Shown here piece after piece: positions 1-43,872 of a DNA stretch of 43,872 nucleotides (within the stretch, counting starts at the first letter, position 1; every line of letters begins with the position of its first letter). Source of the stretch: a virus. Both the position numbers and the translations under genes were made by a program. Where the stretch lies: positions 1 through 43,872 of IMG/VR virus record IMGVR_UViG_3300012927_000010; one strand, 5' to 3'. The notes under the pieces are model-generated. The model saw only the letters and a program-made list of their open reading frames with translations, did no database searches and was not told the DNA's origin.

Positions 1-83
1 AAAAGGGAATATGAAACCAATTGAAATTAGTTGTCGCTATCAACATCCGACCGAATTCTGGAATTGCTCTGCTCAGGTGGATG
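1..83 (+). repeat. Right part of split repeat copy B (matches 2300-2382)
   Basis: Bases 1-83 are identical to 2300-2382 and diverge at base 84 (ccc here, aag there). Together with 43788-43872 they form the two ends of a second copy of the 284-base repeat at 2099-2382. The middle (equivalent of 2184-2299, 116 bases) is absent from the window. This is seen directly. Whether it is an assembly break inside a repeat or a real deletion cannot be told from the sequence. Confidence 0.9.
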
Positions 84-112
84 CCCTAAGCGTGACTGCC
101 AGTTGCAAGTGA
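11..112 (+). CDS. Short paralogue of the 2310-2537 protein, different C-terminus
   Basis: This 33-codon frame starts MKPIEISCRYQHPTEF and is identical to the 75-residue protein at 2310-2537 for its first 24 residues. It then departs into a short tail (ALSVTASCK). AAAGGG at 2-7 is a usable ribosome site. The window edge lies inside the repeat, so the gene may be part of a longer fused frame if the circle closes directly: the upstream frame at 43790 would then run into it. A second frame across 74-172 reads CPKRDC and then YAHCCT and looks protein-like too, so the true coding frame after base 83 is uncertain. Function unknown. Confidence 0.45.
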   Translation: MKPIEISCRYQHPTEFWNCSAQVDALSVTASCK

Positions 113-115
113 GGA

Positions 116-237
116 TATATGCCCACTGCTGCACTTTGCGCTGGATGGAAGCTGAATATATTGAATAGGCTTTAGCCAAAAGATATTGATCTTTTAGTCT
201 GACAACATCCGACGTAGAGTGCGGCAGTGGTTGTATA
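116..237 (+). repeat. Inverted-arm structured element, copy 1
   Basis: The left arm (117-134, ATGCCCACTGCTGCACT) pairs with the right arm (218-237, AGTGCGGCAGTGGTTGTAT) through about 17 positions including G-T pairs. Inside are further potential stems: GGATG/CATCC (146-150 with 205-209), GGCTTTAGCC (168-177) and AAAAGAT/ATCTTTT (178-195). The arms match a second element at 42178-42265, but the centre does not. It fills most of the gap between genes 11-112 and 267-719. It could be a structured RNA, a small mobile palindrome or decayed coding sequence. Confidence 0.55.
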
Positions 238-266
238 ACCTAGCAGGTGTTATGAAAGGATGCTCC

Positions 267-719
267 ATGAAACTTGTACTTATATTTTTGATGTTAGCAT
301 CGTCGATTTGCCGAGCGGATCAATGCAAAGCGAAAGAGCCATCATGTGATCCTCGGGCATACTTAGTGATGGACTATATGTATAGCCATTTTGGAATAGC
401 CGATAGTGATCTATCGGTTTGGCTCGACAATGCCTACAGTATTGCTGGAAGAGTTCGGCTGGAGCGAAGAGAGCACAAATTCGAGCAAATGGAGAAGTGG
501 GCTCAGACGCTACCAGACGCTGATCGACGCGCATGGCTTGGAATCTTGCAGTACTATGAGGCCGGGGCAAAGGGGGCATACGCTGAGTGGCATACGCACG
601 ACAAGCAGCGTGTCCAGGCAGAGTATTCGCGACATCTGATCGAATGCGCCGAAGCCGAGCGCAAGTCAGCAGCCGCGCAGCCTTTGCCGAAACCTCCTGA
701 GAATTTGGTTCATCCGTAA
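267..719 (+). CDS. Small secreted protein of unknown function
   Basis: This 150-residue protein begins with a clear Sec signal peptide: MK, a hydrophobic stretch to about residue 14, and cleavage likely after SSICRA. The mature part is rich in charged helices, with Cys near the start (residues 20-28) and a Pro-rich end. I chose ATG 267 because AAAGGA lies 7 bases upstream and the signal peptide then starts at residue 1. In-frame ATGs upstream at 252 would bury it. No family was recognised. Position in a lysis- or envelope-related role is possible because it is exported, but nothing shows this. Confidence 0.7.
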   Translation: MKLVLIFLMLASSICRADQCKAKEPSCDPRAYLVMDYMYSHFGIADSDLSVWLDNAYSIAGRVRLERREHKFEQMEKWAQTLPDADRRAWLGILQYYEAGAKGAYAEWHTHDKQRVQAEYSRHLIECAEAERKSAAAQPLPKPPENLVHP

Positions 720-751
720 ATCGATAACCCAGCAGGGATAGAGGAGAGATG

Positions 752-898
752 ATGGCAACATTTTGCAAAAACTGTCGTAACGAGTTGGAACCGTCAACGC
801 ATTCGATAAGCGGATGGAAACACAAGACGCCCGAAGCTGCCTATGGATGCGGTCATCGCGGATGGAGTGCGGAACCTGAAATTGAACCAGCCACCTAG
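752..898 (+). CDS. Small zinc-ribbon-like protein
   Basis: This 48-residue protein is preceded by GAGGAG and starts MATFCKNCRNELEP. One CxxC pair is followed by a Cys and His near the end (YGCGHRGW), a pattern compatible with a small metal-binding fold. The exact zinc ligands are not certain. It lies in a plus-strand run of small genes with strong ribosome sites. A second ATG at 749 is possible but sits too close to the ribosome site. Confidence 0.65.
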   Translation: MATFCKNCRNELEPSTHSISGWKHKTPEAAYGCGHRGWSAEPEIEPAT

Positions 899-928
899 CC
901 AACCCTAACACCTACCAAGGAGAGAAGA

Positions 929-1087
929 ATGCCACAACAGGAATCTATCAATTCTAATGAGCGCGAGACTAAATGTGTCGGGTGTGGCGAAATTGCTAAT
1001 CGTCCAATTGATGCTTTCCGCTTGTGCGAACAATGTTTCAATAAAACGGTCAATAACGATGTAGCTTTATCACAGCAGGATACGTGA
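929..1087 (+). CDS. Small zinc-finger-like protein (two CxxC)
   Basis: This 52-residue protein has CVGC and CEQC pairs at about residues 17-20 and 34-37, a typical four-cysteine zinc ribbon spacing. AAGGAGAG precedes ATG 929. The TGA at 1085-1087 is followed in the same frame by sequence that looks like the N-terminus of the next protein, so a readthrough fusion cannot be excluded. No specific function recognised. Confidence 0.65.
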   Translation: MPQQESINSNERETKCVGCGEIANRPIDAFRLCEQCFNKTVNNDVALSQQDT

Positions 1088-1138
1088 GCTGAAGTCTCAA
1101 AGTATGTCCTAGGCCAAGTATGGCGGACTCCGCACGGC

Positions 1139-1882
1139 GTGGAGTATTGTATTGTTTCGGTAAAAATCGTCGATCAAGGAGAAAGCTGCATCACGCTTTT
1201 ATGTTTGGATGATGGAACGCTCGGCCAAGTTCGTTTGAAGGAAATGGACCATATGACTTTGGTGGTTACCGCCCAGCCGAAAGTGGACGAGACGCTTCCA
1301 GAATTCGATGTGCGATGGACGGACGAGGCAATGTGTCTACTTGATCTCTATGTGCGAGGATTCGTTCCTGCCGATGTCGCCCGAGTTTTGGTAGACAAGT
1401 ATCGCGATCTTCCTGAAAACCTCGGTAGGGACATCTTCGATAGCAACCCTATTCTACCGAAAGCAGAGGAAGAGAGCGAGCTGAATAGGCCGCAACGCAG
1501 CGACGATACACGCAAGAAATTCGTCCTTGAAGCCATATTTGAGCGACGTAAAACCGAACCTAAATGTGGATGGTTGGATCGTTTAGAAGATTGTAACTTT
1601 GGCAGTTTTCATACTTACTCAGGGATAGTAGCTGACTATGCCCTCAATCAACTAGCCGAGCGAACAGCGGAAGTGGAACGGCTGAAATCGTTGAATGAAG
1701 TTCTCGCGGAATCCTGCAACTTCAAACTGCAGGGCGGTGCGGAAGTAATATCGTATGCGCTATCGAAGCATGAAGAAACCATCGCAGCGCAGAGAGAACG
1801 CATCGCCTCTCTTGAATCAGCGCAAGAAGGATGGAGTCTAACATTCGAGACGCAGAAAGAGAATAGTGATAACAATGAGTGA
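1139..1882 (+). CDS. Phage accessory protein with C-terminal coiled coil
   Basis: From GTG 1139 this is 247 residues. The first 40 residues (EYCIVSVKI then GQVRLKEMDH) resemble short phage proteins of the type 'VGQVWRTPDGVEY…'. The matching upstream stretch VLGQVWRTPHG is present in frame at 1106-1138, but without an ATG, GTG or TTG after the preceding stop at 1085-1087. The true start may therefore be a non-standard codon. Residues about 170-240 form a heptad-rich coiled coil. Thirty-one bases (1656-1686) match 43081-43111 at 29 positions, so its coiled coil is related to that of the 42978-43793 gene. Function unknown. Confidence 0.6.
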   Translation: MEYCIVSVKIVDQGESCITLLCLDDGTLGQVRLKEMDHMTLVVTAQPKVDETLPEFDVRWTDEAMCLLDLYVRGFVPADVARVLVDKYRDLPENLGRDIFDSNPILPKAEEESELNRPQRSDDTRKKFVLEAIFERRKTEPKCGWLDRLEDCNFGSFHTYSGIVADYALNQLAERTAEVERLKSLNEVLAESCNFKLQGGAEVISYALSKHEETIAAQRERIASLESAQEGWSLTFETQKENSDNNE

Positions 1883-2090
1883 GACGAGAATTAACGGACA
1901 TTGCAAATGTGGGCGAGCCGTAGTCAAGGTGCTCAATTCCAATGTCCCTACAATGTGGAACAATGGCAATCGCTATGCCTATCCAGAAACAATTGACTCA
2001 GATAGCTGCTGCATATTTCGATGCCTCACCTGCTCGGATGTAATTGACGATAATTTTGTACCGAATGCTTGGACAGTAATTTCCAATTGA
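1875..2090 (+). CDS. Small cysteine-rich protein
   Basis: This 71-residue protein overlaps the preceding gene by 8 bases. It has CKC near residue 10, a CC pair and CLTC near residue 53, which suggests a zinc-binding fold. ATG 1875 is the start of the recognisable part (MSETRINGHCKC). The ribosome site is weak, so translational coupling to the upstream gene is likely. No family recognised. Confidence 0.6.
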   Translation: MSETRINGHCKCGRAVVKVLNSNVPTMWNNGNRYAYPETIDSDSCCIFRCLTCSDVIDDNFVPNAWTVISN

Positions 2091-2098
2091 AAGGTAAA

Positions 2099-2382
2099 CA
2101 ATGATACAGAGCCGCATGACCTATAGGACTATCACCGCAAACGGATCAGCGAACCATCTAACCGTGCAGGGACTTCAAAAGATCGGCAAGCCTCCAAGTA
2201 TGGCTAAATTCGCGGTCGATAGTACGTTCAAGACTGCGGCCTGCACGAAGATGCGGCATGGGCAGTGCTGGTCACTCCGTTGTAGCTGCCGGTGCCACGA
2301 AAAGGGAATATGAAACCAATTGAAATTAGTTGTCGCTATCAACATCCGACCGAATTCTGGAATTGCTCTGCTCAGGTGGATG
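2099..2382 (+). repeat. Intact 284-base repeat, copy A
   Basis: Its left 85 bases (2099-2183) equal 43788-43872 and its right 83 bases (2300-2382) equal 1-83. It spans the whole 2101-2313 gene and the first 24 codons of the next one. Identity of the flanks is complete as far as visible, pointing to recent duplication or gene conversion between two loci of this genome. Confidence 0.9.
2101..2313 (+). CDS. Small cysteine-rich protein within the repeat
   Basis: The 70-residue frame starts MIQSRMTYRTITANG and has several Cys near the C-terminus (CTK, CWSLRCSCRCHE), suggesting metal binding or disulfides. Its stop overlaps the next start by 4 bases (ATGA). The first 27 codons are repeated at 43790-43872, where they follow the coiled-coil gene with the same ATGA overlap. 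AAGGTAAACA upstream is a fair ribosome site. Function unknown. Confidence 0.55.
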   Translation: MIQSRMTYRTITANGSANHLTVQGLQKIGKPPSMAKFAVDSTFKTAACTKMRHGQCWSLRCSCRCHEKGI

Positions 2383-2537
2383 AAGATTGCAGGATGAAAA
2401 GTAAGCTCGGCAATTGGTATGAACTGATTTTCTTCCATGATTGCCGACAGACGGATGCGGCGGCAATGACCGAACCTTGCAATCCAATCGAAATATCGGC
2501 ATTTGATAAAGCAGTAGAAGACTCTGGGATCGTATAG
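2310..2537 (+). CDS. Hypothetical protein, full-length member of the repeat pair
   Basis: This 75-residue protein starts at ATG 2310 with AAAAGGG 7 bases upstream. It has scattered Cys and His (CRYQH, NCS, DCR, HDC, PC) and no recognised domain. The first 24 residues are shared with the 11-112 frame and the rest are unique to this copy. It is the likely parent form of that shorter paralogue. Confidence 0.6.
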   Translation: MKPIEISCRYQHPTEFWNCSAQVDEDCRMKSKLGNWYELIFFHDCRQTDAAAMTEPCNPIEISAFDKAVEDSGIV

Positions 2538-2645
2538 GAGTAGACTTACCCTAACAGCATGGCTAACCCATTCACATCGGCGTTCTGGCACTCGAAATCT
2601 AGGCCCGAATTAACAGCAGAAATTCCATCACAAAAGGAGATTCAC

Positions 2646-3032
2646 ATGGCAAATGCTTTCATTAGCTTTCTCGAAACAGCAGGCAAGGATTTTATGAAGG
2701 GATTGGCTTTCGTGGTCAAGTATGCCGTTCCAGCAGAGAAACTTGTAGCCCTTCTCTTTCCAACCTTGGCTCCCGAAGTAACAGTAGCCGTGGATGCCAC
2801 TACGCTTCTCCAGAATGCCATCCTAATGGTCGAACAGAAGTATGCAGCCAGCGGCGTACAGACCGGTACAGGCGCTCAGAAGCTCGCAGAGGTACTTACC
2901 CTATCCCAACAGGCTGTCACGACCTTGCTGGCCCAGGCAGGCATCACAGCGGATACTTCCTATATTACTAAGCTGGTGAATGCTATTGTTGCCGTGCTGA
3001 ACGTTCAGGCAGCACCAACCACAACGGCCTAA
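2646..3032 (+). CDS. Hypothetical alanine-rich helical protein
   Basis: This 128-residue protein has a strong ribosome site (AAAAGGAG, 6 bases before ATG 2646). It is mostly helical and hydrophobic-amphipathic (MKGLAFVVKYAVPAEKL, then Ala/Val/Leu/Thr-rich segments) and lacks a clear signal peptide. It ends in a Thr/Ala tail. Codon choice looks smoother than in the small Cys-rich genes before it. It could be a structural or regulatory small protein, but I do not recognise the family. The 108 bases before it hold no convincing gene. Confidence 0.7.
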   Translation: MANAFISFLETAGKDFMKGLAFVVKYAVPAEKLVALLFPTLAPEVTVAVDATTLLQNAILMVEQKYAASGVQTGTGAQKLAEVLTLSQQAVTTLLAQAGITADTSYITKLVNAIVAVLNVQAAPTTTA

Positions 3033-3041
3033 AGGAGATTT

Positions 3042-3314
3042 ATGTACGAATACGAAAAAGCGCAGGCGGCGGCACAGGCAAAGAATTATTCCGATAAGTG
3101 CTGCGATACGGTTTCAAGCCCAAAAGCAAATCAAGCTATCGGATATGGTCCTGCATTTCAAGGCACTTTGACCGAACAGCTTTACAAGCAGATTGCTGCC
3201 TCGCAAAATTCCCATGCAAAGGTGTCCCGAGCATTGGATATCCTCATCCGTCATCCTGAATTTGAGGAATTTCTCGAACTTCAGGAACTCATCAACAGCG
3301 ATCTGTATCGCTAG
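3042..3314 (+). CDS. Hypothetical helical protein, last gene of the left plus block
   Basis: This 90-residue protein starts 9 bases after the previous stop behind AAGGAGAT. The C-terminal half (residues 45-90) is a likely helical region with EFEEFLELQELI, a pattern seen in small phage proteins of unknown role. The gene ends just before a bidirectional terminator at 3370-3405. Confidence 0.7.
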   Translation: MYEYEKAQAAAQAKNYSDKCCDTVSSPKANQAIGYGPAFQGTLTEQLYKQIAASQNSHAKVSRALDILIRHPEFEEFLELQELINSDLYR

Positions 3315-3369
3315 AGGTTGCACTGTGTCTAATCTGCTTTAGTGATCGGAGAGCGGAAAATTCCAGAGG

Positions 3370-3405
3370 CAGAGAGTCGCATCTAGGGGTGCGGCTTCTC
3401 TGTTT
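3370..3405. terminator. Bidirectional hairpin between convergent genes
   Basis: CAGAGA at 3370-3375 pairs with TCTCTG at 3397-3402, with inner pairing of TCGCA against TGCGG and a TTT run following on the plus strand. It sits where the plus genes (ending 3314) meet the minus gene ending at 3404, as expected for a shared terminator. Confidence 0.7.
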
Positions 3406-3649
3406 AAGGAACTTTGATCGTGGTCGTAGTCGTACCGGTGACCTGCTGAACGCTTCCAGATGGCAGTTGAGGGTATTTGGCCGCTACCGCTGCGCTTAGA
3501 TTACCTGCGAGGATGTGGAGGCTGTTGTATAGCCATGCATAAGCATCAGAGGACGTTTCTTTGGGTGGTAGCATCCCCCCTACGAATGCACTGAAAGCCC
3601 AATAGGCAGCAATAGCCGCGATAGCAGGATGTTGCATGATTATGTTCAT
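3404..3649 (-). CDS. Small membrane protein, holin or lysis-accessory candidate
   Basis: This 81-residue protein has one strong hydrophobic segment (about residues 8-26, AIAAIAAYWAFSAFVGGML) followed by a soluble tail with Thr repeats. It overlaps the endolysin gene by 4 bases (ATGA), so the two are co-translated. A single membrane span directly coupled to an endolysin is typical of small holins or lysis accessories, but no sequence signature proves which. Confidence 0.6.
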   Translation of the reverse strand: MNIIMQHPAIAAIAAYWAFSAFVGGMLPPKETSSDAYAWLYNSLHILAGNLSAAVAAKYPQLPSGSVQQVTGTTTTTIKVP

Positions 3650-4227
3650 AGATTCACCGCCTGTAGGAATAGGAGTTTACGAGCTTGATTCCTTTCATTA
3701 TATGCAGTGATATTTGCATTTGACGCACACTGAGCCGCCATTTCTCGGAAGTTTGGTGGATTTTGAAGACTAGCGGCGATAAATAGCTTGTACTGCTTGA
3801 ATCCAGTGACACCCAAACCATACATCAGGTCCAAAGCAGCAGATTTGCAGGTCTCGGGCCACGAGGAGAATAGAGGAAATGTCTCATTGAGCGCGGCAAC
3901 GAAAGTGGCAAGTCGGGATTCGCAAAGAAAGTCGATTGCTCCTTGCGGCAGACGGACTTCGGTATATTTTGCATAAGTTGAGGCCGGAAAGTCGAATGGA
4001 GCCTCTTTGATGTTCGTATAATCGATAGAAATCTGCGTAATCGAGGCAGGAGCGCCATTGAACTGAAATGGTAGGCTCTGAGCCTCAGTGAGCCCGATGG
4101 CGCAGCCCAGACCGATGGTCACTAATGGCGAAGGTATGCCGCTGATCTTTCTGGAATCAAGATAGAAAAAATTGGTACACCCTTCCCATTTCTTCAAATT
4201 CTGGATTGTAAGTTCAATGAAATCCAT
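3646..4227 (-). CDS. Lysozyme-type endolysin
   Basis: This 193-residue protein is read from ATG 4227 behind a perfect AGGAGG. Residues 10-45 follow the phage lysozyme pattern: a glutamate in KKWEG (E15), an aspartate nine residues later in FYLDS (D24), then VTIGLGCAIG, similar in spacing to the catalytic Glu and Asp of T4-type lysozymes. The C-terminal half contains ALDLMYGLG, common in lysozyme-like folds. No signal peptide, so release would need the holin-like partner that overlaps its end. It would cut the glycan chains of peptidoglycan. The fold assignment rests on motifs only. Confidence 0.7.
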   Translation of the reverse strand: MDFIELTIQNLKKWEGCTNFFYLDSRKISGIPSPLVTIGLGCAIGLTEAQSLPFQFNGAPASITQISIDYTNIKEAPFDFPASTYAKYTEVRLPQGAIDFLCESRLATFVAALNETFPLFSSWPETCKSAALDLMYGLGVTGFKQYKLFIAASLQNPPNFREMAAQCASNANITAYNERNQARKLLFLQAVNL

Positions 4228-4318
4228 ATTCCTCCTTCCAGATAATGATAAAATAAAAGCATCGTCACCAGCGGCCTTCCAGGGCTGCACTGACATAAAG
4301 CTCAGAAGGAGAGCACCG

Positions 4319-4870
4319 ATGCCTAATTTGAATTATAGAGCACCTCGTCCCCCAATTCACGTAATAGGTCCATCCATAGCATATATCGTTCTTACTCGTG
4401 GACAAGTATGCTTAGTAGATGCCGATATCGCGGATGATTTGGGAAAATTTCTATGGCTAGCTAATTGGGCCGAATCAAGCCGGAAATTTTATGCTAAAAG
4501 GAGATTTGGAAGTAAACAAGAATTCTTACATCATTTCATTCTAAACCATATCCCACCATTGATGGTCGATCATATCAATGGAAATACCTTGGATAATCGA
4601 AGATCGAATCTTCAACTCATTAGCAGGCAAGGTAATTCCCACAAAGGATGTGTGCAAAAAAATAATACTAGTGGATCGAGAGGAGTCAGTTTTCATTCTA
4701 GAGACAACATGTGGCAGGCTGGTATTTGCATTAATAAGAAGACAAGACATCTCGGAACATTCCTATCTCAGCAAGAAGCAATTGATGTTTACAATATAGC
4801 CAAAGAAGAACTTCTTGACAGTCTTGGATGTGTGGCTCCCAAAAATGTATGGTCTGAAAGGAGTAAATAA
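4319..4870 (+). CDS. HNH endonuclease with AP2 DNA-binding domain
   Basis: This 183-residue protein is read from ATG 4319 behind AAGGAG. The HNH core lies at about residues 70-100: HH (71-72), VDHINGN (83-89) and the LDNRRSNL ending typical of this family. An AP2-like domain follows (about 118-165: SRGVSFHSRDNMWQAGI, then HLGTF and QQEAIDVYN). This is the layout of free-standing phage homing endonucleases, which cut DNA at related sites and spread by repair. It opens a short plus-strand island inside minus-strand late genes, consistent with insertion as a mobile gene. Confidence 0.9.
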   Translation: MPNLNYRAPRPPIHVIGPSIAYIVLTRGQVCLVDADIADDLGKFLWLANWAESSRKFYAKRRFGSKQEFLHHFILNHIPPLMVDHINGNTLDNRRSNLQLISRQGNSHKGCVQKNNTSGSRGVSFHSRDNMWQAGICINKKTRHLGTFLSQQEAIDVYNIAKEELLDSLGCVAPKNVWSERSK

Positions 4871-5355
4871 TGGACACTCTAGCCAAAACAACCTTTTTCG
4901 TGCATGTGCTCCTGATCGCAATAATCTTGTGGACGAAGATATATCGTGCATTACCATGGTTGCTGGGCGCGGTCGCCTTCAGCTTCTTTGCCGCGATCTT
5001 GAATCAATTGATTTGCGATCACTTCGGTCAGAACGGTGAGATTTATAGGGTCGCCTATTTTAGGATCGCGGTGCTGTGTATTTTCCTCTTTGCGCTCGCA
5101 GCGTGGACATCCATCCATCACTGGAATCCGTACATCTGCTCAATTGGGCTCCTGATGGCCCTGGACGACGTTTGCGACCTCGCTGGCATACTAGCACTAG
5201 GTTTTCATCACATCGGCCTCATGCAAGCCATACAGACGGCGCTACGGTGGCCAAATCTTCTTACACTCGTCATCTATTGTGGACTTCTCTTGCTGTACGC
5301 TAGAGACGTATCTATTCCAGCGAAAGGAGAACCCTATGAGCGAACAGGAAATTGA
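4870..5355 (+). CDS. Polytopic membrane protein of unknown function
   Basis: This 161-residue protein has four or five hydrophobic segments (about residues 7-22, 26-48, 62-82, 88-110 and 130-148). The start shares one base with the stop of the HNH gene (TAATG), so the two are coupled. The short hydrophilic tail reads SIPAKGEPYERTGN. It might affect the host membrane or exclusion of other phages, or serve lysis. None of this is shown. It is absent from the families I can name. Confidence 0.65.
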   Translation: MDTLAKTTFFVHVLLIAIILWTKIYRALPWLLGAVAFSFFAAILNQLICDHFGQNGEIYRVAYFRIAVLCIFLFALAAWTSIHHWNPYICSIGLLMALDDVCDLAGILALGFHHIGLMQAIQTALRWPNLLTLVIYCGLLLLYARDVSIPAKGEPYERTGN

Positions 5356-5461
5356 CCCGATTGATCCCGTCGAAGAGACTGAGGAAGTTGCGGCCGATGT
5401 TGTCGAGCAGTCTGAGGCCGATGATAATGGTCCCGGCTCGAACATTCCCGGAGGTCACTAA
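5336..5461 (+). CDS. Short acidic peptide
   Basis: This 41-residue frame starts behind AAAGGAGA and is dominated by Glu, Asp and Val, ending DNGPGSNIPGGH. It overlaps the membrane-protein gene by 20 bases. The strong ribosome site and acidic, disordered composition favour a real small gene over chance. Function unknown. Confidence 0.5.
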   Translation: MSEQEIDPIDPVEETEEVAADVVEQSEADDNGPGSNIPGGH

Positions 5462-5463
5462 AC

Positions 5464-5498
5464 ATCAGGGGTTGCAGTCTAGTGCTTCAGCCCCTGAT
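5464..5498. terminator. Hairpin between convergent genes
   Basis: ATCAGGGG at 5464-5471 and CCCCTGAT at 5491-5498 form a perfect 8-base stem across the ends of the plus-strand acidic gene (stop 5459-5461) and the minus-strand holin-like gene (stop 5479-5481). There is no long T-run, so termination strength is uncertain. Confidence 0.6.
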
Positions 5499-5730
5499 AA
5501 ATAATCATCGCCATAGCACCCATGACTGAAAGCATCGTGGTCCCACAGAGCGCGACCATTGCAAAAAAGAATTTCCAGAGTACATCTTGTCTGTCTTCCA
5601 CTTTTTCCATCCTCACAGTTAGGCCCGGTTTTCCGTTGCCTTTGAGGAGCATGTCGTTGTGATATTTTACCGTAATTTCAGCTTGAACCAATCGGTAAAA
5701 CATCTCTCCTATATCCACTGTTTCTGACAT
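5479..5730 (-). CDS. Holin-like or membrane-anchored coiled protein
   Basis: This 83-residue protein is read from ATG 5730, with GAGAGG 7 bases upstream. A longer frame from 5802 lacks such a site. A hydrophilic first half with a helical stretch (VRMEKVEDRQDVLWKF) is followed by one or two membrane segments (about residues 53-79, FFFAMVALCGTTMLSVM). The order 'amphipathic helix then terminal membrane anchor' resembles XhlA-like phage lysis proteins. It is the last gene of the late minus block. Assignment as holin is inference. Confidence 0.6.
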   Translation of the reverse strand: MSETVDIGEMFYRLVQAEITVKYHNDMLLKGNGKPGLTVRMEKVEDRQDVLWKFFFAMVALCGTTMLSVMGAMAMIIYQGLKH

Positions 5731-5808
5731 GCCCAACCTCTCTATTGGCAGAAATCCGTCACCCGAAGGCCTGACCATTACTGTCACAGACGGTTGAAAC
5801 AAAATGGA

Positions 5809-7098
5809 TCAACGTATACAAATATAACCGATGGTGTCCGTAGCCGCGGCAGTTCCATTGATCGTAAATGAAGTCGTGCTTGTTGGAGAGAAATTGAAGA
5901 TCGTCGCTGAAGCCGCAGTCTTCGAGTTCACCGTGCAGACGTAAGCTGTATCGATGAACGCAGGGCTGATGCCGCTGACGACGACAGTGCCTGCCGCCAA
6001 TGATGTCGTTCCGTAGACAATCTGCGTTCCTCCTAGCGAAGTTGCGGTACAAGCATTGCTGATACCGCAATACTGCACTGTGGGATGCTTAGCCACCACA
6101 ATATTGGCTATTGGGGTCGTAGATGTTGCAGAGATAGGAGATGTCCCTGTCGCCACCGTAGAAGTCAGGGTCGCAGCACTGAAGCCTCCAGTGTGCACCC
6201 AAGAACCACTGCCGCTGTTGGATGTGATACCCGTAATACCAGATGCCTGACCACCAGCTGCTGAAAAGAATGTAGCTGCGCTAGCTTGATCGTCGCTCTT
6301 GAATCGGAGTGAATAAGACCCGCTTAACCAAAGAGCATCAGCAATGTGGTTATTTGTAGTGCGAGTTGAATCATAGTAGACGACATCAGCCACACTGGGC
6401 GATGCGGAGAGCGCGACTCCAGAATTCGTAATACTCGCTGGGCTAGTATTCGCAGTGGAGTTAACAGTGCCCTGCACATTTACATTGCCCGTTGCAGTAA
6501 CAGTTCCGAACGCTCCTGTGGACGCATGGACCGATCCGTCCACAGCTCCTTGACCACCGGTTCCAGCAGCAAAGCAGCCAGCGCCGCAACTCGATAGTCC
6601 AGAAATCAATGCAGTAGCTGTTGGGTCACCCGAAGCAAAACCAAGAACCCCTAGATTCGACATAGCATTTATCGGATGAGTAGCATCGGTCGAATGAAAG
6701 TTAAAGTTTACAGCCCCGCTGTTGAAATCACCAACAATAAATCCTGGGATTGCCGAATTTGAACCTGTAGGTCCAATTCCATAACTTACACTACTCGTGC
6801 TGTTTTGCATCAAAATAGCAGTCTGGTCAGGATTCGATGAAGTGAGTTGTAAGATTAGGCCATCTGTCGAAGTGGCTGCCCCACCTAGAATACTTATTTG
6901 CGGACAAGATATTCCGTTTGTAATGCCATAGCAGACATGACTTGATTGAAGCGTGGTCCCATTCGTTGTTGTGTATTCCGCGAGAGCAGAAGCATTTCCC
7001 GATGTATTTGCATTTATAGTTCCGCTTCCAGCGGGAGGATTGACAATCTGAGCACATAAAGGCGAACACGCTAATAGTGCAAAATAAAGATATTTCAT
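5809..7098 (-). CDS. Exported-type tail fibre/tip protein, possible lipoprotein
   Basis: This 429-residue protein is read from ATG 7098, which has AGGAG 10 bases upstream and puts a signal peptide at residue 1 (MKYLYFALLACSPLCAQ). LLAC fits a lipobox as well as a Sec site. The mature part is low-complexity Thr/Ser/Ala/Gly-rich beta-type sequence, with 'ASTGAFGTVTATGNVNVQGTV'-like stretches typical of phage fibre shafts. The C-terminal 100 residues hold several Cys and end in IGYICIR. It follows another signal-peptide tail gene after a 14-base gap. Receptor recognition is likely. Export before assembly would be unusual. Confidence 0.65.
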   Translation of the reverse strand: MKYLYFALLACSPLCAQIVNPPAGSGTINANTSGNASALAEYTTTNGTTLQSSHVCYGITNGISCPQISILGGAATSTDGLILQLTSSNPDQTAILMQNSTSSVSYGIGPTGSNSAIPGFIVGDFNSGAVNFNFHSTDATHPINAMSNLGVLGFASGDPTATALISGLSSCGAGCFAAGTGGQGAVDGSVHASTGAFGTVTATGNVNVQGTVNSTANTSPASITNSGVALSASPSVADVVYYDSTRTTNNHIADALWLSGSYSLRFKSDDQASAATFFSAAGGQASGITGITSNSGSGSWVHTGGFSAATLTSTVATGTSPISATSTTPIANIVVAKHPTVQYCGISNACTATSLGGTQIVYGTTSLAAGTVVVSGISPAFIDTAYVCTVNSKTAASATIFNFSPTSTTSFTINGTAAATDTIGYICIR

Positions 7099-7112
7099 AT
7101 AAAACTTTCTCC

Positions 7113-9347
7113 TTATGGACATGTCGTTGCCGTCCCTCTATATAAATTTCCGCTCGCATCCAAACATGCCAATGCGTTACCGGTTCCAGCAAGAGGACTG
7201 ATCTTCAAAGTTCCTCCGCTTGAAACCGAAACTTGTCCAGTAGAACCAGCGGTAAAAGCGCCGAGCACATCAACTGCCGATTGATGGAAGTAGAAATGGT
7301 TTGCGGTAGTGTCAAAACCGAAGCTTCCCACCCTGTCTTCAAATGACAAGATATTCATGTTTTTAGGAAAGGTACTGGAACGGATACATATTGCAGAACC
7401 AATACCTGTACTGTAAGGTCCGGCATTTCCTTCGATGCAACTTCCTCCCAATCCTGTCCCTCCACGCGGCATATCCATCACAATTCCGTTTGCAAATTGA
7501 CCGAAAATGTTGATAGGGTTTGGCGCCTGCATATGGCCACCGTTGAAGTTATATCGTAGCGTTCCTCCTTGCTCATCTACGAAATTTCTAATCTCAAAAA
7601 TCATGTTTCCGTAGGTGACATTGTTGCCTGCAACTCGCAATGACATCGCTGCCGTTCCAGAACCCGGTATAGACATAGTATTGCCGGTGGTTTGTAGGAA
7701 AATATCCTGCTCTAACGCGGCAGCATTGGCGGGATTCTCCACTGATGCTCCAGCAGTCCACGGAACATTATTGGTTTCGAGTATTTCGTTTGCTCCATTC
7801 GCATCGACTGAAAGAACTTCTGCTCCACCATATACATGATAAGCAGAGCCGACAATTGTCTGCTGAGAACCTAAAATTGGAGGACATGAGCCAAAGGTTC
7901 CCGCCTGCAACAAGCCACAGATATAATGCGAGGAATCGGCTGCTCCAAACATGAAATATGACGTTCTCCAAATAACATCTGGATCATCACTCATGAAGCC
8001 GTGCGTACCCCCTTGGATGATGAGTGAGCCGACAATATGAGGCTTTTGTGATTGAAAGGTAATAGGACTGGCATTTGTAATATTGATCTGTTCAGGCTGA
8101 CCATTCGGACTGACGATCCAAGCATAGCCAGTACCAATAGAACCCTGAATAGCAGTACAGCCCGTAGTCTTCGTCAGCAAAGTCTGCACAGGAAAGCTTT
8201 GCGCAACGTCGGTAGTGGTTGTACAGACTGCGCTAGGAGTCAGAGTGCTGGACACTTGAAGGGTATACAAAAAGGTTGATCCGAAATGAACAGAGCCGGG
8301 CTGTGTTGGATGACCATTATCCAAAATGGTTCCGGTATCGACTGCACTTTGTGTCAGCAGCAAATAGTTTCCGGAAGAAAGATCGGTCATACTTAGAACT
8401 GGACTTCTATCGCCAGTACCAGTAGTCGAAGTCACGGTTCCTACAGGGTAAGAAGTATTCTGTGTGCCATTCATTTTTATCATGGAGCAACCTTCAGAAC
8501 TTGCCGAGACCCATCCGCAATCCATGCTTCCATAGACATATTTCCATGCACTATCACCAGCAGAGCGAACATTGAAATTGGCGCTCTCTCCTTGACTTAT
8601 TCCGAGTCGCCGATAAAAACCCCCTTCATAGATAGTCTTGCTGGTCGTTTCTGCTTGATACGGGCTTGGCAATGTGCCAACGAATCCCACATCTGATCCG
8701 GGACCATAACTATTGCCATTGAGAAATAGCAACTGATTGACAAGATCTGTATGTGCCACCACTGGACCGAAGAAATTTCCAGTCATATCAACACAGACAA
8801 GACAGTTTGCGGTCAAAAAATAGTTGTTGGCTCCATTGATGTTAGTAGTTCCTGGGCTACTTGTGATGATTTGATCGCCCGGAGGTGCAGTTACGACACA
8901 TTCTTGACCTGGAAGGACGCCGCATCCGGTTCCTCCAGGACCAACTGGTCCAGTTGGTCCGAATTCTCCAACTGTGAACTGAAATGGTCCATAAGTACCG
9001 CCATATTGAGGTCTTATCGTGTAGGCGTATTGTCCGGGCTGAAGAAACCAAGCACCGAAGTTTCCTTCTCCATCTGTCTGCGCCGTACAAGCGGATGTGC
9101 CCTGCAAGACAACCTGTGTTGCCGTCGAACAGGGCGATGTTGATGAAGCCGACGGATAGGTATTAGCCAATGTTGTACAGGTCAATCCGCTGCACGTATA
9201 GAAGTGAATCGTCGCAAAAGGAAGCGCATACACGGGCAACTGTTGGCCGCTTCCGCTTACTGTACTAGCAAAGGGGGCATCAAAGCGAAAATTCTGGCCA
9301 TAAGCTAATGCAGGAAGTAGCGCGAGAATTAATAAAAGTCGCTTCAT
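7113..9347 (-). CDS. Large tail fibre/tip protein with signal peptide
   Basis: This 744-residue protein begins with a textbook Sec signal peptide (MKRLLLILALLPALAYGQ). Residues 35-128 form a Cys-containing beta domain (LPVYALPFATIHFYT, TQVVLQGT, GQYAYTIRPQYGGTYGPF) that I associate with Acidobacteriota surface and prophage proteins. A short collagen-like GPTGPVGPGG stretch lies at about 130-139, then a long Gly/Ser/Thr-rich beta region. The end contains VSVSSGGTLKISPLAGTGNA, as in fibre tips. The start overlaps the preceding gene by 4 bases. It is probably the main host-recognition protein. Confidence 0.7.
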   Translation of the reverse strand: MKRLLLILALLPALAYGQNFRFDAPFASTVSGSGQQLPVYALPFATIHFYTCSGLTCTTLANTYPSASSTSPCSTATQVVLQGTSACTAQTDGEGNFGAWFLQPGQYAYTIRPQYGGTYGPFQFTVGEFGPTGPVGPGGTGCGVLPGQECVVTAPPGDQIITSSPGTTNINGANNYFLTANCLVCVDMTGNFFGPVVAHTDLVNQLLFLNGNSYGPGSDVGFVGTLPSPYQAETTSKTIYEGGFYRRLGISQGESANFNVRSAGDSAWKYVYGSMDCGWVSASSEGCSMIKMNGTQNTSYPVGTVTSTTGTGDRSPVLSMTDLSSGNYLLLTQSAVDTGTILDNGHPTQPGSVHFGSTFLYTLQVSSTLTPSAVCTTTTDVAQSFPVQTLLTKTTGCTAIQGSIGTGYAWIVSPNGQPEQINITNASPITFQSQKPHIVGSLIIQGGTHGFMSDDPDVIWRTSYFMFGAADSSHYICGLLQAGTFGSCPPILGSQQTIVGSAYHVYGGAEVLSVDANGANEILETNNVPWTAGASVENPANAAALEQDIFLQTTGNTMSIPGSGTAAMSLRVAGNNVTYGNMIFEIRNFVDEQGGTLRYNFNGGHMQAPNPINIFGQFANGIVMDMPRGGTGLGGSCIEGNAGPYSTGIGSAICIRSSTFPKNMNILSFEDRVGSFGFDTTANHFYFHQSAVDVLGAFTAGSTGQVSVSSGGTLKISPLAGTGNALACLDASGNLYRGTATTCP

Positions 9348-10894
9348 TTTTTGCCTTCTATGACCTTGATAGGTTTGATCTTTGTTGAGCTTGGAATCTG
9401 GTTAGGAAAAATATCCGCATGAGACGAAAGCGGAATATCATCAGCAGTACTCGGCGGCAGAATACGACCTTGTCGCATTGCCGTAGTGTCGTATCGGAAT
9501 GCCTGACCTTTCGGACCTTCTACTGTACCACCCAACTGAATCGGCGGAGCATTGAGAAGTTTGCCAGTCCGCATTGGAATAGTATCCGCTGCAATAGGAG
9601 GTGGACGATAGCCGACTGGAGTTCCTTGTGGCATCGGCGAACGTCCCAATTGAATCGCAGGAGCGGGAAGACCCACAGGACGGTGAGACGCAAGATTAGG
9701 AGATTGCAATGTGCCAAGGTCAGGTTTAGGCCCTCCTGTAGCAAATCCCTCACGAATGCCGAGATCGGTAGGCTTTGCAGACCACATAGGGCGACCGGCA
9801 ATAATATCTCTCATCCCTTGTGCGGGCTCACCGATGATTGTGCTGGGCTTATCCAACTTCATGCTCAACATCCGTCCGAACCCTGAAGGTTGAGGTTTCT
9901 CATTCAGCGTAGTCTTGCCTTCTACTCTTCCACGTACATCGGCCAATGCTCCATAGGTGCCTCGCGTAGCAGCGGGTTTTATGCCGGTCGATTCCAAGTG
10001 TGGATCAAGTAACGATTGGACTTGTGCCTCTCTCTCTATAAGCTGTGCGGGTGTGCGGCCTTCTTGGATAGCTTGCTGAATGTCGGATGGGTTTCCAGAC
10101 TTCACGCCACGGTTTAACGCAGAGAGGCGTTGCCGTTCGGCTTCGAGTTCGCGGACAGTTGTCATCCCGTCAGGGCCTTGGATTTGACGATTACCGATGG
10201 CATCTACAGAAGATTTATATGGATTCCAGACCTCCTCCATGGCTGGCTTCAAACGAGCCTGCATATCGGCCTGAGAAGTAGCACCCGATAAATATGGACG
10301 CGATCTTTCAACTGATTTCAATGTGCTTAGTTGTGCATCCGATTTTGGCCCTATTTGTAGGCCACGCAGAGCTGCTGCATTTGGATCGCCAATGGCTGCA
10401 TTTCGTATATTTGACCCAGCATCAGCCGCAACTCCTAAAGCTCTTCCGGCTCCTTCTCCAAGAATCGCACCTGTTCCGAGAGAACCCAAAGTACGCATTG
10501 GCGCATGAATCAATCCCTTGGCAGTGTCAACCGCCGATGTTCCACCGGGGCCTAGAATAGCTCCGCTCGTTACGAGATCCTTCAATTGCTGACCTAGCGG
10601 TTTAGCTGCCTGAGTATTTTGGGCATCCATCGCAGCAGAAGCGGTGTCGATTGGATGCATCACTGCATGACCAAGCGAGCGAATTACATCGCCCCCGCCT
10701 GCACCGAAGTTTTCGACCGCACCTTTGATTATGCCGTCACCGGGCTTAGCGCCTTGTGTGCCAGCGTTGAAATTGTTCTTCAGCGTTTGAATCATGCCGG
10801 GTTTTGGTGGAGGTAGAGTTATGGCAATCGACTCGTAAGGATCAACGGGCTTAGCAATAGTGGCGTAAGGATCGGTCATCGGTCGACTGCTCAT
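9344..10894 (-). CDS. Probable internal virion / DNA-ejection protein
   Basis: This 516-residue Gly/Ala/Pro-rich protein has a short N-terminal repeat (DPYATIAKP then DPYESIAI). Hydrophobic glycine-rich segments at about residues 105-165 could cross a membrane after ejection, and a helical part (about 205-300) contains RELEAERQRLSALN. The long Pro-rich tail has repeated IQLGG/IQLGR units. It overlaps both neighbours by 4 bases. No enzymatic motif. The role is inferred from composition and its place between head-completion and fibre genes. Confidence 0.6.
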   Translation of the reverse strand: MSSRPMTDPYATIAKPVDPYESIAITLPPPKPGMIQTLKNNFNAGTQGAKPGDGIIKGAVENFGAGGGDVIRSLGHAVMHPIDTASAAMDAQNTQAAKPLGQQLKDLVTSGAILGPGGTSAVDTAKGLIHAPMRTLGSLGTGAILGEGAGRALGVAADAGSNIRNAAIGDPNAAALRGLQIGPKSDAQLSTLKSVERSRPYLSGATSQADMQARLKPAMEEVWNPYKSSVDAIGNRQIQGPDGMTTVRELEAERQRLSALNRGVKSGNPSDIQQAIQEGRTPAQLIEREAQVQSLLDPHLESTGIKPAATRGTYGALADVRGRVEGKTTLNEKPQPSGFGRMLSMKLDKPSTIIGEPAQGMRDIIAGRPMWSAKPTDLGIREGFATGGPKPDLGTLQSPNLASHRPVGLPAPAIQLGRSPMPQGTPVGYRPPPIAADTIPMRTGKLLNAPPIQLGGTVEGPKGQAFRYDTTAMRQGRILPPSTADDIPLSSHADIFPNQIPSSTKIKPIKVIEGKK

Positions 10895-12399
10895 GGGTTC
10901 ACCGTGTGGCCGTGGGACTCGATATCCTTGCGAACATCAGCCTCAGACTTTCCTTTGTTGACGGGAAGTGCCATAGCATCTTTTAGGGAAACTGCCTTAC
11001 CGCTGGGCTGGATACCCTGTCCACCCGTAACAGACGTATTGCCTCCAGCAACCTTTGGACTTCCAACTTTCTGTACGCTGCCAGCTGTTCTCTCATTCGA
11101 AGTAAGCTTACCTTCCAATTGTTCTGGAGTCTGAGCCAAACCGCCCATGATCCTATCGAAATATTGCAGACCGCCAATACCTCTAACTGGATGGAGTCCA
11201 GCCTGAAACGCGCCATAACTTTTGAGATCATTATAAAACTCCGCAACTTTAGGAGGAAGAGTACCAAGTTGCCCTTGAAGTTGCGCAGCGCGTCCTGCCA
11301 CTGGACCAAGGTGAGCTTGAATTTCAGGATCTTTCAATCCCTCACGAATGCGTGCCGATAGATCGTTCATGGTCACTGCACGGCCTGAAGCATTCTTTTC
11401 TGTTTCAGTTGGCGCTACATTCTTCTGGAAAGCTGTACCTACAGTCCCTTGATCCGTCTGGATTGATCCCGGAAGAGGTGTCCCGTTTTCTGTCCCATGC
11501 GCTCTCATCTCGAATTGTCTCTCGGATAGGCCGAGACGCTGCAATGCGATCGAGTGAGCGTTCTGTGCCGATTGGAGACGTGCCTGCGCCATCTGGTAGG
11601 TTGGCGAGGACGGATCGTTCTGCGCCTTTTTGAGGTCCGCAGTTGCTTTGGCCTGTTCCTCTTGAGCACCTTTCAGATCATGAACTGCCTGCTGAGTCTC
11701 AGACATCTCCTCATACTTCAAGGGTCGGAGTTGCCCTTCATTCTCCTCATCTTGAGCGAACCCATGCGCTGCAAGAGTGGACTTCAGTTTGGCGGCATTG
11801 TTCTCGTTTACTGCCTGATGCTGATGTGCAACCTCTTCCTGTTTTTGATTGGCAAGAGCCTGCTTCGCCAGATTCAACTGTGGTTCTAGTTCGAGGTTTT
11901 TAGTCTGCGCTTCCTTTTCTGCATTCAATTCATCCGCTGCAACCTGCTTATTGCCCTGATGCAAGTCTGCAAGATGATGCAGAGATGTGCCGGGAAGGGC
12001 TAGATCGACCGCAGGAGCGACCGCACGCAGTCCAACGTCGCCAAGAGTAGCCAATCCTTGCGCAGCCCCTCCTAGAAGCTTTCCGACAAGAGGATGGTTC
12101 GGCATCGCACCTTCCACCTTACCCATAATCTGCGAGATGCCAGAGCCAGTATTGACCTTGCGCGCTAACTCTGCTTTTTCGGTATCGAGTTGCGATGGAA
12201 TGCGTGTCACATTCGGCATTGTCGGCGAAGGGAGTTGCGGAGGCGGACTCGTCATGCTCGGGACGTTTCCAATAGTAGGCGGCGATCCCGCATCCGATGG
12301 AGGTCGAATCGCAGCAGGTGCCGTCTGCTGGGCCTGCTGGGCAAGCGCCGCAAGATGCGCAGGATTGAGAAGAGGATTAGTTAGAGGTGGTGTCGTCAT
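10891..12399 (-). CDS. Probable internal virion / ejection protein with coiled coil
   Basis: This 502-residue protein has a Pro-rich N-terminus, a small hydrophobic Gly/Ala segment (about 105-135, LLGGAAQGLATLGDVGLRA) and a long Gln/Glu/Lys/Ala coiled coil (about 150-295). A helical C-terminal part ends in DAMALPVNKGKSEADVRKD. ATG 12399 abuts the stop of the previous gene with no base between, in the same frame. No lytic transglycosylase motif was seen. The size and layout resemble the large internal proteins of podoviruses. Confidence 0.6.
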   Translation of the reverse strand: MTTPPLTNPLLNPAHLAALAQQAQQTAPAAIRPPSDAGSPPTIGNVPSMTSPPPQLPSPTMPNVTRIPSQLDTEKAELARKVNTGSGISQIMGKVEGAMPNHPLVGKLLGGAAQGLATLGDVGLRAVAPAVDLALPGTSLHHLADLHQGNKQVAADELNAEKEAQTKNLELEPQLNLAKQALANQKQEEVAHQHQAVNENNAAKLKSTLAAHGFAQDEENEGQLRPLKYEEMSETQQAVHDLKGAQEEQAKATADLKKAQNDPSSPTYQMAQARLQSAQNAHSIALQRLGLSERQFEMRAHGTENGTPLPGSIQTDQGTVGTAFQKNVAPTETEKNASGRAVTMNDLSARIREGLKDPEIQAHLGPVAGRAAQLQGQLGTLPPKVAEFYNDLKSYGAFQAGLHPVRGIGGLQYFDRIMGGLAQTPEQLEGKLTSNERTAGSVQKVGSPKVAGGNTSVTGGQGIQPSGKAVSLKDAMALPVNKGKSEADVRKDIESHGHTVNP

Positions 12400-12954
12400 T
12401 TATCCTCCCAGCGCAGCAGCGCCTATTTGTCCACCTGCGGCCATTCCACTTTGAAGTAGCTTCATCCATGGATTGTTTGCCTGAGCCTGCATCTCGGTAT
12501 TCAAAGCAGAATTGGAAAGTCCAAGAGCATTTTCACCGCCAGTTAGGTTGGTCGAATACAAACCGCCCAATCCTGTAAGTCCTTCCTGTTTCTGCTGCTG
12601 TTGCAGATCGGCATTCTTGTTCTGTACACCTACTGCTGCATTCGAAAGGTTTGCTCCTGCACCTCGCGTCCCCGCTCCTATGGCATTTTGTGCTGCACCA
12701 GCATTCTTTGTGCGTGCTGCATATAGGCCTCCTGCACCGACAGTAGCCGCTTGCGATCCGCCTCCGGATTGCTGTGCTGCCGTATTTTGTGACGCAATCT
12801 GAGAAGGAGTATAGCCAGGTGGATGTGCGGCCTCGGATTGGAGTTCAGGCGCGAGACTTCCGTACAAAGATGCAGCATTATTCGTCAGAATATTGGATAA
12901 CCCTTGCGCAGTATTCGAATTATTCCCGGCTTGTCCGGCAATACCTTTTGGCAC
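12400..12954 (-). CDS. Gly/Ala/Asn/Gln-rich virion protein, ejection-type
   Basis: This 184-residue protein uses GTG 12954 as start, one base after the previous stop, in MPKGIAGQAGNNSN. It is dominated by small residues and Gln. The C-terminus is hydrophobic and glycine-rich (WMKLLQSGMAAGGQIGAAALGG), suited to membrane insertion. Such small Gly/Ala proteins occur next to larger internal proteins in podoviruses. Exact role unknown. Confidence 0.6.
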   Translation of the reverse strand: MPKGIAGQAGNNSNTAQGLSNILTNNAASLYGSLAPELQSEAAHPPGYTPSQIASQNTAAQQSGGGSQAATVGAGGLYAARTKNAGAAQNAIGAGTRGAGANLSNAAVGVQNKNADLQQQQKQEGLTGLGGLYSTNLTGGENALGLSNSALNTEMQAQANNPWMKLLQSGMAAGGQIGAAALGG

Positions 12955-12955
12955 C

Positions 12956-13324
12956 TTAGTTCACCTTAAAGCTTTCCCAAGTCTTCTGCCATCCAAACCG
13001 CCGAATCATTGTCCTTACGAAACCACACTTGAACTTTGGCGAGACAAAACAAAATGCACCTGCTGGAAACTTCTCACGTAGAACCTCGTGCATCAAAGCA
13101 ATAGCCTTCAGTCGGACAGCGACATGAGGTCTCTGATCGCAAATCATAACGAGTTCGGGAACCATCTTTACTCCTGCCATCATAAAAGGCCTATCCTGTT
13201 CATCTACAACGACAAAAGGATACTGTAGCCCGACTGGAAAGCCATCATCAAATGACAACTCCAGTTCATTGTATATGGCTTCTAAAATCGGTATGTCACG
13301 AAGCTCCAAAGGACGGGTAGTCAT
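12956..13324 (-). CDS. GNAT-like (acyltransferase-fold) phage protein
   Basis: In this 122-residue protein, the start MTTRPLELRDIPILEAI, the middle FVVVDEQDRPFMMAGV and the helix KAIALMHEVLREKF follow the N-terminal helix, beta-hairpin and helix order of GNAT-fold proteins. The end (FGWQKTWESF) resembles the 'GF+…+W' ending of that fold. A clear acetyl-CoA loop (R/QxxGxG/A) is not visible. GNAT-like proteins are often found in late regions of podoviruses, some as virion parts. Enzyme activity is doubtful. Overlaps the upstream gene by 4 bases. Confidence 0.55.
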   Translation of the reverse strand: MTTRPLELRDIPILEAIYNELELSFDDGFPVGLQYPFVVVDEQDRPFMMAGVKMVPELVMICDQRPHVAVRLKAIALMHEVLREKFPAGAFCFVSPKFKCGFVRTMIRRFGWQKTWESFKVN

Positions 13325-13887
13325 GATTTACCTCGCACTGGAGGCTTGGACCCGGTGAATGGAACTGGACCGAATCCTGCAAGTCCCGAACCGGGTTTTC
13401 CAGTACCACCACCTTGCGATGTTCCACGCGGAACATTTTTACCGCCTTCCACTGCAACTGGTGTCGATCCGCCATGGAAGACAGGTGTCGTATTACCGCT
13501 GTTGAGGTAAGAGGCGAATGCTTGGAAGTGTAATTTCTGCGTTCCGGTCGCTAGATTGATTTCGCGCGCCGGGCCAGTGTACTCGGGATGAGGATTGACG
13601 AATTGCGGACTAGTCGAGGATTCGATGTGATATACAGCTCCTCTGTAGTAATCGCCTTCGTGTTTTATGGATACGTGATGTCCTACTTCGGTCGGCGTTA
13701 CGGTTACAGATTGTAATGGAGGGGGTGGTTGCGGATTCCCTGTAAGGCTCGAATTTGTCTGTTGAGCTATTTGTTGAGTATTAGCATGCAAGTCGGAAAC
13801 GAGCTCAGAAAGTCTAGCTCCAAATTCAGGTATCCCGTCGATTTTCAGGGATCGGAGCCATGCTAAATTCCTAAGCTGTTCTGACAT
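13321..13887 (-). CDS. Hypothetical virion-region protein
   Basis: This 188-residue protein has a helical N-terminus (residues 5-50, SELVSDLHANTQQIAQQ), a Pro-rich linker, and a central beta region (SVTVTPTEVGHHVSIKHEG, YYRGAVYHIE). The Gly/Pro-rich tail has GKPGSGLAGFGPVPF. Its ATG directly abuts the stop of the 1259-residue protein (TAGATG) in the same frame, so rare readthrough would fuse them. Likely a virion component linked to the large tail protein. Family unrecognised. Confidence 0.6.
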   Translation of the reverse strand: MSEQLRNLAWLRSLKIDGIPEFGARLSELVSDLHANTQQIAQQTNSSLTGNPQPPPPLQSVTVTPTEVGHHVSIKHEGDYYRGAVYHIESSTSPQFVNPHPEYTGPAREINLATGTQKLHFQAFASYLNSGNTTPVFHGGSTPVAVEGGKNVPRGTSQGGGTGKPGSGLAGFGPVPFTGSKPPVRGKS

Positions 13888-16800
13888 CTATTGTGCCGCC
13901 AATCTTACCAAGAGTTTCGCATCTTTAAAGAATGCCGTGAGTCTTGTCATCACAAATCCATTATCCGTGGTTCCTGGAAGCGGTGAGGAAGCGATCTTGA
14001 TAAAGATGCGATCTCCCGTACATTGTCCGCCTCCCATTTCTCGGTCAAAATAGATGTTTGTGAGTGCGCGAGTCGTTGTCAAGGGCCATAGATTTGCTAG
14101 AGAATCAGGATAGTAACTTGTGGTGATGTTTCCAATACCTTGGATGTAAGCTCTGAGGAATGATAATAGGACGCGCTGACCTTTGAGTTGCAAAGCCTGC
14201 GCCTTTTCGGGATCTAAAAATGCATATGTCGTGTAATAGGGCTGCACAAGTCCGTAGTCTTCATCTGTCAACAGCGCCGGATTGAACATATACACATTCC
14301 CGAATCCAGCCGCAGAGCCATAAGCTTGTCCATTGCCTCCGAGCATCACCAACGTCAAGGCCGAGCCATTCGAGCGGTACATTCTCACAGCGCCATTCAT
14401 CGCAAGGTTCCACGGTGCCCATTTGCGCGAGTTGTCAGTTGCAACGAGCTTGCCTGCAAACGATGGATGGAAGGGGGGAGAACTGGCAATGGCGCTTGCC
14501 GAATTCAAATTTCGATAGTTCAGCACATAAATCTTGTTCGGAGCTGTGGCTGTACCGATTGGTAATCCGAACATCAACAGACGCTGAACAGGATCGTTCA
14601 AACTCCAGACAGTCAGGGCCGCATTCATGTTTATCTGTATACCGGTATTGATTTTTGTAGGATCGTACCAGTTTGGTTGAATCTCCTGGCTAATCTTTTC
14701 AGGTATGCCTCCACCGAAGATAACTGCCCCACCTTCAGTAGGCCATGCCATCCAATCATCCCCACCGGAAGCAGTCATATCGTCAGCCTGCGAATGAGTC
14801 AAACTGATGGCCGAAAGGATACCGCAATCGGATGCTACCTCGTTAACTTGCCATCCGGAGGGCTCGGTGACACCACTTCCTGTCGTTTCATGCAATCGTC
14901 CGGAAGGTGCCTGCGTCAGAACATATAACGTATCCCGAAGGATGCCCATATCCATAACTTTAGATGGGTCATCGTTTGGCCCCCACTGGCCAGACACGCC
15001 ATCGACCCCTTCTGGGTTGTTGAGGTATGCCGCATTGATAATCGTATCCGTATAGGGCATTTCTATATAACTAAGGCTTAGTTCTGAAACGATTCCAGTA
15101 TTCACAAACGAAAACTCAAGGTCGGCGGGAATGCTGTCAGGTGTTTGCGCGCTGAAATCGGCCTCATACCATCCTGAAACTGAGGCTGTAATCACAGCAG
15201 TTGCCGTGAATCCTGTAGATACGCTGGATATTGTTGCAGTCAGTGATCCAGATCCGGCGAAATAGACACGAATGGCGTAGAGCATGCTGCCTATAGCAAT
15301 CGTAGCTCCGTAAGCATCCTGATAGAAACTTTGTGATAGTCCGCCATTGCTCCATGCTTGCCCGCCAAACCGTCCTGTCACTAATGAACCGCCGTTAGTC
15401 ACCGTCCAACCCAAAGGCACAGTAGGTGTAGAAGGATAGGAACCTCCGCCAAATCCCATATTCAAAAGATTATTAATGATGTTTCTCTGACCCCAGCTTT
15501 GTAGTCGCGATTGGTAAACGCCAAAACCCAATGCTCCATCAAGTTTGATCTGATTCGCCAAAGTATTTCCTGGAATCGAGATACCTAGTGCCGCAAAGAG
15601 CGTGTTATCAGAGAAGTCAAGAATAATACTCGTCGTCGTATTGTCATCGATCTGTGTCGCGGTGCCAATGATCTGCCCTTCGGTTTGTGGTGTGACTGGA
15701 ATATAGAAAAATGGTGGCAATTCTCCTGGTACATTCGGTTGCGCGCCGGTAAATGCAAGAATGCGGCCCTTCACATAAGAAGGCCCAATCGGGATATTGC
15801 TAACAGAATAATACTGCCCTCCATTGGCGATAAACGTAACAGGAGGTGAAGGTGCTGGAATTGCTCCTTGATCCGTGAGCCAAAGAACCTGCATCAGATG
15901 AAGTCCTGGCGCTGCCTGTCCAAACGGAGTGACTGTTCCTACCGCTGTCGTAGCTCCGTTTGGGCCATACTGCTGATATTGAAATTGTGTTGCAGAAAAA
16001 ACCTTTGTTACATAAAAGGTGCCCTCCCACGCAAAACCTACTGTACCTGTCGTCCAAGTCCCATCTGAATAGGAAACCGCAATATAGAACGTAGTGGGTG
16101 TCGGCGCAGATTCCACATTGAAATATGTAGGTGTAGGCGTGTTATCTGGGATAGGCCACGCGATGACGATATTTCCAGTGGTTGCCGTAGCATTGATAAC
16201 ATCGGGATCGGTAGCGGTGATCGGTTGCTGTGCATAAGTGATTTGGTTAGGAGATGGGACAGTCGCCACCGTGAAAGCCCCGTTGAAGCTGAATGTCGTG
16301 CCAGTCGTGGATGTTGCGACTGAACCTATTTGAACCACACTTCCAGGGACTAGCTTATGACTTGTCGCAGTTGTTATTGTCGTAACTCCAGCAGACCACT
16401 GGGCCGCAGAAATCGCAGCAACAGTACCGGGCTCTACTCCGACAATCGACACAAATTCTTCTGGTGCCAGCCCGTGAGGTTGAGTAGTAGTAACTAACGC
16501 TAGTCCGGGTGCGATTTCGTTGTTGATGACAATCGACTGAACTATTCCAACAGTACCTGATCCGGAAAGCGTGTAATAGACAGTCACGCTATAGACAGGT
16601 TCGATAAACACGCGAGATGAATCTGTTACAACTGCCATCGAAAATCCAAAACTTGGATCATTCACGATAGTTGGAGTCAGCGCTGCGCCCCATGCATCGC
16701 CCGAACTGCCATAGCTTTGAGGGGTATATGTTGTAGTAAATGGTGTGCCAGGAGTCTTAGGAGTGCCTAGTATCGCTCCTGAATGCCACAGTGATACTTG

Positions 16801-17667
16801 AGAAAGTACGCTCGTAGTCGTGAACTGAGAAATCAGTGCCGATGATACGACAATACCTAAGATGGTCGCAGCACCTGGTACCGAGAATCCAAACCCAGAA
16901 CAGACCATATCGCCCAAAGCCGTTGTCGCAGGTTCATTTATCGTCTCGAAATTTCCGCCGACAATTTGCCAATCGTTGATAGCAAGCAAACTAGTCGCGC
17001 TGTTTGTCTGATTGACGCTTGTCGAGTTGGAATCGGGAACGTTGGAAATCTGTGCTTGATAGCCTACTTTTAGATTGTGGGGAGTCGCAGTATTCGCCAG
17101 CACCTGATTCGCATTTCGAGTCAAAGTATTTGGAGATGCTGCCAATTGCGATGGCGCAAAGGCAAGACTTTCTATTGTAGGCGGTGCCGCAGGACCATCG
17201 CAGGTATAGCGCCGCAGTAAAGTTCCATCCCACTGCAAGGGAACTTCCGCACCATGCAAGCCATCTGAAATGGCGATGTATTCGCGTCCAAATTGGGTGA
17301 TCGATTTGCAGGTACTTCCCGGCGTCGAAGTGAAGAGAAGAGTATACGTTCCGGATGATGCAATCAAATCCTCTATCCAGAAAGAACCATTCGAGTCAAA
17401 GTAGAGATTCTGAATGCCGCCATCGGGAAGTTTGAAGCTCTTACCATAGACAACAGTAGGAATGAAGCCATTGACGCCGCCAGCAGGGAACGGAGCACCA
17501 AGAACGATGTCCGTGCAGGGACGCGAACCTACTCCACCCGGAGTAAAAGATACGTCTTGACAGTCCGGCGAGATGTTTTCGGGCACGGCCTCTGGTGCCA
17601 CTTCGGTAACCCAGCTTCCGAAGACAGAAAGAGGTACAGGAACCGCGCCTGTCGGACTAATAGCCAT
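13888..17667 (-). CDS. Large tail/virion protein (1259 residues)
   Basis: This is the largest gene here. The N-terminus (VPENISPDCQDVSFTPGGV, then IPTVVYGKSFKLPDG) looks like a recurring start of podovirus tail hub-type proteins. At least three short repeats of the form T-x-H-x-L-x-x-G-x-x-V-x-I lie in the first 450 residues (TPHNLKVGYQ near 197, QPHGLAPEEFVSIVG near 396, TSHKLVPGSVVQIGS near 434), followed by beta-rich domains and a conserved-looking C-terminal third. No enzymatic motif seen. It is placed between the head-completion genes and the ejection-like genes, so a tail tube/hub role is likely. Abutting same-frame junctions exist at both ends. Confidence 0.65.
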   Translation of the reverse strand: MAISPTGAVPVPLSVFGSWVTEVAPEAVPENISPDCQDVSFTPGGVGSRPCTDIVLGAPFPAGGVNGFIPTVVYGKSFKLPDGGIQNLYFDSNGSFWIEDLIASSGTYTLLFTSTPGSTCKSITQFGREYIAISDGLHGAEVPLQWDGTLLRRYTCDGPAAPPTIESLAFAPSQLAASPNTLTRNANQVLANTATPHNLKVGYQAQISNVPDSNSTSVNQTNSATSLLAINDWQIVGGNFETINEPATTALGDMVCSGFGFSVPGAATILGIVVSSALISQFTTTSVLSQVSLWHSGAILGTPKTPGTPFTTTYTPQSYGSSGDAWGAALTPTIVNDPSFGFSMAVVTDSSRVFIEPVYSVTVYYTLSGSGTVGIVQSIVINNEIAPGLALVTTTQPHGLAPEEFVSIVGVEPGTVAAISAAQWSAGVTTITTATSHKLVPGSVVQIGSVATSTTGTTFSFNGAFTVATVPSPNQITYAQQPITATDPDVINATATTGNIVIAWPIPDNTPTPTYFNVESAPTPTTFYIAVSYSDGTWTTGTVGFAWEGTFYVTKVFSATQFQYQQYGPNGATTAVGTVTPFGQAAPGLHLMQVLWLTDQGAIPAPSPPVTFIANGGQYYSVSNIPIGPSYVKGRILAFTGAQPNVPGELPPFFYIPVTPQTEGQIIGTATQIDDNTTTSIILDFSDNTLFAALGISIPGNTLANQIKLDGALGFGVYQSRLQSWGQRNIINNLLNMGFGGGSYPSTPTVPLGWTVTNGGSLVTGRFGGQAWSNGGLSQSFYQDAYGATIAIGSMLYAIRVYFAGSGSLTATISSVSTGFTATAVITASVSGWYEADFSAQTPDSIPADLEFSFVNTGIVSELSLSYIEMPYTDTIINAAYLNNPEGVDGVSGQWGPNDDPSKVMDMGILRDTLYVLTQAPSGRLHETTGSGVTEPSGWQVNEVASDCGILSAISLTHSQADDMTASGGDDWMAWPTEGGAVIFGGGIPEKISQEIQPNWYDPTKINTGIQINMNAALTVWSLNDPVQRLLMFGLPIGTATAPNKIYVLNYRNLNSASAIASSPPFHPSFAGKLVATDNSRKWAPWNLAMNGAVRMYRSNGSALTLVMLGGNGQAYGSAAGFGNVYMFNPALLTDEDYGLVQPYYTTYAFLDPEKAQALQLKGQRVLLSFLRAYIQGIGNITTSYYPDSLANLWPLTTTRALTNIYFDREMGGGQCTGDRIFIKIASSPLPGTTDNGFVMTRLTAFFKDAKLLVRLAAQ

Positions 17668-18219
17668 TTACTGCCCTAACGGAAACCAAGCCCTATATTT
17701 GACGGTGGTGGTTGCGAATGCAGAGCCGTAAGCCCCGTTGGGGAACTGTGCAGCCGCTCCACCTGTTCCAGTGAATATCGAGGTAATCGTGGGAGCCTGA
17801 ACCCCGGTGATTCCGGTCGCACCCGCTGCCTGCGTCAACGCTCCTCCGTTCGTGGCAATTACCGCCGTGACGGTCGCATTGGTTCCAGTGGTGATTGTGG
17901 GAGCCGTAGAAGTAGAAGCTACCGTGCCAGTACCAGCACCGGGAGCGAAGATTTGAATCTTGCCATTCGCCTGTGTCGTGCCTTTAGCGAAGACGAATGT
18001 GTTACCGGTGGCTGTCTGAGAGGCAGCAAGAGGCTCTTCGTACAGTTCAACACGGTTTGGAGCAAAGCGAGATTGAATCTTGTTCGTTCCGGCAAAAGAT
18101 AGCGTATCACCGCCAATGGGATAATTGCCAGAAAATGTAATGACGCCCTGCACGAATTCTTCTCGCTCAGTGACATCGGGAACTCCTTGTAGATTGTCGA
18201 AAGTAATTGCGGTTGCCAT
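17668..18219 (-). CDS. Hypothetical virion protein, beta-rich
   Basis: This 183-residue protein has a structured N-terminal part (DNLQGVPDVTEREEFVQGVI, YPIGGDTLSFAG) and an Ala/Thr/Gly-rich tandem-like middle ending in VKYRAWFPLGQ. It resembles short head-decoration or stopper-type proteins placed after the adaptor in phages of this layout, but no family was identified. Its stop abuts the ATG of the 1259-residue gene in frame (TAAATG). Confidence 0.55.
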   Translation of the reverse strand: MATAITFDNLQGVPDVTEREEFVQGVITFSGNYPIGGDTLSFAGTNKIQSRFAPNRVELYEEPLAASQTATGNTFVFAKGTTQANGKIQIFAPGAGTGTVASTSTAPTITTGTNATVTAVIATNGGALTQAAGATGITGVQAPTITSIFTGTGGAAAQFPNGAYGSAFATTTVKYRAWFPLGQ

Positions 18220-18228
18220 AAGTCTCCT

Positions 18229-19017
18229 TTACCAAACTCCATAAGATTGACGATGTGAAGAAAATCCTCGTCGTGAAACCGGTCTACGCTGCTTCATTGC
18301 AACCTCACGATTGAATAGATTGCGACACGCTTTTTCTGCCTTGGCAATGAACACATCTTTATCCATATCATCACGGCCCTCCGCAGCCTCAGCACAGAAA
18401 TACCATGCCAATGGATTGAGCGCACGCATAACGGGAACTGGCTGATTCCCAATCACTGATCCATCTGGATTAGCTGCAAAGTCTGGAAGATAGGCCGCAT
18501 ATTCAAACTTCAGATCCATCGAATAAATCGAACCTGGCATGTACAGAGTGTCATTCTCCCAATACCAGAAAGTGTTATATGGACCCTTGCGGCAATCTGG
18601 TAGAGATTCTACTGATTGTTCCATAGGCACGAACTGTGCGTTGCTGCGAGTTTGACGTTCCCACATCTTCAACGGGCAGATCATATCCTGCGGAAGAATG
18701 GAAGCGAATGGAGGAACCCATGCGCTCACGCCATCGAAGAACTGCGACCACGTAAGCGAAGTCCACGATGCAGGATCATAACTAGCCACCACCGGAAATC
18801 CAGTCAGAACGAGTGGCTTTTTGAACCGCACGCTCCCCATATTGGCGAGATATTCCTGAAAAGCCCGCCATGCTCCCTGCACCATTGTGTTAGTAAAATT
18901 TTGCTGATCGGTAAGGATATCGCCTCCTAATGAGGCGATAGCATCACCCATGCGCACCCTGCCCAGATTGAGAACAGTCTCAAGTTGGTCATAGGGTGCG
19001 CTAAGTGGAGGAGGAAT
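18229..19017 (-). CDS. Head-to-tail adaptor-like protein, possible ATT start
   Basis: The 242-residue frame from ATG 18957 lacks the expected N-terminus. In frame upstream I read IPPPLSAPYDQLETVLNL then GRVRMGDAIASLGGDIL, the start pattern of phage adaptor/connector proteins. No ATG, GTG or TTG initiates that stretch, while an ATT at 19015-19017 falls where a Met is expected (262 residues). Only seven other codons separate it from the TAG of the previous gene in the same frame, so readthrough is an alternative. AGAGG lies upstream at unusually long spacing. The role, closing the portal for tail attachment, comes from family resemblance and position. Confidence 0.6.
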   Translation of the reverse strand: MPPPLSAPYDQLETVLNLGRVRMGDAIASLGGDILTDQQNFTNTMVQGAWRAFQEYLANMGSVRFKKPLVLTGFPVVASYDPASWTSLTWSQFFDGVSAWVPPFASILPQDMICPLKMWERQTRSNAQFVPMEQSVESLPDCRKGPYNTFWYWENDTLYMPGSIYSMDLKFEYAAYLPDFAANPDGSVIGNQPVPVMRALNPLAWYFCAEAAEGRDDMDKDVFIAKAEKACRNLFNREVAMKQRRPVSRRGFSSHRQSYGVW

Positions 19018-19038
19018 CGGCGATTTATTTTCCTCTTT

Positions 19039-19824
19039 CTATGTGCTCGGTTGAGTTGCTGCCTTGATAGCTTGCTGCTGAATCATCCAAGCCATATGAG
19101 CCTCTTCGTTGACGATATGCCCCATTTTGCACATTGCCACATCGGGATCGACAACTTCTCCACAGCCTAGGCACTTTTTGCGGCCCTTCGGAGCCGCCGA
19201 TGTCATCCACGGAGCATCTACAGGATTGTCGAGGTTCAAATAATGCGCGGCCACGAAATGTACCTTCGGGCGCACGATCTGCGAGAATGCCTTGCGGTCA
19301 GTCTGATAGATATCAGCGATCTGCCGAACAACACCTTCGCAATAGGCTTTGAGCTTCTCATGAGCGCCTTCCAATTCCCGCGCGGTAGGTTTTGCACCCT
19401 CCGCAACAAAGACGCCCTGGTGAGTCAGTGCATTCGATGGAGATTGCCCACGACCTAGACCAATCATTGAATTGGCGAAGTCTTTGCCGCGTTCCTGAAG
19501 ACGCCGATATTCATCCTCAGACTGCGGATAAAGTTCGTCCATGATGTAGCTGATAGGAGGAACATCGTCACCTTCTGCATCGCGCACCAGAAGTTCCACG
19601 TAGGGAGTTCCTTCTGGACAAGCGGGAATTAGGTAGGAGCCGGTAGAACCGGTATTGACCAGCATAGGCCAGGGGCCAACATTGAAGATGTGAACTTTCT
19701 TCTTCTTCAACTCTTCAATTTCTTCCAGAACTGGAGGAATCGCACGTCCTTTAGCTACAGCCAACTTGCGCTCGATGTGCTCATCCGCGATGGTCCGCAT
19801 TCCTGCATGATTAGCTACTGGCAT
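19039..19824 (-). CDS. Hypothetical head-region protein with C-terminal zinc-ribbon motif
   Basis: This 261-residue protein is read from ATG 19824 (GGAG 10 bases upstream). A longer frame from 19923 would overlap the previous gene heavily. Residues about 10-60 are charged and helical (EEIEELKKKKVHIFNVG). The C-terminal region has CLGCGEVV then MCKMGH, compatible with a zinc ribbon. It lies between the gene after coat and the adaptor and overlaps its upstream neighbour by 14 bases. Likely virion or assembly protein. No named family. Confidence 0.6.
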   Translation of the reverse strand: MPVANHAGMRTIADEHIERKLAVAKGRAIPPVLEEIEELKKKKVHIFNVGPWPMLVNTGSTGSYLIPACPEGTPYVELLVRDAEGDDVPPISYIMDELYPQSEDEYRRLQERGKDFANSMIGLGRGQSPSNALTHQGVFVAEGAKPTARELEGAHEKLKAYCEGVVRQIADIYQTDRKAFSQIVRPKVHFVAAHYLNLDNPVDAPWMTSAAPKGRKKCLGCGEVVDPDVAMCKMGHIVNEEAHMAWMIQQQAIKAATQPST

Positions 19825-20479
19825 AATGAAGTTTCTCCGGTCGAATCTGTGTTGCGCCACGAATAGGCAAACCAAGTTCATTCGCCGTCTTCGGGGTTGG
19901 TGCTGATTTGGTTGCTTTGACATGTCCGCCGATACTCGCAGCGCGAATGCCAGCGACGGGCATCAAATCTTTAATTTTGTCGTAACGATTCTGCTGATCC
20001 TGCTTTTCCTGCTCTTCACGGGAAGCGCGAATGGCTCGCGCATTGGCCACGGGATCATTCGTCTTAGCCTTCTGAACCAGAGCTGCAATCACATCAATTC
20101 CGCCATCTCCGGGATTCGAATATTCGAAGGTATGACACTGGAAATAGACGCCTCGCGACGGATATGGACCAGTAACAATCAATCCGGTAAATGGATCGCG
20201 AAACTTGAGGTTGTAATCATCCTCGGTCATGAGGGTATGATCCCATCCAGAAATCCACTTTTCCATAATCCACTTTGCACCGATGTGACGGTATGCGGGA
20301 CGAACGCGATAGCCGGTAAAGCCATCCGCGAACTCCCCACCGCAAAGCATCTTCACTGATGGAGCGAAGACAATACGGAATAGCGGAGAACCATAAGGAG
20401 TCAGCCCGAACCTCGCCATCGGCATAGGCCAATGTTGAGGTTCGGGAATCTCCCCTACGAGTTGTACTGATTGATTCAA
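19811..20479 (-). CDS. Hypothetical head protein directly after the coat gene
   Basis: This 222-residue protein starts at TTG 20479, the codon immediately after the coat stop (TAATTG), in the same frame. AGGA 9 bases upstream could serve ribosomes. Residues 5-40 (PEPQHWPMPMARFGLTPYG) and 60-120 look conserved and globular. The C-terminal third is charged and ends in GLPIRGATQIRPEKL. Readthrough of the coat stop would give a coat-extension protein. A minor capsid role is possible but not shown. Confidence 0.6.
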   Translation of the reverse strand: MNQSVQLVGEIPEPQHWPMPMARFGLTPYGSPLFRIVFAPSVKMLCGGEFADGFTGYRVRPAYRHIGAKWIMEKWISGWDHTLMTEDDYNLKFRDPFTGLIVTGPYPSRGVYFQCHTFEYSNPGDGGIDVIAALVQKAKTNDPVANARAIRASREEQEKQDQQNRYDKIKDLMPVAGIRAASIGGHVKATKSAPTPKTANELGLPIRGATQIRPEKLHYASS

Positions 20480-21754
20480 TTACGCCTGTCCTAAGATGCC
20501 AGACGGGATTGCGATGCCGCTTGCAAAGGCATTCTCGCGGGTTTGAACCATCCCGAGCTGTAATTCGCTGATCATGTAGAACACCACCGCAGAAGCCTGA
20601 CCACCACTAGCTCCGATGACACCGAAGAGCGTTTGCCCTGCGACATCGTAGAAGTCGTCTGCCTTGGTCTGGATCTGGAAAGCATTCTTTAGGTTGAGGA
20701 AGTCGATGTAACCCGGCAACGCGCGGGGGTTGGGAAGAAACTCCCGTCCACCGATGGTGCTAGGAGTCTTCCGTTTGAGCATGTCGACTGATTCATCGCC
20801 CTTGAGCTGGGCCATGTCGATATGCTGCACCAGAAGTGCATTTTGTTCCCATGCGGCAAGCTCGGAAGGAGTTGCATGAGCAACCAATTCCTCGCCATCG
20901 TTCTCCATACCCTTAGAAAACTCCATTTGGGTCTGCAATGCGCGGACGATCTGAGGAGTCAGAGCACCATTGACTGCGACGGAAGGAGTGTTGTACTTTC
21001 CGGGCCATGCCGAACGCTGCACGCCCATCCAGTTTCCCGTGTTGGTACCTACTTGGTAGTAGCGGAGACCGAACATGCCGGAGTTGGCCTGACCCGAAGA
21101 TCCAGAGATTAGCAACTTCATGCCAGCAGTGATCGTGCCAGTAGCGATGCCCGTATTCAACCAAACAGTATTCGAAAGGATATCGGAATCCTGAATGGTG
21201 ATGGTGGCAACAAAAGTTCCACCTACCGCCGTCCAGACATCCACATCCTGATCGTCAAGGAAGAAGTTGGCGTTGTTGACCACGATGCCGACCGTGTTTC
21301 CGCCTTGAGCAACGAGCGAAACGACCGTATCGAGGGTATTCGATCCATCACCTTGGAGGGTGATGTCGAGGAAGTCGGCGAAGAGCTTCGGAGCAATCGA
21401 CCGGGTAAGAGTAGCGAAGTTCTCAATCGCCTTCTCATCCGAATCGGTTGCATACTCAGCTTGCCGGGTATAGCTGAAGGCGTGAATGAAGCAGGTTGTG
21501 GTCAACTGACCGGGAACTTGGGTCGGGCCAGAACCGATGCCCATATCCGCACCGTTCATATTGCCAACGCGAGGCTTACCGCCGCGAGATGGCATGGTCG
21601 GAATACGACAGGGGCGGTCAGAAACCGGCTTGACGGATGTATTTTTCTGGATGCGCTTGCGAAGGACGGATGCGGAAAGCGAAAGGTCTTCGAGTTCCGG
21701 GCGGACGTACTCTTGCTCACTGGCAAGAGCCTGCATGGAATTGGCGATGCCCAT
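20480..21754 (-). CDS. Major capsid (coat) protein
   Basis: This 424-residue protein has GAGG 9 bases before ATG 21754 and follows the scaffold gene, the standard order. The size is near P22-type coats. An N-terminal helix (residues 7-40) is followed by HK97-like mixed segments, and residues 229-254 contain GLRYYQ, NTG, RSAW and PGK. The part from about 260 includes ALTPQIVRALQTQMEFSKG and AHATPSELAAWEQ, which resembles the C-terminal half of siphovirus and podovirus coats. A truncated near-copy of residues 229-254 ends the small protein at 23192-23488. The gene ends TAA, directly followed by an in-frame TTG start. Confidence 0.8.
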   Translation of the reverse strand: MGIANSMQALASEQEYVRPELEDLSLSASVLRKRIQKNTSVKPVSDRPCRIPTMPSRGGKPRVGNMNGADMGIGSGPTQVPGQLTTTCFIHAFSYTRQAEYATDSDEKAIENFATLTRSIAPKLFADFLDITLQGDGSNTLDTVVSLVAQGGNTVGIVVNNANFFLDDQDVDVWTAVGGTFVATITIQDSDILSNTVWLNTGIATGTITAGMKLLISGSSGQANSGMFGLRYYQVGTNTGNWMGVQRSAWPGKYNTPSVAVNGALTPQIVRALQTQMEFSKGMENDGEELVAHATPSELAAWEQNALLVQHIDMAQLKGDESVDMLKRKTPSTIGGREFLPNPRALPGYIDFLNLKNAFQIQTKADDFYDVAGQTLFGVIGASGGQASAVVFYMISELQLGMVQTRENAFASGIAIPSGILGQA

Positions 21755-21916
21755 AAGGAAACCTCAGTTTCAAGATTCATCCTCATGGAATACCCTTCTG
21801 GGGCGCGAAACCATGCTGGAAGCACTTCGGCGAATTTGTGGATTACTCCGGTAGGCTTGAGGCTCTACCTTCATCCGTTCGCATTTGCAACAACTACGAG
21901 AAAACTATATCACGAG
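21755..21916 (-). other. Leader region between scaffold and coat genes, no gene seen
   Basis: This is the only intergenic gap of more than 100 bases inside the late block. On the minus strand only very short frames exist (13-14 codons). I see no convincing hairpin terminator or promoter. It may act as the coat mRNA leader, where extra expression control is common. Confidence 0.4.
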
Positions 21917-23182
21917 CTACTTTCGCGACCATGTGACTGGATTTTTGCGTCCGACAATGTAAGCTTGACTCTTCACCAACATGCTCTGTGGTGTGCGGGT
22001 AAGATCGACCTTGAGATTCTGCGTCTGCGGAGCTCCGGCGATGCGTTCGAACTTGAGTTCTCCAACTTCGTGAGAGAGATTCGTCTTTTGGAATGATGGC
22101 TTAGCTGCACTCGCAACAGGCTTACCTTTACGTTCTGCTATTACATCGCCCACAATACGCTTTGCAGCGCCCTGGATGATCTTCTTGTGCTCGGACTGTA
22201 CGCGCTGGGTATACTGCGCCTTATTGTTCGCCTTCAGATAGGCCTTCAGGGCATTCTGATAAGGCTGATTGATGGCAACGCGAGCGTTGATTTCTTCGCG
22301 GAAGGCAGTGCGAACCTTGCCGATCTCGTCCGCAGTCAATTTGGTGCTACCGAGAACCTTCTGCGCCTCAGTTACCATCAAACTCTGCGAAGTCGGAGTA
22401 ATCGTTGCATTCCATTCGATATCGCGGAGGCGAGTTGTAGCGTCTTCCTGATTCTGCGGCTGTTGCTGTTGAGTTTCAGCCCTCTTGACCTCAGCCGATG
22501 CAACTGGTTTATTCGCCATCGCTGAAATTCCATCGAATGCCTTCTTGATGGCAGCATATCCTTCGATGAGTTGCTGTACGGATGGATCGTCACTGCTCTG
22601 CGGAATGATCCGATCAAGTAGTTTGAATTGCAGCGGTAAGTCCTGCTCGTGGAAGTAGCCGACAACCGCTTTTGCCACGATGGATGAGTAACCATCTGGG
22701 TTCATCTCCGCAAACTTGTTCAACGCTTCGGGAACGATCTTCTGGAAAGCCTCAGGATTTGCTTCGGCCATCTGGCCAACTACCTTGGTATCACCTGCCT
22801 GGAATGCAGAATCGAATTCACGCCAGAAGGTTCGCTCGCCAAGAGTCTCTTCAATGACTTGATCGATAGGCATTGCATCGGGAGTTTCCTGATCTTCAGA
22901 GAGACGCTTGACGGACTCCAGTACCGCATCGATGCCCTTCAGTCCTTCCGGGTGGCGCTTGCCTACCTCGGTGGCATCATAGATGGCCTTGCGAACCTGT
23001 GCGACGGTCTTCGGGTCTTTGCCTTGGAAGCTGTCTTTGATGGACTTCCAGAGAGGTGCGCCAGAAAGAGATTCGCCAGTGGTTTCGCCAACGCCTTCAG
23101 AGCCTTCGGTGCCTTCTGCGGTTTCCGCGCCTTCTACTGGCTCAATTACTTCCTCTACTGGAGTTTCGAGAACTTCATCCAT
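21917..23182 (-). CDS. Capsid scaffolding-type protein
   Basis: This 421-residue protein is acidic at the start (residues 1-45, Glu/Thr/Val-rich), then mainly helical with Gln-rich stretches near 238-245. Its C-terminal end is basic (VGRKNPVTWSRK), typical of scaffolds that bind coat electrostatically. It lies between portal and coat. GGAG precedes ATG 23182. No protease motif was noticed. Likely the internal assembly core removed or released after packaging. Confidence 0.7.
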   Translation of the reverse strand: MDEVLETPVEEVIEPVEGAETAEGTEGSEGVGETTGESLSGAPLWKSIKDSFQGKDPKTVAQVRKAIYDATEVGKRHPEGLKGIDAVLESVKRLSEDQETPDAMPIDQVIEETLGERTFWREFDSAFQAGDTKVVGQMAEANPEAFQKIVPEALNKFAEMNPDGYSSIVAKAVVGYFHEQDLPLQFKLLDRIIPQSSDDPSVQQLIEGYAAIKKAFDGISAMANKPVASAEVKRAETQQQQPQNQEDATTRLRDIEWNATITPTSQSLMVTEAQKVLGSTKLTADEIGKVRTAFREEINARVAINQPYQNALKAYLKANNKAQYTQRVQSEHKKIIQGAAKRIVGDVIAERKGKPVASAAKPSFQKTNLSHEVGELKFERIAGAPQTQNLKVDLTRTPQSMLVKSQAYIVGRKNPVTWSRK

Positions 23183-23191
23183 GGTGATCTC

Positions 23192-23488
23192 CTAAATTCT
23201 TCCGGGATATGCTGATCGTTCGAGGCCCAAATAGCTCCCAGTATTGCTTGGTATTTGATAATAACGAAGGCCCCATAACGAAGATGGCAAATTGCGATAC
23301 TCTTCTGGCAGAGAGCCAACTCCCATTTCATATAGGCTATTTGGATCGAATTTTCCATGACTCCCGCCGAATGGATGCGCAATTACCTCAGACTTCCACC
23401 CGCCAATCGGCGCAAAGAAATAGGTAGGCGCAACTGCTGCGACCGGTGCAGCCAAGCCGAATATCTTTAGAAAACTTCTGCGATTCAT
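23192..23488 (-). CDS. Twin-arginine-type signal protein ending in a coat-protein segment
   Basis: This 98-residue protein opens with MNRRSFLKIFGLAAPVAAVA, which fits the twin-arginine signal (RRxFLK plus a hydrophobic stretch). Then comes FFAPIGGW. Residues 73-98 align without gaps to coat residues 229-254, with 15 of 26 positions identical by my count (GLRYYQ, NTG, G, RSA and PG shared, the rest mostly conservative). It overlaps the portal stop by 4 bases and is 9 bases before the scaffold start. It may be a truncated coat paralogue with a new N-terminus or a specialised assembly or envelope protein. Function unknown. Confidence 0.75.
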   Translation of the reverse strand: MNRRSFLKIFGLAAPVAAVAPTYFFAPIGGWKSEVIAHPFGGSHGKFDPNSLYEMGVGSLPEEYRNLPSSLWGLRYYQIPSNTGSYLGLERSAYPGRI

Positions 23489-25899
23489 ACCGTCCCCGTT
23501 CCCAGCGTACCGGGCGCTGCTGCCTTTTTGTTGACCTGCGTATTCGCTTCTGGGGCTGCTTGCTGAATTCCAGCTTGCTTATTCATTTGAACCTGAGCGT
23601 CGGCGGGCTCATCTTTGAAATTTATCGACTCGCTTGGCGGTTTCATCTGCTGCATAGCTGCCGCCTTTGCTTGTGCCTGCTGTGCCATGAATTGATCGTG
23701 AACGCCTTTGTGTAGTCTAACATTCTGGACGCCAAGTTTGGCATTCTCAATTTCTTCCACTTCGCCGATGTTCTGCCGAATCCAGCAATCTTCACCCGAA
23801 AGATACTCTTGACACTTTGCAGACTCCCACTGATGGTAATCGTCGGCCTCGGGCATGAGAGAGGGAAGTTGTGCAGGTGGAGGTGCATAGGGAAGTTCGG
23901 GCAAGCCTTGTGCGCGAGCCTGTAGCGCCTGTGTGGCGTGTTGAACGTTGTAAGCGTCAATCGCTGGCTGATTATCCTGCGGGGGCTCGCGGAGCAATGT
24001 CTCAAACTCCCTCGTCTGTTTCTTGTAAGCAATCGCAGGTGCCATCACCAAATCAGGATTACCGTTCAATTGTAAGAATTCCTGCCAATTGTCGGGCGAT
24101 TCGAATAGGGTCTGGCCGATAGGCGATTGCGCAGCCATCTGGATAATTGTTTGTAGGTTTTGACGCTTCGATGCCGTGGTCTCAGGGAAACTCGATTCCG
24201 AGATGTGCGCATGGAATTTGCCCTTTTTCAACCGCTCCAATTTGATCTGAACCGTCTTACCATCTCCTGAAGTGACTGCAATCTCTGATCCGTGGTCAGG
24301 ATTGTTCGAAGCCAACAGCGCGGCCTTGGTATAGATTCCACCAAACATCCGCTGCATCGAGGCCCATGCAGGTCCAAGCATTCCCATTGCCTGTGAGCGA
24401 TCCATGGCTTGCCCAGAGGCTGTCTGATCGGGTTTGGCATTGCCTTCGAGCGCCGGAAGAGCTCCGACAAGCTCTTGAGAAAGCATCCGTAACTCTGTGA
24501 TCGCCTCATCGAAACCTGCAGGCGCTTCGGCTTGTGGTTCACGATAAAAGCTTTCTTCGATTGCATGGGTAGGATCTGCTGCCTTGAGCAACACAACATT
24601 TCCAGGCTTGGAGCGTTGATCCACAATCGCGTCATAATCTTCCGCATCGCCACGAAAATAGGTGAAACTCCAGCCCTTCTCATAGTTCTCGCGCTTGGCG
24701 TTCATGTAGTCGTTGAACGCATCCTGCACGACCTTATCCGGCTCCATCAGAGCGCCGCCGCTCATTCCATCCCGCTCAACAGGGAAACCTACATTGATAG
24801 CATCATCAGGACATTCGTTCCATGATTCAGAGTAGTTCTTGCCAATGTACTTGACGTGTGCACCATCAGGGAAGAGAAGTTCCATCATCTCCTGAATAGT
24901 CTTTGTGCCATCTGACATCGAACCATCCGGCATTTCACCGGTGTAGGGTTCGTCCATCGATTTATCGGTGAACCCATCAGGTCGAAGGAAGCAGTTCATT
25001 TCGGTCGTCAGATAAGATAGTGCCATGCCGGTCAGATAGTACGACTTTTTAGCCTGCCGAGCGCCGATACGGGCATAGCGTTCCCAGTCGGACTCGCCTA
25101 GTCCAGCCTCACCGGGGGCAATCTCATCCTTGATCCAATCGTTCTGCGCTTTTGCGGTCAGTGCATCGAGATCGTCATACAGAAAACAATAGAGAGCATC
25201 GCAGAAACTATCACAAACAATAGGAACTTTAGATTCGAGCGTCCCATAAATACGCGTAGTCTCCATAGAGCGCGGCGATCCGTCTGCATTCTCGCCAAAC
25301 TTTGCTCTTGACTTCAAAGTCCCAGTCCAAGCTACACAGCGGCCTGACAATTCGAACATCCGAGCAATATCCTGCTGAATCTTCTTTACATCATTGTTCT
25401 GATCGAAGAGGTGTCGGAAACCCTCAGCCGTCTCTGCCGCTTCAATATCTTCAGATTGTCCCGGTCTATCAGGAGTAAAGTCCACCGCAGGCTCGTTTTG
25501 GGTGAGTACGGCGTCCAGTGAGCGTCGACGTATCCTAAAAATGTTGTATGCGCCCATGTACTCAGGGCATTGAATAGACTGTCCTCCACCAACATTGACA
25601 TATCCACCAGCTGTACCAACTTGATAAACTCCAGTTCCCCAGTTCGGGTAAACGTGCTGCACGCCATCATCATAGAAGCGCAGGATTCGATCCATAAGCA
25701 CTTCAATGCGGCGGTCGTATACATCACGGGCCTGATATTTTTTCACTAACCGATCAAAGGCGTCCTGCAATATCTCGGGGAGGTCACGGTTATTTTCGCC
25801 ATAGGTAGGCGGATCATCGCTCTGTGGAACAGCTTCGGGCGATGCCTCGTCCGCTAACTGCTCCTCTTCCTGATCCTCGATAATAGGGCTAGTAGCCAT
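23485..25899 (-). CDS. Portal protein
   Basis: This 804-residue protein sits between the terminase block and scaffold/coat, the standard place. Middle sequences such as NIFRIRRRSLDAVLTQNEP, FRHLFDQNNDVKKIQQDI and QTASGQAMDRSQAMGMLG are of the kind seen in large podovirus and siphovirus portals. The long Gln/Ala-rich C-terminal tail (about 700-804) would form a barrel or crown inside the head. It forms the ring through which DNA enters and leaves. The size is close to P22-like portals. The start overlaps the upstream gene by 11 bases. Confidence 0.85.
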   Translation of the reverse strand: MATSPIIEDQEEEQLADEASPEAVPQSDDPPTYGENNRDLPEILQDAFDRLVKKYQARDVYDRRIEVLMDRILRFYDDGVQHVYPNWGTGVYQVGTAGGYVNVGGGQSIQCPEYMGAYNIFRIRRRSLDAVLTQNEPAVDFTPDRPGQSEDIEAAETAEGFRHLFDQNNDVKKIQQDIARMFELSGRCVAWTGTLKSRAKFGENADGSPRSMETTRIYGTLESKVPIVCDSFCDALYCFLYDDLDALTAKAQNDWIKDEIAPGEAGLGESDWERYARIGARQAKKSYYLTGMALSYLTTEMNCFLRPDGFTDKSMDEPYTGEMPDGSMSDGTKTIQEMMELLFPDGAHVKYIGKNYSESWNECPDDAINVGFPVERDGMSGGALMEPDKVVQDAFNDYMNAKRENYEKGWSFTYFRGDAEDYDAIVDQRSKPGNVVLLKAADPTHAIEESFYREPQAEAPAGFDEAITELRMLSQELVGALPALEGNAKPDQTASGQAMDRSQAMGMLGPAWASMQRMFGGIYTKAALLASNNPDHGSEIAVTSGDGKTVQIKLERLKKGKFHAHISESSFPETTASKRQNLQTIIQMAAQSPIGQTLFESPDNWQEFLQLNGNPDLVMAPAIAYKKQTREFETLLREPPQDNQPAIDAYNVQHATQALQARAQGLPELPYAPPPAQLPSLMPEADDYHQWESAKCQEYLSGEDCWIRQNIGEVEEIENAKLGVQNVRLHKGVHDQFMAQQAQAKAAAMQQMKPPSESINFKDEPADAQVQMNKQAGIQQAAPEANTQVNKKAAAPGTLGTGTV

Positions 25900-26176
25900 T
25901 AACTTCCTTGAATGCTTGGTATGCCTGCCGTACTACCTCATTCAAATCCTCAGTATCCATAAAGCGAAATTCCATAATGTGCAAGCCATCTGTGAGATAG
26001 AACGCGAGTTGGGCGCAAAGGATTCCATCTGGGCTCATCACAGGAAAAATAGTTTGACCTGCACAAAAATATATATGTCCAATAGGTGCCATGTAAGGAC
26101 ATTCCCAAACGCGAATCTCTTCTTTTTCTTGGCTATCTACGGCATTTTGAAAATCCATAGCGGTTTGCAATTTCAA
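25889..26176 (-). CDS. Hypothetical small protein
   Basis: This 95-residue alpha/beta protein (RVWECPYMAPIGHIYFCAG, then a helix EDLNEVVRQAYQAFKEV) has a few Cys but no regular pair spacing. It overlaps both neighbours by a few bases (4 upstream, 11 with portal), so it is firmly in the late operon. Family unrecognised. Confidence 0.6.
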   Translation of the reverse strand: MKLQTAMDFQNAVDSQEKEEIRVWECPYMAPIGHIYFCAGQTIFPVMSPDGILCAQLAFYLTDGLHIMEFRFMDTEDLNEVVRQAYQAFKEVNGY

Positions 26177-26472
26177 TTGCGATACCTCCCGCCGCTGATT
26201 TCATGGATGCGCTTGGCTGTCTCTAGCTTATCGACTATATCCTGAGCCTCAAGGACAGCCTTCACTGCCCGCTGTAGCGTCTCGCAGCACACAGGGGATC
26301 CCACTGGCACGACTGAAAGGCAATAGGGGCAGGAGATTTCCTTCTCTTCGTGGTCTCGCCACATCGCCGCCATCTGCTCGCGCACGAATGCCAACTTATC
26401 CATACCTGCCTGATATTCAGGATCATTGGCGTTGGCATCGTTGATGGCTTGATTTACGGCGTCATCGCTCAT
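26173..26472 (-). CDS. Hypothetical protein with Cys pairs
   Basis: This 99-residue protein is helical at both ends. The middle has CPYCLSVVPVGSPVCCE, a likely single zinc site. The C-terminal helix (residues 66-92) reads RAVKAVLEAQDIVDKLE. ATGA overlaps occur at both ends. It could be a DNA-binding or assembly helper of the packaging region. No family was assigned. Confidence 0.6.
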   Translation of the reverse strand: MSDDAVNQAINDANANDPEYQAGMDKLAFVREQMAAMWRDHEEKEISCPYCLSVVPVGSPVCCETLQRAVKAVLEAQDIVDKLETAKRIHEISGGRYRN

Positions 26473-26687
26473 TTCTTTTTCATCCCCATATAGCCCTTAG
26501 CAGAACGCGCATCACGTCGCGTTTGAGGATTTGAAGAATCTAGAGCCGCTTCGATCCGTGCAGAGCCAAGTTTCTCCAAAGTTGGAACACCCAACTCGCG
26601 GTGAAGACGACCTGGATGTGAAGTCCATGAACCCTTTTCTCCAAGATCAACCGTCTTTGTCTTGTGCTTTGAGTAAAGTCCGGCCAT
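26469..26687 (-). CDS. Hypothetical small basic protein
   Basis: This 72-residue protein is basic (MAGLYSKHKTKTVDLG, ending in GYMGMKKK). It resembles short proteins that often accompany portal genes in phages of this layout, though no family name is known to me. The start shares bases with the stop of the DUF3008-like gene (TGATG) and the end overlaps the next gene by 4 bases. Confidence 0.6.
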   Translation of the reverse strand: MAGLYSKHKTKTVDLGEKGSWTSHPGRLHRELGVPTLEKLGSARIEAALDSSNPQTRRDARSAKGYMGMKKK

Positions 26688-26863
26688 CAGATTCCCCCTA
26701 ACGGCTTCTTGCGCTCTGGCAGACCCTTGCGTTTCGTCGCCGCAAAGTCGTGCAATGTCTGCTTCGACAATTTTCCCAAATTCGCATTCTTTTTATAAAG
26801 CGAGCCGGGATTATGTTCTGCGACAGCGAACAATCGTTGCTGAGCCTGCGACTTTGCTGGAAT
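26687..26863 (-). CDS. DUF3008-like small protein with ATT start
   Basis: The 58-residue frame reads (M)PAKSQAQQRLFAVAEHN and ends with HDFAATKRKGLPERKK, matching the DUF3008 pattern of small phage proteins ('MPAKSKAQQ… FA.TKHKGLPEKK'). The expected initiator position is ATT at 26861-26863. No ATG, GTG or TTG precedes it in frame after the stop of the previous gene, which is only four codons upstream. GGCGG lies 6 bases before the ATT and could act as ribosome site. Overlapping frames on either strand are less protein-like. The role of the family is unknown. Confidence 0.7.
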   Translation of the reverse strand: MPAKSQAQQRLFAVAEHNPGSLYKKNANLGKLSKQTLHDFAATKRKGLPERKKPLGGI

Positions 26864-26875
26864 GACACACCGCCA

Positions 26876-27448
26876 TTAATAGAGTGCGACACCAGTAGAA
26901 GCATAAGGCGATGCCGCAGCAGCTCCATACGCCAGTGCTCCAGCGAGACCGCTCCAGTTGAGAATCTTGACTGCTGCGGAAAGCGAATTGAACGTCGCCA
27001 AATAGGTAGTCAGACCCGCACTGGTGGTCAATCCAGCAGCTTGGAAGAATTTGGCATCAAGGACTACCAAGCCACCACCATAATTCTTGGCAGCCGTTGC
27101 TGCTTCCTGTAACCCAAAGTCTCCCGATCTAACCAAATCTCCTTGGCCATGTCCAAAACCGAAGACTGCCGTGATGATGCAGGTTCCATACTGTGTCGGC
27201 GTGAGATTGACAACGCTGGTTGGCGTGACAACCTCAGTCGATGCACCGGAGCCGATGGTGATCGGAACGCCGACCGCAGGCTGAACGATACGACCATCAG
27301 GAGTCGATACCTGTCCAAGTCCGAGGGTTACTCCATAGGTTCCTGCCGCATTATTGCCAGCGATTACCTCGAAGGCCGGGATATCAGGGTTGACGCCGTA
27401 AGCGTAGTTGTATGCATTGAATTCTCCAGAAAACTTGGTGAGTGCCAT
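26876..27448 (-). CDS. Hypothetical virion-type protein
   Basis: This 190-residue protein is Gly/Ala/Thr/Val-rich and beta-like in the first half (EVIAGNNAAGTYGVTLGLG, SGASTEVVTPTSVVNLTP), and Ala-rich with hydrophobic helices at the end. It resembles head-decoration or fibre-like proteins. Its ATG abuts the stop of the His-rich gene (TAAATG), same frame. Function not recognised. Confidence 0.55.
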   Translation of the reverse strand: MALTKFSGEFNAYNYAYGVNPDIPAFEVIAGNNAAGTYGVTLGLGQVSTPDGRIVQPAVGVPITIGSGASTEVVTPTSVVNLTPTQYGTCIITAVFGFGHGQGDLVRSGDFGLQEAATAAKNYGGGLVVLDAKFFQAAGLTTSAGLTTYLATFNSLSAAVKILNWSGLAGALAYGAAAASPYASTGVALY

Positions 27449-27889
27449 TTACATTCCCCCTAGTGGTGCTTGCTCTTCTTCGTGATGCGGCTTGTCTTCC
27501 GAACCTTCTTCGCCGCCCATGAACGCCTTCAGGCCTTCACCCATATCTTCGGGAGATTCATGCTCCCGCGTCTCTTCGTGGGTGCCATCTTCATGGACGC
27601 CATGGGTATGACCGGTGAAGCCGTCATGCTTGGCATGGTGATGCTTCGATTCCGGTTCGTGAACGTGTGCGATATGAGCAGTCATATGCAACAGATCGGG
27701 ATGCTGCTCTTCCTGTCCGTCCTTGACCGTATGAAAGGTTCCGTCACCGTGGTCATGAACTTCCATCGGTGCGCCGCTCTCTTCGCCTTCAATCTTCGCA
27801 GCGGCAGGCTCGCGCATCTTCGACATCGAATCCTGCATCTCCTTCATGCCTTTGGGCGCATTTGCTAGCTTATTGAGTCCATAGGCCAT
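27449..27889 (-). CDS. Histidine-rich acidic protein
   Basis: This 146-residue protein has a very high share of His and Glu between residues 40 and 138 (KHHHAKHDG and HTHGVHEDG are examples) and no hydrophobic core, so it is probably disordered or metal-binding. It sits between the terminase large subunit and portal. No known family. It could bind zinc or copper, or buffer charge in the capsid. These are guesses. Confidence 0.6.
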   Translation of the reverse strand: MAYGLNKLANAPKGMKEMQDSMSKMREPAAAKIEGEESGAPMEVHDHGDGTFHTVKDGQEEQHPDLLHMTAHIAHVHEPESKHHHAKHDGFTGHTHGVHEDGTHEETREHESPEDMGEGLKAFMGGEEGSEDKPHHEEEQAPLGGM

Positions 27890-28086
27890 TAGCTTGCCGC
27901 CTGTTCGGGTACGGCGGCGTCAGACTCCGGTACTTCGGGCTCGGACGCCGGATCGGGTAGGGATGTCTGTGCGGGCGCTGGAGCGAGGTTTGCAGGTGTA
28001 ACTTCGGTGGGAGGCAATCCGAGAACTTCTCGCTCGGCGTGGCCATCCGTAAGCTTCATATCGGGATTCAACTCTTCAAAGGTCAT
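27889..28086 (-). CDS. Small Pro/Ala/Glu-rich protein
   Basis: In this 65-residue protein the first 25 residues (FEELNPDMKLTDGHAER) look folded. The rest is a disordered Pro/Ala/Glu tail. The stop shares one base with the next start (TAATG). Likely a structural-region accessory. No family recognised. Confidence 0.55.
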   Translation of the reverse strand: MTFEELNPDMKLTDGHAEREVLGLPPTEVTPANLAPAPAQTSLPDPASEPEVPESDAAVPEQAAS

Positions 28087-28088
28087 TC

Positions 28089-28385
28089 CTAGTTCTCCTG
28101 TTGCTTATCACGTTCCAAAGCTGCTACCTGTTGCTCGAAAAGTCTCCGAACGTCGCCCGAGTTCTTTGCATGAATAATACCATCATCGGGCTTGGCGGCT
28201 TTAGAGGCGATCTTTTCGACTAGAGCATCGTACTTTGCTTCGATTCGATCTGCTCGATGTTTCTCGTCTTTTAGTTGCAAGATTGTAATGCTGAGATTGT
28301 CATTGGTGGTTTGCTTATTCCGCAGGAGTTCCTTCAATCTATCTAGTTCGCCGATGGTACAGAGACCTATTGCCTTCCAGACCAT
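28089..28385 (-). CDS. Small coiled-coil protein
   Basis: This 98-residue protein is mostly heptad-patterned helix (residues 12-60, LDRLKELLRNKQTTND and KDEKHRADRIEAKYDAL), ending in another helix. The start lies 19 bases inside the terminase large subunit gene. It could be an assembly or packaging helper. Unknown function. Confidence 0.6.
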   Translation of the reverse strand: MVWKAIGLCTIGELDRLKELLRNKQTTNDNLSITILQLKDEKHRADRIEAKYDALVEKIASKAAKPDDGIIHAKNSGDVRRLFEQQVAALERDKQQEN

Positions 28386-30013
28386 GCCGACCCTCTCTTG
28401 CGCTCATTCTGCGCCTTCCAGCGAAGTACAGCCATACCCTTATCGTGCATCGATCGGTCACCAAGAGATTCGTAGAATTCCTGCGCCCTAACCGATAATG
28501 GAGCTTCCAATCGAGCAGAATGCATGGAATATGCCCAGTAACGTAAAAAGTCTAGCACGTCATCTGATTTCGTCGGCTGCTTCCACACGTCTTCAGCTCT
28601 GCCAGGATGTTTCGTATCCCGAATTGCCATCGGCACCGCTTCGATTGTGTCCGTGCAGCGCGAACAGATAAAAAGCAGGGGAGTCTTCAAGGAGTAACCC
28701 CCCGCTTCTCCCTCGAAGTCATCATCGTTGCGGGTCGGCGCCATCTTTCCTGCCAGAACATCAGCCGTCTTCTTCATCATGGCGTAGAGAAAGCGCCAGC
28801 CACCGATACGCCCATTCGCAGCTTGTTCCGCCCATGGCAAACCAGCAAGACGCAATTCCTGGTTGATCGTATCCGCGGTGGAATGGCCTTTAGAGTCCTT
28901 CTCCCACGCGTCCACCGACAGGAAGTACCGTTTCATCTGCTTACGTTCGGTATCGTCCATTTTGGCAATCAACTGCCGGATAAGTTCGCCTTGCTCCACT
29001 TCCTGTACTACATGATCCAACATGAGAACCCAGACTTCTACTGGCTCCTCGATTATCACTCCAAACACATCATGAAACAGTTTAGGGGCCACCGTCCCGC
29101 CAGCGCCCCACCCACAGGCAGCGTGATGTACGAAACCGTCATCATGACCTGCCCAGCGCGGCCACCATGGCTGTATGAGCTTCGCTTCCTGCTCTGCGGT
29201 CAGGATCAGCTTCGACTCATCCCACACACCAGCAAAATACTGGCCGGCAAATGAATCGAATGAGCCCAAGAGATGTCCAGCTCGCAAACTCTGGGGCATG
29301 GCATTGAGCTTGCGTCCTTCAGTCGTCTGGTTCACGAATAGCTTGAATCGCTCCTCACTTGGCAGCGCGTAGAACTGCTTAGGTGTCAGACCTAACCCAT
29401 GAAACCAGACATAGTTGTCCCAACCAAAGAGGTGGACGAAGGCATAATCTGAAGGCCTTTCTTCCCCGATGAATCGCTTCTGAGAGAACACGCGCCTGAG
29501 AAACTCGGTTCCCACTCCTCCCGGGTTGAAGAACAGGCCCGTCTTGCATTCGCCCAACGCTGTATTCGGCCATCGGTTGCAGGAGTGGATGATCGTCAGC
29601 TCATACTCAGAGAATTGCTCCGCTTGATCCACGAAGATGTCATACAGTTCGATACCCCAGAACTTACGGTCAACCTCCTGCTGATTCTCGGCGTACATGA
29701 ACATGATCTTCGAGCCGTTGGGTAGGATGAACTCTTTATCGCCCACTCGATAGCAGTCCCGAAGCTCTGGGAATTCTTCCATGTACTTGTCAATGTGGTT
29801 CTTTTTGACCTCATCGTAAACTCGGCGGACGATTGCTCCGTTAGTTCTAGGTCTTTGCTGTCTGCGGTCAAGCATAATGCGGCGTAGTCCACCGCTTTTC
29901 CCGCCAGCTCTAGCGCCTCCCCCACCAATCCAAGTTGCAGCATCGGGGCCAGTCTTGTACATCAGCTTACCAAGTTCGAGCTGCTTTGGCTGTAGAAGAA
30001 GAGTAGTGGCCAT
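28367..30013 (-). CDS. terL: Terminase large subunit (packaging ATPase/nuclease)
   Basis: In this 548-residue protein the ATPase Walker A is at residues 30-42 (GGGGARAGGKSGG). The Walker B-like strand is at about 121-133 (IELYDIFVDQAEQ), with Gln where many families have Glu after the Asp. The nuclease half contains LSVDAWEKDSKGHS, compatible with a catalytic Asp of the RNase H-like fold. It cuts and pumps DNA into the head through the portal. The start shares a base with the upstream stop (TAATG). The small subunit is five genes upstream, more separated than usual. Confidence 0.9.
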   Translation of the reverse strand: MATTLLLQPKQLELGKLMYKTGPDAATWIGGGGARAGGKSGGLRRIMLDRRQQRPRTNGAIVRRVYDEVKKNHIDKYMEEFPELRDCYRVGDKEFILPNGSKIMFMYAENQQEVDRKFWGIELYDIFVDQAEQFSEYELTIIHSCNRWPNTALGECKTGLFFNPGGVGTEFLRRVFSQKRFIGEERPSDYAFVHLFGWDNYVWFHGLGLTPKQFYALPSEERFKLFVNQTTEGRKLNAMPQSLRAGHLLGSFDSFAGQYFAGVWDESKLILTAEQEAKLIQPWWPRWAGHDDGFVHHAACGWGAGGTVAPKLFHDVFGVIIEEPVEVWVLMLDHVVQEVEQGELIRQLIAKMDDTERKQMKRYFLSVDAWEKDSKGHSTADTINQELRLAGLPWAEQAANGRIGGWRFLYAMMKKTADVLAGKMAPTRNDDDFEGEAGGYSLKTPLLFICSRCTDTIEAVPMAIRDTKHPGRAEDVWKQPTKSDDVLDFLRYWAYSMHSARLEAPLSVRAQEFYESLGDRSMHDKGMAVLRWKAQNERKRGSAWSGRQ

Positions 30014-30156
30014 TAGGTAATCAAATCAAGCATGAGTCTAGCGGCTCGATAAAGCTCTAGGAGTTGATCGTAATCGTCCGCATCTACAACAACTATTTCG
30101 CCATCGTCATATTCTGAAGTTTCTATCCAACATCCAACCTTTTCAGGGTCAAACAT
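30013..30156 (-). CDS. Hypothetical small acidic protein
   Basis: This 47-residue protein, MFDPEKVGCWIETSEYDDGE then VVDADDYDQLLELYRAA, has a C-terminal helix. ATG 30156 was chosen because AAAGG lies about 9 bases upstream. ATG 30162 is also possible. It overlaps the zinc-ribbon gene by 8 bases and the terminase start by 1. Function unknown. Confidence 0.55.
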   Translation of the reverse strand: MFDPEKVGCWIETSEYDDGEIVVVDADDYDQLLELYRAARLMLDLIT

Positions 30157-30424
30157 CAGCATCCGCCTTTGACGTATCGGCAATAGGCTTCGTTGCGCTT
30201 GCCATGAGGACAACTTCCCGGCGTGCTACTCGCGGATCGCGTTCCAGATAATTCGGTAGGTGCATCTCTTCGTTCAGCCAATTCACTCCGCATGGGTTGC
30301 AGCGGATGTAGTCGTTGCGGCCTACTCTTAGCGCTCCGCAGAACGGGCACATAGGTTCGGTTCCCATTTCGTTCATCCGATCCATCCGAAGATCCTCGGC
30401 TTGGGCGTGAGTCATCATTTCCAT
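30149..30424 (-). CDS. Small zinc-ribbon protein
   Basis: This 91-residue protein has CPFCG and CNPCG 17 residues apart (about 26-30 and 43-47), a clear four-cysteine zinc ribbon. AGGAG lies 6 bases before ATG 30424. Almost the whole gene overlaps the open frame of the ribbon-helix-helix gene in another phase. A nucleic-acid-binding role is likely for such a fold. Otherwise unknown. Confidence 0.7.
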   Translation of the reverse strand: MEMMTHAQAEDLRMDRMNEMGTEPMCPFCGALRVGRNDYIRCNPCGVNWLNEEMHLPNYLERDPRVARREVVLMASATKPIADTSKADADV

Positions 30425-30539
30425 CTAGAGCTCCTATGAGCACTCGAACCATAAACGCATTCCTGCTCCGATCATCCGCCTTGGCTTTGGCATCGATGCG
30501 GTGAAGTAGTTCATCTGGTATTCGGAGTGATATCAACAT
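30156..30539 (-). CDS. Ribbon-helix-helix DNA-binding protein (long overlapping frame)
   Basis: From ATG 30539 the first 46 residues (MLISLRIPDELLHRIDAKAK, then RSRNAFMVRVLIGAL) are a canonical ribbon-helix-helix domain: a beta strand and two helices, as in CopG/Arc-type repressors. The frame then stays open for 80 more codons across the zinc-ribbon gene, with low-quality composition (Ser/Arg/Gly-rich). The functional part is probably only the N-terminal domain. A +1 frameshift near 30424 would join it to the zinc ribbon. No ribosome site is obvious. Confidence 0.5.
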   Translation of the reverse strand: MLISLRIPDELLHRIDAKAKADDRSRNAFMVRVLIGALDGNDDSRPSRGSSDGSDERNGNRTYVPVLRSAKSRPQRLHPLQPMRSELAERRDAPTELSGTRSASSTPGSCPHGKRNEAYCRYVKGGC

Positions 30540-30567
30540 TTGATATCTATTGTATCGCAAGTGCTAT

Positions 30568-30924
30568 CTAGCTCACATGCGCAATAACAGTTCCCGGCCC
30601 CGCACCACTCGCCACAGCCCAGTAGAACGCATAACCGAATTGATCGCTCAAGCTCTGCCCATCCGTCAATACAGCTGCAGAGATGCCGTTCTGTGGCGCT
30701 CCACCTGCACCGCCAGTGGGATATGTATTGCTCCCATAGATCGTGCAGCCAAATCCGTTCATCTCAAACACAATCCGCGTCCGCCCAGGTGCCGATGAAT
30801 CTAGCGGCGCAATAACCCGCGAAATCGATCCAATCACAACCGTATCATCCGTTGTAAACAAAGGAGTTGTCGTGCCAGATGATACCTGAATCGTGAGCGG
30901 GCCATAAGGATTGAAAAGCGGCAT
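30568..30924 (-). CDS. Hypothetical beta-rich protein between the terminase subunits
   Basis: This 118-residue protein (PLFNPYGPLTIQVSSGTT, GRTRIVFEMNGFGCTIYG) is a compact beta-type sequence with no known motif. ATG 30924 abuts the stop of the terminase small subunit (TAGATG), same frame. Possibly a virion decoration protein. Unknown. Confidence 0.55.
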   Translation of the reverse strand: MPLFNPYGPLTIQVSSGTTTPLFTTDDTVVIGSISRVIAPLDSSAPGRTRIVFEMNGFGCTIYGSNTYPTGGAGGAPQNGISAAVLTDGQSLSDQFGYAFYWAVASGAGPGTVIAHVS

Positions 30925-31404
30925 CTATTCCTCCAGAATCGACTTCGTTACAAATTGTACAGGGCCACCATCTTTGCCGGTGTGTTCATGCTGTGTTCTA
31001 TCGCGCCACTGCTCAGGATCGCGATTGCGAAGCCATAGTGAACAGGCATTGGTATCAGGCGGTTCAACTACATCCACAGGAACGCTGATAACCTCTTCAA
31101 ATTCAGCAGTTTTCTTGCCCTTTTCGTCGAATTCTATCCGCTTCACTTTGAATGGCTGATTGGTCGTATATTGAGCCCCGCGAGCGCGATTGAACAGTCC
31201 CTGCGCCACTTCTGAGTCTGCTACACGCTTGCCCGCACGAATGGACTCCACAAATTCTGGATGAGCCAGCTTCCAATTGTTTACTGTACTTTCGCTAACC
31301 TCAAAGAAATCAGCTATTTGAGAATCGGTAGCTCCAAGGAGACACAACTTTGTAACCTGTTCTGAATATTCCTCTCGATAGTCAGTAGGTCTACCGGCTG
31401 GCAT
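30925..31404 (-). CDS. terS: Terminase small subunit
   Basis: This 159-residue protein starts MPAGRPTDYREEYSEQVTKL, the recurrent N-terminus of phage small terminases. The helix-turn-helix at about residues 22-48 (LGATDSQIADFFEVSESTVN) would recognise the packaging site. The C-terminal part has SLWLRNRDPEQWRDR, also usual in this family. First gene of the late minus block. It partners the ATPase at 28367-30013. Confidence 0.88.
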   Translation of the reverse strand: MPAGRPTDYREEYSEQVTKLCLLGATDSQIADFFEVSESTVNNWKLAHPEFVESIRAGKRVADSEVAQGLFNRARGAQYTTNQPFKVKRIEFDEKGKKTAEFEEVISVPVDVVEPPDTNACSLWLRNRDPEQWRDRTQHEHTGKDGGPVQFVTKSILEE

Positions 31405-31413
31405 GCTGTGAGT

Positions 31414-31524
31414 TTACCAGAATCGCACTACGAGGAATGCTACAACTATCCAGATCAAGAATATTACCTCGTTCATCGAGCTGTGTGGCTCGCTATTTTG
31501 CAGTTCATTTTTTCTTTTAGACAT
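31414..31524 (-). CDS. Tiny membrane protein
   Basis: This 36-residue frame starts MSKRKNELQNSEPHSS and has one membrane span (about residues 19-34, EVIFLIWIVVAFLVV), ending in VRFW. GAGGG is 8 bases before ATG 31524. Short, charged N-terminus then one span is a common layout for small phage membrane peptides. Too short for a family match. The 168 bases up to 31692 hold only a weak plus-strand frame from TTG 31546. Confidence 0.5.
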   Translation of the reverse strand: MSKRKNELQNSEPHSSMNEVIFLIWIVVAFLVVRFW

Positions 31525-31545
31525 CGAATATCCCTCTTCTAATAA

Positions 31546-31701
31546 TTGGGTAATAATATACTTGGCCGACTGCGAGAATGGTTAGATACTGAACTTGCCG
31601 TGACAGGGCAGATAAGACGTTCCGGGGCACCCCAGCGATGGAAGCAGGACTATCTAAACCATGTGTGGAGTATTGAAAAGCTCGTAGGACTGCTAGGCTA
31701 A
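31546..31701 (+). CDS. Possible short frame on the plus strand
   Basis: A TTG-initiated 51-residue frame reads REWLDTELAVTGQIRR and QRWKQDYLNHVWSIEKLVG, a plausible helical sequence. There is no ribosome site. It runs opposite to its neighbours and overlaps the end of the metallopeptidase gene by 9 bases. It may be a gene relic or chance. Confidence 0.2.
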   Translation: MGNNILGRLREWLDTELAVTGQIRRSGAPQRWKQDYLNHVWSIEKLVGLLG

Positions 31702-32178
31702 ATATAGTAAGTACCGCAATCTCACCTGCATGGCAGCCACCGATACTTGAAATATAGCCGCCAGTTCATTAGCTCCACTGATGCCTTCCGCAACGTATTT
31801 CATCACTAGATTGCGCGGCATCAAGAGATCAGCAGCCTTATTGTTAGCTGCATACTCGTCCTGAGTCGTCATCTTGCGACTTCTATACATAGCGTCGTCA
31901 GAGATGCCATCGCCAATCTGGTCGCGATGAAGCAAGTAATGGGCAAATTCGTGAGCAATGGTGAAGCGCTGACGCGTGTAAACATCATTAGCGTTGATAT
32001 GGATGCTATAGCCGCCTGGACTATCTGGCGTATCGTCGCGACAAATCATGCCGGATACCCCTTCTGGCAAATCATCTTTTTCATACACAGACAGGCCAAA
32101 ATCCGTAACGAGCGCCGTGATATCTATAGGCGCTGCCTTGTGGTAGCTAAGAATTTTGTTATTTTCAGTAATCGTCAT
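31693..32178 (-). CDS. ImmA/IrrE-family metallopeptidase
   Basis: This 161-residue protein has HEFAHYLLH at residues 76-84, which holds the HExxH zinc site, with a downstream DEYAANNKAADLLMP segment (107-121) supplying the usual third ligand Glu. This is the ImmA/IrrE (COG2856) layout, usually proteases that act on repressors or regulators in mobile elements. The partner regulator is not visible here. It overlaps a membrane-coiled-coil gene by 4 bases, suggesting a two-gene unit. It could relieve a host or prophage repressor or take part in exclusion. Confidence 0.85.
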   Translation of the reverse strand: MTITENNKILSYHKAAPIDITALVTDFGLSVYEKDDLPEGVSGMICRDDTPDSPGGYSIHINANDVYTRQRFTIAHEFAHYLLHRDQIGDGISDDAMYRSRKMTTQDEYAANNKAADLLMPRNLVMKYVAEGISGANELAAIFQVSVAAMQVRLRYLLYLA

Positions 32179-32585
32179 TTTTCGCTCCCTGACGTTAATG
32201 AAGAATCGCTAGTTTTCTTGGACGAAATAGACTTTGCCTGTCCCGTCCCCGCTTTATTCTTCGCTGCGGTTGGTTGGCTGGCACCCAACCCTGCGCCTTG
32301 CTCTCTATCTCTATATGCATCAATTGCCGCCTGAGTTTTAGCTTCTGCTACTTCAGTAGCTTTTTTCTCTGCGGCAGTGATCGAACGCTCTTCAATCGCC
32401 TTATATCCATAAAATCCTAGAGCCGCAAAAAGGAGCGTGACAAGCGCGGCCAGGAGTGCCATTACTGCGATCATCACTCCCAAGAGTGCGATCATAATCT
32501 CGATCACTGCATCGTGACCAAGCCCGGCGGTGTGCATCTTCAGCAAAAAGTCGGTTATGGCATGCCACACGCACCAAGCGTACAC
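32175..32585 (-). CDS. Membrane-anchored coiled-coil protein
   Basis: This 136-residue protein is read from GTG 32585; an inner ATG at 32537 is also possible. A long hydrophobic stretch (about residues 28-60, EIMIALLGVMIAVMALLAA) is followed by a helical, Ala/Glu/Lys-rich tail and a disordered Ser/Lys end. The start has no good ribosome site. Because it overlaps the metallopeptidase, a membrane-tethered partner or substrate of that enzyme is an attractive but unproven idea. Confidence 0.6.
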   Translation of the reverse strand: MYAWCVWHAITDFLLKMHTAGLGHDAVIEIMIALLGVMIAVMALLAALVTLLFAALGFYGYKAIEERSITAAEKKATEVAEAKTQAAIDAYRDREQGAGLGASQPTAAKNKAGTGQAKSISSKKTSDSSLTSGSEK

Positions 32586-32640
32586 GAAATCTATACATGC
32601 ACCAATATCGGTGCAGATTCCATTCTAGCATTAAAAGCGA

Positions 32641-32823
32641 TTAAAAAGCGAATATCCAAACTTGACCACTACCACCTTTTGAAAACTCTTTCCCATCCTC
32701 GCCTATAGTCTGTCGGTCTACAAAGCATTTGTTCGGTATAGCCTCCCACCCTTCGCAGAAGGCGCGAAGAATGGGGCACCCGGGCACCGGGGGTGCGTCG
32801 ATTTCTATGGACAAACAAAACAC
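32641..32823 (-). CDS. Possible small protein at the divergence
   Basis: The frame reads PGCPILRAFCEGWEAI then GEDGKEFSKGGSGQVWIF, which has balanced composition and good helix/strand content for a chance frame. GTG 32823 with AGGA 11 bases upstream gives 60 residues. A longer frame from GTG 32850 is possible. It runs leftward beside the rightward early genes, so the region around 32820 would hold divergent promoters. No family recognised. Confidence 0.4.
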   Translation of the reverse strand: MFCLSIEIDAPPVPGCPILRAFCEGWEAIPNKCFVDRQTIGEDGKEFSKGGSGQVWIFAF

Positions 32824-32843
32824 AGATGTGCTATTCCTGTGAG

Positions 32844-32993
32844 ATGACACGAAAACTCTCGAAGAGATGCGCCTACGGACACAAGATGGACGGAACCTAT
32901 AGCCTGACGAATCCTCGCCGCTATTGCCTCACATGCGCTAAGCGGCGACAGAAGGATTTCCGGGATCGCAAAAAGAAATCCATACGCTCCTAA
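32844..32993 (+). CDS. Small basic zinc-ribbon-like protein
   Basis: This 49-residue protein from ATG 32844 (or 32826) has RCAYGHKMDGTY then YCLTCAKRRQKD, a C-x3-H … C-x2-C pattern seen in small phage DNA-binding zinc proteins, with a strongly basic tail. First gene of the rightward early block. No good ribosome site. Start uncertain. Confidence 0.5.
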   Translation: MTRKLSKRCAYGHKMDGTYSLTNPRRYCLTCAKRRQKDFRDRKKKSIRS

Positions 32994-33002
32994 AAATAAA
33001 GC

Positions 33003-33047
33003 TTGACACGTAACACATCTGCGTTTACTCTCAGTCTTGTTGCAACA
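33003..33047 (+). promoter_or_regulatory. Candidate early promoter with palindromic operator
   Basis: TTGACA at 33003-33008 is followed after 17 bases by TACTCT (a weak -10). A perfect 10-base palindrome TGTTGCAACA at 33038-33047 lies just downstream, before the 33078 gene with its own AGGAGGG site. The -35 match is strong and the -10 poor. Confidence 0.4.
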
Positions 33048-33077
33048 TCGAAGCAAGCCTTTAGGAGGGCTAGAGAA

Positions 33078-33239
33078 ATGAACGAATATTCTGCAACAAT
33101 AACCTTAAAGTGCCCCAAGTGTGGACGTACCACAAGCATTGAACCTGAGCATATTTCTCATTTGGCAGAATTCAAAAACGCCGGACATGGATATGTTCGT
33201 GGAAGCGTTCTTACCTGTGCTTGCGGAGCCAATATCTAG
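33078..33239 (+). CDS. Small zinc-ribbon protein
   Basis: This 53-residue protein has an excellent ribosome site (TAGGAGGG). CPKCGRTTSIE and CACGA give a C-x2-C … C-x-C pattern of a compact zinc ribbon. It opens the early rightward operon. Likely nucleic-acid or protein-binding accessory. No named family. Confidence 0.7.
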   Translation: MNEYSATITLKCPKCGRTTSIEPEHISHLAEFKNAGHGYVRGSVLTCACGANI

Positions 33240-33241
33240 CC

Positions 33242-33628
33242 ATGAGCAAATCATTCGATATTAACCCGCCCGAAACCAACCTCGAAACTCCCACCTGCCC
33301 AACCTGCGGCGAAGAGATCGTGGGGAAATGGGAGCATGATGATGGCGGCGATTACTTCGATGCTGACGACAACTACGATTCATACACCAACGAGCACAAA
33401 CGCTGCGAAGTAGATCGGCTTGTAGGCAAATTAGATGCAAGCGACCGCGAGGATTTGGTGGCGATCTATAAGGCTTGCACCATAATTGCCAATATTACCA
33501 GTTCGGCATCAGAGCGTATCGTATCAAAGCTATTCATGCTTAATATCCAAATAGTGGCCCTCTATGGTTCTTATATCCTCGACGAACTCCAGGCTGGCCG
33601 CGATTACGATCCGAAATGGGCCGAGTAA
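33242..33628 (+). CDS. Hypothetical protein with zinc-ribbon start
   Basis: This 128-residue protein has CPTCGEEI near residue 20 followed by an acidic stretch (DDGGDYFDADDNYDSY), a Cys at 50 (RCEVDRL) and a helical C-terminal half (DLVAIYKACTIIANI…). It starts 2 bases after the previous stop. A clear separate ribosome site is absent, so coupling is likely. Unknown function. Confidence 0.6.
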   Translation: MSKSFDINPPETNLETPTCPTCGEEIVGKWEHDDGGDYFDADDNYDSYTNEHKRCEVDRLVGKLDASDREDLVAIYKACTIIANITSSASERIVSKLFMLNIQIVALYGSYILDELQAGRDYDPKWAE

Positions 33629-33638
33629 AGGAGAAAAA

Positions 33639-33767
33639 ATGGAATTGACTTTGGATTTGCTTCGAGAATGGGAACTCGCATATAGCGAAGGTGTTGATCT
33701 TCCAGAGAATGTGATGATGGAGATTTTCAGATTAGCAGCTGAACGATTAACTGAACTTGAATCATAA
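33639..33767 (+). CDS. Small helical protein
   Basis: This 42-residue protein lies behind AAAGGAG. The sequence is one or two amphipathic helices (TLDLLREWELAYSEG, MMEIFRLAAERLTELE). Such tiny helical proteins are common in early phage regions. No function recognised. Confidence 0.6.
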   Translation: MELTLDLLREWELAYSEGVDLPENVMMEIFRLAAERLTELES

Positions 33768-33807
33768 CCGCCAAGTAGCACCATCACACGCAGTTAGGAG
33801 ATTGAAG

Positions 33808-34017
33808 ATGAAAGTAGCATACGTAGATTTGCAAGACGGAAATACAGAGATTCCTGCCGAGATTTACATCATCGGCAATTCGCTCTTGTTCGAAGTCAAT
33901 GGCAAGCAGCACCGGATAATTCTCACGGTAGAACAATGGAACTTTCTGGCGGATGCAGCGCGTGACCGAGTGAAGTATGCCCATGCATCTACAGTTCGCC
34001 GAAACTCTAAGCGCTAA
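33808..34017 (+). CDS. Small beta-rich protein
   Basis: This 69-residue protein is preceded by TAGGAG. The strands (VAYVDLQDGNTEIPAEIYI, NSLLFEVNGKQHRIIL) and the ending helix EQWNFLADAARDRVK with a basic tail suggest a small folded domain. No family recognised. Confidence 0.6.
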   Translation: MKVAYVDLQDGNTEIPAEIYIIGNSLLFEVNGKQHRIILTVEQWNFLADAARDRVKYAHASTVRRNSKR

Positions 34018-34055
34018 CCCATCCACCCGAACTAACTAGAGAGGAAGATAGAAGA

Positions 34056-34478
34056 ATGAATGAACTTTTGAAATTGAAAATAGAGCGCATTCTCATCAGC
34101 GCTGACGATTCTGTTTTGGTATTTATTGGAGCCGATAAACAGATCGCCTATGAAACCTATGGCGACTGCTGCTCGGAAACATGGTTCGCTGACATTATTG
34201 GGGTGGATGCCTTGCTAGGAGCCACCGTATCGGAAGTTGAGTAAATCCACGAAGAGCAACTTGCGGACTATGACACAGGCGATGGGCGATGCCGACAAGA
34301 GGTTGACTCAGTCTACGGATACAAAATAACCACCGATAAAGGACATGCCAAAGTCATCTTCCGCAACTCAAGCAATGGCTATTATGGTGGTAATATCTTA
34401 TGCCCAAACAAATTCAATGCGCTGGAAAACATGCGCGAGATCAAGGAAGACTGGCAAGCAAGCAACCCAACAGCCTAA
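34056..34478 (+). pseudogene. DUF7448-like gene interrupted by an in-frame stop
   Basis: The first 62 codons (34056-34244, YGDCCSETWFADIIGVDAL and GATVSEVE) end at TAA 34242-34244. In the same frame, without any gap, the next 77 codons (34245-34475) continue the family: YDTGDGRCRQEV, VYGYKITTDKGH, FRNSSNGYYGG, then a stop at 34476-34478. Together they match the full DUF7448 pattern, in which an acidic residue is usual at the stop position, so one base change GAA to TAA explains it. Either the gene is broken, or readthrough or two chains are used. A good ribosome site (GAGAGGAAG) precedes ATG 34056. Confidence 0.75.
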
Positions 34479-34514
34479 CCTTAGCGCATCGCCAACCCGA
34501 AAGGAACATACAAA

Positions 34515-35351
34515 ATGCCGGGCGAGCTAGAAGGTTTTATCTACGATATGCCGTTCGATGAGTACGCGAAAGTGGATGCATTGAACGGATCGTCGATCAT
34601 CCATATGCGCCGCAGTCCCATGAAGTATCGCCACGAGAAGGATCATCCTACGCTCCCGTCTCCGGCGATGTTCCTGGGCGTTCTCACTCACCGCATGATC
34701 CTCGAACCCGCGACCATGAATTCGATTGCGGTGTGGGGCGAGTTGCCGGAGCAGAAGGTTCGCAATGGTCGTATCTGGGACGCATTCAGAGAAGCGAACG
34801 CGGACAAGATCATCATGACAACATGTGAACGCGATGAGTGTGAGGAAATGGCAATCTCCGCGCTGAACAATGAGCCTATCCAGAAGTATGCAGCGGCACA
34901 AGGAAGAACAGAGGTTTCATGTTTCTGGAGGCATCCACATACGAAGCGGCGTTACAAATGCCGATTCGATAAGATCATTCCTGAAACGAATATAGTATTC
35001 GATCTCAAGACAACCCGCGATTGCCGGTCCTTCAAATTCGGCGCTCAGTCGTATGCTCTGGGATATCACGTGAAAATGGCCATCCAATATCAGGGCTATC
35101 TTGCGGTGACCGGCACTGCGCCTCAGATGCGATTGGGCGCAGTCGAGTCCAAAGCGCCGCATGAGTCCGCGGTCTATCGCCTGACGCACGATGTCATCAT
35201 GCAAGGTATCGAAGATTTGGATATTCTCGTCGCTAAATTGGACGAATGCGAAAAGGTTGGCAAATGGCCAGCCGAGTTTGACCAGGAGACAGACTTATTG
35301 TTGCCTTCATGGGCCACCGAAACTAATTTTGGAGACGGCGAAGTCGCCTAA
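34515..35351 (+). CDS. PD-(D/E)XK exonuclease (phage recombination nuclease)
   Basis: In this 278-residue protein, GVLTHRMILEP (residues 55-65), an acidic residue at 133 (RTEVSCFW), D152 (RFDKI) and FDLKTT (162-167, Asp-x-Lys) form the active-site series of the RecE/lambda-exonuclease-like PD-(D/E)XK family. ATG 34515 follows AAAGGAA. It is paired with an SSB-like gene 22 bases downstream. Likely degrades one strand of double-stranded ends to start recombination or packaging-linked repair. Confidence 0.85.
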   Translation: MPGELEGFIYDMPFDEYAKVDALNGSSIIHMRRSPMKYRHEKDHPTLPSPAMFLGVLTHRMILEPATMNSIAVWGELPEQKVRNGRIWDAFREANADKIIMTTCERDECEEMAISALNNEPIQKYAAAQGRTEVSCFWRHPHTKRRYKCRFDKIIPETNIVFDLKTTRDCRSFKFGAQSYALGYHVKMAIQYQGYLAVTGTAPQMRLGAVESKAPHESAVYRLTHDVIMQGIEDLDILVAKLDECEKVGKWPAEFDQETDLLLPSWATETNFGDGEVA

Positions 35352-35373
35352 ACCCTCCCACTCAGGAGAAGTC

Positions 35374-35937
35374 ATGAAATTGCCAGATAACTATTCGGAT
35401 CTATATCCAAATCGCTTCCTTCATGCCGATCAGCTCAAAGGAAGAAAAGTTACCGTCACCATCAAAGCAATCGAGATCGAAGTTCTCGAAGGCGAGAAGG
35501 GAAAACAGTCAAAGGTCATCATGCATTTTGTTGAGAGCCCAAAGCAGTATGTGGTTCCCAAGACCAATGGATTCTGCATGAAGCGGATGTTCGGAAACAA
35601 TCCAAACGATTGGGCAGGCAAGCTCATCACGATCTTTCCCACCACAACAAAGTTTGGTAGGGATACCGTAGACTGCATTCGAATCTGGGGCTCGCCACAT
35701 TTGGAATCAGATATGTCAATCACCGTCCCAGCTGGGCGCAAGAAGCCATACGAGATGGTCATGCATAAAGTTCGCAGTGGTGAGTGCGGATTCAAAGGAG
35801 AAGCGGTGCTGGTAAAGCAGGAGATCGAAACGCCGCCTGAACCTATTTTCGAACCAGAAGCGGAGTCTATAGCTATCGAAAGTTTGGCTAGTGATTTCTT
35901 TGCTGGCGATGCTTTTGAAGGTGATCTCGTACCATGA
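35374..35937 (+). CDS. Single-strand DNA-binding-like recombination partner
   Basis: This 187-residue protein has CAGGAG 8 bases before ATG 35374. The N-terminus (LPDNYSDLYPNRFLHADQL then KVTVTIKAIEIEVLEG) and WAGKLITIFPTTTKFG resemble OB-fold-like proteins that accompany phage exonucleases. The middle lacks Cys. The C-terminus is acidic (EPEAESIAIE, FFAGDAFEGD), as in SSB tails that recruit partners. The role follows from pairing with the exonuclease. A RecT-like annealing signature was not seen. Confidence 0.6.
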   Translation: MKLPDNYSDLYPNRFLHADQLKGRKVTVTIKAIEIEVLEGEKGKQSKVIMHFVESPKQYVVPKTNGFCMKRMFGNNPNDWAGKLITIFPTTTKFGRDTVDCIRIWGSPHLESDMSITVPAGRKKPYEMVMHKVRSGECGFKGEAVLVKQEIETPPEPIFEPEAESIAIESLASDFFAGDAFEGDLVP

Positions 35938-36226
35938 TTGTGATACAGTAGAGGCTGTATCTGTCTCCATTGGATTGATCCCCAATGTAACAGGCGGCTC
36001 TAGACGTAACCTAGAGCCGTCTGAGACAAATAAATGCCGTGTTACGACGGCGACTGAGTGGCATCAGCCTGCACCGTTTTCAAGCCAGGTTAATAAATCG
36101 TGGAATATCCTGCATATCCTCTATTCTTAGAAAAATTACCCAGCAGCAGGCTATAGTTTCTGGATCGCGCTAAGAGAAGAATGATTTTTCCGTGGACAAA
36201 AATGTCCATAATGGTAGTATATCCAA
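35938..36226 (+). other. Intergenic regulatory region upstream of the replication genes
   Basis: No convincing gene is seen here. It holds a GATACAG/CTGTATC hairpin (35942-35948 with 35955-35961), a 13-base stem centred on GGCTCTAG/CTAGAGCC (35991-36023, loop ACGTAAC), an AT-rich stretch, and a palindrome TGGACAAAAATGTCCA at 36193-36208 next to a candidate promoter. The strong second hairpin may terminate the exonuclease/SSB operon, although it has no T-run. Confidence 0.6.
36192..36220 (+). promoter_or_regulatory. Candidate promoter/operator of the replication operon
   Basis: GTGGAC at 36192-36197 and TAGTAT at 36215-36220 are 17 bases apart. The palindrome TGGACAAAAATGTCCA (36193-36208) overlaps the -35 position and shares GTGGACAAAA with the iterons inside the next gene. 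Binding of the initiator here could autoregulate its own transcription. Inferred from sequence only. Confidence 0.45.
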
Positions 36227-37153
36227 ATGAGCGTTACATTCACTAAACTTTTTTCCTCTATTACCGAATCAACCGTTTGGTGCGAATCAACAGAAACAAG
36301 AATTGTTTGGATCACCATGCTTGCCATGGCGGATAGACACGGTCGAGTATGGGGATCTATCCCTGGTCTAGCTAATAGAGCACGCGTTTCCGTGGATGCC
36401 ACTCGTATTGCAATAGAAACCTTTATGTCCCCAGATCCCGATAGTCGCACGAAAATAGCGGAAGGACGTCGACTAGAAGAGATCGATGGAGGATGGAAGC
36501 TTATCAATCATGCAAAATATCGCTCCATTCGAGACGAAGAGGAGCGAAGAGCTTACAAAGCAGAACATGAGAGAAATCGCCGTGGACAAAAACGTGGACA
36601 AAATGGACAAACGTGTACACCTGTGGAGTCTGGTGGACATAATGCAGAGGCAGAGGCAGAGGCAGAGGCAATAAAAGCAAAAACAAATACTCTTGCGTCC
36701 ACCGCTAACGCGGTTCCCGCCGAACGAGGAAAACTTCTAGGAACTCTTCCCTGTGTAGGCGGTGTGGACTATGAAGTTCGCGAGGACGATCTCCAAAGGG
36801 ATGCTCATCTATTTCCCGGAGCCAATATTCCACAAGAATACCGAAGCATGAAAAGCTGGCTGCTAGCTGACAAGCGTAGGCAGAAGACATTGAAGGGTAT
36901 TCGCCGATTCATGTCTAGCTGGCTCACCAGGGCGCAAGATCAACCGAAAGGAAATTCCAATGGAGCAATTAGGAAATCCGCAAACGTCGAACGATCCGAT
37001 GCAAATATGGAAATGCTCCGAGATATCCTCTCCGATCAAGAGGATTGCTTCCAACCTCCTCATCATGGCTCAATTCAGGGGGGCGACAACCTCAAAGGAA
37101 ATTCTGGCCCTATACTCGAAGCGTCTGGCCTCATGCCCAATAGATCTCGCTGA
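36227..37153 (+). CDS. Replication initiator-like protein with internal iterons
   Basis: In this 308-residue protein the N-terminal domain (about 1-110) has TETRIVWITMLAMADRHG, SIPGLANRARVSVDATRIAI and EEIDGGWKLINHAKY, the winged-helix pattern of phage replication initiators (lambda O/DnaD-like N-terminal domains). The linker (about 115-145) is made of short repeats (RRGQKRGQNGQ, then AEAEAEAEA) whose DNA resembles iterons. The C-terminal half is basic and helical (KSWLLADKRRQKTLKGIRRF). It overlaps the next gene by 194 bases in another frame. The weak ribosome site suggests low expression. Upstream of the loader-like and DnaB genes, as in theta-replicating phages. Confidence 0.7.
   Translation: MSVTFTKLFSSITESTVWCESTETRIVWITMLAMADRHGRVWGSIPGLANRARVSVDATRIAIETFMSPDPDSRTKIAEGRRLEEIDGGWKLINHAKYRSIRDEEERRAYKAEHERNRRGQKRGQNGQTCTPVESGGHNAEAEAEAEAIKAKTNTLASTANAVPAERGKLLGTLPCVGGVDYEVREDDLQRDAHLFPGANIPQEYRSMKSWLLADKRRQKTLKGIRRFMSSWLTRAQDQPKGNSNGAIRKSANVERSDANMEMLRDILSDQEDCFQPPHHGSIQGGDNLKGNSGPILEASGLMPNRSR
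36582..36640 (+). other. Iteron-like direct repeats (candidate replication origin)
   Basis: GTGGACAAAA occurs at 36582-36591 and 36594-36603, a variant ATGGACAAAC at 36603-36612, a palindrome GTGTACAC at 36613-36620, and TGGTGGACAT at 36631-36640. Another GTGGACAAAA is at 36192-36201. Repeats inside the initiator gene are the arrangement of lambda-type origins. Confidence 0.5.
36644..36670 (+). repeat. Tandem hexamer encoding Ala-Glu repeats
   Basis: About four and a half copies of GCAGAG in tandem, in frame with the initiator, encode AEAEAEAEA. It immediately follows the iteron-like repeats and may be part of the origin or a slippage-prone linker. Confidence 0.8.
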
Positions 37154-37322
37154 ACGCGCAATCATCGATATCGCCGAACAGGCACCGGAGAGCGGGGAGA
37201 CACTATTTCCCCCCATTGGCAAGATTCTGACCCTCATGCGCTCTTATGAGTCCGAGCGCTGCCGTCTTATCCAGCCATTGCCCGATGGAACGATGGGAAG
37301 ACCGGAAAAGAGGAAGTTTTGA
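36960..37322 (+). CDS. Probable helicase loader-like protein
   Basis: This 120-residue protein has AAAGGAAA 6 bases before ATG 36960. The region from about residue 36 (MAQFRGATTSKEILALYSKR then LAERAIIDIAEQ, FPPIGKILTLM) resembles the helical phage helicase-loader/inhibitor group (G39P-type) in order and in the 'FP.ig.il' end. It overlaps the initiator end by 194 bases and the helicase start by 4. An inner start at 37065 is possible. It would deliver DnaB-type helicase to the origin. Assignment is tentative. Confidence 0.55.
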   Translation: MEQLGNPQTSNDPMQIWKCSEISSPIKRIASNLLIMAQFRGATTSKEILALYSKRLASCPIDLAERAIIDIAEQAPESGETLFPPIGKILTLMRSYESERCRLIQPLPDGTMGRPEKRKF

Positions 37323-38593
37323 ACCTTCTACCCACCGCAGAAGTATCAGAACGCGCCGTTCTGGGATGCCTTGTCCTTGACGGAATCGGGGCACTAGAAC
37401 AGTGCAACCGACTATCAGAGGAGATGCTGGAACTCGATAGTCACCGTAAGCTCTATCGCGTCATCACGGACATGCTCACGGCGGGCGATTCTCCAGATTA
37501 TATGAGCATCGGCAATGAACTTCGGAAGCGAGTTTGGCTGGAGGCTGTGGGTGGTATGGGTTATATCCTCGACCTATCCGAAGGCCTGCCGCGCAATTTT
37601 CAGGTCCGAGAACATGTCGAAATCATCATCGAGAAGTGGAAACTACGCACCGGCATGAAGATATGCGATCGATATCAGTCATATTTTGCCAGTGAAGATG
37701 GGGCCGATGTGACTCTTTCAGCTATGCAGGGCGAGATTTTCGATGCCATGCAGGAACTCGGGGCTTACAACAATCCGCTCATCTATTCCTACACGGTTCC
37801 CGAAATCGAATCGGTTCTGGACTATGAAGTCGATCCAATGGGCATGTCTTATGGAATCTCCGAAATGGATGAATTTACGAATGGGATGCAGCCAGGAGAG
37901 GTTACCGTGATTGGGGCTCGTCCCGGGGTGGGCAAAACCTCGCTTGTCTGTCAGGCAATTGTCGCGAACTGTCGCCGGGGAATCGCCTTCGACTTCTTTT
38001 CACTTGAAATGAAACGCTCGATGATCCTGCGCCGCATTTGGGCCATTGAATCAGGATTGCCGCTTCGTTCTATCAATCGCAAGCTCCTGAACCTCTCAGA
38101 ACGCGAGCATTTGCGCAAGGTGGCGTTGCGGGTCGCTGAGTGGCCCTTACGTATCTACGATGACGGCGATCTCACCTTGGGGCAAATGGCGGCCATGGCG
38201 AGGCTAGACGCGAGACGGCATGACATGGCAATCATGGCCGTAGACTACGTTCAGATCGTGAATGCTGATGGGAAAGACGATAGAATCCGCGTTTCGAATG
38301 CTTGCCGGACGCTTACTAAGTTGGCCAAGAAGGAGGATAAACACCTGATTCTATTGAGCCAACTGAGGAAAGTATCGAATGAGATGTATTCGAAACCCCC
38401 TCATATCGGCGACTTACGCGAAACTGGACAGCTTGAGAATGATGCTCATCTAGTTGCATTACTGCATCGCGGCTGGGATGAGGATGCGAGCGCATTATCC
38501 TATGAAGCCGAGATTATTATCCCGAAACAACGAAGCGGCGCGACCGGAGCCATTAAATCGCGCTATAACCCATTCAATTTAACATTTTCATAG
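37319..38593 (+). CDS. dnaB: Replicative DnaB-type helicase
   Basis: This 424-residue protein starts at TTG 37319 behind GAGGAA, overlapping the previous stop by 4 bases. The N-terminal domain (about 1-120, ERAVLGCLVLDGIGALEQC) is like DnaB-N. Residues 199-208 GARPGVGKTS are Walker A, FSLEMKRS at 227-234 is the helicase signature, MAIMAVDYVQI at 303-313 is Walker B, LSQLRK at 346-351 and DLRETGQLENDAH at 365-377 are DnaB motifs. A ring helicase that unwinds DNA at the fork and recruits host replication proteins. No phage primase or polymerase is seen. Confidence 0.93.
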   Translation: MNLLPTAEVSERAVLGCLVLDGIGALEQCNRLSEEMLELDSHRKLYRVITDMLTAGDSPDYMSIGNELRKRVWLEAVGGMGYILDLSEGLPRNFQVREHVEIIIEKWKLRTGMKICDRYQSYFASEDGADVTLSAMQGEIFDAMQELGAYNNPLIYSYTVPEIESVLDYEVDPMGMSYGISEMDEFTNGMQPGEVTVIGARPGVGKTSLVCQAIVANCRRGIAFDFFSLEMKRSMILRRIWAIESGLPLRSINRKLLNLSEREHLRKVALRVAEWPLRIYDDGDLTLGQMAAMARLDARRHDMAIMAVDYVQIVNADGKDDRIRVSNACRTLTKLAKKEDKHLILLSQLRKVSNEMYSKPPHIGDLRETGQLENDAHLVALLHRGWDEDASALSYEAEIIIPKQRSGATGAIKSRYNPFNLTFS

Positions 38594-38600
38594 GTGATTT

Positions 38601-38744
38601 ATGAAATGCATGGTTTGCGAAGGTACTGGATGGATCATCCAGAGGATATTTACGAAGATGTATACCTGCGGTTACTACACAGCCGCGAAACGATGCCTGC
38701 GGTGCAAGGTTCAGGAAATACAGCCATACAAGGAAGAAAACTAA
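38601..38744 (+). CDS. Small zinc-finger-like protein
   Basis: This 47-residue frame reads MKCMVCEGTGW … RCLRCKVQEIQPY, a clear C-x2-C … C-x2-C pair resembling a DnaJ-type or ribbon zinc finger. AGGTGA lies 4 bases before ATG 38601. An alternative longer frame from GTG 38594 in another phase is much less protein-like. Function unknown. Confidence 0.65.
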   Translation: MKCMVCEGTGWIIQRIFTKMYTCGYYTAAKRCLRCKVQEIQPYKEEN

Positions 38745-38786
38745 CATTCATAGTCAACCATTGCCGAGAGAGAGGAATGTTGTCAA

Positions 38787-39428
38787 ATGCCTAGATTATT
38801 GGATTTATTTGCGGGAAGACTCGGATGGTCGAAAGCGTTCCTAGAGCGTGGGTGGGATGTGATCGCCATTGATTTGACTTTGCCGGCGATGGATATCCCA
38901 GAGCGATGCATATTTATTAAGGCTGATGTTCTTCAAATAAGATCATCCCCATATGGCTTATTTTCAATTCGTGAATTTGACGATAGAGGGCCTTTTCTAT
39001 GGGAAGAAAAGTTTGATTTTGTTTGTGCAAGCCCACCTTGCGAACAATTCTCTGTTCATGGCATGAAGCATTTTCATCCGAATCCACCCAATCCAGACAT
39101 GGGGATAAAATTGTTCGATCATACTCGATCTATCTGCGAAAACAGTGGGTTGCCCTACATTATGGAAAACGTAAGACCTGCACAACAGTTTGTAGGCCCC
39201 GCATCTCATCACTGCGGTCCCTTCTACTTGTGGGGTAACGCTGTTCCTCCCTTGATGCCAGGGGGAAGAATAACAAAAAATTTCGGCAATATGTCTATTG
39301 CACATTATCATGCCAATTTAGATACGATATCCTCTCACATCCGCGCTAAGACCACAGCAACTATTCCTTCCGAAATTTCAGCTTGCGTGGCCAATTATGC
39401 CGAACGCCTGTTGGAGGTTACGCGATGA
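38787..39428 (+). CDS. DNA (cytosine-5)-methyltransferase
   Basis: In this 213-residue protein, LLDLFAGRLGWSKAF (4-18) is the cofactor motif I in slightly altered form. ASPPCEQFS (81-89) holds the catalytic Cys85, and YIMENVR (124-130) is motif VI. It lacks an obvious separate target-recognition domain, so it is a compact phage-type enzyme. It would modify cytosines, protecting against host restriction or the phage's own nucleases next door. AGAGGA lies 11 bases upstream. The stop overlaps the HNH gene start. Confidence 0.8.
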   Translation: MPRLLDLFAGRLGWSKAFLERGWDVIAIDLTLPAMDIPERCIFIKADVLQIRSSPYGLFSIREFDDRGPFLWEEKFDFVCASPPCEQFSVHGMKHFHPNPPNPDMGIKLFDHTRSICENSGLPYIMENVRPAQQFVGPASHHCGPFYLWGNAVPPLMPGGRITKNFGNMSIAHYHANLDTISSHIRAKTTATIPSEISACVANYAERLLEVTR

Positions 39429-39775
39429 AAGGTGCATTCAAGATGATGCCAGGAGGCCGGCAAGTGTGCTTAAGCACCACTGCGGGCAACGCGGAATATC
39501 GACGCAGGCGGGAAGAGGTATGGGATCGCGATAGGGGACAATGTGTTTTATGTTCGGAATTCGTACCCCTTGAATGCGCCACAACTGAGCATATTATCCC
39601 GAAAGGTATGGGCGGCTCTAAATGGGGTGGACACAAGCATGATGATCGTGTAAATAACCTTGCCGTGAGCCATTGGCACGGGAACAACAATCGGGGCTCA
39701 ATGGCCTTAGAGCTGTATCTACAGAAGCCGCTAGATGAAAGGAAACGAGCATGCCAACCATACCTAAACCTCTGA
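39425..39775 (+). CDS. HNH endonuclease
   Basis: In this 116-residue protein, CVLCSEFV then EHIIPKGMGG, a GGHKHDDRVNNL loop and a final CQP are the usual order of the HNH nuclease core: one Cys pair, the HIIP metal motif and an Asn-containing loop. It overlaps the methyltransferase stop by 4 bases. Typical of free-standing phage HNH genes acting in packaging-linked cutting or homing. A start at 39425 (ATG within GCGATGA) is fixed by the overlap. Confidence 0.8.
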   Translation: MKGAFKMMPGGRQVCLSTTAGNAEYRRRREEVWDRDRGQCVLCSEFVPLECATTEHIIPKGMGGSKWGGHKHDDRVNNLAVSHWHGNNNRGSMALELYLQKPLDERKRACQPYLNL

Positions 39776-39831
39776 GCGAAGCCGAAGCAATGATGGCGAT
39801 GCACTTGGACATCTATAGTGGCGTTGTATGA
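39751..39831 (+). CDS. Short relic resembling the N-terminus of the 40673 nuclease
   Basis: This 26-codon frame behind AAAGGAAAC reads PLSEAEAMMAMHLD and then stops. The residues parallel the start of the PD-(D/E)XK protein at 40673 (LSPIEETMALHL). It overlaps the end of the HNH gene at 39425-39775. I read it as a severed 5' end of that nuclease gene, displaced when the zinc-finger HNH gene settled between. Confidence 0.55.
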   Translation: MPTIPKPLSEAEAMMAMHLDIYSGVV

Positions 39832-39832
39832 T
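39805..39832 (+). promoter_or_regulatory. Promoter of the zinc-finger HNH gene
   Basis: TTGGAC at 39805-39810 and TATGAT at 39827-39832 are 16 bases apart, the latter a five-of-six match to TATAAT. It is followed 11 bases later by ATG 39844. A private promoter fits a mobile nuclease gene. Confidence 0.5.
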
Positions 39833-39843
39833 ATTATAGATGT

Positions 39844-40686
39844 ATGGAGAATAAGGAGCGGATACATTATTCATGTTCAGAGTGTGGAGATGTAGTATCA
39901 ATTATCCGAAGCAAGCTAAAAAAGAGGGTCTTCAAGACGTGTTCTAGGAAATGTTCTTCTAGTGCTAAGCGAAAATCCATGCAATACGAATATATGGATT
40001 GCATGGGATGTGCCGCAAGATTTCTATCACGTCCGGGGGGAACATATTGCTCTAAAGTGTGCAGGAGATCTTCCCTTGATAAGAAGTATCGAATTCAATG
40101 TGCTAAATGCGGAGATTATTTCGTCTCCAATAGAGGCACAAAAAAGGTACTTTATTGCAGCAATAAGTGTGCACTATCTTCCAGGTTCAGACGTCAATCG
40201 TCGAATTGGATATGCGCTATGTGTGGCATAACTTTTATATGTACTAAAAATTATGCTAAATATTGTTCCAACAAGTGCAGGCTGTCTGTTAGTGGAGCTC
40301 TGCATCCGGCATGGACTGTGGGTACAAGACATGTTAGAGGGAAAGGATGGCTCAGGGCGAGAGATTATGTATGGTTGCGCGATTTAGTTTGTCAAACTCC
40401 TGGATGTCTGGTTGATAAAAAAATCAACGGAAGAAATCTATGTGTAGACCATATCATCCCATATCGAGTCTCCAATGAAACTATGTATGCTCACGATATC
40501 AGGAATCTAATATGTCTATGCAGTAAACATCATGGAAGTAAGGTGGCAGCAGAAAGAAGACTATATATCGGCGATTTTTTGGGTTTTATTTCTATAGCTA
40601 AAAATTTGATCCCTAAAAAAAGATTCAATGAAGCTATTTTCTATTGGACCTCAACCCTCCAAGGTGATGGCAATGAAGATTCTTAG
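39844..40686 (+). CDS. HNH endonuclease with four N-terminal zinc fingers
   Basis: In this 280-residue protein, four successive C-x2-C … C-x3-C fingers occupy about residues 10-150 (CSECG…CSRKC, CMGC…CSKVC, CAKCG…CSNKC, CAMCG…CSNKC). They are followed by an HNH core (CQTPGC, CVDHIIPYRV, HDIRNLICLCSKHHGSK) and a basic tail. This is a mobile homing endonuclease type, with fingers for DNA recognition and HNH for cutting. It has its own promoter and lies between two copies of the PD-(D/E)XK N-terminus. It ends inside the next gene by 14 bases. AT-rich relative to its neighbours. Confidence 0.88.
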   Translation: MENKERIHYSCSECGDVVSIIRSKLKKRVFKTCSRKCSSSAKRKSMQYEYMDCMGCAARFLSRPGGTYCSKVCRRSSLDKKYRIQCAKCGDYFVSNRGTKKVLYCSNKCALSSRFRRQSSNWICAMCGITFICTKNYAKYCSNKCRLSVSGALHPAWTVGTRHVRGKGWLRARDYVWLRDLVCQTPGCLVDKKINGRNLCVDHIIPYRVSNETMYAHDIRNLICLCSKHHGSKVAAERRLYIGDFLGFISIAKNLIPKKRFNEAIFYWTSTLQGDGNEDS

Positions 40687-41014
40687 TCCAATAGAAGAAA
40701 CTATGGCTCTTCATCTGACGGCGATGCATATAACCTACGTGCGCGAGCTGCAATTCGCCAAAGAAATAGGTCGCAAATGGAGAGCCGACTTCGCTATTCT
40801 TGAGCCTTACCGAATTCTGATTGAAGTGGATGGAGGCACCAGATCGGGCGGTCGCCATGTCAGGGGCAGCGGTTTTGAGCAGGATTGCTTCAAAGTCAAT
40901 CACGCAGTATTCATGGGCTGGCAAGTCCTCAGATTCACTTCGGCAATGGTAATTTCCGGAAACGCAATCGACACCGTTTGTGCGCTCATGAAAATAGTTG
41001 AAGATAAAAGTTGA
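40673..41014 (+). CDS. PD-(D/E)XK endonuclease (Vsr/DUF559-like)
   Basis: In this 113-residue protein, ELQFAKEIGRKWRADFAI (25-42) contains the Glu and Asp, IEVDGGT (50-56) the Glu-x-Asp core, and GGRHVRGSGFEQD (59-71) the following helix, in the usual spacing for small Vsr-like phage nucleases. AAGG is about 8 bases before ATG 40673. It may resolve or nick DNA during replication or packaging. An extra N-terminal copy lies at 39751-39831 beyond the HNH gene. Confidence 0.75.
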   Translation: MKILSPIEETMALHLTAMHITYVRELQFAKEIGRKWRADFAILEPYRILIEVDGGTRSGGRHVRGSGFEQDCFKVNHAVFMGWQVLRFTSAMVISGNAIDTVCALMKIVEDKS

Positions 41015-41039
41015 CAAACATACTCAAGTGGTTCATTGT

Positions 41040-41195
41040 ATGAACATGAGTACTAAACGGATAGCAAGAATCGAATGCAGGTGCGAGCGATGTGGGTTTG
41101 AGTGGGTGCCGCGCAAGGGCAATCCAGTTCAGTGCGGAAATCCTGCTAAGCGTTGCCGGCTGTGGAATGTGAAGCCGAAGAAAGGATCAAAATGA
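41040..41195 (+). CDS. Small basic zinc-ribbon protein
   Basis: In this 51-residue protein, CRCERCGFEWVPRKGNPVQC and CRLW give four or five Cys with basic flanks, a likely small nucleic-acid-binding ribbon. TTGACA at 41011-41016 with a weak -10 near 41034 may be a promoter almost at the start codon. ATG 41046 is an alternative start. Ends 4 bases into the next gene. Confidence 0.6.
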   Translation: MNMSTKRIARIECRCERCGFEWVPRKGNPVQCGNPAKRCRLWNVKPKKGSK

Positions 41196-41338
41196 ATGCG
41201 ATAAATGTCCTCACGAAATTGATTGCAATAAGAAATGATCTTTCAGATGTTCTCCAAGATGTTCCGGAAAGTCTTCACATCAACAACGCATATGCGAGCA
41301 TCATTGAATCCATCAAAGAAACGGCGGCTCAATTATGA
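41192..41338 (+). CDS. Small helical protein
   Basis: This 48-residue protein has AAAGGA 6 bases upstream. The sequence is mainly helical (INVLTKLIAIRNDLSDVLQ, ASIIESIKETAAQL). Tight ATGA overlaps on both sides mark a compact operon of small genes. Unknown function. Confidence 0.55.
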   Translation: MNAINVLTKLIAIRNDLSDVLQDVPESLHINNAYASIIESIKETAAQL

Positions 41339-41664
41339 GAACTGCATCTGAAGTCATCCTTCGCAACAAGGCAAACCAGCAGATCATAGACAAGCGCTAT
41401 CCCGGCTGCTATGCCGAGCTTGACAATCTCGATATGTGGACGATATATACCGCAGAAGGCAACGACATCATGTCCGACCGAGAGCTTGAATTCGCATGGG
41501 CTTGCGCTCGCTGGTATGTGGAGCATGAGCATGACTGGCGGCGGATTGAGACTGGGAATGTGGAGTTTCGGCGGCGAAGGGATCAGATCGCGCGTTATGT
41601 GATCGGTTCGGGTGGATTAATGGTATTGGCGGGGTTGATTGTGTGGCTGGTGAAAGGACTGTGA
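41335..41664 (+). CDS. Hypothetical protein with C-terminal membrane anchor
   Basis: In this 109-residue protein, residues 1-85 are soluble and alpha/beta, with several Trp and His. Residues 88-107 (VIGSGGLMVLAGLIVWLV) form one membrane span. A tail-anchored small protein, possibly acting on the host envelope. No family recognised. One-base overlap with the next gene. Confidence 0.6.
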   Translation: MRTASEVILRNKANQQIIDKRYPGCYAELDNLDMWTIYTAEGNDIMSDRELEFAWACARWYVEHEHDWRRIETGNVEFRRRRDQIARYVIGSGGLMVLAGLIVWLVKGL

Positions 41665-42026
41665 TGAGCGAGAATGTTTTCTGCAAACAGCAAGTGATGC
41701 GCGGATATTCGTTGGGCAATTGTTCCAGAAAGGCTGGAACTTCTGGATACTGCGGAACCCATGATCCTGAAAAGGTGGAGGCGAAAAATGCTGCACGAAG
41801 GGCCATTTGGGATGAGAGATCGTTTCGGAATGAAATTGCCTATGCCCTGTCGAGTTCTGCCCCAGATTTATTGAAGGCGCTTATAGAAATAGTCGGATAT
41901 CGAAATGAATTATTGAAAGACGAGGAAAATCCGCCAACAAGCGAGGATTTGCGCGACTTCATTTTTAAGCGATGGCTGCTATGGAAGAATGCCGAAAATG
42001 CGATAACTAAGGCACAAGGACGGTGA
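41664..42026 (+). CDS. Hypothetical protein with Cys-containing start
   Basis: This 120-residue protein has AAAGGA 7 bases before ATG 41664. CKQQVMRGYSLGNCS then YCGTHDP at the start suggest a small zinc site. The rest is helical (PDLLKALIEIVGYRNELLK, FIFKRWLLWKNAEN). Unrecognised. Confidence 0.6.
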   Translation: MSENVFCKQQVMRGYSLGNCSRKAGTSGYCGTHDPEKVEAKNAARRAIWDERSFRNEIAYALSSSAPDLLKALIEIVGYRNELLKDEENPPTSEDLRDFIFKRWLLWKNAENAITKAQGR

Positions 42027-42292
42027 CCGCATGGCACACCATCGAAGCTATCATCGGTGCAGTATCCGTAGCCGCATTCATTCGACCGAGGCCGCGCAAA
42101 GATTACTCGGCGCTACGAGATTTGCAGAAGATTCAGGACGAGCAGCAAGCTAAATCGGAAACTAAGGAATGGGGCTGTATGCCCACTGCTGCACCTGGGA
42201 TGAAGGCTTCACCCGAGCGGTTCATTCTCTTGTCCGCATTTCGCAGGTGCAGCAGTGGGGGTATAACCCATAAATGGAAGAAGGCATACTAA
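42023..42292 (+). CDS. Hypothetical protein containing the second inverted-arm element
   Basis: This 89-residue frame from GTG 42023 overlaps the previous stop by 4 bases. The first 50 residues (a short hydrophobic start, then basic and helical LRDLQKIQDEQQAK) look ordinary. The last 39 residues are coded by the inverted-arm element and look non-native. In another phase the element codes a neat 34-residue frame (42169-42273, MGLYAHCCTWDEGFTRAVHS, ending QVQQWGYNP). Which frame is used is unclear, and the C-terminus may be acquired. Confidence 0.45.
   Translation: MTAWHTIEAIIGAVSVAAFIRPRPRKDYSALRDLQKIQDEQQAKSETKEWGCMPTAAPGMKASPERFILLSAFRRCSSGGITHKWKKAY
42178..42265 (+). repeat. Inverted-arm structured element, copy 2
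   Basis: Left arm CCCACTGCTGCACCT (42182-42196) is a perfect inverted match to AGGTGCAGCAGTGGG (42245-42259), with TAT extending each side. Two further small stems fit inside: GGG-TGAA/TTCA-CCC (42197-42214) and GCGG/CCGC (42218-42238). Copy 1 is at 116-237 with the same arms but a different centre. Both are followed by TATAACC. Confidence 0.65.
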
Positions 42293-42528
42293 TGACTAAA
42301 GATGAAGTCGTGAATTCTATCCATTATGTGCGACCAGAGATTGATTTTTTCGTTCTCCGATCAATCGTTGAGGCTGCGTGGGATGCTGGAGTCAAAGAAG
42401 AAAATGGAAAATTTGTGGAGTGTATAAATCGGATTTCGGCAAATATTTCACATGGAACTTCCCACGGAAAGGCTCAACTGAGTATTCTTAGACGTTTATT
42501 GGAAATTCGAGCAATAGGTTTACCATAG
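42292..42528 (+). CDS. Small helical protein
   Basis: This 78-residue protein reads MTKDEVVNSIHYVRPEID then VEAAWDAGVKEENGKF and a long C-terminal helical region. AAGAAGG lies 9 bases upstream. No family recognised. The start overlaps the stop of the element-bearing gene by 1 base. Confidence 0.6.
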   Translation: MTKDEVVNSIHYVRPEIDFFVLRSIVEAAWDAGVKEENGKFVECINRISANISHGTSHGKAQLSILRRLLEIRAIGLP

Positions 42529-42544
42529 GAGAGGAGAGCGGGGA

Positions 42545-42820
42545 ATGAGCGATTTTGGAGAAGGCAAAGAGATTGTGGTTCGCAAAGAAGGCCGTTGCGA
42601 ATATTGCTGGGCTCGCATTCCCAAAGGCGAACTTTACTACCGCTACAAGGGCATCTGGTCTGGCGATTGGCAGAATTGGGCGATGCATCTTGAATGTGTA
42701 GCCGATTTTCACGCTCAAGATCATGATGAATTTTGCCCTGGCGAAGCACCGATGCCGCCAAGAATTGCGGCTTTGTATGAGTTAGTAGCCCACCAACTAC
42801 AGGAGAAGAGCAATGTGTAA
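42545..42820 (+). CDS. Small zinc-finger protein (PARP/ribbon-like)
   Basis: This 91-residue protein has CEYCWARIPKGELYYRYKG followed by WAMHLECVADFHAQ, which gives C-x2-C … H-x2-C, the spacing of PARP-type or similar DNA-binding fingers. GGAGAGGAGAG upstream is an excellent ribosome site. Likely a nucleic-acid-binding early protein. The end overlaps the next gene by 8 bases. Confidence 0.65.
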   Translation: MSDFGEGKEIVVRKEGRCEYCWARIPKGELYYRYKGIWSGDWQNWAMHLECVADFHAQDHDEFCPGEAPMPPRIAALYELVAHQLQEKSNV

Positions 42821-42962
42821 TTGCGAGGCGAAGGGATGCGCCGAGGAAAGTACAAGGCATTGCGCGGAATGTAGGCAAGATCGTTGCGATGATCATATCT
42901 ATCTATTTATGGGTCAAGAGTATTGCTTGCATTGTTATGTGAAACACACAAAACTGCAGTGA
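42813..42962 (+). CDS. Small B-box/RING-like zinc protein
   Basis: The 49-residue frame reads MCNCEAKGCAEESTRHCAEC … CDDHIY … YCLHCYVKH. Ten Cys/His in this order suggest a two-site zinc fold similar to B-box or small ribbon proteins. AGGAGAAG precedes ATG 42813. Function unknown. Confidence 0.65.
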   Translation: MCNCEAKGCAEESTRHCAECRQDRCDDHIYLFMGQEYCLHCYVKHTKLQ

Positions 42963-42977
42963 ATCGAGGATAGGCGA

Positions 42978-43793
42978 ATGAGCGAGACAGCGAAAGAAAA
43001 AGTATTGGCGCCGTCCAAGAAATTTCAAATCCAACTGGAAGAACGGGAACGACAACTCATCGACGCCATCACCCAATTATCCGAGCGGACAGCGGAAGTG
43101 GAGCGGCTGAACGAGGCGATCGAGCGCGGCACCAGTTCCGCAAATAAATATATGGAAGAAAGAGATAATTCTCTTGCAATCATTGCAATGCAAAAGGTGG
43201 AGATAGAATGGCTGAAGAGAGCAATCAAGGATAATGATGAGCGTCTATTGAAAGCTGCAGAAATAATTAGTATGCCATATATGGGTTGTGACACAGCCGA
43301 ACATTTATCGGATGAAATTCTGATCAATCGAGGAACCATCACAATACAGAAGGTGGAGATTGAACAACTGAAGAAAGATAAAGTTATTCCAATCCCTCCG
43401 GATAAAAATGATGATGTTGGTTTCTGGATCGAATATTCTCAACAATTGCGCGGCATAGCCCAGCAAGCTTTATATAGAAAAGAAAAAGCAGAAATCGAAC
43501 TTGCCTCTCTCAAATCCCAAGAATCTCCTGCTTATATCGATGATTCCGATAATGTTAGGTCGCTTGTAAATGAAGTCTTCTCGCAGAATGGACACTTCCC
43601 AACACTATTTTCTAACATCTTGCGCGAATGGTCAGAGAGTAAAATGACTCGATTGCGGGATATGTTGATCGAACGGACTCCAAAGCAAGAGTATCCTGCG
43701 GATGCCTGGAGGCGTGGTTTTGAAAGTGGAAAGATTTCAATGTCTGACGAAGTGCTTGAATATATACCACCAACATCGCCGGAAAAGCCATGA
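42978..43793 (+). CDS. Coiled-coil accessory protein
   Basis: In this 271-residue protein, residues 18-150 are heptad-rich (LEERERQLIDAITQL, AEVERLNEAIE, QKVEIEWLKRAIKDNDE, QKVEIEQLKKDK). The two 'QKVEIE' blocks are an internal repeat. The C-terminal third is globular with MTRLRDMLIERTPKQE. Thirty-one bases near residue 40 match the gene at 1139-1882. The stop overlaps the start of the truncated repeat gene (ATGA). Unknown function. Confidence 0.65.
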   Translation: MSETAKEKVLAPSKKFQIQLEERERQLIDAITQLSERTAEVERLNEAIERGTSSANKYMEERDNSLAIIAMQKVEIEWLKRAIKDNDERLLKAAEIISMPYMGCDTAEHLSDEILINRGTITIQKVEIEQLKKDKVIPIPPDKNDDVGFWIEYSQQLRGIAQQALYRKEKAEIELASLKSQESPAYIDDSDNVRSLVNEVFSQNGHFPTLFSNILREWSESKMTRLRDMLIERTPKQEYPADAWRRGFESGKISMSDEVLEYIPPTSPEKP

Positions 43794-43872
43794 TACAGAG
43801 CCGCATGACCTATAGGACTATCACCGCAAACGGATCAGCGAACCATCTAACCGTGCAGGGACTTCAAAAGAT
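43788..43872 (+). repeat. Left part of split repeat copy B (matches 2099-2183)
   Basis: The last 85 bases equal 2099-2183. They contain the first 27 codons of a second copy of the 2101-2313 gene, starting at ATG 43790 and cut off by the window end. Joined directly to base 1, the frame would continue into the MKPIEI frame of 11-112. Confidence 0.9.
43790..43872 (+). CDS. Truncated second copy of the MIQSRM protein gene
   Basis: The sequence starts at ATG 43790, overlapping the coiled-coil gene by 4 bases (ATGA), and reads MIQSRMTYRTITANG before running off the end. The identical full frame is at 2101-2313. Only the N-terminal 27 codons are visible. Confidence 0.6.
   Translation, partial: MIQSRMTYRTITANGSANHLTVQGLQK

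Follow-up and report, generated by a model that had tools for sequence, protein, structure and literature searches.

An accessory phage gene joins a conserved Tat-type leader to an exchangeable C-terminus resembling the phage's own head or packaging proteins

The window, which is the whole 43,872-nucleotide stretch of viral DNA analyzed here (IMG/VR record IMGVR_UViG_3300012927_000010), contains a small gene between a portal-position gene and a scaffold-position gene. The gene and its surroundings are composed of the following features.

23192-23488, minus strand (read from 23488 to 23192): Tat-leader/coat-mimic gene with an ATG start, 98 residues, defined by its open reading frame and translation, with homologs among L001-L039, L144, L145, and Tunturi_2 gp99.
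23372-23488, minus strand: conserved leader, residues 1-39 (MNRRSFLK...APTYFFAPIGGWKSEVIAHP), with a twin arginine, a hydrophobic stretch, and an aromatic FFAPIGGW motif (alignments A1 and A5).
23198-23284, minus strand: coat-mimic segment, residues 69-97 (BLASTP, shuffle control, and hhalign, values below).
23485-25899, minus strand: portal-position gene, 804 residues, an open reading frame with synteny in about 40 relatives, labeled by position and size.
21917-23182, minus strand: scaffold-position gene, 421 residues, labeled by position and size.
20480-21754, minus strand: major coat gene, 424 residues, HK97 fold (AlphaFold, Foldseek, and a weak phrog_14242 match).
20996-21082, minus strand: coat residues 225-253, the copied segment, located after a strand-rich stretch (about residues 140-216) and before a strand at 258-263.
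28367-30013, minus strand: terminase large subunit, 548 residues, in the same cluster as L017 8023-9657, which matches the phrog_979 terminase large subunit (E 5e-11).

The 98-residue reading frame and its twin-arginine start (residues 1-20, MNRRSFLKIFGLAAPVAAVA) agree with a preliminary description of this DNA, as does its location, both neighbors carrying labels by position and size only. The portal-position gene lies upstream, the scaffold-position gene downstream, and the coat gene further on. The portal-position gene ends in ATGA, where its stop and the mimic-gene start overlap, and the TAG stop of the mimic gene is part of the TAGGAG that precedes the scaffold-position gene. The leader of the protein reads MNRRSFLKIFGLAAPVAAVAPTYFFAPIGGWKSEVIAHP, and its C-terminal end reads SSLWGLRYYQIPSNTGSYLGLERSAYPGRI. 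Pfam and PHROGs return nothing for the 98-residue protein and no family match for the portal- and scaffold-position proteins; PDB sequences contain nothing meaningful for the 98-residue protein. The window coat has no match among named phages. Its AlphaFold model (pLDDT 80) has the capsid of phage Pa223 as the top Foldseek match (9ny2, E 6e-10), along with many HK97-fold capsids. Elsewhere in the window, a 159-residue open reading frame (30925-31404, minus strand) shows a weak likeness to the scaffold-position protein at residues 281-350 (E 8e-5, 27% over 71 residues).

Residues 69-97 of the window protein align without gaps to coat residues 225-253, with 16 of 29 positions identical (55%) and 27 of 29 positive (93%; BLASTP E 2e-11). 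This alignment widens the one described earlier, between residues 73-98 and coat residues 229-254, whose 15 identities in 26 positions are confirmed by eye. When the whole 43.9-kb record is compared in six frames, the coat is the top match (score 104, runner-up 38), with a z of 19.9 and a maximum of 49 over 20 shuffles. The alignment also persists against a profile of 40 coat sequences (hhalign P 97%, E 2e-11, columns 222-253). The coat likeness is therefore not a chance match and survives profile comparison. The DNA of the copied segment is 60% identical, indicating an old copy. The protein has 29 of the 424 coat residues in common and lacks the complete HK97 fold, which the coat itself possesses. 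The L054 and L061 coats match the mimic slightly better than its own coat does (46.2 vs about 45 bits; score 108 vs 104). Judging from their position in the monomer model, particular coat segments may correspond to arms or helices.

The leader conforms to the Tat motif S/T/N-R-R-x-F-L-K followed by a moderately hydrophobic stretch (MNRRSFLK plus IFGLAAPVAAVAPTYFFAP). IMG/VR scans with the whole protein and with its leader as queries collected some 25 other phage proteins, each with a swapped C-terminus after the leader. The leaders are of two types, A1 (...APTYFFAPIGGW) and A2 (MNRRSFFKFLGIGAATAAVAPKLLAE), and the C-termini are many and different. Residues R3, R4, and F6 are invariant in nine leaders, and alignment A5 contains the invariant positions R3, R4, F6, A13, A20, Y23, F24, F25, A26, P27, G29, and W31. 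TIGR01409 does not match the window protein, for which formate_TAT is the sole hit (13.3 bits). Four homologs pass the TIGR01409 cut-off of 16.7 (L012, 17.3; L025, 18.4; L033, 18.2; L027, 17.2), and the leaders of L002, L029, and Tunturi_2 score below it. From the four passing homologs, we infer that the product is probably targeted to the membrane or the Tat translocase. Bacterial Tat substrates with TIGR01409 or PF10518 leaders likewise contain an RRxFLK motif and a short hydrophobic stretch. The phage family differs from them in its passenger, a phage head-protein fragment, and in the A1 leader, which has the conserved FFAPIGGW and no clear AxA cleavage site.

Most carriers are metagenomic fragments, and the host is known for the Tunturiibacter phages. 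Among named phages, the leader finds convincing matches in Tunturi_1 and Tunturi_2; the only other hit is weak and lies in an unannotated record. The A2-type leader finds none. Sequenced bacterial genomes yield one short match, probably due to chance. L144 and L145 are two further carriers beside G005-G007. L005 contains tandem Tat-leader genes (4176-4553 and 4553-4879), the first with a 'YVRLAPTSLPVSAGDI' domain and the second with a portal-like segment. In most A2-type phages, the gene directly 3' of the Tat gene belongs to one cluster (c0; L033 3481-4284 and homologs in 10 other loci), is partly DUF551-like, and may encode a partner.

Each C-terminus was compared with all open reading frames of its own record, with a shuffle control, and with head-protein profiles. 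For 10 of the 26 leader proteins, the top own-record match is the phage's own head or packaging protein at z>5. The target is the coat in six (the window, L017, Tunturi_2, and three Tunturi_3-like phages), the portal in two, and a catalytically altered terminase nuclease domain in two. L019 and L086 contribute additional own head or packaging matches beyond these 10. The other 16 have no own-record match at z>5; some of their records are fragments without head genes, and G004 (z 2.4) and L002 (z 3.3) show weak coat matches.

The copied coat region varies. The C-terminus of Tunturi_2 gp99 resembles the N-terminal part of gp8, the major head protein of that phage (about residues 5-57; P 94%, z 8.5 genome-wide and 11.4 in another comparison), and that of L017 resembles residues 6-54 of its own coat (P 94%, z 7.5). 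G005-G007, which are records of 51.6 to 101 kb, copy coat residues 83-139 (P 92-98%, z 5.9-17). The protein copied there is the major head protein (phrog_1357), and the Tunturi_3 major head protein is matched by the G007 mimic as well. In L012, the likeness is to the coat segment of the window type (P 76%, E 2e-5), but its 16.7-kb contig gives no own-record match. Portal mimics are found in L019, L025, and the second gene of L005; the copied stretch lies around portal residues 405-505, varying with the protein, at E values of 1e-6 to 1e-13.

Five proteins (L022, L023, L033, L086, and L087) carry a copy of the terminase nuclease domain, 35-40% identical (E about 1e-35) to the terminase of the same phage in the cases where the contig includes it. 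The AlphaFold model of L033 resembles gp17 nuclease domains in Foldseek (RB49, E 5e-8; T4, 9e-8) and adopts an RNase H-like nuclease fold, which the other four share by alignment. They resemble the C-terminal domain of T4 and RB49 gp17 in this fold and differ from gp17 in that the ATPase domain is absent and a Tat leader is added. In all five, GVDTA is changed to GVETG or GVQTG, replacing the first catalytic Asp with Glu or Gln, and the DDR segment is deleted. The five form one clade with a support of 99/99 and a long stem. The loss of catalytic residues with retention of the fold suggests that binding rather than cutting has been kept. The terminase gene of L033 (1-2748) appears to hold an intein at about residues 123-324 (PF14890, E 1.4e-6), and a 1344-residue terminase frame in L027 (4207-8241) may hold an insert as well.

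A capsid-cement origin was considered for the 'YVRLAPTSLP...PGNYGFIQ' C-termini (first gene of L005, L020, L024, and L027) and is merely suggestive (hhalign P 75% over 17 columns; P 10-34% singly). These C-termini were left out of the mimic count, as were L002, L011, L016, L018, L039, and L069, which bear weak coat or terminase resemblance.

Comparison of the homologs shows that this accessory phage gene is built of two modules: a conserved leader of the Tat type, and a C-terminus that can be exchanged and that imitates a head or packaging piece of the same phage. The leader is the conserved part, and the C-terminus is exchanged between phages, copying different head proteins; L012 and L016, for instance, have near-identical leaders and unrelated C-termini. 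The combination of a Tat-type leader and a coat mimic proposed in the preliminary description is upheld. Its idea of a coat paralog cut down to one loop is too narrow, since the copied pieces in the family include the coat N-terminus, a helical region of the coat, a segment of the portal, and the entire terminase nuclease domain. The homologs keep the RR motif, and many have a head-protein-like end, but the ends differ and the closest relatives lack the gene. Set against the refuting condition of the preliminary description, this answer is mixed and favors the idea.

The association between leader and copied fragment was compared with a background of other small genes. In 60 records, an own-head match is found for 7 of 17 Tat-like small genes and for 3 of 1398 other small genes (Fisher p 1e-12), a count that leaves out the terminase mimics and in which at least one of the three others is a weak scaffold match. 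When the records are swapped, the own record ranks first or second of 25 for nearly every positive (G016 ranks fifth), and the records scoring as well are phages with the same head family. The dN/dS ratio is roughly 0.1-0.3 for both leader and mimic (NG86), with dS near saturation, and both appear to be kept by selection.

These results bear on the view that the genes are recombination debris, in which a small leader-gene insert has been fused to head-gene fragments by illegitimate recombination and the fragment has no function. Head-fragment frames without a Tat leader do exist, in the terminase-portal and portal-scaffold slots: L070 5082-5315 copies coat residues 144-217, and L073 7944-8162 copies coat residues 65-80 (81%). 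The portal/scaffold insertion site of L041 is filled by a different, unrelated small frame (MKYENAKLVTLPNGHIAFDRP..., about 8460-8590), and the window mimic amounts to merely 29 coat residues. Against this view stand the strong association with the leader, the low dN/dS across leader and mimic, the single clade of terminase mimics with shared catalytic losses and an intact fold, and the distance of coat mimics from coat genes in unrelated genomes. We consider it improbable.

The gene is not fixed in the lineage of the window. Among 45 relatives of the window coat, L040, whose portal and coat are 89% and 96% identical to those of the window, has no gene between the portal- and scaffold-position genes. 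The gene is also absent from the near relatives L042, L043, L045, L047, L050, and L052. Compared with the corresponding site in these relatives, the window has about 295 bp cleanly inserted after the last portal codon and ahead of the ancestral TAGGAG (L052: AACGGTATAGGAGATACGCATGG). Presence and absence among near-identical genomes, together with the clean insertion, mark the gene as accessory, or a moron. In L002 and L017, the leader gene directly precedes the portal; its usual place in the A2 group is between terminase and portal. The distance to the coat gene is about 19-23 kb in G005-G007 and about 9.5 kb in Tunturi_2 (across the record start). Placement far from the coat, along with presence and absence, supports accessory status, and the copying is not explained by proximity to head genes. 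Simple local duplication is ruled out as a general cause by this distance of 9-23 kb and by the type pattern.

The main rival to the reading that we prefer, in our judgment an unlikely one, is a membrane-tethered assembly or packaging factor. The leader would hold at the inner membrane a copy of one side of a head contact, be it the coat N-terminus, a coat helix, the portal segment, or the terminase nuclease domain, and the copy would recruit or temporarily block the partner, thereby timing or localizing head assembly. The mimics always come from the phage's own head family, the gene lies among terminase, portal, and scaffold-position genes in many phages, and a dead nuclease domain with its fold kept would suit such a role. 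In T4, prohead assembly begins on a membrane-bound portal with the viral chaperone gp40 and YidC (PMC9958956), and gp40 would be comparable to the window protein as a small viral factor at that site. However, gp40 is not described as a head-protein copy, and the window gene is missing from close relatives that have the same portal, scaffold-position gene, and coat, making an essential assembly role in the window lineage unlikely. The copied partner also varies by phage behind one leader, the gene is distant from head genes in Tunturi_2 and the Tunturi_3-like phages, and the mimic is often equally near or nearer to the head protein of another phage.

An accessory, exchangeable gene might also serve to interfere with competitors, the mimic being a dominant-negative head subunit that targets co-infecting phages or satellites with related head proteins. 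The slightly greater likeness of the window mimic to the L054 and L061 coats is in line with this, but an export or membrane leader is of no obvious help to a cytoplasmic assembly poison, and the phage's own head, being of the same family as the mimic, would be at risk. We give this explanation very little chance.

Our preferred reading, held tentatively, is that the product is an accessory bait that brings head-surface binders to the inner membrane or the Tat translocase. The C-terminus would be bound by whatever normally recognizes that head-protein surface, and the leader would take both together either as far as the inner membrane or through the Tat translocase. The likeliest partner would be a host defense sensor of coat, portal, or terminase, titrated or removed ahead of the late build-up of head proteins. 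The window copy would be the coat-segment version, inserted between the portal- and scaffold-position genes. The preliminary description had named a membrane-directed factor or decoy, which is borne out as a possibility.

The bait reading draws on the own head and packaging matches (10 of 26 at z>5, plus L019 and L086), their concentration in Tat-like small genes, and the dN/dS well below 1 in leader and mimic. The accessory status of the gene, absent in near relatives, cleanly inserted, and elsewhere 9-23 kb from the coat gene, is consistent with it, as are the C-termini exchanged behind near-identical leaders, as in an arms race, and the terminase mimics that lost catalytic residues and kept the fold. 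Moreover, the copied proteins are reported defense triggers. STAND/Avs proteins are triggered by terminase or portal, and CapRel and Lit by coat (PMC9712102); Thoeris is triggered by coat (PMC11312562), and Avs sensing of phage proteins is summarized in PMC12931631. Tat hitchhiking of bound partners is established as well: according to PMC4273604, the Tat translocase exports folded partners that have no signal of their own. The hitchhiker PaoABC described there would, by analogy only, account for a Tat rather than a Sec leader on a folded binding domain. Several observations weaken the bait reading. A mimic might equally trigger a sensor instead of blocking it, own-record matches at z>5 are missing for 16 of the 26 leader proteins, and the A1-type leader has no clear AxA site and, in the window protein, is missed by TIGR01409. 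The mimics are also type-matched though a decoy need not be, and type-matching fits an assembly role too. A more specific form, in which the altered copies trap sensors that then travel as Tat hitchhikers to the inner membrane or across it, with piece swaps tracking the sensor of the current host, seems somewhat doubtful.

The carriers are soil bacteriophages and include an isolated phage of Acidobacteriota, Tunturi_2. Its gp99 (PP885685, annotated as a hypothetical protein) shares its leader (SRRSFFKLFG...APKYFFAPIGGW) with the window gene, and its C-terminus is likewise a copy of the phage's own head protein. It differs in copying the coat N-terminus instead of a central segment, in the family of the coat, and in that gp99 lies outside the head operon. 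The description of Tunturi_2 (PMC11924767) makes no mention of a signal peptide, twin-arginine, mass spectrometry, or structural protein. The open-access literature searched yielded nothing relevant on phage structural proteins with a Tat signal or on decoys of terminase or portal, and an export leader joined to a copied head-protein piece would be a gene type for which no description was found there. Altered pieces of the coat, portal, and terminase of the same phage have repeatedly been attached to a conserved export leader, and all three are proteins reported to be recognized by bacterial immune sensors. If the bait reading is true, the family would represent a new kind of counter-defense and offer a route to the cognate sensors; if the assembly reading is true, it would reveal a membrane-linked step of head assembly outside T4. 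Either reading is directly testable since Tunturi_2 is isolated and its host culturable. In Tunturi_3, gp111 (L139 14402-14998) is annotated as 'portal protein' and has no significant similarity to the real portal gp2, and gp49 (L138 22140-22649) carries another clear Tat-type leader, MNRRQLFKGAAALVAATVLPLPALAEA.
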